Shown in pieces: positions 1 to 45,081 of a DNA stretch of 45,081 nucleotides. Made by a program: the position numbers and the translations under genes. Under the pieces are notes generated by a model, which was not told where the DNA came from, ran no database searches, and saw nothing but the letters and a program-made list of their open reading frames with translations. Position 1 is the first letter of the stretch. Each line of letters begins with the position of its first letter. Source of the DNA: a virus. The DNA lies in the IMG/VR virus record IMGVR_UViG_3300027720_000001, positions 1-45,081 of that record, one strand, 5' to 3'.

Positions 1-127
1 AGATGCTTCAAACCAACGTAACGGTAAACATACAATGTCGTTTACTTACGTAATCAAAACAAAAGAGCCTGCATTGACTTACACAGGCGCAATTCCAGCA
101 TAATATGATACAGGTAAAAGATAAATA
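1..127. repeat. Contig-end overlap, left copy
   Basis: These 127 bases are identical to 44955-45081. The repeat carries the last codons of the gene starting at 44518 and the first codons of the gene at 105, so joining the ends restores an unbroken gene order. A length of exactly 127 equals a common assembler k-mer, so this is most simply a circular-contig overlap and not a physical terminal repeat of the virion DNA (inference). Confidence 0.93.
2..103 (+). CDS. 3' end of 179-aa virion protein (duplicate of 44518-45057 end)
   Basis: This partial reading frame begins at the window edge and ends with TAA at 101-103. It repeats the last 33 codons of the gene at 44518-45057 because of the contig-end overlap. 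It is not a separate gene. The next gene starts one base after its stop. Confidence 0.9.
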   Translation, partial: DASNQRNGKHTMSFTYVIKTKEPALTYTGAIPA

Positions 128-407
128 TAAGTCTTTGCCAGTACATAAGGAATTAAACGGTAAACGGGTGGCGATTGGTGGAGATATTACAATCAATCAA
201 ACGCCGCCCGCATTGCCTAAAATCATTAAAGAGTGTACTGAAAGCGAGTATCAAGAGTTATATGATAGCGGTTTAACACTCTTTTTTGACCTAGTGGAAA
301 ACAAGGCAAAGCAAACAAACAAAAAAGCAAAAAAGGAAGTAGAAAATGACGAAGCAAACACCAATGCCGACACTATACTACCCGATTCCGAACACGGTAT
401 CGAGTAA
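105..407 (+). CDS. Small head-module protein, unknown
   Basis: A 100-aa protein between the 179-aa virion protein and the portal. It begins MIQVKDKYKSLPVHKELNG and ends in a lysine-rich then acidic stretch. No known domain is recognised. It starts one base after the upstream stop and overlaps the portal start by 62 bp, so it belongs to the late head operon. A minor head or completion role is only inferred from position. Confidence 0.7.
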   Translation: MIQVKDKYKSLPVHKELNGKRVAIGGDITINQTPPALPKIIKECTESEYQELYDSGLTLFFDLVENKAKQTNKKAKKEVENDEANTNADTILPDSEHGIE

Positions 408-1647
408 AGATTTTGAACTCATTTCAAAAGAGTTCAATATTATTCCGTATTTTGGCATTAGCGAGTTTCAAAGTCATGGTATTTTACAGACCTTATTTGA
501 CCTATCACAGTACAGCCCTACAAAGGCAGCAGTTACCAATGGCATTATGGATTATGCTTTTGGCGGCTCTATCAAATTTGTAGGGCGTACTTTTGAGGGT
601 ATTGATACAACCGATGTAGTAAATAATACCGTTCAACTATCTGAAATTACACAGATAGTTGAAGTACTTACAAGAGCGGGTTTAAGTGCGCCGCAAATTA
701 TAGCTATTTCGAGACATTTAGAGTTACATTTAAACGTTTGCGGTAACGCTTACTTGCACTACAAGGAAGTGACCGTATTAGGAGTTACCAAAATTTATCT
801 TTCAGTCATACACCCATTGAAAGCCGCTATCAAACAAGATCTGTTTAATACTAGCTTAGTGGTTACAGACAAATGGGATAAAAAATACTGGTCTAAATTC
901 CCTCCGCAAAACATTGCACTATATCCCGAATTTTCAAACCCTGAACGAAGCGTAAAAGAAACGGTCTTCCATTTAAAGACTGTCAAAGATGATAGTGACT
1001 ACTACGGACGACCTAATCTAAGTTCAATGTATTGGCAGTTTATCGAGGCTAATATGGCTATGAAAGTCAATAAAATTAGCTCTCAGGACTTTGTAGCAGC
1101 TTATATGTTATTAGTCGAGGCTATGCCGCCTGGAGATGGTAACGAGGATATTTCAAAACAGAATGCTGCTAACTTGCTGATGCAGCTAGCGACAATAAAA
1201 GGTGGTGGCGATAAAGCGAAAAGTATTATAGTTTCAGAGTATGCACACGGAGGTAAAGAGCCTAAACTATTGAATTTTGATTTAGTAAGAGATAGCGCAT
1301 ACGAAGCGCACGTAATGAGCACGGCAGAAAGTGAAATTATCAAGTCTGAAAATTACCAAGCAGAATTAGTAGGGGGGAGTCGCACAAAGTCAAGTATTGG
1401 AGGGGATAAAACTATCATTTATAAAATGCTTACAGTAAACGAAATGCTAATTAAACCAAAACAAGATAAGATGTCTGACTTTTGGTCTGTAATTTTCGCC
1501 AATGTAAGCAATGCAATAAATGACGACACACTAAATAAATATCAAGTCAAATTTAGCGATAAGATAGACGGCTTGGTTAAGTCTATGACCGCAATAAATC
1601 AAACTCAAAACAATGGCACTATACCAAACGATATTACAGCCGTATGA
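346..1647 (+). CDS. Portal protein
   Basis: A 433-aa protein with the layout of HK97-type phage portals, the dodecameric ring at the head vertex through which DNA enters. Seen: an NAYLHY segment near residue 135, a YGRP motif near 222, and a glutamine- and lysine-rich C terminus. Length is normal for the family. The ATG at 346 lies inside the preceding gene and the 3' end overlaps the next by 35 bp, typical of a tightly packed late operon. The portal follows the capsid gene here, the reverse of the usual order. The family call rests on recognition of the pattern, not on a search. Confidence 0.75.
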   Translation: MTKQTPMPTLYYPIPNTVSSKDFELISKEFNIIPYFGISEFQSHGILQTLFDLSQYSPTKAAVTNGIMDYAFGGSIKFVGRTFEGIDTTDVVNNTVQLSEITQIVEVLTRAGLSAPQIIAISRHLELHLNVCGNAYLHYKEVTVLGVTKIYLSVIHPLKAAIKQDLFNTSLVVTDKWDKKYWSKFPPQNIALYPEFSNPERSVKETVFHLKTVKDDSDYYGRPNLSSMYWQFIEANMAMKVNKISSQDFVAAYMLLVEAMPPGDGNEDISKQNAANLLMQLATIKGGGDKAKSIIVSEYAHGGKEPKLLNFDLVRDSAYEAHVMSTAESEIIKSENYQAELVGGSRTKSSIGGDKTIIYKMLTVNEMLIKPKQDKMSDFWSVIFANVSNAINDDTLNKYQVKFSDKIDGLVKSMTAINQTQNNGTIPNDITAV

Positions 1648-2299
1648 GGTTATAGAGCTATGTGATATTAGCGACTATACGCCCGTTTGCACTATAAAGA
1701 AAATTGCTAGCATCGAAACAAAAGAGTTTAGAGACTGTATAGGTAAAGACCTTTATGCTGCAATGTTAGTGGACTTAATTGATTATACAGGCACTCAGGG
1801 GTATTCAGGTACGGCAAACTATGTAGTAAATGACTTGGTAATGTTTAGCGGCTTTGTTTATGTGTGTATAGCTAGTACAACTGGAAACACACCGTCTAAT
1901 CTAAACTATTGGGAACGTGCGCCAAAGTTTACAACAGCTAAATATAATGACATTTGGTTAAGTGGTTTCATGGGTGCTTATGTCGCTTATTCCGTTCTTA
2001 ATGCAACGGCAGCATACCGAGAAACACAATGGACAGCGCAGGGCTTAACAGTTAAACAAGGTAGTGACTTTATTGCAGCGTCTAGCAAGTCAGTAGATAG
2101 GCTTGTAAGCGCGACTAATGCAGATATAGCGACAAATTACGCTAACATGGTGGACTTTATGAAAGAAAATGAAACGGAATGGGCACTTGCCACTAGGATA
2201 ATCAAACCCGCTTCATGTAATTGTGGTAATGGTTGCGCATCAAATACAGGCTGCTTATCGTTAAAGCAAAAGAAGAATAATCCTATAAACTTCTATTAG
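1613..2299 (+). CDS. Head-tail connector-like protein with CBM5/12-like insert
   Basis: A 228-aa protein directly downstream of the portal. Its N-terminal part (about 1-60) and helical middle fit a head-completion/adaptor protein. Residues about 66-105 form an insert with the pattern Y-x-V-x-D-L-V, then YVC, then a TTG-x-x-P segment and YWE, which resembles the small chitin-binding-like modules (CBM5/12 type) seen in phage structural proteins. The C terminus carries a cysteine cluster (CNCGNGC, about 205-211). It overlaps the portal by 35 bp. The adaptor role is inferred from position; the insert could be surface-exposed on the virion. Confidence 0.55.
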   Translation: MALYQTILQPYEVIELCDISDYTPVCTIKKIASIETKEFRDCIGKDLYAAMLVDLIDYTGTQGYSGTANYVVNDLVMFSGFVYVCIASTTGNTPSNLNYWERAPKFTTAKYNDIWLSGFMGAYVAYSVLNATAAYRETQWTAQGLTVKQGSDFIAASSKSVDRLVSATNADIATNYANMVDFMKENETEWALATRIIKPASCNCGNGCASNTGCLSLKQKKNNPINFY

Positions 2300-2300
2300 T

Positions 2301-2579
2301 ATGTCATTAGGAAAATACATAACAGACAGCGTCATAAACTTGCTTAAAAATAGCTCTAAATTAGTACCTAGTGAACTAAAAGAGCAACGCCTTGCAATAT
2401 GTAACGGCTGCGAAAATAAAGGCATAGTAGAGTCTTTACCGCTTATGAAGTGCGAAGGCTGCACTTTGTGCGGCTGTCCACTTGAAACAATAACCTCAAT
2501 AGATAAAAACGTTTTACTTGGCAAGGCTTTATGTAAGGCTAACAAGTGGAGCGAAATTGATAAACAATATTTAAAATAA
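2301..2579 (+). CDS. Small zinc-ribbon-like protein
   Basis: A 92-aa protein with cysteines paired as a zinc ribbon: CNGC near residue 35 and CEGCTLCGCP near 51-60, plus a further Cys near 80 in an ALCKANKW segment. This spacing suggests bound zinc. It lies one base after the connector gene and four bases before the next gene. Similar small Cys-rich proteins occur in phage structural operons, but the function is unknown. Confidence 0.65.
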   Translation: MSLGKYITDSVINLLKNSSKLVPSELKEQRLAICNGCENKGIVESLPLMKCEGCTLCGCPLETITSIDKNVLLGKALCKANKWSEIDKQYLK

Positions 2580-2583
2580 AGAT

Positions 2584-2877
2584 ATGCAAACTCCCAATAG
2601 ATTTTCACGCAATGCTTCATTCTTAGTAATTAGTGTTTATGATTCAGTTGAAGATATTAATCAGCGTATAGATAGCCTACCTAATGCGCAATGGTCACTC
2701 CGAAATGTGGAGCGGTTTGTAAATGAATTAGACAATGAAGATGCACGTATTACTATTAGTAATGGTAATATTCGCCAATATACATTCGCAGCGTCTCAGG
2801 CTTGGTTAGATATTGAAGGCACGCCCTTACAAACCGCAAACCTAGACGAAGTACTTGATTTTTTTATGAACCCGTAG
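2584..2877 (+). CDS. Virion/connector protein, zero-frame product of a putative -1 frameshift gene
   Basis: A 97-aa protein with no recognised family. It is mixed alpha/beta and ends DFFMNP. Just before its stop lies a run of seven T (2859-2865) in the phase gaT-TTT-TTT. A -1 slip there continues into the open frame that ends at 3245 and gives a fusion of about 220 aa. The open frame downstream has no good start codon of its own, which supports one recoded gene or a one-base deletion in a homopolymer. Confidence 0.65.
   Translation: MQTPNRFSRNASFLVISVYDSVEDINQRIDSLPNAQWSLRNVERFVNELDNEDARITISNGNIRQYTFAASQAWLDIEGTPLQTANLDEVLDFFMNP
2859..2865 (+). promoter_or_regulatory. Putative -1 ribosomal frameshift heptamer TTTTTTT
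   Basis: Seven T in the correct phase for X-XXY-YYZ slippage (gaT TTT TTT atg). After slipping, translation proceeds at 2865 with TAT GAA CCC and stays open to 3245. The same kind of poly-T site is used by the tail chaperone genes at 30685. A one-base loss or a sequencing error in the homopolymer is the main alternative. Confidence 0.55.
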
Positions 2878-3245
2878 CAGCTAGCCCAACTGACTACGGT
2901 GTGTATCAATGTGCAATTGAGTACACGGGCAACGGCAACCCATTACAGCAAGCCTTATTGAACGATATTACAGTAAATGGTAATATTTATTCATCGTCTT
3001 CTTTGTTGTCTAACTTTACATCTATAAAAACCGACATAAGTGATTCGTTAGATGCCGAAGCTATTACTTATAGTCAAGTGTTTATATCAATGGCTAATAG
3101 TGGTAATATTACGGCTAATACTGGCAGCATTCTAGCCCATGTAACTATATTCTACCCTAGCATTGAGCTTATTGACATGACGCTTGGAATGTCAATAAAC
3201 GGCGCAAATCAATCTATTTTACTAGAAAAAATACCGACGACATAA
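2865..3245 (+). CDS. -1 frame extension of the 2584 gene
   Basis: The open frame runs from the slippery site to TAA at 3243-3245, 126 codons. The first usable start would be GTG at 2901, but the 12 codons before it (EPVAASPTDYG region) already read as ordinary protein, and there is no upstream stop after 2858. The encoded segment is rich in Ser, Thr, Asn and Ile and looks like a beta-structured virion protein. No family is recognised. I infer that it is the C-terminal part of a frameshift product; independent initiation at GTG remains possible. Confidence 0.6.
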   Translation, partial: YEPVAASPTDYGVYQCAIEYTGNGNPLQQALLNDITVNGNIYSSSSLLSNFTSIKTDISDSLDAEAITYSQVFISMANSGNITANTGSILAHVTIFYPSIELIDMTLGMSINGANQSILLEKIPTT

Positions 3246-3246
3246 C

Positions 3247-3564
3247 ATGATACCCAAAGAATTACTAGACACGCTTGGTAAAAGCGGCGGAAAAATGGCA
3301 TGGCTTGGTAGCCCTGTTATAGCCTTAATGTTTTATATGCTGATTGACTGGAATAGAGACTTAACGACTGAAAATATTAAGTATCACAACAAAGTCATTC
3401 AACTAGATACTATCTGTAAAATGATGGAGGTAAAAGTCGCAAATTGCGAACGTTACACCCGTGACGCAGTTGATAGATTTATTGATTGTACGGAGGAGAA
3501 AGAGGATTTAATGGAGCAAAACCGAGAATTTCAAACACGTCTCAAATTACGAGGCATAAACTAA
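3247..3564 (+). CDS. Putative holin or membrane-anchored lysis protein
   Basis: A 105-aa protein with one predicted membrane helix (about residues 18-34, AWLGSPVIALMFYMLIDW) followed by a charged, probably coiled-coil region. It starts one base after the connector gene and precedes the cationic 3572 protein and the M15 peptidase, so holin or spanin-like function is likely from context. Single-helix proteins with a cytoplasmic coil also serve as envelope-spanning proteins, so the exact lysis role is open. Confidence 0.55.
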   Translation: MIPKELLDTLGKSGGKMAWLGSPVIALMFYMLIDWNRDLTTENIKYHNKVIQLDTICKMMEVKVANCERYTRDAVDRFIDCTEEKEDLMEQNREFQTRLKLRGIN

Positions 3565-3571
3565 TAATCTT

Positions 3572-3898
3572 ATGAAAGTAGGAGATAAAGTAATTTTAAA
3601 ACAAGCTATGCAGCTAATTCCTGCAAATGCTAGCACCCCACGAGGCGCAGACCTTCGCAACTTCGACAAGGGCGCACAATTTGACCTAATCGGTATCAGT
3701 GGCGAAAAGGCTACGGTAAAAGATAGTGACGGTAACTTTTGGACGGTCTTGTTAGAGTTCTTAGGCTTAGTTCAGGAAGTCTCACAGATTGACGGCAATA
3801 TTACTATTAATGAAGGCATAGGTTTAGGTAAGCGCATTGTGAACTGGTTTAAATCACTAGGGAATATTAAGCTACCTAGTTGGTTACGTAAAAAATAG
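3572..3898 (+). CDS. SH3-like protein with cationic amphipathic tail, lysis cassette
   Basis: A 108-aa protein. The first 70 residues have an SH3/KOW-like alternation (VGDKVILK, then GEKATVKDSDGNFWTV). The last 25 residues contain regularly spaced Lys, Trp and Leu (GKRIVNWFKSLGNI and SWLRKK), which would form a basic amphipathic helix. It sits between the putative holin and the endolysin. A role in membrane disruption or in binding the wall is a guess from composition and position. Confidence 0.5.
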   Translation: MKVGDKVILKQAMQLIPANASTPRGADLRNFDKGAQFDLIGISGEKATVKDSDGNFWTVLLEFLGLVQEVSQIDGNITINEGIGLGKRIVNWFKSLGNIKLPSWLRKK

Positions 3899-3920
3899 TA
3901 CAACGTATTGCAAAATTATC

Positions 3921-3999
3921 TATCTTTGCAGTATCGTTAATCGAGTAATAATAAATATCATCTAAAAGCCTTTCTTTACACACGTATTGAAAGGCTTTT
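3921..3999 (+). promoter_or_regulatory. Promoter followed by a hairpin in the endolysin leader
   Basis: TATCTTTG at 3921-3928 matches the Bacteroidetes -7 box; the -33 region is weak. Transcription would start near 3935. At 3964-3974 AAAAGCCTTTC pairs with GAAAGGCTTTT at 3989-3999 (11 bp), and T residues continue. The hairpin lies between the promoter and the M15 start at 4017. It may attenuate the lysin transcript or end a roughly 65-nt RNA. Confidence 0.5.
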
Positions 4000-4016
4000 G
4001 TTTTAATCCCAAACGT

Positions 4017-4466
4017 ATGAAAAACAAATACCTTAGCCCGCACTTTACTTATAATGAGTTTGTAATTTCACAGACCGCAATTCGCAAAGGCATAGATAAC
4101 ACCCCCACACCTGAAATATTAGCCCGTATGGCAACATTATGCGTAGAGCTAATGGAAAAGGTCAGGGCTTTAAAAGGATTCCCTATATCGGTCAGTAGCG
4201 GCTACCGTTGTGACCGTCTGAACCGTGCCGTAGGTGGCAGCGGAACTTCACAGCATAGACTAGGCGAGGCTTGTGATTTTGTGATAAACGGCTTGACAGT
4301 AGAAGAGGCTTACCAACTCATTAAAAACAGCGGTATTGAATTTGACCAACTTATTCAAGAGTTTGATAGTTGGATTCATATTTCATTCCGTAAAGGTAAA
4401 AACCGCCGTATATGTACACGGGCTACTACTGGCGAAAGGCGTACTATTTACACACCCGACTTATAG
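4017..4466 (+). CDS. Endolysin, peptidase M15 family
   Basis: A 149-aa zinc D,D/L,D-peptidase that would cut peptidoglycan cross-links at lysis. The SGYRC segment at 61-65, the SQHRLGEACD segment at 78-87 and SWIHISF at 118-124 give the M15 zinc ligands H80, D87 and H121. There is no signal peptide, so export depends on the upstream membrane protein. The ATG at 4017 is chosen because an upstream TTG at 3987 would begin inside the leader hairpin. Length is full for a single-domain M15_3-type endolysin. Confidence 0.88.
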   Translation: MKNKYLSPHFTYNEFVISQTAIRKGIDNTPTPEILARMATLCVELMEKVRALKGFPISVSSGYRCDRLNRAVGGSGTSQHRLGEACDFVINGLTVEEAYQLIKNSGIEFDQLIQEFDSWIHISFRKGKNRRICTRATTGERRTIYTPDL

Positions 4467-4483
4467 AGTAACCACAAATAAAT

Positions 4484-4516
4484 AACGCCCGCTTCTTTCG
4501 AGGTGGGCGTTTTGGT
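4484..4516. terminator. Bidirectional terminator between convergent operons
   Basis: AACGCCC at 4484-4490 pairs with GGGCGTT at 4505-4511, followed by a T-rich stretch. It lies between the rightward endolysin stop and the leftward gene ending at 4524, so it can stop both transcripts. Confidence 0.8.
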
Positions 4517-4523
4517 TTTATGG

Positions 4524-5069
4524 CTATTCTACTTCAAATAAATTCCAATGTCCTTCATGCTTAAATAGATTGTAGGGTAAGTAATATTCGTCATCATCGT
4601 TTACAACAAACTCACTAGATAACCAAGCGTCAGAATTTACAGAAGTTTGATTCCATGCAATAGCGATTAAGTCACTATCTATATTGTAAGTTTGCTCTAT
4701 TAAGTCAGCTTGCTCTTTTAATGATGTTTCGCCTTCAAATTCCCTAAACGCAATTAGCAGCTTAGGTATATCATCTTTCATAACTATGACGTTATCAAAA
4801 GTAGAGCCTAGTACTATATTGTCGGTATCTGAAATATTAGGACTATTGAATAAATCCCAAATTTCATTCATGGCTTGTCTATTGCTAGCGTCAGAAGTTC
4901 GACTATAAGGTAACTCCCTATTAGTAGCCCATGATGGAATATATTTAGGCAAGTATCTTTTCTCTATAATATCCCATATAGCACTTGCGCCACGAAAGGC
5001 ATTTTTTACTTCTGCAAAGTATTCCGCAGTTCCGTCTTTTTTAAACTTGTATAATTCTGTACTACTCAT
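4524..5069 (-). CDS. Hypothetical protein, last gene of leftward operon
   Basis: A 181-aa acidic protein, mostly soluble, ending NLFEVE. I recognise no domain; aromatic residues are frequent and there is no signal peptide or membrane helix. It is the promoter-distal gene of the leftward cluster driven from about 7220. Its leader carries a GCCGAAAGGC hairpin motif 8 nt before the ATG, shared with two other genes. Confidence 0.7.
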   Translation of the reverse strand: MSSTELYKFKKDGTAEYFAEVKNAFRGASAIWDIIEKRYLPKYIPSWATNRELPYSRTSDASNRQAMNEIWDLFNSPNISDTDNIVLGSTFDNVIVMKDDIPKLLIAFREFEGETSLKEQADLIEQTYNIDSDLIAIAWNQTSVNSDAWLSSEFVVNDDDEYYLPYNLFKHEGHWNLFEVE

Positions 5070-5077
5070 TTTATTTG

Positions 5078-5093
5078 ATTTGCGCCTTTCGGC
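5078..5093 (-). promoter_or_regulatory. GNRA-hairpin leader motif before the 5069 start
   Basis: On the minus strand the sequence reads GCCGAAAGGCGCAAAT, a 3-bp stem closed by a GAAA tetraloop plus a conserved GCAAAT tail, 8 nt before the start codon. Near-identical copies precede the starts at 40624 (-) and 8091 (+). It may guide translation initiation or bind a regulator. Confidence 0.5.
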
Positions 5094-5102
5094 TAGTTAA
5101 AG

Positions 5103-5291
5103 TTATTCTTCAAAGCTGTCTAACATCCAATAGGGTTGTTCTTTAAGACCTTGTACGTATTCTTGTACGGCATTTCTTTTTTGATTATCGGGTAGTAAAT
5201 CCCATTCATTTTCAGAGTAGCCCAAGTCTGCAATATCGACAGTTTCAGAGCTTGTTTTTTCGGACGCTTCGAGCGTGATTCTAATTTTCAT
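5103..5291 (-). CDS. Small acidic protein
   Basis: A 62-aa protein starting MKIRITLEASEKT with an LGYSENEWDLLPDNQK segment. Short beta strand, then a helix. The pattern 'LG-x-SE-x-EW-x-x-L' recalls a family of small proteins common in Bacteroidetes phages and plasmids (possibly DUF7167), but I am not certain of the name. Leftward operon, 11 bp downstream of the 5304 gene. Confidence 0.65.
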   Translation of the reverse strand: MKIRITLEASEKTSSETVDIADLGYSENEWDLLPDNQKRNAVQEYVQGLKEQPYWMLDSFEE

Positions 5292-5303
5292 AATCGGTTT
5301 TGT

Positions 5304-5726
5304 TTATTCAATCGGCAAGGCTAAGTCCTGACCGATGAGGTTGAAGATGTCGTAGTGTGCGCCTAGTAATACTTGGACTACTAAATAGGGCAAGCATTCA
5401 TAATTGAAATAATCTGTTGTAATGCCTTCGCCTTCTGTTGAGTGATTACCAAATCCCCTACTAGAATCATAGTAAAAATAAGCATCTTCCATTCTTATCA
5501 AGTCATTTATTTTTCGCTGATTATCTTCATTCATAGGGCGCAAAAGCGGCTTTGCATTATACTCTATTGCGGTTACTATATTCATTCCATTGATAAACAT
5601 AGTAGGCTGCCAATGCGTGAGCGTAGTAAAAAAGTCTTCATGTATTTCAGTACATTTTAAACGTAATTCATAAGGCAAATAAGCGCACCATTGCGCCAAT
5701 GTGATTGTTTTTTGGTCGTTATTCAT
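5304..5726 (-). CDS. Hypothetical protein
   Basis: A 140-aa soluble protein with many Tyr, Phe and Asn residues. No motif is recognised. It overlaps the upstream 5719 gene by 8 bp, so the two are probably translationally coupled. Lies in the middle of the leftward operon. Confidence 0.65.
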   Translation of the reverse strand: MNNDQKTITLAQWCAYLPYELRLKCTEIHEDFFTTLTHWQPTMFINGMNIVTAIEYNAKPLLRPMNEDNQRKINDLIRMEDAYFYYDSSRGFGNHSTEGEGITTDYFNYECLPYLVVQVLLGAHYDIFNLIGQDLALPIE

Positions 5727-5958
5727 GTGGTTGGTTTTGGTTAAATGATTTTTGAATTAGTTTGCGGTTTTTACGGTGTGCGAATTTAATGCGTTTTGCG
5801 TGCTTGCCTTTGGGCTCAAAGTCAATGCCGAAGCTTCGCATAAAGGTATCGTTGTAAAATTGCCTTATTCCAAAAGCTAATTTTCGCCGTCTATCTTTGC
5901 CTTGCATTGAAACAACCGCACACCTATAAAGAGCTTTTTGTAGTCTTGTTTTTTGCAT
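5719..5958 (-). CDS. Small basic protein
   Basis: A 79-aa protein rich in Lys and Arg (KDRRRKLAFG, then KGKHAKRIKFAHRKNRK), suggesting nucleic-acid binding. No family is recognised. It lies in the leftward operon and overlaps the next gene by 8 bp. Confidence 0.6.
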   Translation of the reverse strand: MQKTRLQKALYRCAVVSMQGKDRRRKLAFGIRQFYNDTFMRSFGIDFEPKGKHAKRIKFAHRKNRKLIQKSFNQNQPHE

Positions 5959-5972
5959 GGTTTACTGGATTA

Positions 5973-6185
5973 TTAGGCGAAATCGCCCGTCACTAAATGG
6001 TCTAAGATTATAGGCTTGCGGCTTTCTATCTTTTTGATTAAATCGCCCATTTCAGCAGCTAATTCACTACCATAAAATTGATTAGGCTGTTTATCTGCAA
6101 TACTTTCAAGCTTTTTGAATCGGTCTAAATCTTTTTGTGTGACCTCATATGCAATTTCCTTGTTGCAAAATACAATTATTGGCAT
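5973..6185 (-). CDS. Hypothetical protein
   Basis: A 70-aa protein, MPIIVFCNKEIAYEVTQ, with an amphipathic helical centre. No recognised domain. It is separated by 11 bp from the 6197 gene upstream in the same leftward operon. Confidence 0.6.
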   Translation of the reverse strand: MPIIVFCNKEIAYEVTQKDLDRFKKLESIADKQPNQFYGSELAAEMGDLIKKIESRKPIILDHLVTGDFA

Positions 6186-6196
6186 GGTTTATCATT

Positions 6197-6514
6197 TTAG
6201 TTTGGTTCAAAAATAGACACCCTGTTTCTTAGGATGTCGGTAATATTCCCGTTATTATCTATAACTTTTACAGACTTGTTTTTCATGTGAACTATACCGC
6301 CGTGAGATGCAAATAATTCAACTATACCGTCAATGTAAAAAACAGATATAGTATTATCACTAAAAGAAATAACGTGCATTTGCTTATAGGGGTATCCTAA
6401 CTGCCACTTAGTTTCTATTTCGACAATCTCTTTTAGAGCGTCTTTGTTTTGGCTATCTTTAAAAACAGCAACATCGCCCGACTTAGCGAGGGATAGGTTT
6501 ACGTTATTGTTCAT
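6197..6514 (-). CDS. Member of the phage's repeated SH3-like domain family
   Basis: A 105-aa protein with the pattern seen in several proteins of this phage: SGDVAVFKD near 13, beta strands ending in an ISVFYIDG segment, then a C-terminal strand KVIDNNG. Related units occur in the proteins at 20029 and 27392 and in the C termini of the proteins at 23516 and 26049. Function unknown; a small beta-barrel is inferred. It overlaps the ART-like gene by 11 bp. Confidence 0.6.
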   Translation of the reverse strand: MNNNVNLSLAKSGDVAVFKDSQNKDALKEIVEIETKWQLGYPYKQMHVISFSDNTISVFYIDGIVELFASHGGIVHMKNKSVKVIDNNGNITDILRNRVSIFEPN

Positions 6515-6830
6515 AATTTGGTAGGTTTAATACATTGCCTAAATCAAGCTCATAGTCTTCTATATCAAAAAGTGAAATAGGTATTGCGTTAGAATTTATT
6601 AGATGCTCTTTTAGTATGTCAGGCTGAAATATGCCACTAACTATATATGCTAATTCAATAGAGTAGATAAAACGCCCGTATTCTTTTGCTACGTCTTTTG
6701 ATACCGTAAAGAAAGTACCACTAGCAATATATCTATCATTTATCTTTACGGGACTACCATGATAAATAACATCAACTTCTGAGTTTGGATTATGAAATAT
6801 AGGGCTTAACCCTAATTCGGTTGGTTTCAT
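6504..6830 (-). CDS. Small ADP-ribosyltransferase-like protein
   Basis: A 108-aa protein with hallmarks of the ART fold (ART-PolyVal/PARP-like proteins): a YHGS motif at residues 23-26, GTFFT at 38-42, then AKEYG near 48-52 and the strand IYSIEL. In the family the His and Tyr contact NAD. A clear catalytic Glu is not obvious, so activity is uncertain. Such enzymes modify host proteins or RNA (for example T4 Alt and ModA), which fits an early takeover operon. The ATG at 6830 is chosen over a TTG at 6857. The protein is shorter than most ARTs. Confidence 0.5.
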   Translation of the reverse strand: MKPTELGLSPIFHNPNSEVDVIYHGSPVKINDRYIASGTFFTVSKDVAKEYGRFIYSIELAYIVSGIFQPDILKEHLINSNAIPISLFDIEDYELDLGNVLNLPNYEQ

Positions 6831-6866
6831 GATTAAAATTTGGTTTATCCTTTGCAATATTGCAGG

Positions 6867-7172
6867 TTATTTCTTTTCAATAGATATGCCTAAAAGGTCT
6901 TGCTTTTTAATAGATTGACAATACCAATTAGCAGTGGTAATAATCCCGTTTATACCTAATCCTAGTAGGTCTGACCTATCCTCTATCGAATCGGTATTTA
7001 CTTTTATTTGTGGGTAGTACCCTGTGTAAATAGTTTGAGCCATCATAAAAGATTGCACCTGAAAAATATCGGGAATATTCGCACCGAGTAATGTATCTTC
7101 AACAACGGCAACTAGGATTAATTTACCGCCGCCCGATTTCTGTCCAATCATATTAAAATATGTATTTGTCAT
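6867..7172 (-). CDS. First gene of leftward operon, unknown
   Basis: A 101-aa protein, MTNTYFNMIGQKSGGGKLIL, with hydrophobic strands near 18-30 but no clear membrane helix. No domain is recognised. The leftward promoter with TATCTTTG at 7220-7213 lies about 40 bp upstream. Confidence 0.6.
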   Translation of the reverse strand: MTNTYFNMIGQKSGGGKLILVAVVEDTLLGANIPDIFQVQSFMMAQTIYTGYYPQIKVNTDSIEDRSDLLGLGINGIITTANWYCQSIKKQDLLGISIEKK

Positions 7173-7212
7173 TTTTAATGATGAGTTTAATTATTTGCGC
7201 AATATTGCCGCA

Positions 7213-7245
7213 CAAAGATACGCACTTAATTTGATATAAAAAATA
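7213..7245 (-). promoter_or_regulatory. Leftward early promoter
   Basis: On the minus strand TATCTTTG at 7220-7213 matches the Bacteroidetes -7 consensus TAnnTTTG. The -33 region is T-rich but imperfect. It would drive the leftward genes from 7172 to 4524, back to back with the rightward promoter at 7342. The 250 bp from 7173 to 7423 hold only these controls. Confidence 0.65.
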
Positions 7246-7341
7246 TATCATTGAAAATAATTTTATTTTTGTTGTAACTCGCTGAAAATAAAGCGTTTCA
7301 TTTTTCGATGTAAAAATAATTTGAAAAAAGATTGTAAAATG

Positions 7342-7372
7342 TTTGCATAATAAAACAATTGTCGTACCTTTG
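7342..7372 (+). promoter_or_regulatory. Rightward early promoter
   Basis: TTTG at 7342-7345, a 19-bp spacer, and TACCTTTG at 7365-7372 form a perfect Bacteroidetes sigma-ABfr promoter. It drives the 7424 gene. The upstream AAAATAAAGCGTTT (near 7287) resembles the operator arm at the 21220 promoter. Confidence 0.85.
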
Positions 7373-7423
7373 CAACGCAATCAAGCGCAACACAATTCTT
7401 AATCACATCAAATTTTATACGTC

Positions 7424-7693
7424 ATGAACGCATCTCAAATTACAAAACGCCTAGTTAAAAACTTAATCTCATTAGAATCTTTGACAATTGAAAAAGATGA
7501 GATTGAAGTAGCAGTAGATTACAAAGAGATTAACGGTTACGGAACAGTAAACGAAGCACAGACTAAAAAGCTTGCTAATAAAATTAAAAAGCTTTTTCCT
7601 GAATGCAGCTATACGACTAGACGCCAATATGGTGCAATTGCCCTTAAATTAAACTTTACTAAATGTAAATTAGTAGCTCAAAATATTGATTAA
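7424..7693 (+). CDS. Early hypothetical protein
   Basis: An 89-aa basic protein directly downstream of a strong early promoter, with a VDYKEINGYGTV segment and a QYGAIAL segment near the end. It resembles small conserved proteins of Bacteroidetes mobile elements but I cannot name the family. Probably expressed very early. Confidence 0.7.
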   Translation: MNASQITKRLVKNLISLESLTIEKDEIEVAVDYKEINGYGTVNEAQTKKLANKIKKLFPECSYTTRRQYGAIALKLNFTKCKLVAQNID

Positions 7694-7712
7694 CCACTAA
7701 CCCCAACAACCC

Positions 7713-7982
7713 ATGAAAGAATTTATCACACACCCCGCAGTAACACGCATATTCAAAACAGATATTGACGTGTATAATATCAAGTCTATCGCAGTAGATG
7801 AAAACGACATTTGTACTGTAACTATTGACACGCACGGAACAGACTTAGTGCCACCGATGGAACTTGTAGCAGACATTAAATACGCTGCTATCACAGCCAA
7901 ATATGAAGACGAAGCCGCAATAGACCCGCATGAGGATAGCGACACAATCCAAGCCGCTTTACTTGACCGCTCAAAAAAATAA
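7713..7982 (+). CDS. Early hypothetical protein
   Basis: An 89-aa acidic protein (many Asp and Glu in DEAAIDPHEDSD), co-transcribed with the gene at 7424. No domain recognised. Small acidic early phage proteins often act as inhibitors of host factors, but nothing here shows that directly. Confidence 0.65.
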   Translation: MKEFITHPAVTRIFKTDIDVYNIKSIAVDENDICTVTIDTHGTDLVPPMELVADIKYAAITAKYEDEAAIDPHEDSDTIQAALLDRSKK

Positions 7983-7994
7983 TCCAAAAATAAA

Positions 7995-8042
7995 ACGCTG
8001 CAATGTTTGCGAAATAAAACAAAGTTTGTAACTTTGCAGCGT
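7995..8042 (+). promoter_or_regulatory. Early promoter bracketed by a 9-bp inverted repeat
   Basis: TTTG at 8006-8009, 19 bp, and TAACTTTG at 8029-8036 make a consensus promoter. ACGCTGCAA at 7995-8003 and its exact inverse TTGCAGCGT at 8034-8042 flank it; the right arm overlaps the -7 box. This is the layout of a repressor operator. It drives the 8091 gene. Confidence 0.8.
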
Positions 8043-8063
8043 ATTCAAATCAAATTTATCACA

Positions 8064-8079
8064 GCCGAGAGGCGCAAAT
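8064..8079 (+). promoter_or_regulatory. GNRA-hairpin leader motif before the 8091 start
   Basis: GCCGAGAGGCGCAAAT is a GCC/GGC stem with a GAGA tetraloop and a GCAAAT tail, 11 nt before the ATG at 8091. It matches the leaders at 5078-5093 (-) and 40633-40648 (-). Confidence 0.5.
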
Positions 8080-8090
8080 TCAAGCCAGTT

Positions 8091-8360
8091 ATGGAATTAC
8101 AAAGAACTCATTTCAACTCCGACAGCTTAATACAAAGCATTTATGAAAACGAAACTCATTTTGTATTTTTTGAGCACACCTTTGCAGATAACAAAACGAC
8201 ATCTTACCCAATAGACTCACAAGGTAATGTTCCGCTAGGTTATAACGTATATCCTCAATTCTCACTAGAAACGCAAGCGGCTAAAAAGAAAAATGTAGTT
8301 GCTAGAAAGTGGCGTTTTTCAGACGACCAAAAGACGGTAAGTATTATTAATTTCAAATAG
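8091..8360 (+). CDS. Early hypothetical protein
   Basis: An 89-aa protein, MELQRTHFNSDSLIQSIYEN. The ATG at 8091 is chosen because the promoter at 8006-8036 lies within the longer possible frame. A beta-rich protein with a basic centre (AAKKKNVVARKWRF). No family recognised. Confidence 0.7.
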   Translation: MELQRTHFNSDSLIQSIYENETHFVFFEHTFADNKTTSYPIDSQGNVPLGYNVYPQFSLETQAAKKKNVVARKWRFSDDQKTVSIINFK

Positions 8361-8371
8361 TCATAACCCTA

Positions 8372-8427
8372 ACCGCCACTCCTGCGCCCGCAGCGACTTC
8401 GAGTCATGTTGAAAGTGGCGGTATTTT
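8372..8427 (+). terminator. Terminator with nested hairpins
   Basis: ACCGCCACT at 8372-8380 pairs with AGTGGCGGT at 8414-8422, followed by ATTTTT. The long loop holds a second hairpin (GACTTCGAGTC). It may act as a partial stop, since the gene at 8443 follows with no obvious promoter. Confidence 0.7.
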
Positions 8428-8442
8428 TCAAATTCAAAAACC

Positions 8443-8664
8443 ATGCTAGTAATCGAAAAAAAAGAAACGCTATGTATTGAGGTGCATAGCAAGGACATCG
8501 GAGTGATAGGCGAAGCAATCAAACACCTATCGGAGTTTATGCCCTACGGCGAGTTCTCTATGTCGCACAAAAACGGCGTTTTGTTTGTCGAGTTTGTCGG
8601 CAATCCTAACGGCTGGTACTCATTAGAGCAAGTAGCGCAAAAAATCAAAGACTTAATTTATTAA
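8443..8664 (+). CDS. Hypothetical protein upstream of the recombinase
   Basis: A 73-aa protein, MLVIEKKETLCIEVHSKD, alternating strands and helices. No domain is recognised. It precedes the RecT/Bet gene by 19 bp and is probably in the same operon. Confidence 0.65.
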   Translation: MLVIEKKETLCIEVHSKDIGVIGEAIKHLSEFMPYGEFSMSHKNGVLFVEFVGNPNGWYSLEQVAQKIKDLIY

Positions 8665-8683
8665 TCCTTAAATTCAAATTATC

Positions 8684-9457
8684 ATGTCAAAAGAACTTCA
8701 AACGCTAAGTATTAGCGGCGTTAGTTATGCCGACTTAGTAGCGGCATCAATTATCCCAAAAGATACACCCGCAGCACAGGTACAAATATTTGCCGCAATC
8801 TGTCAAGAGACGGGTTTAAGTGCCACCAAAAAAGAGATTTACTTAATCAATAACAGAGGGCAATTCTACAACATTGTTTCAATCGGAGGCTTCCGCTCCT
8901 TAGCTGAAAAGACGGGGCTTTACGCTGGTAAAGACGAGGTAATGTACGATAAGCAATCGGACGGCACTTATAAGACTATTGCAGACTATCCAAAAGGCAC
9001 GTTCCCAAAATCCGCAACCCTTACCATTTACAAAAACGTTAGCGGCGTACGTTGTCCATTTACCGCTACTATTGCGACAAATGAGTATTGCAGTGGCTAT
9101 ATGTTTAAGTCTATGCCGTTTACAATGATTAATAAGGTAGTTGAAAGTCATGCTTTACGTGCCGCTTTTGCGTCTCTAAACAACTTTTACAATGAAGAAG
9201 AGCTACCCGCAATGAAAGGCGAAACTATTGCAGCAGAGGGCACAAAAACAGTTATTGAGCATAAGCCGTCAAAACAAAAGCCTTTTTTAGAAACCGACAC
9301 CACAGCATACAATAATTATTTGAATGCGGCACGTATCAATAAGAACGGTGCAACGCCTGACGAGATTATTGATTATATCAAAACAATCTATCAATTAACT
9401 GACGATATGGAGCAATATTTTCGTTCCGAAATCGGCACAAACTCACACGCATCATGA
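8684..9457 (+). CDS. bet: Single-strand annealing protein, RecT/Bet family
   Basis: A 257-aa protein of the lambda Red-beta/RecT type, which coats single-stranded DNA and anneals complementary strands in phage recombination. Seen: FAAICQETGLSATKKEIYL at about 36-54, an IGGFRSLAEKTGLYAG segment near 68-83, and VVESHALRAAF near 151-161, all characteristic of the family. The stop overlaps the next start as ATGA, linking it to its partner nuclease. The C-terminal 70 residues are less conserved. Confidence 0.85.
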   Translation: MSKELQTLSISGVSYADLVAASIIPKDTPAAQVQIFAAICQETGLSATKKEIYLINNRGQFYNIVSIGGFRSLAEKTGLYAGKDEVMYDKQSDGTYKTIADYPKGTFPKSATLTIYKNVSGVRCPFTATIATNEYCSGYMFKSMPFTMINKVVESHALRAAFASLNNFYNEEELPAMKGETIAAEGTKTVIEHKPSKQKPFLETDTTAYNNYLNAARINKNGATPDEIIDYIKTIYQLTDDMEQYFRSEIGTNSHAS

Positions 9458-10311
9458 TAGACTTTAAAATATCAGCACACGCCACTAGTCAAATAATGAC
9501 TGAGGGTAAAGGTAAAAACAAAGCGGAAAAACTTGCAGACCTAGAAACTGAAATTACAGCCGAAAACGTAAAGCTATCAGAGCTTAAAGAAAGTAGCAAA
9601 TCATGGCTAAATAAACTTGAAAAGGTATCTAAGTTAAACAACGAGCTTAATGAATTAAAAGCGCAACCCGAAAAAATAGAACTATCTCAAACTTGCGTCA
9701 CCTATTTAGAAAACTGGGTAAAAGAGCAAATTTATGGCTATAAGTTTGAGTTCGACAGCGACCAAACCTTAAAAGGCATAACGGTAGAAGACGATGCAAT
9801 ACAATACGCTGCAAGTGCATTAGGCTGGGGTATGGGTATAAAGAAAAATCAATTACGCTTTTCATCTGAATTTATGCAAGGTACACCCGACTTGATAATT
9901 GACGACTTAGTTATTGATATTAAGTGCCCCGAAAGTCCTAGAACCCTGCCTTTGTTCGCAAAGGAATTACCTACTAAGGCTTACTACTGGCAACTTCAAA
10001 CCTATATGTATTTGACTGGCAAGGCAAAAGCGCAAGTAACTTATGTAATGATGCCAACGCCTGACGAGATACTAAAAAAAGTAGCATTTTTCAAAGCTAA
10101 GAATCTTGTGGGTACTGAAAATAAAATAGAGTTTGATGCTGAATTTGATACTATTTTTGCACGTCTGCAATATGAAAATGATTTTAGCAATATAGACCCT
10201 AAGCATCGTATCGCTTGCTTTGATATTGAACGCAATGATAGTGACATAAACGCAATTATTGAGCGTGTAAAACAATGTAGAGACTATATTTATAAGTATT
10301 TAACCATTTAG
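9454..10311 (+). CDS. Exonuclease, PD-(D/E)XK (YqaJ/lambda-exo-like)
   Basis: A 285-aa nuclease, partner of the annealing protein. Residues 20-75 form a coiled-coil-like N terminus. The core has GTPDL (143-147) with D146, the DIK motif at 155-157 as the (D/E)xK pair, and the WQLQTYMYLTG segment (179-189) with the conserved Gln. It would resect double-stranded ends to give single strands for annealing. Translationally coupled to the 8684 gene through ATGA at 9454. Confidence 0.82.
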   Translation: MIDFKISAHATSQIMTEGKGKNKAEKLADLETEITAENVKLSELKESSKSWLNKLEKVSKLNNELNELKAQPEKIELSQTCVTYLENWVKEQIYGYKFEFDSDQTLKGITVEDDAIQYAASALGWGMGIKKNQLRFSSEFMQGTPDLIIDDLVIDIKCPESPRTLPLFAKELPTKAYYWQLQTYMYLTGKAKAQVTYVMMPTPDEILKKVAFFKAKNLVGTENKIEFDAEFDTIFARLQYENDFSNIDPKHRIACFDIERNDSDINAIIERVKQCRDYIYKYLTI

Positions 10312-10314
10312 CTT

Positions 10315-10542
10315 ATGACTTGGCACGAATTACAACTACAACGCCAGCTCAAAAACTCTAAACAAATGCGAGCTATTGGCGAAAAATGGACAAGTCTTTT
10401 ACAGTCCGAAATCAAAACAGAACAAGACGCTATCTTTTTAATGCAAGAGCAAAAGCGTTTATCTATCATTAACCAAACGTACCGAGATACTTTACATAGG
10501 CTTAGTACGTACAAAGCAAAACAGCATCATGAGCAAAATTAA
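10315..10542 (+). CDS. Small helical protein
   Basis: A 75-aa, mostly helical, Gln- and Lys-rich protein (LQRQLKNSKQM). No domain recognised. It starts 3 bp after the exonuclease and overlaps the next gene by 14 bp, so it belongs to the recombination operon. Confidence 0.6.
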   Translation: MTWHELQLQRQLKNSKQMRAIGEKWTSLLQSEIKTEQDAIFLMQEQKRLSIINQTYRDTLHRLSTYKAKQHHEQN

Positions 10543-10915
10543 ATTAGAAGTCGGTATGCGTATGAAGTGCGCAATGCACGGCGAAGGCGATATATCAGCA
10601 GTAGCCAATAAAAAAGAGTTCTACCCTATAATGATATTCTTTGAGGGCGAAAAAGAACATCGAGTCTATACAGAGGACGGGCGTTTTGATTTTCATTGCA
10701 ACTCAACTATCAAACTCCTAAATATTCCCTTTACCGAAGACATGGAGGTTGAGTGCGATATTTACGGGAGCGGCGTGGTTACTAAGATACATGAAAATAT
10801 TATGTACCAAAAAGTACAAGTATCTTTTAGTGGCAAACTAGACCAATACTATACAGAGGATGGACGCATTAATACGAGCGCAAATCAAACTTTATTCCCT
10901 AAATTTACAATCTAA
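10529..10915 (+). CDS. Protein with two tandem 'YTEDGR' domains
   Basis: A 128-aa protein made of two similar halves. Each has a 'M-x-x-C-x-x-x-G-x-G' start, a beta-rich middle, a '(V/S)FSG-like' strand and ends in YTEDGR (about 50-55 and 107-112). Small KOW/SH3-like barrels are likely. No function is known to me. Internal duplication is visible directly. It overlaps the upstream gene by 14 bp. Confidence 0.65.
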   Translation: MSKIKLEVGMRMKCAMHGEGDISAVANKKEFYPIMIFFEGEKEHRVYTEDGRFDFHCNSTIKLLNIPFTEDMEVECDIYGSGVVTKIHENIMYQKVQVSFSGKLDQYYTEDGRINTSANQTLFPKFTI

Positions 10916-10923
10916 AAAACATC

Positions 10924-11298
10924 ATGAGCTTCAAACTACAAGGTACATTGTACCGCATTTTCCCAACAGAGCAAGTAACTGACAACTTTTCAAAGCGCAA
11001 TTTCGTGCTTGAAGTAGCTGGCGAATACCCCCAAAAAATCCAATTTCAAGCGATTAAGGAGCGTTGTGACTTGCTAGACAGTTACACTATTGGAGATGAA
11101 GTAACCGTACACTTTGATATTCAAGGCAAAGAGTTTACCAAGGACGGCAAAACCAATTTTTTCAACAACCTAAACGCATGGAAGCTCGAAGTCAACGCAA
11201 CGCCTAAGAACGCAAAAGGCGAACCGCTTACTAAGGTTGCGGACTTGCCAAAAGAAACACTACAAACAGAAGAAGACAAAGACCAGCTTCCTTTTTAA
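10924..11298 (+). CDS. DUF3127 OB-fold protein, likely ssDNA-binding
   Basis: A 124-aa protein matching the DUF3127 pattern: KLQGTLYRIFPTEQV at the N terminus, then FVLEV, YPQKIQFQ, a GDEVTVHFDIQGKE segment and NNLNAWKLE. The family is thought to be an OB fold related to single-strand DNA-binding proteins and occurs widely in Bacteroidetes phages. Its acidic tail (EEDKDQLPF) is like SSB tips that bind partner proteins. Placement after the annealing protein and exonuclease supports a recombination role. Confidence 0.8.
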   Translation: MSFKLQGTLYRIFPTEQVTDNFSKRNFVLEVAGEYPQKIQFQAIKERCDLLDSYTIGDEVTVHFDIQGKEFTKDGKTNFFNNLNAWKLEVNATPKNAKGEPLTKVADLPKETLQTEEDKDQLPF

Positions 11299-11340
11299 TC
11301 TAACACTAAAAGCCCCTTAAATGGGGTAATTTTACAGCAA

Positions 11341-11625
11341 ATGAAAACAGTATATATCGCAAGCGTTTACGGCTCAATAACGCCTAAGCAAATAGTACGT
11401 GAAACAGATTCAAGTATCTTTGTATTGGGTAGTCGAGGCAAAGAAGAACGACAGGCAAAAGAAACCGCAGGGACTTCTACCTTTGACAAAATAGAAGACG
11501 CTATTAGTTTTGTAATTAATAACCAAAAAGCCGAATTAGAACGAGCTGAAAGCCGTTTAAACAGAGCAAAAGAAAATCTTTCTCAATCACAAGCCAAGAC
11601 CTTAGAGGACTGGTTAAAACGCTAA
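11341..11625 (+). CDS. Hypothetical coiled-coil protein
   Basis: A 94-aa protein: N-terminal strands (MKTVYIASVYG) and a C-terminal helix with heptad-like repeats (AELERAESRLNRAKENL). No family recognised. A weak CCCC-N6-GGGG hairpin lies between it and the DUF3127 gene. Confidence 0.6.
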   Translation: MKTVYIASVYGSITPKQIVRETDSSIFVLGSRGKEERQAKETAGTSTFDKIEDAISFVINNQKAELERAESRLNRAKENLSQSQAKTLEDWLKR

Positions 11626-11629
11626 ACAA

Positions 11630-11842
11630 ATGACAGAGCAAAAAACAATGTTAAAAGCAGCAATCCGCAAATATATCAAAGATAACGACTTGACAATAGA
11701 ACAAGCGGCGCAATCAATACCTATCAGCGGCACACGTTTACGAGGTGTTTTGACCGACAACCCCCGCCCCGCAACGATAGAAACATTATTTTATTTCACT
11801 CAACAGCTCGGCATACGCTTTGAGCTTGTGCAAACTTCTTAG
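11630..11842 (+). CDS. Small HTH DNA-binding protein
   Basis: A 70-aa protein with an XRE-like helix-turn-helix: IEQAAQSIPISGTRLRGVL at about 23-41, followed by an ETLFYFTQQLGIRF helix typical of Cro/CI-like proteins. Ligand and operator are unknown; it could bind the inverted repeats near early promoters at 7995 or 21176. Lies in a run of small early genes. Confidence 0.65.
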   Translation: MTEQKTMLKAAIRKYIKDNDLTIEQAAQSIPISGTRLRGVLTDNPRPATIETLFYFTQQLGIRFELVQTS

Positions 11843-11845
11843 ACC

Positions 11846-12178
11846 ATGTTAAAGCCAAATGACAAAGTATTTACTAGGGATAACCGATACGGCGAACTAA
11901 GATACAGAGTGTTTGAAGTTGAACGTGTAACACCTACCCTTGCGATACTAAGAAACGGCACTAAGCTAAAAAACACGCTTAATATATTTGCCAAACAAAC
12001 GCCGTATTATAATGAAGTAGGGCAATCTTATAAATCCTACCATCCCATGACCGACGACATAGAAAAGGAGATAAGCCGACTAGAATTTGAGGACAAACTC
12101 AAAACTTGGTACGGAAATTTCAAGCCTACTATTGAGCAAATGACGCAAATCTATAACCTAATAAATCAAACACCATGA
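11846..12178 (+). CDS. Hypothetical protein with SH3-like N terminus
   Basis: A 110-aa protein, MLKPNDKVFTRDNRYG, whose N terminus has KOW/SH3-like strands (FEVERVTPTLAILRNGT) and whose C terminus is helical. No family is recognised. It overlaps the next start by 4 bp (ATGA). Confidence 0.6.
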   Translation: MLKPNDKVFTRDNRYGELRYRVFEVERVTPTLAILRNGTKLKNTLNIFAKQTPYYNEVGQSYKSYHPMTDDIEKEISRLEFEDKLKTWYGNFKPTIEQMTQIYNLINQTP

Positions 12179-12525
12179 TAAAGTCCTACATTTCCGCTCT
12201 GCTGACATTATTCTTATTTAGTATAGGATTTTGCAGCTTACACCACAAAAAGCCGTCACAACCTAAGCCACGACTTCAAGAGTGGATAATTCCGCTTTAT
12301 AAAGTTCAGCGTGGGGATAGTACCGTTTGGTGCGCTTTGCCTGAATATGTTTTTGAGAAAAACGAAGCCAATGTAATGAACTTCATGTGCAAGTTTCCCG
12401 ATAGCTTAGAGCGATTTAAGGAATACACTATAAAATTTCATTCAATTGGCTGTTCCGATAAACAAGCTGCAAAGGATATTGCTAAGCAGGGCTTTCTATT
12501 ATTTAACCCTCAATATGCAAAGTAA
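12175..12525 (+). CDS. Exported or membrane-anchored small protein
   Basis: A 116-aa protein with an N-terminal hydrophobic segment (SALLTLFLFSIGFC, residues 7-20) after Lys3, so it is exported or inserted in the membrane. The Cys at 20 lacks a clean lipobox. The rest is soluble and contains two further Cys. Early-region phage membrane proteins can block superinfection, but no such evidence is visible here. Confidence 0.6.
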   Translation: MIKSYISALLTLFLFSIGFCSLHHKKPSQPKPRLQEWIIPLYKVQRGDSTVWCALPEYVFEKNEANVMNFMCKFPDSLERFKEYTIKFHSIGCSDKQAAKDIAKQGFLLFNPQYAK

Positions 12526-12641
12526 TGAGAAACTTCAAAACGCAGCGAGTACCAACCCTTAGCCAATTCGAGGCTAAACTGATAGTTTTTGGCGGTGTTT
12601 TGCTTACTATCTTGACTGGTGCAATAATTTATTTTCTATAA
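12525..12641 (+). CDS. Very small membrane protein
   Basis: A 38-aa protein that starts at ATG overlapping the upstream TAA (TAATG). Residues 18-37 form a single membrane helix (AKLIVFGGVLLTILTGAII). The charged N terminus suggests it stays inside. Its stop is followed at once by a terminator, which supports a real last gene of the operon. Confidence 0.55.
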   Translation: MRNFKTQRVPTLSQFEAKLIVFGGVLLTILTGAIIYFL

Positions 12642-12646
12642 CTAAG

Positions 12647-12678
12647 AGCCTTGCAGCCTAATAAACGCAAGGCTTTTT
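12647..12678 (+). terminator. Rho-independent terminator
   Basis: AGCCTTGC at 12647-12654 pairs with GCAAGGCT at 12667-12674, followed by TTTTT. It ends the recombination and small-gene operon. Confidence 0.85.
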
Positions 12679-12719
12679 CTATTGGCGCAAAAAATAATTT
12701 AAAGAAATCGTGCAAATTG

Positions 12720-12751
12720 TTTGCATATTAAAACAAAGCGACATATCTTTG
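12720..12751 (+). promoter_or_regulatory. Rightward promoter
   Basis: TTTG at 12720-12723, a 20-bp spacer, and TATCTTTG at 12744-12751. It starts the transcript of the 12794-14720 genes and fits with the terminator just upstream. Confidence 0.82.
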
Positions 12752-12793
12752 CATCAGCAATTAAGCAATCACACAAACCAAATCAAATTTACC

Positions 12794-13009
12794 ATGACAC
12801 TAGATAAAATAAAACACTATATCGGTGCTGACTTATTCGCATCTTACGGCGTAATGAATAAAGAGCAACTAGAAAAAGCTCTAACAGCTTGCGAGGCTGA
12901 AATAATGCGAGTAGTAGCATTAAAGACAGATGATAGCTGCTTGTTTAAATTGCAAGTCGAATTGCAACTAATCAATTATCGTTTAGAGTTACCGTCTCGT
13001 ATTAGATAA
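12794..13009 (+). CDS. Hypothetical helical protein
   Basis: A 71-aa protein, MTLDKIKHYIGADLFASYG. The ATG at 12794 is chosen because the promoter lies within the longer frame. Mostly helical, no domain recognised. Confidence 0.65.
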   Translation: MTLDKIKHYIGADLFASYGVMNKEQLEKALTACEAEIMRVVALKTDDSCLFKLQVELQLINYRLELPSRIR

Positions 13010-13033
13010 CCATTCAAATTCAAAACCCTTACT

Positions 13034-13297
13034 ATGTCAATTTTAAAATCACTACATCAGTACGCTATTGATAATAATACAGCCACGGACGTTTATTATA
13101 CCGCTTTGCAATTAATCACTAAAATGAAGATTAAAGCGAACCACGATAGTAAGTATAAGAAAGTTTTCAATACTTGGCTTACATCGGGCAGCACCATAGC
13201 TTTGAAAGAAGCCTTAGCGGGCGTAAGCTACGACGAAAACAACCTAGTTCACTTTAATGCAATGGCTTTACTTGATACCGTTGCAGCTAAACAATAA
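13034..13297 (+). CDS. Hypothetical helical protein
   Basis: An 87-aa helical protein, MSILKSLHQYAIDNN. No family recognised. Second gene of the operon from the 12720 promoter, with the A-rich leader 'ttcaaaaccc' typical of this phage. Confidence 0.6.
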   Translation: MSILKSLHQYAIDNNTATDVYYTALQLITKMKIKANHDSKYKKVFNTWLTSGSTIALKEALAGVSYDENNLVHFNAMALLDTVAAKQ

Positions 13298-13304
13298 CCA
13301 AACC

Positions 13305-13517
13305 ATGTCAAAAATTACAGACTTAACCCAACTCGAAAGCGGCGAGTATTACCGCATTAACGGCACAAAGAAAATCCTTTATTGGGACGGTGAAAAATGG
13401 ATGAAACCCGCAAAGGATAATCGAGGCGGCTACAGCGGCTGGATTACTGCTTTACCTTCACAGCCAAAAGTGAAGTTCGTAGAGCTATCAAGCTCAAATG
13501 AAATCGGACTTAATTAA
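13305..13517 (+). CDS. Hypothetical small protein
   Basis: A 70-aa protein, MSKITDLTQLESGEYYRING, with beta strands and Trp residues (YWDGEKWMKP). The ATG at 13305 follows an A-rich leader and is preferred over a start at 13257 that would overlap the upstream gene. No family recognised. Confidence 0.62.
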   Translation: MSKITDLTQLESGEYYRINGTKKILYWDGEKWMKPAKDNRGGYSGWITALPSQPKVKFVELSSSNEIGLN

Positions 13518-13523
13518 CCACCC

Positions 13524-13567
13524 CACCCTAAAACGCATACGGTTTTTAGTGGCGTTTAGGGGGTAAT
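13524..13567 (+). other. Hairpin upstream of the methyltransferase gene
   Basis: CCCTAAAACGC pairs with GCGTTTAGGG, with one bulge and an intervening AT-rich loop. No T run follows, so it may be a processing, attenuation or mRNA-stabilising hairpin and not a terminator. Confidence 0.45.
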
Positions 13568-13579
13568 AAACCAAACACA

Positions 13580-14212
13580 ATGCAAATCACACCAAAAATA
13601 ACCTACACTAACGAGGACAATATGCAGCTTATGGCTCGCTATCCTGATAAGCATTTTGAACTTGCAATAGTAGACCCGCCTTATGGTATAAATATTAATA
13701 TCTCAATGGGTAGAAGAAAAGGAGATAAGAAAAGCAATTACCATAAATTTGCTGGAAATGATAGCTCAATACCTCCGAAAGAATATTTTGATGAATTATT
13801 TAGAGTATCTAAGAATCAGATTATATGGGGAGGCAATTACATGACTGAATTTTTAAAGCCTTCGCCGTGCTGGCTTCTTTGGGATAAAGGATTTTCAGAA
13901 GATGTTACTTTTGCGCAGTTTGAAATGGCTTGGACTTCATTTGATACAAGTGCTAAAAAATACGACAAATCAGCTAATCAATTAAATAGAATACGCCCCA
14001 CACAAAAGCCCGTAGCCCTATACAAATGGACTTTAGATAAGTACGCAAAGGAGGGCTATAAGATTATAGATACAAATTGCGGGAGTGCAAGTAGTATTAT
14101 AGCCTGTCACGATTATAATTTTGAGATAGTGGCTTGCGAACTTGATACCGACTACTATAATGACGGAGTTAAGCGCATCAAAAACCATATCGCACAACAA
14201 AAACTTTTCTAA
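13580..14212 (+). CDS. DNA methyltransferase (N6-adenine/N4-cytosine, beta-type order)
   Basis: A 210-aa methyltransferase. The catalytic motif DPPYG is at residues 32-36, followed by the family segment RPTQKP (139-144) and the AdoMet-binding motif DTNCGSASS (164-172) with CELD at 186-189. This order, catalytic motif before AdoMet motif, is that of compact phage methyltransferases. There is no restriction endonuclease nearby, so it is an orphan enzyme probably protecting phage DNA or marking it. Target site cannot be read from the sequence. Confidence 0.82.
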   Translation: MQITPKITYTNEDNMQLMARYPDKHFELAIVDPPYGININISMGRRKGDKKSNYHKFAGNDSSIPPKEYFDELFRVSKNQIIWGGNYMTEFLKPSPCWLLWDKGFSEDVTFAQFEMAWTSFDTSAKKYDKSANQLNRIRPTQKPVALYKWTLDKYAKEGYKIIDTNCGSASSIIACHDYNFEIVACELDTDYYNDGVKRIKNHIAQQKLF

Positions 14213-14226
14213 AATAAACCACTTTG

Positions 14227-14246
14227 ATACTTGCAAAACCAAAATA
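14227..14246 (+). repeat. 20-bp repeat ATACTTGCAAAACCAAAATA, copy 1
   Basis: Exact 20-bp sequence found again at 14731-14750 and 15096-15115. Copies 1 and 2 lie just before start codons; copy 3 forms the -33 part of the RNA promoter at 15099. They could be weak promoter elements, regulator sites or duplicated leaders. Confidence 0.8.
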
Positions 14247-14431
14247 TGAAAGACCAAACCAAGCCAACCCGCCACAAATGGGTTAAAACCCACTACGGTA
14301 AAGAGTGCGAAAAATGTGGGTCAAGGATAGACGATTCTATGCAATATAGAAGGTATCTTGAAATGACAATACAAGGATATATAAAAGTTGTGGACTGGTA
14401 TCCACGATGTTATCCACCTAAAAAAGATTAA
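14246..14431 (+). CDS. Small zinc-finger-like protein
   Basis: A 61-aa protein with HKWVKTHYGKECEKCG near residues 9-24 and a later WYPRCYPP; the CxxC pair plus His/Cys may bind zinc. Such short Cys proteins are frequent in phage early regions. The ATG at 14246 begins in the last base of the 20-bp repeat copy 1. Confidence 0.6.
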   Translation: MKDQTKPTRHKWVKTHYGKECEKCGSRIDDSMQYRRYLEMTIQGYIKVVDWYPRCYPPKKD

Positions 14432-14450
14432 AATAAACCCACCTCAAGCC

Positions 14451-14720
14451 ATGAAAATATTAAACCACGCTCAATACGTAAACCTTGCAGAGCAAAAGGA
14501 CGTATGGTATCAACTATCAGTTATAAATAAATGGGATTTTGATAGTACGCCTGTTTGTAGCAAAGTAGCGACTACTTCAATTAGTAGTGAAACAATCCAC
14601 TACAAGCTAATGCGATGCACCCCTATTGACGAAAAGCGTTACAAGTGGGAATCCGTCACAGAGCTAACGCCTGAAATGCGAGCCGCTCTAATTGCAGACG
14701 GATATATTTTATCAAAATAA
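14451..14720 (+). CDS. Hypothetical protein
   Basis: An 89-aa protein, MKILNHAQYVNLAEQKDVWY, with mixed strands and helices. No domain recognised. Start at ATG 14451 after the leader 'cacctcaagcc'. Confidence 0.6.
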   Translation: MKILNHAQYVNLAEQKDVWYQLSVINKWDFDSTPVCSKVATTSISSETIHYKLMRCTPIDEKRYKWESVTELTPEMRAALIADGYILSK

Positions 14721-14730
14721 ACCACTCCCG

Positions 14731-14750
14731 ATACTTGCAAAACCAAAATA
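14731..14750 (+). repeat. 20-bp repeat ATACTTGCAAAACCAAAATA, copy 2
   Basis: Identical to 14227-14246 and 15096-15115. It lies 4 nt before the start of the 14754 gene. Confidence 0.8.
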
Positions 14751-14753
14751 AAT

Positions 14754-15080
14754 ATGGCAATTCAATATAATAGCGATGAGATGTACGAAAAATACAGGCT
14801 CACAGATGAGCAAATAAAAGCCTGTAAAAAGGTATTCAAAGCAATGCGAGAAGCTGGAAAGCTAGGTGTTCAGTTTTGGGATATGTACGGGCAACTAACA
14901 GCCTATAACGGCAATGTATTTGAGAGATTAAATACAGATGAAGGATTTAATTCACCCACTGGTATAAAGCTAACTAACTGCGATGCAGGAGAATTGCTGT
15001 ATAGCGAGACACTAACAAACCTACGTAGCGCATCGGCTGATGATGATGTCTGGGGTGAACTCAAAGATGAAATAAAGTAA
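14754..15080 (+). CDS. Hypothetical acidic protein
   Basis: A 108-aa protein with a helical N terminus (DEQIKACKKVFKAMREAGK) and an acidic end. No domain recognised. Followed by the promoter and structured RNA at 15099-15320. Confidence 0.62.
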   Translation: MAIQYNSDEMYEKYRLTDEQIKACKKVFKAMREAGKLGVQFWDMYGQLTAYNGNVFERLNTDEGFNSPTGIKLTNCDAGELLYSETLTNLRSASADDDVWGELKDEIK

Positions 15081-15098
15081 AAAATACCTCGCTTTATA

Positions 15099-15129
15099 CT
15101 TGCAAAACCAAAATAATTGCCTATCTTTG
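15099..15129 (+). promoter_or_regulatory. Promoter for the structured RNA and helicase
   Basis: cTTG at 15099-15102, a 19-bp spacer, and TATCTTTG at 15122-15129. The expected start is near 15136. The -33 part overlaps copy 3 of the 20-bp repeat (15096-15115). Confidence 0.78.
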
Positions 15130-15135
15130 TGCATC

Positions 15136-15320
15136 AAAAGTGATGAAACAATACGTAACCGATAGAGGTCAGAGTCTAACAAGTTACATTAATCAATATA
15201 CATCTAGCCATTCAAGGCACTATAACAGGTAGGACGTAGGACTCCAGCGAAAGCTTGGTACTCTGACTTTATCCTTGCCTATCTGTTATAGTGAACTGGA
15301 TGGCTATTTTATTTTATACC
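15136..15320 (+). ncRNA. Structured leader RNA with predicted kissing-loop or pseudoknot
   Basis: This 185-nt stretch has its own promoter and no gene. Hairpin 1 pairs GTAAC (15155-15159) with GTTAC (15183-15187). Hairpin 2 pairs AGCCATTC (15206-15213) with GGATGGCT (15298-15305), then a 16-bp stem 15218-15233/15278-15293 with one G-U pair, and an inner AGC-GAAA-GCT hairpin (15246-15255). GTCAGAGT in loop 1 (15168-15175) is the exact complement of ACTCTGAC in hairpin 2 (15260-15267), extended by GATA/TATC. It ends 15 nt before the helicase start. It matches no riboswitch or ribozyme class that I recognise; cis-regulator or separate RNA are both possible. Confidence 0.75.
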
Positions 15321-16751
15321 ATGCAACCTAGACAGCATCAAATAAAACCAATAGAGATAGGTGTAGAGTTTCTAAAACAAACCGAATCGCCGCAACCTAG
15401 TATAATTGTAGCCCCTACCGCCTTTGGCAAGGCGGTACTGATAGCCTTAATACTTAATCAAGTAGAAGGCAATGTATTGATATTGCAGCCAAACATTGAG
15501 CTACTCAAACAAAACCATGAAAAATATTTTTTAGCTACTGGCGAACGTGCTGCAATTTACAGCGCATCGGCTGGCGAAAAAAGCATAGGGCGTGTAACCT
15601 TTGCGACTATTGGCAGTATTGTAAATATCGGGCAGTCTTTCGAGGGCTACAAAATGATAATAGATGAATGTCATTTATACCCTAGAAATAGCGAAAGTAT
15701 GTTTGGTAAGTTTATCACAGCGGCGCAAATTACGCACGTTTTAGGGCTTACCGCAACGCCTTTTAGATTAGAGACCAAGACTAATATTTACGGTATGAAT
15801 TACTCTAAATTAGTCATGCTTACAAGTAGCTCTAAAAAGGGTAACTTCTTTAAAAAGATTATCTATGTATCACAAATACAGGAAATCGTACAGCTTGGTT
15901 TTTGGGCTAACTTGGAATATAAAGACGCTAGTGTAATAGACCAAACTCAATTACAACTTAATTCTACTGGCAGCGACTTTACAGATAGTTCTATAAATAA
16001 CGCTATTCAAGCTAATGATGTGAATAGTTTAATGCTTAAAGAATTAGACTTACAACATGATAGAAAAAAGGTATTAGTATTTTGCTTTTCAGTTGATGAC
16101 GCTATTGCAATGTCTGAAATTACACCTAATTCCGCTGCGGTTTATGGAGATATGGACAGCAAAGACCGTAAAAGAATCATTCACGCTTTTAAAGATGGCA
16201 GTTTGCGTGTAATATTTAATGTCAATGTTTTATCGGTTGGCTTTGATAGTCCTAATATTGATTGTATTATAATGGAGCGACCTACTGCAAGTCTAGCGTG
16301 GTACTATCAAGTATTAGGGCGTGGCACTCGATTAAGTAACCTTAAAGAGAGCTGTTTAATTGTAGATTTTAGCGGCAACCTAAAACGCTTTGGTAAAATT
16401 GAGAATTTCAGATATGCCAAAAGCGGAACGACTTGGAAAATGTACGGCGAAAATGATACTGTATTGACTGGGATAGATGTACGTGATATAGGTAGCGTCT
16501 TTGATAAAAAGAAAGTCGCTATTGATGACATAGACGCAATAGAAAGCAAGCCAATAGAACAAGTATTTGAAGTTGATGCGGTTGTTCAATTTGGAAAATA
16601 TCAAGGCAGTAATGTAAGTGAATTACCTAAGCACTATATTGAATGGTGCTTAAAAGAATTTGATTGGAAGTCAAAACCCGCTAAACTTAAAAAGGCTATG
16701 GACTTTCACTTTGAGCGATTGAGTGTAAAAAATGAATCAGTAACAGTTTAA
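15321..16751 (+). CDS. DEAD/DEAH-type superfamily 2 helicase with DUF3820-like tail
   Basis: A 476-aa helicase, ATP-driven duplex-unwinding or translocating enzyme of the replication/recombination module. Motif I reads APTAFGKA (31-38), motif II DECH (115-118), motif III TATPF (144-148), motif VI QVLGRGTR (330-337). The usual Ser/Thr after the motif I lysine is Ala here, which is unusual. Residues about 430-476 (FGKYQGSNV, then YIEWCLKEFD) resemble DUF3820, a small domain usually linked to nucleases. ATG 15321 is preferred because an upstream GTG at 15291 lies inside the RNA stem. Confidence 0.82.
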   Translation: MQPRQHQIKPIEIGVEFLKQTESPQPSIIVAPTAFGKAVLIALILNQVEGNVLILQPNIELLKQNHEKYFLATGERAAIYSASAGEKSIGRVTFATIGSIVNIGQSFEGYKMIIDECHLYPRNSESMFGKFITAAQITHVLGLTATPFRLETKTNIYGMNYSKLVMLTSSSKKGNFFKKIIYVSQIQEIVQLGFWANLEYKDASVIDQTQLQLNSTGSDFTDSSINNAIQANDVNSLMLKELDLQHDRKKVLVFCFSVDDAIAMSEITPNSAAVYGDMDSKDRKRIIHAFKDGSLRVIFNVNVLSVGFDSPNIDCIIMERPTASLAWYYQVLGRGTRLSNLKESCLIVDFSGNLKRFGKIENFRYAKSGTTWKMYGENDTVLTGIDVRDIGSVFDKKKVAIDDIDAIESKPIEQVFEVDAVVQFGKYQGSNVSELPKHYIEWCLKEFDWKSKPAKLKKAMDFHFERLSVKNESVTV

Positions 16752-16762
16752 AATATAAAATC

Positions 16763-17854
16763 ATGGAAAACCACAGCTTTTCAGTTGAACTAGCAATACT
16801 TCTAACACAAGAGGGCGCAACACTTTTGCAGCATCATTACTTTTGGCATAAGCGCAACAAGTCGAATAATAAAAACTTTATTGACGGCTACCATTGGACA
16901 TATAACAGCGCATCGGCATTTTCTGAAATATTCCCCTACTTATCAGAAAAACAGATAAGAAGCCTACATGAGAATTTTATCGCTTGTGGCTTTATGGTAA
17001 AAGGTAACTATAATAAAAACAAATGTGACCGCAGTCAATGGTTTGCGCTTACGGAATTTGGCGTATCTATCTTTGAAAATTGGAATTTACCAAAAGTCTA
17101 TTCCATGTTACAAAATGTAAAATGGATATTCCAAAATGTAAAATCCAAGAGCAAAAAAGTAAAATCCATTTACCTAGAAGTAACACCTATACCAGATGTA
17201 AAACCAAATGTAAACACAGATGTAAATTCAGATAGTAAAGAGAGTGTCGTAACCGACACGCCCCCACTTCAAACCAACTTATCGGAAATTCCGACAGGTT
17301 CAAATTTCAGTACTTCGGAAAAGCCGAACAACTCAAAAAATGAAACTTCTGCTTTAAAAGAAAAAAGCAAAGCCGAAAAAACAAACTCGGGGGGCGGCGG
17401 CGAAAATGTTGGTAAGTCTGTTAGCGAAGTGGATAAGCCTGCAAAGCCGAAAAAAGCCGTTAGGGAATGGTTTAAACTAAGTAGTTTGACCGAAGAGCAA
17501 AAAGATAAAATTCGAGAGCTTGCAAGGAGCTTTGATAGCCCCGCAGTATTTGGCGAAAGTTTACGCCAATGGCTCGAATACAAAGAGGCGGGCGAAATCA
17601 ATTTTAGAAACCAAAAGATAAACCCCTATAAGAACTTTGAAACAATGCTTAAAGAGGTTACAAGCGAGGTGAACAAGTGCAAAGGGCAAAGCGAAGTTTT
17701 TAAACAAGCCGTGCAACATAGCATTGACAAGCTTTATCTAGGGCTATTTCCCGAAAAATTTATCACTCAAACACAAACTGTAAAAAATGGAAATTACAAC
17801 AAACAACAGCAAGGAAACGTACAGCCTACAATCATATTTAAAACAGGCTGTTAG
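16763..17854 (+). CDS. Replisome organizer / replication initiation-like protein
   Basis: A 363-aa protein. Residues 1-115 resemble the winged-helix N terminus of phage replication initiators (EIFPYLSEKQIRSLHENFI, then FALTEFG). A long low-complexity Ser/Lys/Asn linker follows (about 135-230), and a C-terminal helical domain (WFKLSSLTEEQKDKIREL) could load the helicase. It lies 11 bp after the helicase gene. The linker contains a Gly run (GGGG). Function is inferred from architecture and position. Confidence 0.6.
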   Translation: MENHSFSVELAILLTQEGATLLQHHYFWHKRNKSNNKNFIDGYHWTYNSASAFSEIFPYLSEKQIRSLHENFIACGFMVKGNYNKNKCDRSQWFALTEFGVSIFENWNLPKVYSMLQNVKWIFQNVKSKSKKVKSIYLEVTPIPDVKPNVNTDVNSDSKESVVTDTPPLQTNLSEIPTGSNFSTSEKPNNSKNETSALKEKSKAEKTNSGGGGENVGKSVSEVDKPAKPKKAVREWFKLSSLTEEQKDKIRELARSFDSPAVFGESLRQWLEYKEAGEINFRNQKINPYKNFETMLKEVTSEVNKCKGQSEVFKQAVQHSIDKLYLGLFPEKFITQTQTVKNGNYNKQQQGNVQPTIIFKTGC

Positions 17855-18995
17855 TTCAGAGCAACCGAATAGCCTTGCAGAGGTAGGCAAAAACGAGCTG
17901 CAAACTAAAATCTTTAAGCTCAAAAAGAACCCTTACTTGTCGGCTTTATTGGTAAAGTATCAAGACCTTGCGCCCGATGCGTTTATTACTAAGCTCTGTT
18001 TGAATGGTAGCCAGCAGCAATGCAATGCAATAGCCCGCAATTTTGAGATAGAGGACGGTTTAAGCTTGAAAGATTTAGCCTTGCAAATTCAAGAAGCTGG
18101 CGAACCTGAGACCGTAATTAATGGCTACATGGCTTTTTTACAGGAAAATATAAGCATCGTTTGCGCTTCGTTTGGTGTGGCGTTCAATGGCAATATGATT
18201 GACGTGTGCGATGTCTTACTGAACCGCTTTGGAGGCTTTAATATGCTTGACTGGACACTCTTTTTTTATAGGCTTAAAGAAGGTAAGTACAAAACGGAAT
18301 TTCAGTCTGTCAATACACGAGGCGTAAACTTAGAGTTCCTTATAGACTGGTGTGAAAAGTACGCCAATGAAAAGGAAATCGCAGTACAAGAGGCGCACAA
18401 AAAGACCAAACAAGAGACTGTAATAAACGTGACGCTCCCGCAGGAAATGACGCAACAGATTAGAGAACGCGAGGCTAAGGCACAAGCCTTAAAAGATATG
18501 CGCCACAATTGGGAGACATCGGACTTTACGGAGTTTGAAAGCATAGACACAAAAGGCGAACCAATCATTTTAGAGTACCGCCACCCGAATATAAAAGAAG
18601 TCGCTAAGGTTGTATGCTCTTTTATGTGGCTAACGGCGCAGGGACTAAAAGAACGCATCACAGCGGAATATGAAACGACTAAGAAAGACTTTGAGTTTTG
18701 GGATTTTTATAAATCGAAAGTCACTAGCTTATGGTATCAACTCAAAAACGCTAAGACAAACGTATTTTATCAGTTGTACGCCGCAAAGATTGACCCTGAA
18801 AAGGATTTTACTTTTGAACTGGAAAAGCATTTTGAGACCTTTGTAGATTCAGAGTATGTAGGCTACGGTGCTGCAATGATTGAAAAGCAAGCCGCAACAG
18901 AGCAAAAGTTATTTGTAATGAATAGAAAAGAATTTGCGCTTTGGTGTGTTTTGGAGTTATACAGAAAACGCAATCTTGAAAACCCTTTAATCTAG
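17787..18995 (+). CDS. Large replication-module protein, unknown
   Basis: A 402-aa helical protein overlapping the upstream gene by 68 bp, so the two are probably coupled. It has no nucleotide-binding motif and no membrane helix. It contains a basic charged helical stretch (about 225-245) and many acidic-aromatic segments near the end. Position suggests a helicase loader or primase-associated factor. I do not recognise a family. Confidence 0.65.
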   Translation: MEITTNNSKETYSLQSYLKQAVSSEQPNSLAEVGKNELQTKIFKLKKNPYLSALLVKYQDLAPDAFITKLCLNGSQQQCNAIARNFEIEDGLSLKDLALQIQEAGEPETVINGYMAFLQENISIVCASFGVAFNGNMIDVCDVLLNRFGGFNMLDWTLFFYRLKEGKYKTEFQSVNTRGVNLEFLIDWCEKYANEKEIAVQEAHKKTKQETVINVTLPQEMTQQIREREAKAQALKDMRHNWETSDFTEFESIDTKGEPIILEYRHPNIKEVAKVVCSFMWLTAQGLKERITAEYETTKKDFEFWDFYKSKVTSLWYQLKNAKTNVFYQLYAAKIDPEKDFTFELEKHFETFVDSEYVGYGAAMIEKQAATEQKLFVMNRKEFALWCVLELYRKRNLENPLI

Positions 18996-18999
18996 TTTT

Positions 19000-19191
19000 A
19001 TGGAACGCATCATAAACACTCAATACTTCAAATCCTATTACACAAAGGGCTTGTTTTGGTTCAGATTATTCGGCTTAGGCTTAGTAATAAAGGACACGAC
19101 AAAACACCCGCTAATCTTTTCAGAGCGGCAAAAACTGGCTAAGGTTTTCAAGGTAGGTAAATATTCAATCAAATTTTTAAAGCGCAACTAA
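19000..19191 (+). CDS. Small basic protein
   Basis: A 63-aa Lys/Phe-rich protein (YYTKGLFWFRLFGLGLVIKD). No domain recognised. Its stop overlaps the next start (TAATG). Confidence 0.58.
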   Translation: MERIINTQYFKSYYTKGLFWFRLFGLGLVIKDTTKHPLIFSERQKLAKVFKVGKYSIKFLKRN

Positions 19192-19589
19192 TGACAAAAC
19201 AGGACATTGAAAACTTCATAACCCTTTGTAAGACCTTCGAGCTAAACCCGACAGTATCACAAATTTCGCCTGTAATGGTCAAGGCATTTAAGGAGAACGG
19301 ATTATTTGACCTACTGACAACGGAGCGCAAAGACGGCTTAAAGAAGCTATTCGAGGGCTACAAATCAAAGCCTGAGGTTTACGGCGATTTAATAGGGCGT
19401 TCTGCTATTATGCTAATATGTATGTCTGATAAACGAAAGGCTTATATTGAGGCGGTAAAAGATGCGCCAAAAGAAAGCCTAGCTACTGAATACGTTTGTT
19501 TAAATTGCGGTAACTTACATCACTCAATCAATGCACCTGAAAAGCAAGGGTGCTGTACAGTTGAAAAATATATCAAAAATATTTTATAA
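19191..19589 (+). CDS. Hypothetical protein with Cys pair
   Basis: A 132-aa helical protein whose C terminus holds CLNCGN near 102-107 and GCC near 120-122, a possible zinc site. No family recognised. In the replication-region operon. Confidence 0.62.
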   Translation: MTKQDIENFITLCKTFELNPTVSQISPVMVKAFKENGLFDLLTTERKDGLKKLFEGYKSKPEVYGDLIGRSAIMLICMSDKRKAYIEAVKDAPKESLATEYVCLNCGNLHHSINAPEKQGCCTVEKYIKNIL

Positions 19590-19613
19590 TCTATAAACCA
19601 AATTCAAAACATT

Positions 19614-19790
19614 ATGAAAAACTACCCCAAAACAAGGAATAGGGTAAGGCTATTCTATTCGTCTCCTATCTTTACAACACGTCCTGAATTTATGGCGTTG
19701 CCAATGAATAAAAAGCGGCTTCGTAAGTACAAGGATAAGGCTTTGGATAGCTGGCGTGTATTTCGCAACCGAATCAATTATAACTTTTAA
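19614..19790 (+). CDS. Short basic protein, 58 aa
   Basis: An ATG at 19614 opens 58 codons to TAA at 19788-19790, with the usual A-rich leader upstream (aattcaaaacatt). The product is basic (MNKKRLRKYKDKALDSW). No family recognised. The leader and the tight fit between neighbours support a real gene. Confidence 0.6.
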   Translation: MKNYPKTRNRVRLFYSSPIFTTRPEFMALPMNKKRLRKYKDKALDSWRVFRNRINYNF

Positions 19791-19808
19791 CCGCTTAAAA
19801 TCAAAATA

Positions 19809-20018
19809 ATGGCAAAGGCATTAAAAAAATATTCAAACGGGCTATCTCTCAGATACCTAAAAACTTCAAGCAAGTACTTTATTACATTTGGCGTTATGCA
19901 TATACTAATCAATGAAAAGTATAATCATGGCTTTGAAACGATAGAGCAAGCAGACGCAATGATTAAGGAATTAAAGCCCGTTCATTATTACCCTCACAAA
20001 TTTACTACTAATCCCTAA
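19809..20018 (+). CDS. Small hypothetical protein
   Basis: A 69-aa basic protein, MAKALKKYSNGLSLRYLK, ending YYPHKFTTNP. No domain recognised. Confidence 0.58.
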   Translation: MAKALKKYSNGLSLRYLKTSSKYFITFGVMHILINEKYNHGFETIEQADAMIKELKPVHYYPHKFTTNP

Positions 20019-20028
20019 ATTCAAACCA

Positions 20029-20406
20029 ATGAGTAATCAAATCGACCTTAGCAAAGCCTATACAGGGCAAATAGTGACGTTATCAAATGGCGATACTGAT
20101 GTATTTTTAAAGGTAGATGTATTAAACGAGGATAGAGGCATCTTTGAAGTATTTTTTAAAAATCGCAAAAATCACTATGGGTTTATTTATAAAAATGATG
20201 GTACTAGGCATAGAGAGTATTCTCCTTATTGTGAGATTATAGCCATTGAAGACCCTATCCAAGTCCAAGCGGCACGTTTGGAGGGTATGATTAAAGGAAT
20301 GAAACGGGCTAATGAGTATGCAGTCCGCTCTATGCCTGAATATTTTGAGGCTTTATTGAAAGACCTCAAAGAACAACTAAAAGCCCTACAAGATGGTAAT
20401 AATTAG
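20029..20406 (+). CDS. Repeated SH3-like domain protein
   Basis: A 125-aa protein. Residues 8-85 follow the domain pattern found several times in this phage: GQIVTLSNGD, strands around FEVFFKN, then a YKNDG turn and a closing CEIIAIEDP strand. The rest is helical. Overlaps the next gene by 14 bp. Confidence 0.6.
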   Translation: MSNQIDLSKAYTGQIVTLSNGDTDVFLKVDVLNEDRGIFEVFFKNRKNHYGFIYKNDGTRHREYSPYCEIIAIEDPIQVQAARLEGMIKGMKRANEYAVRSMPEYFEALLKDLKEQLKALQDGNN

Positions 20407-20944
20407 CCCTCCCTTTTGTGTTGAGCAGAACCTAGACAAAAACTCCGTAGTCATGTACGGCTACGGAGTTGCGGAACGTAGGGAGTTCAACAGATTAATC
20501 GCTACAAGCTGCAAACCAAATAAAGTGTATCAACTTAAAGTATTCGAAGTCACAGCGTCCGAAGTCCAAACCAACTATATGCACCTATGCGTAAATGTTG
20601 CAGCAAAAGAGTTTGGGTGTACTGACTTAGAGTTACGGCATTTCTTTTATTCTAAGGTGCTGGAAAGGGTATTAAGCGGTATAGATGGTAATTTTCAGTA
20701 TCAAGACTGGGTATTGTGCGTTAGTGACCCCATGACAGGCGAATTAGTAAAAGAAGACTTGCAACCGTTGCACCAATGGAGCGTTAGTATGATGTGCAGT
20801 TTTATTGACTTTTTACAAGCTAGTGTAAAAGCGCACTTTCCCGACTTTATATTTCCTGATGCTGCGGCTTACACTCTGCCTAGAAAGGGGCGTAAAAATG
20901 AGATAATCAATAGGAATATTAAAAGCGAATTTTCATTAATCTAA
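20393..20944 (+). CDS. Hypothetical protein, possibly DNA metabolism
   Basis: A 183-aa protein. It has a His/Trp-rich centre (FFYSKVLERV, DWVLCVSDPMTG, QPLHQWSVSMM) that loosely recalls NinB-type phage recombination proteins, but I cannot see the decisive motifs. No membrane helix. It overlaps the upstream gene, which supports the ATG at 20393. Confidence 0.55.
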   Translation: MVIISPPFCVEQNLDKNSVVMYGYGVAERREFNRLIATSCKPNKVYQLKVFEVTASEVQTNYMHLCVNVAAKEFGCTDLELRHFFYSKVLERVLSGIDGNFQYQDWVLCVSDPMTGELVKEDLQPLHQWSVSMMCSFIDFLQASVKAHFPDFIFPDAAAYTLPRKGRKNEIINRNIKSEFSLI

Positions 20945-20955
20945 ATCAAAATCTC

Positions 20956-21168
20956 ATGGCATTTAAAAAGAAGCAACACAAGGAAATGAAAGGCTTTATT
21001 GATAGAATGAATGTAAGTGGTTTAGACGGAGCTAAACAAGCCGAATATTTAAACTATCTCGAAGGCATGGCTAATGATATGGAATTTTACGAAGCATCTA
21101 AGGCGGTGTTAGATAAAAAGATAGAATTAGTGCAACTTGAAATAGATTGCTCTCAAAGTTTTACCTAG
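20956..21168 (+). CDS. Small helical protein
   Basis: A 70-aa helical protein, MAFKKKQHKEMKGFIDRMN. No domain recognised. Last gene before the 21176-21258 control region. Confidence 0.6.
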   Translation: MAFKKKQHKEMKGFIDRMNVSGLDGAKQAEYLNYLEGMANDMEFYEASKAVLDKKIELVQLEIDCSQSFT

Positions 21169-21175
21169 TGATTAT

Positions 21176-21258
21176 CAACGCTTTATAATTTATTTTCATT
21201 TTTTGTAAAAATAATTGATATAAAACTTGCATCATAAAATAAAGCGTTGTACTTTTGC
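21176..21258 (+). promoter_or_regulatory. Promoter with 11-bp inverted-repeat operator
   Basis: CAACGCTTTAT (21176-21186) and its exact inverse ATAAAGCGTTG (21239-21249) are 52 bp apart. The right arm lies in the spacer between cTTG (near 21226-21229) and TACTTTTG (from 21250), a Bacteroidetes-type promoter. A bound protein would block or loop the promoter of the 21316 gene. Confidence 0.7.
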
Positions 21259-21315
21259 ATAAGCAATCAGGGAAATGGATTGCGGTATTTATTTAATCAT
21301 TCAAAATTATTTATC

Positions 21316-21645
21316 ATGTCAAATTCAAATTTAAATCTAAAAAAGGCAATTTTTCGCCATGGTCATGAAATAACCACACAGGTTGTTTGCGGTGGAATGA
21401 ACAGCTTATGCGTAAACCTTAAAAATGGCGAAACGCAACCAAGATTATTTCATGATTTTTGCGTCACATTTGAGGAGGCTAGCACAAAAGAAATCCGTAT
21501 ATGGAGAAAAGTTAGATTAAATACTGCTATGACAGATGGCGAATTTTTATCTGCAAATCCAACAAGTCGCCAAAAACGACTTAGATTAATGGCAGAAAAG
21601 AAAAAAGTAGCCGCATTTTGGGCTAATAAAAGACAGGTTTTTTAG
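21316..21645 (+). CDS. Hypothetical basic protein
   Basis: A 110-aa basic protein ending in a Lys/Arg/Trp-rich helix (SRQKRLRLMAEKKKVAAFW). The ATG at 21316 is chosen since a longer frame would begin inside the promoter. A single-gene transcript: strong promoter upstream and terminator 17 bp downstream. No domain recognised. Confidence 0.65.
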   Translation: MSNSNLNLKKAIFRHGHEITTQVVCGGMNSLCVNLKNGETQPRLFHDFCVTFEEASTKEIRIWRKVRLNTAMTDGEFLSANPTSRQKRLRLMAEKKKVAAFWANKRQVF

Positions 21646-21661
21646 AGTGGGTTAATTGGTT

Positions 21662-21688
21662 GCCGCTCGTTTAGGCGGGCGGCTTTTT
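21662..21688 (+). terminator. Rho-independent terminator
   Basis: GCCGCTCG (21662-21669) pairs with CGGGCGGC (21676-21683, one G-U), then TTTTT. It separates the 21316 gene from the first tRNA. Confidence 0.82.
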
Positions 21689-21702
21689 GAAACGCTTTAA
21701 AA

Positions 21703-21786
21703 TGGGGTGTGGCGAAAGTGGTAAACGCAGCGGTTTTAGACGCCGTCACTTGAAAAAGTTTGCCCGTTCGAGTCGGGCTATCCCAA
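21703..21786 (+). tRNA. tRNA-Leu (anticodon TAG)
   Basis: All arms fold: acceptor TGGGGTG/TATCCCA, D stem GCG/CGC, anticodon stem GCGGT/GCCGT, loop TTTAGAC with U33 and anticodon TAG, a long variable arm (ACTT-GAAA-AAGT) as in type II tRNAs, and T stem GCCCG/CGGGC with TTCGAGT. Discriminator A, as leucine tRNAs have. CCA is not encoded. Confidence 0.85.
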
Positions 21787-21861
21787 CGAAGTAAGTTATC
21801 GTTATGCTGCAATAGTGCATAAGCTAACACTTTTAAACGCCGCTGGTAAGGCGGCAATTAT

Positions 21862-21946
21862 GGCTTAGTAGTTTAATAGAGTAAAACAGCTAATGTAATA
21901 CTAGTACTTTATATTAGTTATTGGGGTTCGAGTCCTCACAAAGTCA
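21862..21946 (+). tRNA. tRNA-like element, atypical anticodon arm (Tyr GTA or Leu TAA?)
   Basis: Acceptor GGCTTAG/CAAAGTC (one mismatch), D stem GTTT/AAAC, T stem TGGGG/CCTCA with TTCGAGT. Length 85 nt fits a type II tRNA. The anticodon region (21889-21918) reads best as a 10-bp stem GCTAATGTAA/TTTATATTAGT or as a weak 4-bp stem with a 9-nt loop that holds both GTA and TAA. U33 is clear only if GTA is used. The D loop lacks GG. Confidence 0.55.
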
Positions 21947-22014
21947 CGATTAAAAATTTGGTAAATAATTGGATTATCAGCCCTAGCCGTAAGGTCGGGG
22001 CTCATTTTAAAACT

Positions 22015-22221
22015 ATGACAGAAATAAGAGAAGCGCACGAAATTGTGCAGTCTTTGCACGACAAACTAAATAAGCCGCCGTTTTCAGTATCTTTTCATGA
22101 TATAGACCGCTTAATTGACGCACCGCTTGGAACGTGCCGCAACATTCGAGACAGAAAGACCAAAAGTAGCGGCTACTTAGATGCGCTGATTAGGGTGGAA
22201 AATCAATACAACAACCTATAA
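22015..22221 (+). CDS. Small hypothetical protein
   Basis: A 68-aa protein, MTEIREAHEIVQSLHDKLN, with an RNIRDRKTKSSGYLDALI stretch. The ATG at 22015 is preferred to a TTG at 21958. Just upstream, 21979-22003 can form an AGCCC/GGGCT hairpin. Confidence 0.6.
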   Translation: MTEIREAHEIVQSLHDKLNKPPFSVSFHDIDRLIDAPLGTCRNIRDRKTKSSGYLDALIRVENQYNNL

Positions 22222-22232
22222 AATTCAAAACC

Positions 22233-22439
22233 ATGTCAAACACTTTGAAACTTAAAAACGGTGCATTAGTGCCAAAATCCGAATATGTCAAGCTAAAAAC
22301 AAAAGCTTTGGTAGAATTTGGCTATGATGACTTAACCGAAAGTCATGTAGAATTACAACTAGACAAGCTACTATCTAACAATCCAAATATTGATATTATC
22401 GGAATGTTTATACAGGACGAAATCGCATCTAATCAATAA
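22233..22439 (+). CDS. Small hypothetical protein
   Basis: A 68-aa protein, MSNTLKLKNGALVPKSEYVK, ending IQDEIASNQ. No domain recognised. Typical A-rich leader. Confidence 0.6.
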   Translation: MSNTLKLKNGALVPKSEYVKLKTKALVEFGYDDLTESHVELQLDKLLSNNPNIDIIGMFIQDEIASNQ

Positions 22440-22457
22440 CCCTCAATCCTAATTCCC

Positions 22458-22712
22458 ATGTCACAGCAAAATTTCTTTAAGTTATTAGCCTTTCTAGGCT
22501 TAGTATTTATCCCATTGCGTAGCCTTTTAGCTATTGCGCCACATAAAACAGGCTTTACTGATTCAGTCGGTGCGCCTTATTCCGATGGATGGAACGCTTA
22601 TACAATTGGCTTAGTATGCGCTGCACCCTTTGCAATATTTTACGGCTGGAAAATGCTTTTGGAATTAATCAAACTTAATTCAGAGCAAAAAGATTCACGT
22701 TATGACCAATAG
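22458..22712 (+). CDS. Membrane protein with two helices
   Basis: An 84-aa protein with predicted helices at about 8-27 (LLAFLGLVFIPLRSLLAIA) and 48-66 (TIGLVCAAPFAIFYGWKML). No family recognised. It overlaps the resolvase start by 11 bp. Confidence 0.6.
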   Translation: MSQQNFFKLLAFLGLVFIPLRSLLAIAPHKTGFTDSVGAPYSDGWNAYTIGLVCAAPFAIFYGWKMLLELIKLNSEQKDSRYDQ

Positions 22713-23295
22713 AAAAGTTGTAGGCATTGACCCCGATACAGTCCTAAGCGGCTGGTGCGAGGCTCAAATTAGTTTAGATGGAAATGTAACCCATACACTT
22801 GAATTAATGTCTGAAAGTGCAATACAAGCCCGTTTAGAGCTTTTCAAAAAAGAGGGCATAGCGGTAACAGTTGCGGTTGAGAACTCATGGGAGACTGCTA
22901 CTAAGAAACCTATACCGCTAACGTATAATGCTAAAAACGGTATGAGTGACTATATGCGGGCTAAAATAGCAGGAGATGTAGCATTAAATCACGCAACAGG
23001 CAAACGAATTGCTAAAATGGTTGCAGATATTTTAGGAGAAGGTAGCCTTAGGTTCTACTATTCAAACAGTGGACTAAGAAAGAAAAACCCTAAGTACTCT
23101 CAAATGACTTACGAACTTATTTGCAATCGTGAAAAAATAACACCCTATACTCGCACTAATCCCGAAAAGCGTGATGCGTTCAGGGCTTGTTTGCCACTAA
23201 TTGATGGGCTTAAATCGGACTATAAACGTAATTTGCGGCGCAAAGACCCGCTTAATCTTTCAAACCAAAACCAACCCCATGAAACCAAATCCTAA
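22702..23295 (+). CDS. RuvC-like Holliday junction resolvase
   Basis: A 197-aa RNase H-fold nuclease. GIDPDTVLSGW at 8-18 has catalytic D10, VENSW at 59-63 has E60, and the NPEKRDAF segment (153-160) supplies D158. These match RuvC and phage resolvases that cut branched DNA before packaging. It lies among other recombination and replication genes. The closing basic region (YKRNLRRKD) may bind DNA. Confidence 0.78.
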   Translation: MTNRKVVGIDPDTVLSGWCEAQISLDGNVTHTLELMSESAIQARLELFKKEGIAVTVAVENSWETATKKPIPLTYNAKNGMSDYMRAKIAGDVALNHATGKRIAKMVADILGEGSLRFYYSNSGLRKKNPKYSQMTYELICNREKITPYTRTNPEKRDAFRACLPLIDGLKSDYKRNLRRKDPLNLSNQNQPHETKS

Positions 23296-23512
23296 TTTAT
23301 CCCGTGAGCATCAGCAAATGCAAACCGAATTGTATGGGCGCATTGATGCAGAACACCGCAAAATAAGAGATGCGAAGTTATTATTTAGACTGAAAGTAAC
23401 TCTATTTGCTGCCGTAGTGCTATTAAGCTGCATAGGCATATCTAAGTGTCAATCTGAACAAGCGGCTAAGGAAAAAGAAATCGAATTGGAATGTAAACCC
23501 GTTAATCAGTAA
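23279..23512 (+). CDS. Small single-helix membrane protein
   Basis: A 77-aa protein with one helix near 42-60 (VTLFAAVVLLSCIGISKC). N terminus charged, C terminus acidic. A lipobox-like LLSC lies inside the hydrophobic segment but the charged N terminus is long for a signal peptide. It overlaps the resolvase by 17 bp. ATG 23279 is used because it follows the A-rich leader. Confidence 0.55.
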   Translation: MKPNPNLSREHQQMQTELYGRIDAEHRKIRDAKLLFRLKVTLFAAVVLLSCIGISKCQSEQAAKEKEIELECKPVNQ

Positions 23513-23515
23513 GCC

Positions 23516-24247
23516 ATGCAAGTAAAAATCGTAAACACAAGCGACAATCCCACACCCGAATACAAGAGTAAAAGTGCCGCAGGGTTTGATATAGCAGCCC
23601 AAATAAACAATGAAAACGCATGGGTAGTAATTGAGCCTTACAATCAAAAGCTAATTGGTACAGGGCTAAGTTTTGAAATTCCCGAAGGTTATTATTTACA
23701 GCTTAAAAGCCGTAGCGGCTTAGCATCAAAGCAAAACTTGCACGTTGGAGCGGGTGTAATTGATTCAGACTTTCGAGGCGAAATAAAAATACTACTAATC
23801 AATCAAGGCGAAGCGGCGCAAACGATACGACACGGCGACCGTATAGCACAAGGTATAATTATCCCATACGTACAAGCCGAATTTGAAACAGTCACGAAGC
23901 TTAGTGAAACGGTACGAGGCGATGGCGGTTTTGGTTCGACTGGAATAGTAAATGAAGTTAGCAAGTCTGTAATTCAACAGCGCACAGATATTGAAGTATC
24001 AAGCGGTGTAAAACGTGGTATTGATGTAGGCTTGTTGAAAAATGGCGATAAGGTGTATTTGCGTGGCGAGGGGTTTTATAGAATAGTTGATTACATTATT
24101 CCCTTTGAAGACCGTGATGATTTATTTGATGTTGTATTTTGGGGCTATCTTTCACGCATAAGATACTATAAAAACGGAATGACAGAATTATTTGCTCACA
24201 ATGACGATATTATGTCGGTTAATGGCATACAAGTAAAAGAGCAATAA
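23516..24247 (+). CDS. dut: dUTPase with extra C-terminal SH3-like domain
   Basis: A 243-aa protein. Residues 1-143 are a trimeric dUTPase, which hydrolyses dUTP to dUMP and diphosphate: AAGFDIAA (21-28), RSGLA (66-70), GVIDSDFRGE (80-89), RIAQG (109-113) and the P-loop-like RGDGGFGSTG (134-143). The Tyr usually at position 86 is Phe. Residues about 165-243 add the phage's repeated domain: NGDKVYLRGEGF, strands FDVVFWG, a KNG turn, DDIMSVNG. This is a fusion of an enzyme to a paralogous module. Confidence 0.85.
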   Translation: MQVKIVNTSDNPTPEYKSKSAAGFDIAAQINNENAWVVIEPYNQKLIGTGLSFEIPEGYYLQLKSRSGLASKQNLHVGAGVIDSDFRGEIKILLINQGEAAQTIRHGDRIAQGIIIPYVQAEFETVTKLSETVRGDGGFGSTGIVNEVSKSVIQQRTDIEVSSGVKRGIDVGLLKNGDKVYLRGEGFYRIVDYIIPFEDRDDLFDVVFWGYLSRIRYYKNGMTELFAHNDDIMSVNGIQVKEQ

Positions 24248-24252
24248 AAAAC

Positions 24253-24306
24253 ACCGCCGTACCTCTTGGCAGTAACTTTTTGTCGGGTGTTGCAACGTGC
24301 GGCGGT
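24253..24306 (+). other. 10-bp hairpin upstream of the tRNA cluster
   Basis: ACCGCCGTAC at 24253-24262 pairs with GTGCGGCGGT at 24297-24306 (one U-G), with a 34-nt loop. It is followed by A residues and then the first tRNA of this cluster. No T run, so it may be a processing hairpin for the tRNA transcript. Confidence 0.5.
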
Positions 24307-24312
24307 AAAAAA

Positions 24313-24396
24313 TGGGGTGTGATGGAAGTGGGAGACATTAGAGACGTGGTTCTCTAATTGCTGAGGCAAATGCAGGTTCGAATCCTGCCGCCCCAA
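24313..24396 (+). tRNA. Type II tRNA-like element with shortened anticodon loop
   Basis: Acceptor TGGGGTG/CGCCCCA, D stem ATG/CAT, variable arm TTGC-TGAG-GCAA, T stem GCAGG/CCTGC with TTCGAAT, discriminator A. The anticodon arm is TTAGAGA/TCTCTAA with loop CGTGGT, only 6 nt and without U33. By type II form it should be Leu, Ser or Tyr, but the loop carries GTG or TGG. Identity is therefore undetermined. Confidence 0.6.
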
Positions 24397-24401
24397 CAAA
24401 G

Positions 24402-24475
24402 GCGTGTGTAGTGTAAGACGGTAACGCACTTGGCGTGGAGTCAAGAGATTGTTAGTTCGAATCTAACCACACGTC
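24402..24475 (+). tRNA. Type I tRNA-like element, anticodon TGG by position, G33
   Basis: Acceptor GCGTGTG/CACACGT, D stem GTGT/ACGC, anticodon stem CTTGG/TCAAG, variable AGATT, T stem GTTAG/CTAAC with TTCGAAT, and CCA encoded by chance or design at 24476-24478. The loop CGTGGAG has G at position 33. By count the anticodon is TGG (proline), while an extra G before position 1 opposite C73 is a histidine-tRNA mark. The identity is open. Confidence 0.65.
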
Positions 24476-24505
24476 CCAACTAGGGTTTATTAACATTGAC
24501 ATGGT

Positions 24506-24538
24506 AACGCCGTAAATCGTAAGGTAAGCGGCGTTTTT
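24506..24538 (+). terminator. Rho-independent terminator within tRNA cluster
   Basis: AACGCCG at 24506-24512 pairs with CGGCGTT at 24529-24535, followed by TTTAT. It separates the tRNA at 24402 from the one at 24542. Confidence 0.75.
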
Positions 24539-24541
24539 ATA

Positions 24542-24616
24542 CGGGATGTATCTTAATTGGTAGAGGGCGCTGGCTAATAACTGGCGAGGATATGGGTTCG
24601 ACTCCCTTCAACCCGA
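24542..24616 (+). tRNA. tRNA-Ile-like (anticodon AAT)
   Basis: Acceptor CGGGATG/CAACCCG with one A-A mismatch, D stem TCTT/AGGG and loop with GG, anticodon stem GCTGG/CTGGC, loop CTAATAA with U33 and A37, T stem ATGGG/CCCTT with one mismatch, discriminator A. The anticodon would be AAT (Ile), unusual in bacteria where GAT is standard. Confidence 0.62.
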
Positions 24617-24636
24617 CAATTTTAAAAACAACAAAG

Positions 24637-24834
24637 ATGTTCAGAATAAGACAAACAGTAAAAGGCTTTGTAGTTGAGCGCAAAAAAACGTTCCTATTTT
24701 TTAGCTATTGGGGCGTATATATTAGTTACCCTGCAATAGAAAAGCCGTTTTACTATGAAACATACAACGATGCGCTTGAAGACTTGCTAAGTGAGATTAA
24801 GTACGATGTAAACCGAAACTCCCCACGATTTTAA
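24637..24834 (+). CDS. Small conserved basic protein
   Basis: A 65-aa protein, MFRIRQTVKGFVVERKKTFL, with FYYETYNDALEDLLSEI. The pattern 'MFRI-x-x-T-(V/I)-KGFVVE' recurs in Bacteroidetes phages and plasmids, but the function is unknown. The ATG at 24637 is chosen because a longer frame would run through the tRNA. Confidence 0.7.
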   Translation: MFRIRQTVKGFVVERKKTFLFFSYWGVYISYPAIEKPFYYETYNDALEDLLSEIKYDVNRNSPRF

Positions 24835-24835
24835 T

Positions 24836-25135
24836 ATGGCAATTCCACACAAAACCAAGACAATCCAACCCGCAGCCGAAATACCCCAAAATATCCCGAA
24901 AATAGGGAGCGTTTTTAAATGGGTTACTTGCAGTCAGGAAATGCGCTACACGGGGCAATCTAAGCAAAGCACGGGAAATGTACTAAACTTTACTTATACC
25001 GTGTCACGCACGAAGCAAATTGAAGTGAAAAGCGTGGTAGATGGCAAAGTACTGACACAAGGCGATATGCTTACCTTAACGCCGTTTCAACTAGACGAGG
25101 CTTTGCGCTTGGGTAGGCTTATAAAAATTCAATAA
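24836..25135 (+). CDS. Hypothetical protein
   Basis: A 99-aa protein with beta strands and a final helix (FQLDEALRLGRLIKIQ). No family recognised. Starts one base after the upstream stop. Confidence 0.6.
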   Translation: MAIPHKTKTIQPAAEIPQNIPKIGSVFKWVTCSQEMRYTGQSKQSTGNVLNFTYTVSRTKQIEVKSVVDGKVLTQGDMLTLTPFQLDEALRLGRLIKIQ

Positions 25136-25153
25136 CCAATAAAATCAAATTTT

Positions 25154-25516
25154 ATGCAATTCAAAGAAGTAAACGTAAACGAGTTACCGCAATGCGATGT
25201 ACTAGCATATTCTTACAGCGGTCACAAGCTAATTGGTAAGCTCAAAAATATGGCTAATACAGTCGTTTGTGTTACGCACGATACAAGCCTTAGTAATATA
25301 TCTCATTATTTGTCGCTTGACGAGATTAAGCCGAGCGAGCCTAAGACTAGTTTGTTGGAGGCGTTGCCAAATGACTGGGTTATTTATAAGTCTGATAATA
25401 AATTAGATATATACCGCTCTTTTAGAGATGCCGAAGACGGTTTGATTTATGATGGACAAATGAAAAATGAATCAATTAAAGACTTTGAAAAACGAATCAT
25501 AGATGACTTTTTATAA
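25154..25516 (+). CDS. Hypothetical protein
   Basis: A 120-aa protein, MQFKEVNVNELPQCDVLAYS, with strands then an acidic helical end. No domain recognised. It overlaps the next gene by 14 bp. Confidence 0.6.
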   Translation: MQFKEVNVNELPQCDVLAYSYSGHKLIGKLKNMANTVVCVTHDTSLSNISHYLSLDEIKPSEPKTSLLEALPNDWVIYKSDNKLDIYRSFRDAEDGLIYDGQMKNESIKDFEKRIIDDFL

Positions 25517-26024
25517 CCACATGATTACCGTACAAAGAAAAAACAACCTATTTGCCTTTGACCATACGCACACGCACAACGTTTTTAACGATGGTGTGCA
25601 AATTGGCGAAATCTCAAAGCACAATAACCAATGGCAGTTTAAGTCGTTAGATAGTAGCTTAAAGCCTATTTACGTACAAGTAAATGAACGCACTAAAAGC
25701 ACTTATGAAAAGCTTGCAGACGGCGTACAAAGTGCGCTAAACCGATGGAATAAAGCAGATGAAAAAGTGCGTCTTACTATGGTAGTAAATGACGAGGTTA
25801 AAAACAATCGTGGCAATACTACACTAGGGCTTAGAAACCGCAGCTACAAGGAAGTTTTCCACGTTCCTAGCGGTACAGTCTATAAAAGTGCAATCGAAGC
25901 CGCAAAGGATAAAGGCGTTAAGCTTTTTAGTCTGAAAACTTGGCTATCTAAACGGCAAAATATGTTAGTTTGGGCTTATTTTGACCAAACAAAGCACGTA
26001 GTGAATACATATCATAATCAATAA
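25503..26024 (+). CDS. Hypothetical protein, possible DNA-binding C terminus
   Basis: A 173-aa protein with a His-rich start (FDHTHTHN) and a C-terminal VFHVPSGTVYKSAIEAAKD stretch that resembles the NUMOD/pre-HTH pattern seen in homing-nuclease-associated modules. No nuclease motif is visible. An internal Met at codon 7 (25521) is an alternative start. Confidence 0.52.
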   Translation: MTFYNHMITVQRKNNLFAFDHTHTHNVFNDGVQIGEISKHNNQWQFKSLDSSLKPIYVQVNERTKSTYEKLADGVQSALNRWNKADEKVRLTMVVNDEVKNNRGNTTLGLRNRSYKEVFHVPSGTVYKSAIEAAKDKGVKLFSLKTWLSKRQNMLVWAYFDQTKHVVNTYHNQ

Positions 26025-26048
26025 CATTGACCCCTAAATCAAATTCAA

Positions 26049-27032
26049 ATGAATTACCTATTAAATTTATCCCTCCCACTTTGGGCTATGCTTTTGCCGC
26101 TTGGAATTGCGGCGTTATTAGCAGCTAAATATTATCAGTCGCAAAGTAAGCTACAAAAGCAGAAACAGAAACACGACATTGCTTTTGAGCTGCAAAAAAT
26201 GAAGCTAGACGAGCTTATGCAGCAAAGAAAAGAGCTAAACGAAGCAATCGAAAGCCGAAAAGAAATACAAGCCTTAGCGAAGGATATTATCAAAGACTTA
26301 ACCGAAAAATGCCACAAGTTAGAATCAGACGCCGTAGAACGTGAGGCGTTAATCAAACAAGCAAGAAGTAATTTAGACGCTTATGTATTTAAGTCTAATC
26401 AATTAGACCTTAAAGTTAGTAAATGGGCTTTTGAATTAGACGAACTTGATTCACGTGTAAAGCAGCTAAACGGCGAAATATCAGAACTAAAAGACCTCAA
26501 TGATATTCTTTATAATATCGTTCAGGCTAACAGTAGAACCCGCAAAGCTTATAGCAAGTACATTGACAGTAAAAAGCCAACTGAAACGCCGCAATCTGAA
26601 ACAGTCGTACATGACATATTAGGCGTTGCAAGGGTATTCGAGGCAGACCAAAGCGAAAGCGTGAATAATAGGCACACCGTTGTAAATATCTGCAATGAAG
26701 TGAATAGAGGCATTGCAGAACAAGCTGAACGAATTAGACAGGAGTTGGAAGTCGTGAATATGTCGCAGCTTGAAAGCGGGGATATGGTAAAGTTGCGTAA
26801 TAAAGAAAATAGAACCGTAATTGATGTTTTTAATAATGGTGCGTTAGGTCGTCCATTTGGCATAACCATAAATAAGGGAACTTCTACGGTTAGTTTATTT
26901 TATGATAAAAATGGTCACTACGATTGTGTTAAGCATGGCTTTGACATTATCCAAATAATCAAGCCCGCAAAGTGCTACAAATCAAACAAGCCGTGTGAGT
27001 TCGGATGCAACGGGCTTTGCAAGGACGCATAA
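26049..27032 (+). CDS. Membrane-anchored coiled-coil protein with SH3-like domain and Cys tail
   Basis: A 327-aa protein. One membrane helix at about 9-27 (LPLWAMLLPLGIAALLAAK), a long coiled coil (about 35-170), then the phage's repeated domain (SGDMVKLRNKEN, FGITINKG, DKNGHYD, IIQIIKPAK) at about 245-312, and a Cys cluster with CYKSNKPC and CNGLC. The layout suggests a membrane scaffold with a sensing or binding head facing the cytoplasm. No function is known. Confidence 0.6.
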   Translation: MNYLLNLSLPLWAMLLPLGIAALLAAKYYQSQSKLQKQKQKHDIAFELQKMKLDELMQQRKELNEAIESRKEIQALAKDIIKDLTEKCHKLESDAVEREALIKQARSNLDAYVFKSNQLDLKVSKWAFELDELDSRVKQLNGEISELKDLNDILYNIVQANSRTRKAYSKYIDSKKPTETPQSETVVHDILGVARVFEADQSESVNNRHTVVNICNEVNRGIAEQAERIRQELEVVNMSQLESGDMVKLRNKENRTVIDVFNNGALGRPFGITINKGTSTVSLFYDKNGHYDCVKHGFDIIQIIKPAKCYKSNKPCEFGCNGLCKDA

Positions 27033-27137
27033 AATAGCTTTTTCTTTTCCATAATACACGCCGTTGTCGAAGGATAGCGGCAGGTTTTGGAAGACAAAAT
27101 AAACCGTAAAACACTATTATATAAGCTAGTAAATAGC

Positions 27138-27233
27138 TATCTTTGTGTATTAAACGAGAATATTTTAAGTAGCTTTTTTGAATTTGTAACTATGCCAACT
27201 GTAAAGCGAGTATAGTTTTTATTTAGACTAAAT
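27138..27233 (+). promoter_or_regulatory. Promoter plus ATTTAG-A-CTAAAT palindrome
   Basis: TATCTTTG at 27138-27145 is a good -7 box with a weak -33. ATTTAGACTAAAT at 27221-27233 is a 6-1-6 palindrome, 13 nt before the start at 27246. The same palindrome with T in the centre is at 27935-27947. The 213-bp stretch 27033-27245 otherwise holds no gene. Confidence 0.6.
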
Positions 27234-27245
27234 ATAAATAATATT

Positions 27246-27395
27246 ATGACAGACGCACAAATAACCATACTTGCACTAGGTAGTATAATCCTTATACCTT
27301 GCTTAATTATCCTTGTATCGGAGCTACTAAATACTAATAGCGGTTTACCTAAGATGCAAAACCCACCTGAACCACCTAAGCAAAATAACCCATGA
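27246..27395 (+). CDS. Small membrane protein, 49 aa
   Basis: A 49-aa protein, MTDAQITILALGSIILIPCL, with one membrane helix (about 5-26) and a Pro/Asn-rich tail (NPPEPPKQNNP). The stop overlaps the next start (ATGA). A holin-like or phage-specific role cannot be fixed. Confidence 0.58.
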   Translation: MTDAQITILALGSIILIPCLIILVSELLNTNSGLPKMQNPPEPPKQNNP

Positions 27396-27814
27396 AAGCA
27401 ACCCCCGAACTCCTACAAAAAGCATTACGCAACCTAGAAATAGGTTTAAGTCCTGAAATATCCGCTAAGATACTAGCTACTGTAAGACTGCTAGATGAGA
27501 AAGGCGCAGAAGCTAATCTAATGGACTTTGCTTTGATTGAGGCTTGTTATAGTGAAAAGCCGCAAGATGAGCTGTTACCTAGTGATAGTGTAGATTTAAG
27601 CTTACTTGAAGTAAACGACCTTGTTACGTTGCAAAATGGGCTTAGTGAAGTTATAGTTAGTTGCTTTGCTTATGATAGCGGTAATGAGTTTAATGTAATG
27701 ACTAATGCATTTCATGAAAAGTATAATAGAAAAGGCGAATGTATCACTACTAATCATGATACTGGCGAACAGCAGCCTGAACTAAATATTGTAAAAATCA
27801 TTAAACCAAACTAA
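27392..27814 (+). CDS. SH3-like domain protein
   Basis: A 140-aa protein: helical N terminus (1-65), then the repeated domain (VNDLVTLQNGLSEV, FNVMTN, a YNRKGEC turn, LNIVKIIKP) at about 74-139. Coupled to the 27246 gene by ATGA and ended by a terminator. Confidence 0.62.
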   Translation: MKATPELLQKALRNLEIGLSPEISAKILATVRLLDEKGAEANLMDFALIEACYSEKPQDELLPSDSVDLSLLEVNDLVTLQNGLSEVIVSCFAYDSGNEFNVMTNAFHEKYNRKGECITTNHDTGEQQPELNIVKIIKPN

Positions 27815-27834
27815 GTAGCTTCGGCTACTTTTTT
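27813..27834 (+). terminator. Strong rho-independent terminator
   Basis: AAGTAGC-TTCG-GCTACTT with a UUCG-type tetraloop, then TTTT. It isolates the small late-early operon 27246-27814 from the terminase promoter. Confidence 0.88.
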
Positions 27835-27885
27835 AAGCACGATAAAAAAATATTATGTAAAGTCGCACCATATTCAAAAAGTGTG

Positions 27886-27947
27886 TATCTTTGCTTTTAA
27901 TTAGTCTAAATAAGTATGGTATAATACTATATAGATTTAGTCTAAAT
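27886..27947 (+). promoter_or_regulatory. Late promoter with two CTAAAT operators
   Basis: TATCTTTG at 27886-27893 precedes TTAGTCTAAAT at 27901-27911 and ATTTAGTCTAAAT (6-1-6 palindrome) at 27935-27947. The first site is right at the expected start. A regulator bound here would control the terminase-tail operon. Confidence 0.65.
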
Positions 27948-27976
27948 AACAGAGACCAAACAGAGAAGTATATGAT

Positions 27977-28411
27977 ATGGCTAAAAATAAAACTGATAAT
28001 CTAATCCCATTCGAAAAAGGGCAAAGCGGAAACCCAAACGGGAGACCTCGAAAGCTTTTTAGTGAGGTGTTAGTAGGCTTAAAAGAGAAAGGCGGGGGTG
28101 TGGTAAAAGCGGCTAATGTGATAGAGGCTACTGAAATAGTATTAGCATTGAGCGAAGAGGAAATAGCGGAATTGGCTTATGATAAAACACAACCTTTGCT
28201 TTTGAGAATTGTAGCGGAACGATTACTAGATAGTGATAAACGATTTGAGGCTATGGAAATTCTTTTAAGTCGTGCACATGGCAAGCCGAAGCAAGCAGTC
28301 GAACATAGCGGCGGCATAGATACTAATTTTACAGTAAGTCCAGTAGATACGGATTCAATCAGAGCGATATTTGAAAAGGTAAATGGAAGTAAAGATAATC
28401 AAGGCAAGTGA
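27977..28411 (+). CDS. terS: Small terminase subunit-like (DUF5681 type)
   Basis: A 144-aa protein. Residues about 14-26 (KGQSGNPNGRPRK) are the DUF5681 signature, found in phages next to the large terminase. The helical middle could oligomerise and bind DNA. It would select phage DNA and pass it to the large subunit. It overlaps the large terminase by 29 bp. Confidence 0.75.
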   Translation: MAKNKTDNLIPFEKGQSGNPNGRPRKLFSEVLVGLKEKGGGVVKAANVIEATEIVLALSEEEIAELAYDKTQPLLLRIVAERLLDSDKRFEAMEILLSRAHGKPKQAVEHSGGIDTNFTVSPVDTDSIRAIFEKVNGSKDNQGK

Positions 28412-29696
28412 TAGGCATTACCTGACGCCCGAAGTCAAAGCGGCTTTAAAAGCGGCGGGTTATATTCCTATTGTAGTCAATGATGTTTACATTCCTTATA
28501 TATGGGATAGGACACGATTCCAAAACTTTTACGGCGGTTCAGGTGGTGGTAAATCGGATTTTGTGGCAGTTCGTTATTTGATATGGGCTTTAACTTACAA
28601 ATACTTTCGTTTGTTATTTAGTCGAAAGTTTAAAGAAACGATTAAAGATAGTCAGTTTCTTTTATTAAAAGACGTGATAGCACGGGAGGAGTTAGGAGAA
28701 TACTTTGAAGTAAAAGAACAGCCTATGGATATTAAGTGTCTTGTAAATGGTAACTTAATGCTTAGTGGTGGTCTTGATGACATTGAAAAGCTCAAAAGTA
28801 TTTCAGATATTACAGACGTGTGGTTAGAAGAGCCACTAGATAAACGTGCAAGAGCATCGAGCGTAACGTTAGCAGACTTTACAGAATTGGACAGGCGTGT
28901 TAGAACAATCAAATTAGACGGCGTTTTGACGCTTACATACAACCCAGTTAGAAAAGAATCATGGCTTTACGAACAATTCTTTGAGTTGAAAAACTTTGAG
29001 CCGTGTATAAGGGTAAAGACAACGTATAGGGATAACGCTTTTACTTCGCCAAATGAGATAGCAAAGTATAACCGACTAAAAGAAGTCGATGCGAATGAAT
29101 GGGATGTTTATGCAAATGGTAATTGGGGAACGATAAAAGAGGGTTTAGTTTATCCTGAGTTTGAAGTAGTGGATGATTTTCCAGACGATTGTATAAAAGT
29201 CGCTTGTGGGCAAGATTATGGCTTTTCAAACGACCCTAGTACGGGTGTTAGATGTGGCGTTAGAGGCGATTATTTATATATAGATGAATTGTACTATGAA
29301 ACGGGATTAATAACGCCGCAAATAGCAGAAAAATGGAAACAGGTAATAAAGCCTAACGAAGCGATTTATTCAGAAAGCGCAAGCGGCGGGGATAGGCTTA
29401 ATGAGGAGCTAAGACGGACTTATAGATTAAATGTGATTAATGTAATAAAAGGAACAGGGAGTATTGAGACAGGAATAGAGTTGATTAATCGCTATAAGAT
29501 ACGAATAACAAGGCGGTCTAAAAATATCATTTATGAGATTAATAACTATACTTACAAGATAGTGCAAGGCAAGTCTATAAATATACCTATTGATGATTAT
29601 AACCACGCACTAGACGCAGTTAGATATTATGCCTTAATGGTATTAGACCCAACTAGACAAAGAAAAGCACAAGTATTAAATACATATTCAATATAA
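28383..29696 (+). CDS. terL: Large terminase subunit
   Basis: A 437-aa packaging motor. Walker A is GGSGGGKS (51-58), the Walker B-like segment is DVWLEEP near 142-148, and the nuclease half shows GQDYGFSNDPS (near 277) and a final DDYNHALDAVRYY (near 408). These are typical of the PBSX/lambda-like terminases. It pumps DNA into the head through the portal and cuts it. Length is complete. Confidence 0.9.
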   Translation: MEVKIIKASDRHYLTPEVKAALKAAGYIPIVVNDVYIPYIWDRTRFQNFYGGSGGGKSDFVAVRYLIWALTYKYFRLLFSRKFKETIKDSQFLLLKDVIAREELGEYFEVKEQPMDIKCLVNGNLMLSGGLDDIEKLKSISDITDVWLEEPLDKRARASSVTLADFTELDRRVRTIKLDGVLTLTYNPVRKESWLYEQFFELKNFEPCIRVKTTYRDNAFTSPNEIAKYNRLKEVDANEWDVYANGNWGTIKEGLVYPEFEVVDDFPDDCIKVACGQDYGFSNDPSTGVRCGVRGDYLYIDELYYETGLITPQIAEKWKQVIKPNEAIYSESASGGDRLNEELRRTYRLNVINVIKGTGSIETGIELINRYKIRITRRSKNIIYEINNYTYKIVQGKSINIPIDDYNHALDAVRYYALMVLDPTRQRKAQVLNTYSI

Positions 29697-29705
29697 TTAC
29701 AAGCT

Positions 29706-29981
29706 ATGTGTACAAATTGCAATAACAACCCGCTACCACAAATGACAGCAGCGGAGAAAGCTAAATGGGAGGACGACTATTTGAATGGTCGTTTAGTCTA
29801 TCCTACTCTAAGTAAAAAGACTAATGCAGTATCTCGAAGTGTAGAGCCTGAAAAGCCGCAAGAAGAGCCAAACGAAAAAGAGATGTTAGCCGCTATGCTA
29901 AGACAGAAAGGCATTAAATTTAAACTGACGTATTCGGCTGACCGTTTGCGTCAATTACTTGACGAATCAAACGAGCAATAA
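29706..29981 (+). CDS. Small protein, late operon
   Basis: A 91-aa protein with an N-terminal CTNCNN and a Glu/Lys-rich linker, ending in a helix-turn-helix-like FKLTYSADRLRQLLD, similar to the SAP/HeH fold. It shares its last base with the next start. It may be part of head or tail assembly. Confidence 0.6.
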   Translation: MCTNCNNNPLPQMTAAEKAKWEDDYLNGRLVYPTLSKKTNAVSRSVEPEKPQEEPNEKEMLAAMLRQKGIKFKLTYSADRLRQLLDESNEQ

Positions 29982-30757
29982 TGACAACAGTAAAATTAAA
30001 AGACGGTAGTGAAATTAAAGTACCGTTTAGCGCATCGGATATTAGTAATAAGCAGTACTATGATTTTATCGAGTGCGAAAAGCCTGTTTATAAAGTAACC
30101 CGTGTAAGCGATGAAGCGGCTAGTTATGAATTAGCTTTAAGTGAAGAGGACTACTCTATTCACATAATTAACGCTGTTAGTAAGATTTGCGGCGATGTTA
30201 GTGCATTACCTTTTAAACATGGTTTTGACTTTGACCCAAATGTGGAGGGTATCACTTTCGGTTTACAGCTTACTGTTAGAGCTTTATACTTTCAAATTAG
30301 CGGCTTAATCAATCAGTTACGCCCCACATTCGACATCAATAAAAACAATACAGTAGAGTTTGAATTTAAAGGCGAAAAATACGAAATCAATAATGCTGCC
30401 TTAGTAAATTCAGCACGAGTACAAGCTGATACATTAGGCATCAAAGCGCATGACTTGACTACTGGCGAGTTTGTAGAGGCTAGTATGGTATGTAAAGCCC
30501 TTGCAGCTATTTCAGAACGTGCAACGCCAAATGATAAACACTTTTTAGACGCTAACTTGTGCGCTATCCTTTGCCGTAAACGTGGCGAAAAATTACCAAG
30601 CGGTGTAACGGAGCGTGAGGCATTTATAAGTGAACGTGTAAAGGTTTTTGAAGACTTGGATATGCAAACGGTGTGCAATATCAGTTTTTTTTTCGAGAGT
30701 ACTATGCAAGTCTATTTGACGGCAATAGTACAAAGTATTTACGACAACCGAGAGTAA
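29981..30757 (+). CDS. Tail assembly chaperone (zero-frame product, G-like)
   Basis: A 258-aa protein three genes before the tape measure. It has an Asp/Glu-rich, mostly helical C-terminal part. A run of nine T (30685-30693) near its end allows a -1 slip into the frame ending at 30957, giving a fusion of about 325 aa. Tail chaperone pairs made this way, called G and GT in lambda, bind the tape measure protein. Zero-frame translation ends at TAA 30755-30757. Confidence 0.75.
   Translation: MTTVKLKDGSEIKVPFSASDISNKQYYDFIECEKPVYKVTRVSDEAASYELALSEEDYSIHIINAVSKICGDVSALPFKHGFDFDPNVEGITFGLQLTVRALYFQISGLINQLRPTFDINKNNTVEFEFKGEKYEINNAALVNSARVQADTLGIKAHDLTTGEFVEASMVCKALAAISERATPNDKHFLDANLCAILCRKRGEKLPSGVTEREAFISERVKVFEDLDMQTVCNISFFFESTMQVYLTAIVQSIYDNRE
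30685..30694 (+). promoter_or_regulatory. -1 frameshift site in tail chaperone gene
   Basis: Nine T followed by C. In the zero frame the codons are agT TTT TTT TTC, giving T-TTT-TTT or T-TTT-TTC slippery heptamers. Slipping by -1 enters the frame that ends at 30957. The position before the tape measure is the classical one. Confidence 0.78.
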
Positions 30758-30957
30758 CGCCGCAAGACGCAGAAAGCAGCAAAGCGCAAGCAGAAGCAGC
30801 CAAAAAGCAAGACCGCTACGGAGCGCAAAACTACTACCAAGCCGCAATCAGTAAAGGTTGGTTTACAAAAAGTGGTTTAACACCATTTGAAAGCGTCTTC
30901 TATACACCATTTAGAGACGTAATTTATTGTTTAGAATTAGATGCAGCATTACAATAA
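30691..30957 (+). CDS. Tail chaperone -1 extension (T-like)
   Basis: The -1 frame is open from the slippery site to TAA at 30955-30957, 88 codons. It encodes a basic, Gln- and Ala-rich linker (SSKAQAEAAKKQDRYG) and a C-terminal segment (FESVFYTPFRDVIYC). No independent start other than a GTG at 30673 within the first frame is available, so production as a fusion is more likely. Confidence 0.75.
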   Translation, partial: FREYYASLFDGNSTKYLRQPRVTPQDAESSKAQAEAAKKQDRYGAQNYYQAAISKGWFTKSGLTPFESVFYTPFRDVIYCLELDAALQ

Positions 30958-31559
30958 TGAATGATATTCAATTAAGGGCATTAGTGCTCAAAGTTATAAA
31001 AGAAACGGTTGCGGACACACCCATAAACGGGTTTGCTAATATCGCTCATGATAGTGACTATAATACTGACAACCTAAACAAACGCTTTGAAGAATACGAA
31101 AGCGGGGAGTTTTGGGCTAGGGAGTGGGAGGTCGCAATGAATAGCGGCGCATCAGGTCGTGACACGTTACAAAAAGAATATCCTTTGTTGATGATGCGTA
31201 TAGGAGACGATGCGTTTACACCCAATATGCAAACGTTTGGCAAAAGTCAAAACAGTTTTAAAGTTTACTTTGAATTAAGTATGGCAGTAGGATGTTATAA
31301 ACTAACGATAGGGCAAATTGATAAGCGACTTAAATGTATGGCTAAGCGCTTTATATTTGAGTTGCTTAATTTGCGTTTAGTGAATGGCGTTTGGACTATG
31401 TATAATGATAATATCAAGCGTCAAACGTCTTTTTGGATTGAGCACGTAGTTAGTGCAGAGTTTAGACTGACAGTAGCACAGGACAAAGTAGGAACGGATA
31501 ACGCTCGATTAGTAGAATTTGAAATAGATTTTAAAAACTGCGAATTAGAACCATGTTAG
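30957..31559 (+). CDS. Tail or neck protein, unknown
   Basis: A 200-aa protein, MNDIQLRALVLKVIKETVAD. The ATG at 30957 overlaps the chaperone stop (TAATG) and is preferred over a TTG at 30927. No domain is recognised; place between tail chaperone and neck gene suggests a tail-completion or connector role. Confidence 0.6.
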   Translation: MNDIQLRALVLKVIKETVADTPINGFANIAHDSDYNTDNLNKRFEEYESGEFWAREWEVAMNSGASGRDTLQKEYPLLMMRIGDDAFTPNMQTFGKSQNSFKVYFELSMAVGCYKLTIGQIDKRLKCMAKRFIFELLNLRLVNGVWTMYNDNIKRQTSFWIEHVVSAEFRLTVAQDKVGTDNARLVEFEIDFKNCELEPC

Positions 31560-32095
31560 ACTTAACGCAATTCATAAAAAAGAACTTCAATGATATGCTA
31601 CTCTTTTTGATTGGCATAGCAAAGGACGAGATTAAGGCGCAGGGGCATACGCTAACAGGTAAGTTAGAAAAATCACTAAGAACAGATATAAGTATCAGTT
31701 TAAGCGGGTTTACGGGTCGTGTTATGGTTGAGGACTATGGTATTGCAGTAGATACAGGTGTGAAATATCGCAAAATACCGTATAAGAAAGGCAGTGGCGC
31801 AACGACTAGCAAGTATATAGACGCTTTGGTAAAGTTCTTTCAATTGAGAGGCTTAGACCCTAAGAGAGCACGAGGGGCGGCATTCGCTACGGCTCACGTT
31901 CAAAAGTATAGACGTGAGGGTATGCCCACAAGGGCAAGTTACAGATTCAGCACAAACGGACGCCGTACAAACTGGCTAAGGCGCACTATAATGAAATCAA
32001 ATATCAATCAATCACTAAAAATCCTTAAACTGGCTTTATTTGTGCAAAATTCTGTACAAGCGGCAGTAACTAGGGGATTACAAAGCGCACGATAA
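31553..32095 (+). CDS. Neck / head-tail joining protein (HK97 gp10-like)
   Basis: A 180-aa protein. The pattern TGKLEKSLRTDI, then VDTGVKYRKIPYKKGSGA and a helical LVKFFQLRG-L-D segment resembles HK97 gp10/minor tail-joining proteins. The basic C terminus (GRRTNWLRR) is like others of the group. It overlaps the previous gene by 7 bp. It would help join tail to head. Confidence 0.6.
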   Translation: MLDLTQFIKKNFNDMLLFLIGIAKDEIKAQGHTLTGKLEKSLRTDISISLSGFTGRVMVEDYGIAVDTGVKYRKIPYKKGSGATTSKYIDALVKFFQLRGLDPKRARGAAFATAHVQKYRREGMPTRASYRFSTNGRRTNWLRRTIMKSNINQSLKILKLALFVQNSVQAAVTRGLQSAR

Positions 32096-32096
32096 T

Positions 32097-32264
32097 ATGA
32101 CAGCGGAACAATATGAAACCATGCTAAGAGAGCATAGGTTAATTAGAACGGACTTAATGACGTTATCACATGATAGTAAGCAATATCGTGATAAAATGGA
32201 GCAATTGCGGATTAGGACTATTGCACTAAAAGAATATGTAGCTAAGAATACCAAACTGAAATAA
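32097..32264 (+). CDS. Small helical protein, 55 aa
   Basis: ATG at 32097 opens 55 codons to TAA at 32262-32264. The product (MTAEQYETMLREHRLIRTD) is a charged helix, ending LKEYVAKNTKLK. It fits exactly between the neck gene and the tape measure. No family recognised. Confidence 0.65.
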   Translation: MTAEQYETMLREHRLIRTDLMTLSHDSKQYRDKMEQLRIRTIALKEYVAKNTKLK

Positions 32265-32267
32265 ACA

Positions 32268-35200
32268 ATGGCTGAGGTTATAGCATTCCAGATAGAAGTA
32301 AACGGCATTCAGACAGTCGTTAGTAATGTCGAGCAGCTTAATGCAGCGGTTCGACAAACGCAAACGGCATTCCGTAACGCTACCTTTGGAACGCCTGAAC
32401 GTGCCGCTTTACAGACGCAATTAAATCAACTGACGGCGGCACAAAGGCAATTAAACCAACAGCAACAGGCGGCGGCGGCGGCTACTGGTTTAGCTGTTGG
32501 TTCGTACCGACAAATGAATTTAGAACTAGGTCAACTTAGGACTAGATACCGAGATTTGTCAGCTGAGGAACGGAACGGCGCGATAGGTAGCGGACTGCAA
32601 AGACAAATACAAAGCTTAAATGGCGAGCTCGTAAGACTTGATGCGGGCATTGGTAATTATCAGCGCAATGTTGGCAATTATGCAAGTGCATTCAAAGGCT
32701 TCGGTAATATCATTACAGGCGTTTTAGCGGGTTTAGGTGTGGGTTTTGGCGCATCTCAAATATTAGAGGCTACTTCGGACTACAGTAAAGCAGTTAGTGA
32801 GCTACAAGCTATCACGGGTGTAAGCGGCAAAGGCTTAGAAGAGCTTAAAAATCAAATATCAGAACTTACTAGCATCACATTAGAAGGCGGGCAAGTAATT
32901 GTTTCAACTGGTAAAGACATTGCAGACGCTCTTAAATTAGCTGGCTCGGCACGTCCTGAACTTCTTAGTAATACCGAAGCATTGGCAGCGTTTACTAAGG
33001 AAGCTATTGTATTTGCAAAGGCGGGCTCTTTGCCCGTGCAAGACGCTGTAAATAGTTTATCAAGTGTGTTATCTCAATTTGGTTTACCTGCATCAGAAGC
33101 GGGGCGGGCTATCAATATTTTGGCAGCAGGTGCAAAAGAAGGCGCAAGTGAAATAAAAGATACAGCGGCGGCGATTGAACAATTTGGTGCGGGTGCGTCA
33201 AGTGCAAATATAAGCGTAGAGGAATCAGTCGCACTTGTTGAAACATTAGGGGATAAATTTATTAAGGGTTCTGAGGCTGGCACTAAAATACGAAATATCC
33301 TTTTGGCTATCAAAGCGCCGCAAGGATTAGATGCAAAAGCACGGGCGGAATTAGATAAATACAAAGTATCTTTCGATGTATTATCTGATACTACATTGCC
33401 TCTTAGTGACCGATTAAGAGAGTTATCTAAAATACAAGGCGATGCTAACTCGCTATTGCAAGTATTCGGTAAAGAGAATGTAACAGCAGGGGAAATATTA
33501 CTACAAAATGTTGATAGATTTGATAGTTTAAACAGCGCCGTAACAGGCACTAACGAAGCATACAAACAAGCGGGCATCAATGCCGACAACTTAGCGCAAG
33601 TTCTTAGCAACCTCAAAAACGGTGCTATCAATTTAGCGGTGGGCATTGGCACGACCTTATATAGTGCGATTAATACACTTATAGGTTTACTTGATACACT
33701 TGCAACGTTTATAGATGAAAATAAAGTCGCTTTATTAGCGGCTGGCTTTGCCGTGGCGGCTTATTCAGCTTCTTTAAATACGGCAAAAATTACACTTTTA
33801 TCCTTTCAGGTAGCTGAGAAATTAGAGCCTATTTATACCTATGCAACAGTAGCGGCTAAGAAAGCCCTTACACTTGCTATGAATGCCGTACCTTATGTAG
33901 CTGCGGGCATTGCTATCTATGGGCTTATTACCGCAATGCAAACGTGGTTTGGTGCAACAGAGGAGCAAATTAAATCACAAGAAGTATTACTAGCATCTCA
34001 AAAAGAACTTACAGAGGCTTACGCTAGCGAGGCGCAAAGTGCTGCGGAACTATTCGCAATAGCTAAATCAGATGTATCGAGTAAAGAGCAAAAAGCAAAA
34101 GCAGTTCAACGCATAATTGAGTTATACCCCGACTACCTAGGCGGCATTAATACCGAAGCTGGCGTACTAAATAACCTCGATGCGGTACAAAAGTCCGTAA
34201 ACAAGGGCATTTTAGATGGCGCAATTGCACGTATTAAGGCGCAAAAGATTCAAGAGGCTACCACAAGCCTTATTGATTTGGAACTAAAAAAACAGCAGCT
34301 TTTATTTGAGTTTCAGCAAAAAGGAATAGATGCAAATAGCGGGTTCGCTGCAACGGCATTAGGGCAATTGCAGGGAAATATAGACGAGGTTAAAAAGAGA
34401 ATTGCAGACTTACCTACTTTTTTGGCTAAGGTAGGCGAAGGCTTGATTAATCAGAATATTGACTTTACTGGATTGTCTGTATCGGATAATCAGATTAAGG
34501 AAGTACAAAAGCAATTACAAGAGCTTTCGGCGTTTAGATTTGCATTGCAACAAAGAACTGGCTTAGATTTAGATGAGGAAGGTAGAAAGCGTTACGACTT
34601 TTTAGTGAGTGAGGAACGCCGCTTGCAAGTGGAACGCCAAAAACTAATCGATGCAAATTTGAATAGTGAAAAGGTAGCGGCTACCAAATCAGTAGAAATA
34701 GCAAAAGAAGCAGAGGAGAAAAAGACAACAGCAAAAGTAAATAAGGCTGGCAAGGGAGAGATTAAGGTAGAGGTAACGGTAAAAGGCGAAGCATTTACAG
34801 ACGACAGTATCAAAGAAAATGCTAATAACCTAGCCGATACCTATAACGAAGCATTTACAGATATTGAACAAGGACAAAGCGAGCTAGACGCACGTTTAAA
34901 ACAGTTGCATGAGGACTACCTTGCGGGGCTTATACTAGACGAGAAAGCAGCGCAAGACGAGATATTTAAAGCGCAACAGGCTAAACGAGATGAGGACACA
35001 AAGAAAGAGATTGAGCAACGCAAAGAAACACAACAGCTTTTACTCAATAGTGCCTTAGATTTAGCCCGTGAGATAGCAGACAACGTTTTTTCTATCCAAA
35101 AAGCAGCAAATGAAAAGGAATTAGAGAATAAAGTAGCGGAACTTGAAACGGCACAGCAAGCGGAGTTAGACTTAGCGGGGAATAATGCGACCTTAATTAG

Positions 35201-35759
35201 CGCAATTAATGAAAGATATGCAGCCCAAAAAGAAGCCTTAGACCGCAAAGCATTTGAGGAAAATAAACGTTTAGCAATTGCACAGGCACTTATTAACGGC
35301 GCATTGGCGGCAACGGCTGTCTTTACCGTTCCCGATTTTACTTTTGGGGTAGCGTCTGCAATTAGACTTGGCTTTATCGCTGCAAATACAGCTATACAGG
35401 TTGGAGCTATTGCGGCGCAAAAGTTTGCTACTGGTGGTCTCGTGCAAGGTCAGGGCACGGACACAAGTGATAATATCCCCGCTTTACTTAGTCCAAAAGA
35501 GTTTGTGGTAAGAGCGGCGGCGGTGCGGGCTATTGGCGTGGATAATCTAAATACACTTAATCAGACTGGCAGCATTGCAAGTATTACAGCTAACTTACCT
35601 ATACCTCAAACAGGACAAGCGGGATTGAGCCGCAACGATATTAACGCAATTATACAGGGCGTTAAAGAAGGTGCATATCAAGGCACTAACAGCGGCTTAG
35701 TAGAGGGTACAATAAAAGCAGATAGAATTTATAGAGCAAACAATAAACTAGGTATATAA
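32268..35759 (+). CDS. Tail tape measure protein
   Basis: A 1163-aa protein that sets tail length and takes part in DNA ejection. Seen: N-terminal coiled coil rich in Gln/Ala (AAVRQTQTAFRN), a TP901-like core around 165-460, hydrophobic stretches at about 138-160 and 480-530, a second long coiled coil near 830-970, and the closing FATGGLVQGQGTDTSDNIP then SPKEFVVRA segment typical of tape measures. By the rule of about 1.5 A per residue, the tail would be roughly 170 nm (inference). Confidence 0.9.
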   Translation: MAEVIAFQIEVNGIQTVVSNVEQLNAAVRQTQTAFRNATFGTPERAALQTQLNQLTAAQRQLNQQQQAAAAATGLAVGSYRQMNLELGQLRTRYRDLSAEERNGAIGSGLQRQIQSLNGELVRLDAGIGNYQRNVGNYASAFKGFGNIITGVLAGLGVGFGASQILEATSDYSKAVSELQAITGVSGKGLEELKNQISELTSITLEGGQVIVSTGKDIADALKLAGSARPELLSNTEALAAFTKEAIVFAKAGSLPVQDAVNSLSSVLSQFGLPASEAGRAINILAAGAKEGASEIKDTAAAIEQFGAGASSANISVEESVALVETLGDKFIKGSEAGTKIRNILLAIKAPQGLDAKARAELDKYKVSFDVLSDTTLPLSDRLRELSKIQGDANSLLQVFGKENVTAGEILLQNVDRFDSLNSAVTGTNEAYKQAGINADNLAQVLSNLKNGAINLAVGIGTTLYSAINTLIGLLDTLATFIDENKVALLAAGFAVAAYSASLNTAKITLLSFQVAEKLEPIYTYATVAAKKALTLAMNAVPYVAAGIAIYGLITAMQTWFGATEEQIKSQEVLLASQKELTEAYASEAQSAAELFAIAKSDVSSKEQKAKAVQRIIELYPDYLGGINTEAGVLNNLDAVQKSVNKGILDGAIARIKAQKIQEATTSLIDLELKKQQLLFEFQQKGIDANSGFAATALGQLQGNIDEVKKRIADLPTFLAKVGEGLINQNIDFTGLSVSDNQIKEVQKQLQELSAFRFALQQRTGLDLDEEGRKRYDFLVSEERRLQVERQKLIDANLNSEKVAATKSVEIAKEAEEKKTTAKVNKAGKGEIKVEVTVKGEAFTDDSIKENANNLADTYNEAFTDIEQGQSELDARLKQLHEDYLAGLILDEKAAQDEIFKAQQAKRDEDTKKEIEQRKETQQLLLNSALDLAREIADNVFSIQKAANEKELENKVAELETAQQAELDLAGNNATLISAINERYAAQKEALDRKAFEENKRLAIAQALINGALAATAVFTVPDFTFGVASAIRLGFIAANTAIQVGAIAAQKFATGGLVQGQGTDTSDNIPALLSPKEFVVRAAAVRAIGVDNLNTLNQTGSIASITANLPIPQTGQAGLSRNDINAIIQGVKEGAYQGTNSGLVEGTIKADRIYRANNKLGI

Positions 35760-35760
35760 A

Positions 35761-37341
35761 ATGGCAGTATTTTCACTATACCCCGACACAGAAACACCTG
35801 CACATAATTGTGTGGTTTGGGGATTACTTTATGAAGGTGGCACAAGTTACCCCGGTTCACAAGCTAGCGCAACAATTACTTTTGATAGTGGCGGAACTGC
35901 TACGGCTGGCACAGTCGTATATTTTTGCGGTCAAAAGTTTGTAACAGATTCGGGCTTTGGCGTAAATGATGGCTATTCGTTTAATTATAATGGGCTATCG
36001 GACACCGACAGAGTGGCAGCATTTTTGGAGACATTAAACGCTACTCTTTTCTTTTCTCGTGATAGAGTAAGTTTTTTTAGTGCGGGCAACTCTATTGCAG
36101 TTACTTTTAATCAAGTAGGCGAACAATCAAACTGGACTTTCTCAGATGGCGGCATTAGTGAAATATCCTTTATTCAAATTAATGGAGACGGACAGACTTA
36201 TGATAAAAATCCTAAATATATACACGCTTTGTATAGGGATATGACTAGTGTTAGCTTGCCGCCTATTAAACTAACACAAGATAAGGAATCCGCTATAATA
36301 CTAAATAAAGACTACACGGTATCAAGCCCCGCAACTGAAACTTATTTACCTACGCTAGTGGATTACTCAATCGAAATGAGTAATTTAGTCGCTACACATT
36401 TGCCTAATATCTACGGCGCAAATTGGACACCAGTATTAGATACAACATTTACAATGGATGTATTTTTGCGAGCGGGCTATTCTTATCTAGTTGGGTGTGA
36501 AAGACGTAATGTTTTTTTCTCAGATAGCGGCACGATTAAAATATACAATTGTTTATTTCAAAAAGAAAAATACACAGTCAGCGACCCTTTAATGTTGCCA
36601 TATACAGCGCAAGGCAAATTGATGCTCATTAAAGACCGTTATCAAATTTGTAGAAGTACTAACTTTGCTGTTTGGACGGCTTTTGTAGAGGGTTATGATA
36701 GTATAGATGTGGTTTACTATGATGTGTCAGGTGGGGAGTTAGAAAGCGTTTCTTATGATTGGGGTGTATTGATGGGTATTACTTATACAAATGTCGGTAC
36801 TTTTGGAAGTGCCGCACCCGCTAATTGCGACCACTATATTGTCAATTTTATTAATGCCGACTTTGATATAATAGAGGCAGTGCGCTTTGACTTGATTAGC
36901 TGCGGCTGCATAGATGGCGAATTGATATTTTTATCTGATTTAGGGTGTTATGAAACATTTCTACTAACGAATAATACAAGAACAGAGCTAACAGTTAATA
37001 GTGATACGGTGCAAGGCTTTGACGGCTGTAATGTTTTCAGCTTACAGCAAGGCGGTAGGAGTATTGTAAATAAGCAGACAGAAAATATCTATACTTATGA
37101 GACATGGGTAGATACAAGCGATCCAAAAGAACTAGAATATGTAAATCAATTGTTGCGTTCACAGTCTGTTTTCTTAAAGGTATTCATTGAAGAAGCCGAT
37201 GCATGGTTTTATGTGAAAATTAATGCAGAAAATACTAACTTTGTGCCGCTAGAAACTGGTAAGCGTGCAAAGCTTACTTATTCGTTTAAATTTAATCAAG
37301 CGTATAAATCGCACCCCCAATATGAAGCAGTTTTTATTTAG
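35761..37341 (+). CDS. Distal tail / minor tail protein
   Basis: A 526-aa beta-rich protein directly after the tape measure, the usual place for the distal tail protein. Short conserved-looking segments are ISCGCIDGELIFLSDLGCYE near 376-395 and FYVKINAENTNFV near the end. Related tail proteins of Bacteroidetes phages have a similar 'C-C-x-x-x-x-L-x-x-L-G-x-(Y/F)' strip. It overlaps the lipoprotein gene by 20 bp. Confidence 0.65.
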   Translation: MAVFSLYPDTETPAHNCVVWGLLYEGGTSYPGSQASATITFDSGGTATAGTVVYFCGQKFVTDSGFGVNDGYSFNYNGLSDTDRVAAFLETLNATLFFSRDRVSFFSAGNSIAVTFNQVGEQSNWTFSDGGISEISFIQINGDGQTYDKNPKYIHALYRDMTSVSLPPIKLTQDKESAIILNKDYTVSSPATETYLPTLVDYSIEMSNLVATHLPNIYGANWTPVLDTTFTMDVFLRAGYSYLVGCERRNVFFSDSGTIKIYNCLFQKEKYTVSDPLMLPYTAQGKLMLIKDRYQICRSTNFAVWTAFVEGYDSIDVVYYDVSGGELESVSYDWGVLMGITYTNVGTFGSAAPANCDHYIVNFINADFDIIEAVRFDLISCGCIDGELIFLSDLGCYETFLLTNNTRTELTVNSDTVQGFDGCNVFSLQQGGRSIVNKQTENIYTYETWVDTSDPKELEYVNQLLRSQSVFLKVFIEEADAWFYVKINAENTNFVPLETGKRAKLTYSFKFNQAYKSHPQYEAVFI

Positions 37342-37696
37342 TCTTAGTCTAATTAGTGTATTCTTTGCGTCATGCGCTCCAAAAGAAGTTGCCATTGAAA
37401 AACAATTAATAGGACGCTACACGGTAAATCGTGCGCAATGCGGTAGCGATACTTCAAACTTTATGTTACACGTGTTTGAGAGCTTTGAATTAATGCAAGA
37501 TGGCATCGGTTACGATGGCTTACAATCAAATGATAAAGCCTTTGAATGGGTAGTAATTGAAGACAAATTAGAATTGTGCTACACAACTAGCAGCGCATCA
37601 ATTGAACTACCTTTTAGATTAAGCGGCGATACTTTAATTTTAAGCCGTTCTAATCAATTTTGCCCACATTTAGACGTTTTTTATGTCCGAAATTAG
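37322..37696 (+). CDS. Lipoprotein inside the tail operon
   Basis: A 125-aa protein with a bacterial lipoprotein signal: MKQFLFSLSLISVFFASC, hydrophobic core 4-15 and lipobox FASC with Cys18. The mature part is beta-rich with two further Cys. The ATG at 37322 is chosen for the signal peptide; a longer frame from 37265 would hide it. It overlaps both neighbours (20 bp and 14 bp), so it is read with the late tail genes. Phage lipoproteins of this kind can block superinfection by binding receptors or tail tips (Llp of T5, Ltp of TP-J34); here this is inferred. Confidence 0.72.
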   Translation: MKQFLFSLSLISVFFASCAPKEVAIEKQLIGRYTVNRAQCGSDTSNFMLHVFESFELMQDGIGYDGLQSNDKAFEWVVIEDKLELCYTTSSASIELPFRLSGDTLILSRSNQFCPHLDVFYVRN

Positions 37697-39839
37697 ATTA
37701 TACCTAAGTGACCCGCCCGCAGGGATACCGCAGCACCTTTATACAAACGGTGTTGTAGAATTTGACTTGCCCGACGGCTTTGATATTCAACTGTCAAACG
37801 CCGCTACTAAGGTCACATTAGACGGATTTAGTGAGGTTGTAGCTATTGGCTTTGATTTGCCCGATACGCCTAAGAATAGACTGTTATTAATGCAGTATAG
37901 TGATATTGACTGGTATAATTTGGACACTAGTCAAGGTGTAGGTGTTATTTGTCAAAACGGGGCGTTTACTTTACCGCAAACGGTTCTAAAAATAAAACAA
38001 TACAATAAAGGCGTAGGCTTCGATTGTGAAATTGAGTACAGTAATGATGACATCATGTTCGGCTTGCAAGATACTAAGCTTTGCGACTTAATGGAACAAG
38101 AGTTTAGTCTATCACTTGCTGATATGGACGACTATTTTTGGTCTCTAAGCCAATACGACGGACAAAGTGATATATGCTACCCCCTTGTTAATTTCGGGAG
38201 GTTCTACTACCTAGAAGACGATGCAGAAAAACTAACAGTTCACGCCGTAGAATTTAGACCACACTTATTCGCAGCGGCAGTATTTCAGAAAGCTTTTTGC
38301 GGCGTGCGTTTAGAAGGCACTTTGTTAGATTCTGATTTTTGGAATAAGCAAATAACCTATAATTTACGTAGGGATTACGATAGAGTACTAAATGAAAAAA
38401 GAAAGTTTCTATCTAGTGTGATTCCAAACGCTGTAATATTCCCTGGGGGTGTGCCTACTGACGTTTTCCAATTAACTGAAACAGGCTCTTATTTACAACT
38501 TGATTTAGTAGTTGATGGTTCACTGCCTGATACGTTTGGCGCAGACTGGAATAGTACGACTTTTAAATGGGGGGATAACCGTCACGGCGTTTACGGCTTT
38601 GAATTTAATTGCATTGCAGTTACTGACGGCGTAGGGGGTGTGGTGCGTATAGGCATCTTTAAGAACGGCACTTTATTGCAGTCAAACGCAACAGCTACGC
38701 CATATAATAATATCAATGTAGTAGTTGATGTGGTAGAAGTACTACCTAGTGACGTTATAGAAGTAAAATATACAAGTGTCTCGGCTAGCGGCATAGATGC
38801 TCAATACATTTATGAAGTAAAGTTTACTAATGCCCCTATAAGAGACTGCACACCATACGAAGGTGAACTTTGCCGTTTACGTGACTTCTTAGACCAAGAT
38901 GTCACAGTGTTTGATTACGTGAAAGGGATTAGTGATGCATTAGATTTGCGTTATGTTTTGAGCCGTGCAAACGCTACGCTAGGTATATACACCAATAAAG
39001 CAGCATCTATTTACGGCGAAAGTGTGCAAATGCTTATGAATAACAGCGGGGTATTTATAGATTGGACTAGTAAATGCAATCCTGACGAGCTTACAATAAG
39101 TTATCCGCAAGGAACGCAAAGTATTAAAGATATTACAGTAGCATGGAAAACAGCAACAGACGCATATATCACGCAAGTAATTAAGCCTGAACGTGAATTT
39201 TATAGTTATTATGAGTTAGTAAATGGCAATGCAGAAAGAGAAATCAAGATAGAAAACAATTTGTTTGAGCCAACCGCAACGGCAAATGATTTCTATTGGG
39301 CTACTAATTTACAGTTTATGCCGTGGTTGCCTATCATGACAGACAATAACGATGCAAGCGGCAACCGTAACGGACAAAAGAGTTATGAATTAGGGCATAG
39401 AATAATGCTTTTAGTAGGGGGTGCGATTCAATCCTACCCGCTTGCTAGTGCCTTAGTGCGCTTTGACTTTCTAAGCCAACTTACAGCCGATATAATCGAC
39501 ACGACGGCGTTTAGCTTTGCCACAATGTACTTTGATGGCACGATTGACCCAAGTAGTGTTGTTTACTTTACAAAAAACCTTACCTTTGACAAAGGAAATG
39601 CAAACCTTTACACAGAGCTATTGAAATTAGGCATAACAGCCGAAAAAGAAACACCGACCTTTGAAATGTCAATCATGCTAGATAGAAACGATTTCTTTTC
39701 ATTTGATTTTACAAGCGGCGTTATAGTAAAAAGTAATGGTAAGCCCGTAAATGCACAGGTTATTTTGATAGACCAGTTTTCACTAACTAGACAGCAGCCG
39801 ACAAATGTAAGGCTTCGCAAAATTATAGACGTATGCTAA
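37683..39839 (+). CDS. Tail baseplate / receptor-binding region protein
   Basis: A 718-aa protein, beta-rich throughout, after the distal tail protein. Segments RPHLFAAAVFQKAFCGV (about 200-216) and a following helical 'YNLRRDYDRVLNEKRKF' are of the type seen in large Bacteroidetes phage tail proteins. It probably forms the tail hub or spike that contacts the host surface. No enzymatic motif is visible. Confidence 0.6.
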   Translation: MSEIRLYLSDPPAGIPQHLYTNGVVEFDLPDGFDIQLSNAATKVTLDGFSEVVAIGFDLPDTPKNRLLLMQYSDIDWYNLDTSQGVGVICQNGAFTLPQTVLKIKQYNKGVGFDCEIEYSNDDIMFGLQDTKLCDLMEQEFSLSLADMDDYFWSLSQYDGQSDICYPLVNFGRFYYLEDDAEKLTVHAVEFRPHLFAAAVFQKAFCGVRLEGTLLDSDFWNKQITYNLRRDYDRVLNEKRKFLSSVIPNAVIFPGGVPTDVFQLTETGSYLQLDLVVDGSLPDTFGADWNSTTFKWGDNRHGVYGFEFNCIAVTDGVGGVVRIGIFKNGTLLQSNATATPYNNINVVVDVVEVLPSDVIEVKYTSVSASGIDAQYIYEVKFTNAPIRDCTPYEGELCRLRDFLDQDVTVFDYVKGISDALDLRYVLSRANATLGIYTNKAASIYGESVQMLMNNSGVFIDWTSKCNPDELTISYPQGTQSIKDITVAWKTATDAYITQVIKPEREFYSYYELVNGNAEREIKIENNLFEPTATANDFYWATNLQFMPWLPIMTDNNDASGNRNGQKSYELGHRIMLLVGGAIQSYPLASALVRFDFLSQLTADIIDTTAFSFATMYFDGTIDPSSVVYFTKNLTFDKGNANLYTELLKLGITAEKETPTFEMSIMLDRNDFFSFDFTSGVIVKSNGKPVNAQVILIDQFSLTRQQPTNVRLRKIIDVC

Positions 39840-40054
39840 ACCGACAAAAGATAAGCGCACTTACAGAGCCGCAAAAACAAAGCCTTAGAGATGCTTTTGA
39901 TACATACGAACAAACAAAGAACTCACAAAGCCTTTGTAGTAATGTTTCACGTCTAGGTATTTTGTTTATCCCGACTTGTTGCGGCTTGTCAGTTGCTCAG
40001 CAAGTGGACTGGGTAAAATATTTAATTCATCACGATTTTAACCCGCCGCAATAA
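39833..40054 (+). CDS. Small protein after tail genes
   Basis: A 73-aa protein, MLNRQKISALTEPQKQSLRD, overlapping the tail gene by 7 bp and sharing one base with the next. Contains CC near 50. No domain recognised. Confidence 0.6.
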   Translation: MLNRQKISALTEPQKQSLRDAFDTYEQTKNSQSLCSNVSRLGILFIPTCCGLSVAQQVDWVKYLIHHDFNPPQ

Positions 40055-40299
40055 TGACAGCACAACAGACTAAAAACGCACTTCTATTCTATAATCGCAT
40101 GACAAACCGTAGCAATACGGAGTTGTCTAGTTTAGAACTTGAATTTATAGCGCACATTGACGAGGCTACAATTAAAAAAACATTAGTGCTTACCGATACT
40201 AGCGGCGGCTCTTATGCAGCCTTAGCGGTTCGTTACGGTTGCACTAAATCAAGGGTGCAATATTGGATTAACTCAAACAAAAAAGCCGCTACTAATTAA
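40054..40299 (+). CDS. Small HTH protein at the end of the tail operon
   Basis: An 81-aa protein with a helix-turn-helix near the C terminus: YAALAVRYGCTKSRVQYWIN (about 55-74), of the type seen in transposase and recombination-directing proteins. DNA target unknown. It could be a late regulator, for instance of the CTAAAT palindromes, but this is speculation. Confidence 0.6.
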   Translation: MTAQQTKNALLFYNRMTNRSNTELSSLELEFIAHIDEATIKKTLVLTDTSGGSYAALAVRYGCTKSRVQYWINSNKKAATN

Positions 40300-40320
40300 A
40301 GTAGTGGCTTTTGCTTTTTT
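40281..40320. terminator. Terminator of the tail operon
   Basis: AAAAGCCGCTAC (40281-40292) pairs with GTAGTGGCTTTT (40301-40312, one G-U), and T residues follow. The other strand is A-rich before the stem, so it can serve the convergent leftward genes as well. Confidence 0.82.
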
Positions 40321-40624
40321 ACAAATCAGCATCTTTTATTATGTAGTGAACCATAATAGCGGCAATCAATAAGGCTATTATTAAAAATGAGACCGATGCG
40401 GCATTAGACTCGCTTACTGTAATTGTATCGCCTATGCTTACAGGGTAGCTAATTCTTTGCATCTCATTTGCGTGGTCTGTTTTAGCCCAATAAAATATAT
40501 TGCCATATTTGTCAAAGGACTTATCTACATAAGTTACCTTTGCCTTCATTTCGGTACGCAAAAGAAAAGCAAGCGACATTGATACGACAAACGCAACTAT
40601 AAGGGCTACTATTTTCTTTACCAT
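40319..40624 (-). CDS. Small membrane protein with two helices
   Basis: A 101-aa protein with helices at about 4-22 (IVALIVAFVVSMSLAFLL) and 79-95 (VSFLIIALLIAAIMVHY). The soluble part between them is basic-polar. Leftward, last gene of the 41674-40319 cluster. Its leader carries the GCCGAAAGGC motif 8 nt before the ATG. Confidence 0.65.
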   Translation of the reverse strand: MVKKIVALIVAFVVSMSLAFLLRTEMKAKVTYVDKSFDKYGNIFYWAKTDHANEMQRISYPVSIGDTITVSESNAASVSFLIIALLIAAIMVHYIIKDADL

Positions 40625-40632
40625 ATTGCCTT

Positions 40633-40648
40633 ATTTGTGCCTTTCGGC
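40633..40648 (-). promoter_or_regulatory. GNRA-hairpin leader motif before the 40624 start
   Basis: On the minus strand GCCGAAAGGCACAAAT, a 3-bp stem with GAAA loop and an ACAAAT tail, 8 nt before the start. One base differs from the copy at 5078-5093. Confidence 0.5.
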
Positions 40649-40654
40649 GGTTAA

Positions 40655-40900
40655 TTAATCATTATTACTAAAACATTCTTTGCAGCGGCTCTGATTATAT
40701 AGCCTGCTTTCGCAAAACTTTGTATCATTGCAATCGTGTACGCACTCAGTAGGTAAGTCCTTGAAAGTGTCTATAATACTATCTATTTCTAGTCTGCACT
40801 CGTCAATGATAGCCCCTATCAAGCCCCTATTATTCAAAAGCGTTTCATTAGAAAAGCCTCTATCTAAAAGCTTTTGTTTTATTTTCGTTTCTAAGTCCAT
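40655..40900 (-). CDS. Small Cys-rich protein
   Basis: An 81-aa protein, MDLETKIKQKLLDRGFSNE. C-terminal cysteines in CVHDC, FCESR and CKEC order may bind zinc. The ATG at 40900 is preferred over an upstream TTG at 40960. A TATCCTTTGC sequence about 40 bp upstream resembles a -7 box with one extra base. No family recognised. Confidence 0.62.
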   Translation of the reverse strand: MDLETKIKQKLLDRGFSNETLLNNRGLIGAIIDECRLEIDSIIDTFKDLPTECVHDCNDTKFCESRLYNQSRCKECFSNND

Positions 40901-40931
40901 TGGCTTACGGTTTAAAATGTGATTGAAAAAT

Positions 40932-41012
40932 GCAGCGCAAAGGATAGTATTTTTCCGCAAGTACCCGTAAAACTATCTTACTGCTATCCCTATTATACGG
41001 ACTATGCGCTGC
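40932..41012. repeat. Inverted repeat GCAGCGCA / TGCGCTGC with nested GGATAG/CTATCC
   Basis: An 81-bp block between genes. GCAGCGCA at 40932-40939 and TGCGCTGC at 41005-41012 are perfect inverse copies; GGATAG and CTATCC pair inside. On the minus strand the arm TTTGCGCTGC overlaps a -7-like box (TATCCTTTG), the same arrangement as at 7995-8042, so an operator is possible. Confidence 0.5.
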
Positions 41013-41025
41013 AAATGAAATTGAA

Positions 41026-41190
41026 TTATAGTAATGCTTCGAGTTTACCTATTTGCTTTTTATACTCAGAATATGACGGGCACTCATGTAGGGTTAATCC
41101 GTCTGTCATTTCAAGTATTAAAAGTTTTTCTAATCGAATAACTTCTACTTACTGATTCCAAATAGCAAGTAATTTCATTTGTTCATTCAT
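41026..41190 (-). pseudogene. Small gene interrupted by an in-frame TAA
   Basis: From ATG 41190, which overlaps the previous gene's TGA as ATGA, the frame reads 13 codons (MNEQMKLLAIWNQ), a TAA, then 40 more protein-like codons (VEVIRLEKLLILEMTDG...) to TAA at 41026-41028. One nonsense mutation in a 54-codon gene explains it; an internal Met at codon 28 could give a 27-aa remnant. Confidence 0.5.
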
Positions 41191-41465
41191 AATGATATTG
41201 AAATTAAGCGTGAAAAATTAAAACTACGGTATTGCAAAACACCCTCCACAACCTCCGTAAAACGTGCGTAAAGTTCGCCACTTTTGTTTGTAGCTACTGA
41301 CGTGATTTGAGCTTCTGCATTTCGTTCTGTCTCGTCTTCTTTGCGGAATGTAACAGATACGTTAGGCTTACGAGTTACTAAGCTCCAAGCCATTTTTAAG
41401 GCTTGACTAAGTGACATTTTGAACGTGCGCAAAAAATGCGCTAGACGGAAGATAATGCTTTTCAT
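41187..41465 (-). CDS. SH3-barrel (DUF2693/WYL_2-like) small protein
   Basis: A 92-aa protein. From residue 17 on, MSLSQALKMAWSL, then VSVTFRKEDETERNA and FSRLISISL match the pattern of small beta-barrel proteins (WYL_2/DUF2693) common in Bacteroidetes phages and plasmids. The ATG at 41465 has the A-rich leader, an alternative start is 41417. Coupled to the broken gene by ATGA. Confidence 0.62.
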   Translation of the reverse strand: MKSIIFRLAHFLRTFKMSLSQALKMAWSLVTRKPNVSVTFRKEDETERNAEAQITSVATNKSGELYARFTEVVEGVLQYRSFNFSRLISISL

Positions 41466-41494
41466 TGGTAGATAATTTGAATTTGAAGTAAAAT

Positions 41495-41674
41495 TTATTT
41501 TGAATTTTGTTCGCTCACTCTCATGTTCCAGTCTCGAAGAATCCAGTCTTCATCTACAACTAAAAGCGGGTGTAGCTTTTCCCATATTTCAATATAGGTT
41601 TTTCTATACTCTTCATAAGTATTGAATACATGAATACTTATTTTGATTGGCTGTTTTGCGATTAATGCGGTCAT
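41495..41674 (-). CDS. Short protein, 59 aa
   Basis: ATG 41674 opens 59 codons to TAA at 41495-41497. The product (MTALIAKQPIKISIHVFNTY) is followed by a Trp-rich acidic end (DEDWILRDWNMR). It is the first gene after the leftward promoter at 41717-41748. No family recognised. Confidence 0.62.
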   Translation of the reverse strand: MTALIAKQPIKISIHVFNTYEEYRKTYIEIWEKLHPLLVVDEDWILRDWNMRVSEQNSK

Positions 41675-41716
41675 GATGTTTTACTGATTTGAATTTGTTA
41701 TGTGATTAATACGCTG

Positions 41717-41748
41717 CAAATATCTATCTATTTGTTTTATTCTGCAAA
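41717..41748 (-). promoter_or_regulatory. Leftward promoter
   Basis: On the minus strand TTTG at 41748-41745, 20 bp, and GATATTTG at 41724-41717 (one mismatch to TAnnTTTG). The sequence TTTGCAGCGTATT continues as at the 8006 promoter. Confidence 0.68.
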
Positions 41749-41785
41749 CATTTTGGCAGTTATTTTTAAATTATTTTCTATTTGT

Positions 41786-41870
41786 ACTAAGTCTAAATAA
41801 AAACTGTATAAAATTCAATACGATTTCAATCATTTGACTTTACATAATGTTAGGATTATGCGTTACTTTG
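41786..41870 (+). promoter_or_regulatory. Late head-operon promoter with CTAAAT half-palindrome
   Basis: A degenerate ACTAAGTCTAAAT at 41786-41798, related to the 27935 palindrome, lies upstream of TTTA (41839-41842), 20 bp, TTACTTTG (41863-41870). The start of the S49 protease gene follows at 41891. The whole stretch 41675-41890 is a divergent control region. Confidence 0.55.
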
Positions 41871-41890
41871 TGGTATAATTCAAAGATATT

Positions 41891-42745
41891 ATGAAAATAT
41901 ATGCATCGGATATAAACGCTTTCAAGGATAGAGCTAGTTTCAATAAGGAGCTTGCACTAAACGCAAAGGTAAGCGGCAATGTAAGTAAGGTAAAAGCGGG
42001 CGGTTTAGTGGATATTATTCAGTTAAGCCCTGAACAAGTTGAGCCTACTAGTCACAACGGCGTACAAGGCGAAGGCTACGGCATTGCGGTAATGCAGCTC
42101 AAAGGGATGTTAGTAGCAAATACGGACGACCTTTATGATTGGTTTGCAGTAAATTACGAAGGTGGTACAGACTTACAAGAGTTTTACCATGAACTTGCAG
42201 AAGTAGCAAACGACCCTAGAATTAAAGCGGTTATTATTGAGGCAGACAGCGGCGGCGGCGATGTGAACAACACACAATTAGTAGCTAATCTAGTACGAGA
42301 TATAGAGAAACCTGTTATTGGTTTTGTCACTAACTTATCTGCATCAGCTTGCTATTGGATTTTATCACAATGTGATAGTATTTATTTGGCTACCGAAACA
42401 ACGTCTATCGGTTCTATTGGTGTTTATACGGCGCACGTTGATAATAGTGGTTACTATGAGATGATAGGTAAAAAAGTTACTTACATTCCAGCATCACAAA
42501 GTACTGAAAAGATTATCGGCGCAGATAATAAGCCTTTATCTGAAAGCGACTTTGCAAAGATACAAGAGCGAGTAAGTAAACTAGCGGCTATCTTTATTAG
42601 ACAAGTAGAACAAGGGCGCAGCGGTAAATTAGTAGGCGCAGAATACCAAAATGGAAGTGTATTTATTGCGGAAGATGCAATAGCTAACGGATTAGCCGAT
42701 GGTTACGCAACGACCTTAGAAATAGTAAACAATCTAAGTAAATAA
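41891..42745 (+). CDS. Prohead protease, S49 (SppA/gpC-like)
   Basis: A 284-aa serine protease that trims the scaffold and capsid during head maturation. Signature: IIEADSGGGDV (115-125), then NLSASACYWI (148-157) with likely nucleophile Ser152, and the SIGSIGVY segment (172-179). The order protease, scaffold, capsid is standard. The usual Gly-Gly after the Ser is Ala-Cys here. Confidence 0.82.
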   Translation: MKIYASDINAFKDRASFNKELALNAKVSGNVSKVKAGGLVDIIQLSPEQVEPTSHNGVQGEGYGIAVMQLKGMLVANTDDLYDWFAVNYEGGTDLQEFYHELAEVANDPRIKAVIIEADSGGGDVNNTQLVANLVRDIEKPVIGFVTNLSASACYWILSQCDSIYLATETTSIGSIGVYTAHVDNSGYYEMIGKKVTYIPASQSTEKIIGADNKPLSESDFAKIQERVSKLAAIFIRQVEQGRSGKLVGAEYQNGSVFIAEDAIANGLADGYATTLEIVNNLSK

Positions 42746-42760
42746 TCAAATAACAACAAC

Positions 42761-43165
42761 ATGAGTTTTTTCAAAAAATTATTCGCTAAGGTTGCCCCAA
42801 GTGCCGACCTTACGCAGATTGACGAGAAAGCAGAAGCGGACTTTAATAAAGCTTTTGCAGACCTAGTTACAGAACAAGTAAGCGCAGCCACAACCGATTT
42901 TCAAGCCCGCATCAAAGCACTTGAAGAAAAGGAAATGCCGCAAGCTTTTGACGCAACAGCCTTGACGCAAAAAATTGAAGGCTTAGAAAAAGCTCTCGAA
43001 ACTACAAAAGCGGAATCAGAGACAAAAGTAATCGCATTAGTAACCGAATTACAGGACATTAAAGCGGGCGCAGCTAACAAGCCAAAAGCTAACAGCAAAA
43101 TTCCTGTTTTGAATACCACACAAAACGAAGGCGCATTTACACCCCCTGCATTGAGCGGCTTTTAA
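42761..43165 (+). CDS. Capsid scaffold protein
   Basis: A 134-aa acidic coiled-coil protein (about 25-105) with a basic N terminus (MSFFKKLFAK) and a proline-rich end. Position between protease and capsid, length and composition fit a scaffold that the protease removes. No sequence family is certain. Confidence 0.72.
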   Translation: MSFFKKLFAKVAPSADLTQIDEKAEADFNKAFADLVTEQVSAATTDFQARIKALEEKEMPQAFDATALTQKIEGLEKALETTKAESETKVIALVTELQDIKAGAANKPKANSKIPVLNTTQNEGAFTPPALSGF

Positions 43166-43196
43166 TCAATCGTAAACACAAAAAAAATAATAAACA

Positions 43197-44459
43197 ATGC
43201 CTGATAACAATCAACAATTTACGCCAGCTTGGAACGGTAGTAACCAAGTGGCAGTAACCTATGGTCAAGCCATTGCGTTACAAAATATCGTAATTGACCG
43301 TACTACACAATTACAAGCCCGCTTAGGTATCTATAACTTTATGCCTTTGACCAATAAAAACACCTATAACATTACGACTATTAATGTAGGTGGTCTTTTA
43401 TTGAAGGCAGACGCTTGTACTCTTAGCGATGGTGGTGCAATCACTTCAACTAATCGTGACCTTACGCCTTGCGTTGTTGCGATGGCTGAGGACGTGTGCG
43501 ATACTAACTTAATGAGTTCTGCATTTATGGCGGCTAAGAACTATCTTGACAATCAAGGTAGCGAAACTTACGGCGCATGGGCTACAGTTGTAGAGCGTTT
43601 AGCTATACAAACCATTGCAATGCATAACAAATCCTTGCTAGCTTTAGCTATTGCGGGTTCTTCTTACGGTGCAGGTGCCTCTTCTGGTTCTGGTAACTAT
43701 ATCTGGAATGCAAACTTAGGTGCAAATACTAACCGCCGTACAGCCTATAACGCACAACGTGACCGTTGCGAAGGCTTGCTTTATAAAATCGCACAAGTAA
43801 CAGCGTCTAACGTTGCATTAGATGAAGCTGAGGGCGGTTTTGTAGTAGCTAACTACACAGACGGTAACTTTGACGCTACTAAGGTTCTTACCTTGTTCGA
43901 CAATTTAATGTTGGGTGCGCCTGACTTGTTGAAAACCTACATGGAAGCAGGCATCGTGAATACCAATGATGGCGTAGAGCGTCAAGCAATTTGGTGGGTA
44001 GATGGCAAAACGCATAACGCAGTAGTTCGTGCTTACAATGCTGCTGCTGCTGAGGCATCTCAAAACCGTGGCGGTCGTATTCATCGCATTGAGCTGCCTA
44101 ACGCTGACCCAATGAAAACAAGCCAAGCGGTTTACAAAATTGATAACGTTTGGGTTATCCCAGTCACAGAGCAAAACGTATTTGATTCAATGCTTACAGG
44201 TTGGTTGGCTTTTGGTTATCTTACTTTGACGGGCGTTTTATCAATCGGTATGAGTTTTAGCCGTATGCCATTTGAGGCTTACGACTTTGCGACTAATACT
44301 ATTAGTTCAGGTTCTGCCGCTATCAATATCCAAGACTTAGGCGCAACAGACAACAAAAAAGTGGGTACTTATTCCTTAGTAGCTAAATCGCTTGTTGTCG
44401 CTGATGTGACCGACTACGACTTAGTGTATGGTATGCAAGCATTCATCAAACCCGCCTAA
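43197..44459 (+). CDS. Major capsid protein
   Basis: A 420-aa protein downstream of protease and scaffold. It has the mixed composition and length of an HK97-fold capsid protein and the densest use of preferred codons in the window, as expected for an abundant protein. No clear signature motif is visible, so the call rests mainly on position and length. An early stop signal (44477-44503) follows. Confidence 0.78.
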   Translation: MPDNNQQFTPAWNGSNQVAVTYGQAIALQNIVIDRTTQLQARLGIYNFMPLTNKNTYNITTINVGGLLLKADACTLSDGGAITSTNRDLTPCVVAMAEDVCDTNLMSSAFMAAKNYLDNQGSETYGAWATVVERLAIQTIAMHNKSLLALAIAGSSYGAGASSGSGNYIWNANLGANTNRRTAYNAQRDRCEGLLYKIAQVTASNVALDEAEGGFVVANYTDGNFDATKVLTLFDNLMLGAPDLLKTYMEAGIVNTNDGVERQAIWWVDGKTHNAVVRAYNAAAAEASQNRGGRIHRIELPNADPMKTSQAVYKIDNVWVIPVTEQNVFDSMLTGWLAFGYLTLTGVLSIGMSFSRMPFEAYDFATNTISSGSAAINIQDLGATDNKKVGTYSLVAKSLVVADVTDYDLVYGMQAFIKPA

Positions 44460-44476
44460 TCACATTTCAATCATTT

Positions 44477-44503
44477 AGCCCTCTCAATCGAGGGGGCTTT
44501 TTA
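44477..44503 (+). terminator. Attenuating terminator after the capsid gene
   Basis: AGCCCTC pairs with GAGGGGGCT (bulged) and is followed by TTTTTA. It lies between the capsid and the next virion gene, so it probably reduces read-through to favour capsid production. Confidence 0.68.
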
Positions 44504-44517
44504 AATATCTTAAAAAT

Positions 44518-45057
44518 ATGCCAACTTGCGAAATTAACGCACTTTTGCAATCGTCCGCTTGTAATGAGACAGGTGGTATTGTAGAGGTGTATATCGGCAA
44601 AGTAAGTGAAATTGACAAAGCAGCAACAAGTACCGACTTTACTGCTGCCACTTGGATACTTACTGACATTACTACCAGCGGCGTGTTTACGGTTGCAGAA
44701 GCTGACCAAATGACAAGCGCATTAGAACAAAAGTTTAGCGAAGCTGACAAGTCTTGGACACAAACAGCAACTATCAATATTACAGGCGTAGATGCCGCTC
44801 TTGTGGCTGCCACTCGTAAAATTGCTTATTGCTGCGACTTAGCTTTAATTTGCGTTTACGGTGACGGTCGTAAAGTCTTAATGGGCTTAGACTATTCAGA
44901 TAGCGCATTGCTAGCGTCTAAACCTATTGAGAAGGGTAAATTTGCCGAAATCACAGATGCTTCAAACCAACGTAACGGTAAACATACAATGTCGTTTACT
45001 TACGTAATCAAAACAAAAGAGCCTGCATTGACTTACACAGGCGCAATTCCAGCATAA
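44518..45057 (+). CDS. Virion protein, tail tube or head decoration
   Basis: A 179-aa beta-rich protein with Cys near both ends, after the capsid and before the portal in the circular map. Tail tube proteins and capsid decoration proteins both have this size; segments TDITTSGVFTV and ICVYGDGRKVLMG fit either. The order in other Bacteroidetes phages would decide. It ends in the contig-end overlap (repeat copy at 1-127). Confidence 0.6.
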   Translation: MPTCEINALLQSSACNETGGIVEVYIGKVSEIDKAATSTDFTAATWILTDITTSGVFTVAEADQMTSALEQKFSEADKSWTQTATINITGVDAALVAATRKIAYCCDLALICVYGDGRKVLMGLDYSDSALLASKPIEKGKFAEITDASNQRNGKHTMSFTYVIKTKEPALTYTGAIPA

Positions 45058-45081
45058 TATGATACAGGTAAAAGATAAATA
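44955..45081. repeat. Contig-end overlap, right copy
   Basis: Identical to 1-127. It includes the last 34 codons and stop of the 44518 gene and the start of the gene at 105 (ATG at 45059). Removing one copy leaves a 44,954-bp circle. Confidence 0.93.

Follow-up and report, generated by a model that had tools for sequence, protein, structure and literature searches.

The phage genome analysed here (45,081 nt, hereafter the window; IMG/VR record IMGVR_UViG_3300027720_000001), which is judged to be complete and circular from the 127-nt direct terminal repeat in its IMG/VR record, contains directly upstream of a helicase gene a structured RNA element that we consider fairly likely to be a far-diverged antisense RNA locus of the c4 type that controls the phage replication operon. 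The element resembles c4-type loci in the order of its parts, the promoter type, the short leader ORF, the U-tract and the target gene, and further in the GAAA sub-hairpin, the antisense strand located just 3' of this sub-hairpin and the a1-b1/b'-a' polarity of the complementary blocks (Table 1). An apparently unknown RNA thereby becomes a candidate switch on a phage replication operon.

Table 1. Parts of the RNA element and the genes that follow it (positions in the window)
Feature	Position	Strand	Basis or remark
Promoter-like: TTGC 15100-15103, TATCTTTG 15122-15129	15100-15129	+	Sequence, pattern search
29-codon leader ORF (MKQYVTDRGQSLTSYINQYTSSHSRHYNR, then stop)	15143-15232	+	Stop within the 5' arm of the hairpin
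Leader hairpin GUAAC/GUUAC, target blocks shown in its loop	15155-15187	+	MFE fold, unpaired probabilities
a1-like block GAUAGA, partner 15268-15273	15161-15166	+	Order 5'-a1-b1-3' as in c4-2 relatives
b1-like block GUCAGAGU	15168-15175	+	Exact complement of 15260-15267
c4-like hairpin RNA	15205-15308	+	MFE fold, ensemble
Outer stem	about 15205-15214/15299-15308	+	MFE fold
16-bp P1 stem	15218-15233/15278-15293	+	MFE fold
AGGA/UCCU pairing	15238-15241/15272-15275	+	Fold
P2-like hairpin, GAAA tetraloop (CCAGC GAAA GCUUGG)	15244-15258	+	Fold
Antisense strand: b'-like ACUCUGAC 15260-15267, a'-like UUUAUC 15268-15273	15259-15273	+	Pairing, ensemble
U-rich tract TATTTTATTTTAT after the stem, intrinsic-terminator-like RNA end	15307-15319	+	Sequence
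SF2 helicase (ResIII/Helicase_C), presumed regulated gene	15321-16751	+	Pfam and PHROGs; homologous gene follows c4-2 RNAs
Replication initiation protein, next gene in presumed operon	16763-17854	+	phrog_11233, E 1.9e-22

An earlier sequence-only reading of this DNA had described a consensus promoter, a 16-bp stem, an outer stem and a GAAA-loop hairpin ahead of the helicase gene, and all of these parts were recovered: the TTGC and TATCTTTG motifs are present, both stems belong to the MFE fold, and the GAAA hairpin lies within it. The TATCTTTG motif is a Bacteroidetes-type TAnnTTTG box, a pattern for which the pattern search found 8 instances in the window, compared with about 3 expected, and the transcript is expected to start near 15135. 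Many of the c4-2 RNAs discussed below are likewise preceded by a -7 box of this kind and a short 5' leader. A Bacteroidales host is inferred from the TAnnTTTG boxes and from related prophages, which reside in Dysgonomonas, Phocaeicola coprocola and other Bacteroidales. The short leader ORF spans the leader; its frame does not reach the helicase gene and stops inside the hairpin. A 38-nt element (containing GATACTTGCAAAACCAAAATAA) occurs three times in the window, at 14210-14247, 14714-14751 and 15079-15116; two of the copies immediately precede an ATG (near 14246 and near 14754), and the remaining one lies just upstream of the promoter of the window RNA. The repeated element could serve as a promoter/5' leader unit specific to the phage, or as a repeat bound by a protein.

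The fold is exceptionally stable. With an MFE of -54.1 kcal/mol, the segment 15136-15323 surpasses all of 200 shuffles (z -4.0), and the 110-nt stretch from 15201 is the most stable in the genome, at -47.7 compared with -41.5 for the next one (4498 stretches). The end of the hairpin is separated from the helicase ATG (15321) by 12 nt, with the U-tract finishing just before the ATG. A simple terminator scan made no call at the hairpin with the U-tract, because the loop limit of the scan excludes such a hairpin.

The exact 8-nt complement between 15168-15175 and 15260-15267 that had been noticed at the outset is indeed present, as is its GATA/TATC extension, in which GATA starts at 15161; together, 15161-15175 and 15260-15273 form 14 bp interrupted by a single bulged G, and 5 more bp are possible between 15180-15184 and 15253-15257, for a total of -21.8 kcal/mol. 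Shuffling the leader matches this energy in 2 of 2000 cases, and shuffling the other strand does so in 31 of 2000. Across the whole genome, none of the 6398 other 69-nt segments of the plus strand pairs equally well (the best of these reaches -21.3), and 19 of 6396 segments of the minus strand equal the pairing energy of the leader with the antisense strand. Taken alone, the 8-nt match is weak evidence, being not rare by itself (327 of 5000 shuffles, or 6.5%, attain 8 nt). In the ensemble prediction, both 8-nt partners are mostly unpaired. Within the leader ORF, the target blocks correspond to roughly codons 7-11, and no second target was found at the helicase start, where the best pairing amounts to -9.2 kcal/mol. 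Nine nucleotides at another gene start in the window (12175-12186, AUGAUAAAGUC) also complement the antisense strand of the window RNA; this gene start was rejected as a second target given that a 9-nt match is about the chance level.

An alignment-based search for homologues of the helicase found 80 loci among viral contigs and a further 37 among bacterial genomes, and a large group of these loci contains a hairpin RNA of about 80 nt directly 5' of the helicase gene. The helicases of Bacteroidales phages and prophages with such an RNA show 45-48% identity to the window helicase, and none of the loci retrieved was closer than 49%. Many helicase loci have overlapping genes instead; for example, phages BS-TP2 and csAssE-Sib possess the helicase in a set of overlapping genes that leaves no space for an RNA. 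Nine of the 16 helicase loci scanned exceed the Rfam cut-off (41 bits, the gathering threshold) for c4-2 (RF02944, clan CL00128), and a model derived from 17 members retrieved 36 copies. The c4-2 structure in these relatives is real: 95.1% of the cells in the alignment of the 36 copies are paired, two-sided changes occur in 16 of the 20 pairs, the covariation score is 0.658 compared with 0.189 for shuffles and at most 0.143 for slid controls, and none of 500 shuffles attains any of five structure measures. A T-run directly follows P1 in nearly all relatives. Homologues that keep the position and lose the pairings had been named as a finding that would refute the original reading; the c4-2 relatives show the opposite, a result that concerns the pairs of the relatives only, whereas the own pairs of the window RNA are without covariation because no close homologue was found.

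Two side observations concern the same loci. A conserved palindrome, TGATTA-N5-TAATCA, is located about 60-90 nt 5' of the c4-2 RNA in L016, L018, L033, L040, L053, L106, L108 and others, where it coincides with the promoter from which the c4-2 RNA and the helicase are expressed and resembles a repressor operator; none was seen in the window. A second c4-2-like type with a far longer P3 (L037:1695-1794, L107:2133-2227, L127:2132-2227 and L129:1935-2037) lies farther out, about 0.8-1.3 kb 5' of the helicase gene and ahead of another small gene.

In the relatives, the P3 loop CUGUU and the single strand GGUUA that follows it are complementary to AACAG and UAACC near the 5' end of the transcript, and the block order is that expected of the a1b1 of c4. 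The a1/a' pair UAACC/GGUUA covaries to GACC/GGUC: the leader contains GACC in 4 of the 5 loci with GGUC and in 1 of the 26 other loci (Fisher p 0.0008, uncorrected for kinship). For the second pair, b1 ACAG/b' CUGU, ACAG is present in 26 of 36 leaders compared with 11.2 expected (shuffle maximum 18), immediately 5' of the AUG of the short leader ORF. Both blocks are repeated 5' of the helicase AUG in some loci (L033, L050, L052 and L116), and an obvious b2 is absent in 22 of the 32 helicase-type c4-2 loci. When own and foreign leader/loop duplex energies were compared across the c4-2 loci, both blocks proved to be nearly constant in the helicase group. Among 17 c4-2 copies taken from 393 Bacteroidales genomes irrespective of the helicase, 16 of which were tested, the two-block rule likewise applies, with letters specific to the locus: of the 16, 7 have a complement upstream of the RNA at p <= 0.05 and 5 have one downstream. 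In one of these loci (L160), UCAAAGUAUU-AUG 5' of the RNA and UCAAAGUAU-c-AUG 3' of the RNA both complement its P3 loop, and two others (L159 and L170) similarly have complements on both sides. This arrangement is the one reported for the c4 RNA of phages P1 and P7.

Translation of the leader is the other recurrent feature. A frame was counted as open if it continued through the RNA and ended no more than 4 nt short of the helicase AUG, or passed it; this applies to the leader frame of 21 of 31 c4-2 loci, compared with 6 of 62 for the other two frames (p 1.5e-8). Many of the open frames end on the helicase AUG (AUGA), and six are fused to the helicase gene. Since the peptide frame differs among the loci, it seems to be the translation of the leader rather than its peptide that is conserved. 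In the loci L039, L041, L017, L022, L106 and L113, the ORF that contains the c4-2 RNA is joined in frame to the helicase gene, which makes the structured RNA coding sequence as well. These results provide an explicit and testable mechanism for c4-2 RNAs in phages of Bacteroidales, namely locus-specific two-block antisense pairing at the leader start codon that is sometimes repeated at the start of the next gene, with the leader frame kept open into the helicase.

The c4 antisense RNA is a switch with which phages silence an operon of their own. In phage P1, c4 is located upstream of its target operon in the same orientation, is processed by RNase P, controls icd/ant and, through the block of translation, affects transcription as well. 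In P1/P7, the a' and b' loops of c4 bind the target mRNA, with b' masking the ribosome-binding site and a' determining specificity (PMC5320573); c4-type motifs are listed in PMC2864571. The window element shares with c4 (RF01695) and the c4-a1b1 motif the use of a phage-encoded RNA with a'/b' segments antisense to the target mRNA, and differs from P1 c4 in that the presumed target is a replication helicase, rather than icd/ant, and in that it has no Rfam match. The c4-2 family is related to the c4 RNA of P1/P7 and was reportedly described by Weinberg et al. in 2017. Both c4-2 and the window RNA consist of a hairpin with an outer stem and a GAAA-loop P2, followed by a T-run and situated before homologous helicases of Bacteroidales phages, and in both, the antisense strand is complementary to a1-b1 blocks in a leader that contains a short ORF. 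Unlike c4-2, the window RNA has no model score and no P3, its P1 is an uninterrupted 16-bp stem combined with an outer stem, its leader is longer, and its targets lie inside the leader ORF, whereas those of the c4-2 relatives lie just before the AUG of this ORF.

Formal assignment to these families gave a mixed outcome. The window RNA matched neither Rfam c4-2 nor Rfam c4, whether at the gathering threshold or at E 10, and our own covariance models R1 and R2 (17 and 36 members) reached at most 2.7 bits at the window RNA on the plus strand. An R2 match on the minus strand (11 bits, E 0.006 for 351 bases) was rejected as a backward reading of the near-palindromic long stem; it is absent from the whole-window search, and the promoter, the U-tract and the gene order all belong to the plus strand. 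Rfam hits in the window to snR5 (E 1.2) and TtnuCD29 (E 8.3) were considered to be due to chance, both being eukaryotic snoRNA families. Among the diagnostic features of c4-2, the P1/P1b outer stems are present, yet P1 is uninterrupted unlike the consensus; the GAAA-loop P2 is present; and no P3 stem is formed, 15259-15271 being predicted as single-stranded. Among those of c4-type elements in general, the two-block complementarity of an a1-b1 leader to a b'-a' RNA is found here on one strand, and the RNA is located upstream of, and co-oriented with, the presumed regulated phage operon. Given the lack of an Rfam or own-model score, of P3 and of a second target, and the position of the targets inside the leader ORF, the window element is not filed as c4-2 or c4 and is not a proven member of either family. 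DNA searches for homologues of the window RNA among phage records yielded chance matches only, and the use of the proteins of neighbouring genes as anchors found no relatives. Two DNA patterns derived from the window RNA produced 22 matches in viral contigs, none upstream of a close helicase; two of the 22 hold helicases, distant ones only (27-28%).

A bridge to the window element is offered by L014 (IMG/VR 3300027991_000002), whose helicase is among those closest to that of the window (48%). No covariance match to c4-2 was obtained in L014; nevertheless, a strand of its hairpin, GUCACAGAUUC, contains a 10-nt complement to the leader start (AGAAUCUGUGAUG) and a 10-nt complement to the helicase start (AAUCUGUGACUAUG). 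As in the window, an inner hairpin strand is complementary to the leader; in contrast to the window, the targets coincide exactly with the start codons of the leader and the helicase, the hairpin is simpler and its sequence is unlike. The two-target pairing of L014, found without a c4-2 match, therefore indicates that at this locus the antisense plan can outlast change of both sequence and fold.

Under the c4-type interpretation, the single promoter would give rise to a transcript comprising a short translated leader, the hairpin RNA with its terminator-like U-tract, and the helicase and initiator genes. Termination, or processing, would free the hairpin RNA, whose strand 15260-15273 could then bind the leader blocks 15161-15175 on new transcripts, possibly along with its own leader in cis. 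Such binding would be predicted to halt translation of the leader, so that, with no ribosomes entering the hairpin, the stem would form, transcription would stop at the U-tract and no helicase would be made; when the leader is translated, ribosomes would unwind the stem at its 5' arm, allowing the operon to be read. If the RNA sets immunity, a few antisense letters would predict mutual exclusion among gut Bacteroidales phages.

The sequence-only reading had proposed, among other options, that the element regulates the helicase in cis or is a regulatory RNA in its own right, and what occupies the same place in homologous phages lends support to this general notion. The main rival to the c4-type interpretation is a purely cis-acting attenuator or pseudoknotted helicase leader, in which intramolecular pairing switches either the terminator-like stem or the start of the helicase and no free antisense RNA is involved. 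This possibility, which we rate as rather unlikely, would account for the proximity of two unpaired partners on one transcript, for a leader ORF that terminates in the stem, for the U-tract 5' of the helicase and for the lack of a second target at the helicase start; however, the RNAs that relatives carry at this position match an antisense family already known, and several of these relatives, as well as L014, carry targets on both sides of the RNA, an arrangement that fits a trans-acting RNA. Another explanation, an ordinary strong terminator or a DNA inverted repeat (for instance, an origin or a binding site) with an accidental leader complement, is compatible with the share of shuffled leaders that attain an 8-nt match (6.5%) and with the lack of an exact homologue that could display conservation of the pairing. 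We deem it improbable, considering that the extended pairing is so rare among both leader shuffles and other plus-strand segments, that the hairpin stands behind a promoter and contains a second GAAA hairpin, and that regulatory RNAs occupy the same place in the homologues.

The suggestion that the element could be a new RNA class, made on the grounds that no known phage leader has this layout, does not hold up well: leader block, hairpin RNA, the complement between the two and target gene are arranged as in c4 antisense RNAs, and c4-2 matches were obtained at nine homologous loci. A class unrelated to c4 would agree with the failure of the Rfam and covariance models, the missing P3 and the different placement of the targets, but the gene context, the part order and the antisense logic are all those of c4-2, and L014 exemplifies a c4-type locus at the helicase that has lost all sequence resemblance; we consider such a class highly implausible. 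The window RNA is probably an unusual, strongly diverged relative of the known c4 device, which may either descend from c4-2 RNAs or mimic them. A further, tentative possibility is that the window and L014 elements represent separate RNA families that either evolved independently or diverged beyond recognition under diversifying pressure associated with immunity specificity. Were this the case, which we regard as somewhat doubtful, sequence and stem layout would turn over while the antisense logic stays, and no current model would find the families.

Several other features were recorded elsewhere in the window. It encodes tRNA-Leu(TAG) at 21703-21787, tRNA-Pro(TGG) at 24402-24478 and tRNA-Ile(AAT) at 24542-24617, along with an 85-nt tRNA gene with an odd anticodon at 24313-24397 (ARAGORN 'tRNA-???'). 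A motif resembling TTTATTTAGACTAAATATAAATA is repeated at 23376-23402, 27214-27240, 37329-37355 and 41773-41799, with an inverted copy at 27914-27949; these direct and inverted repeats look like operators or late promoters.
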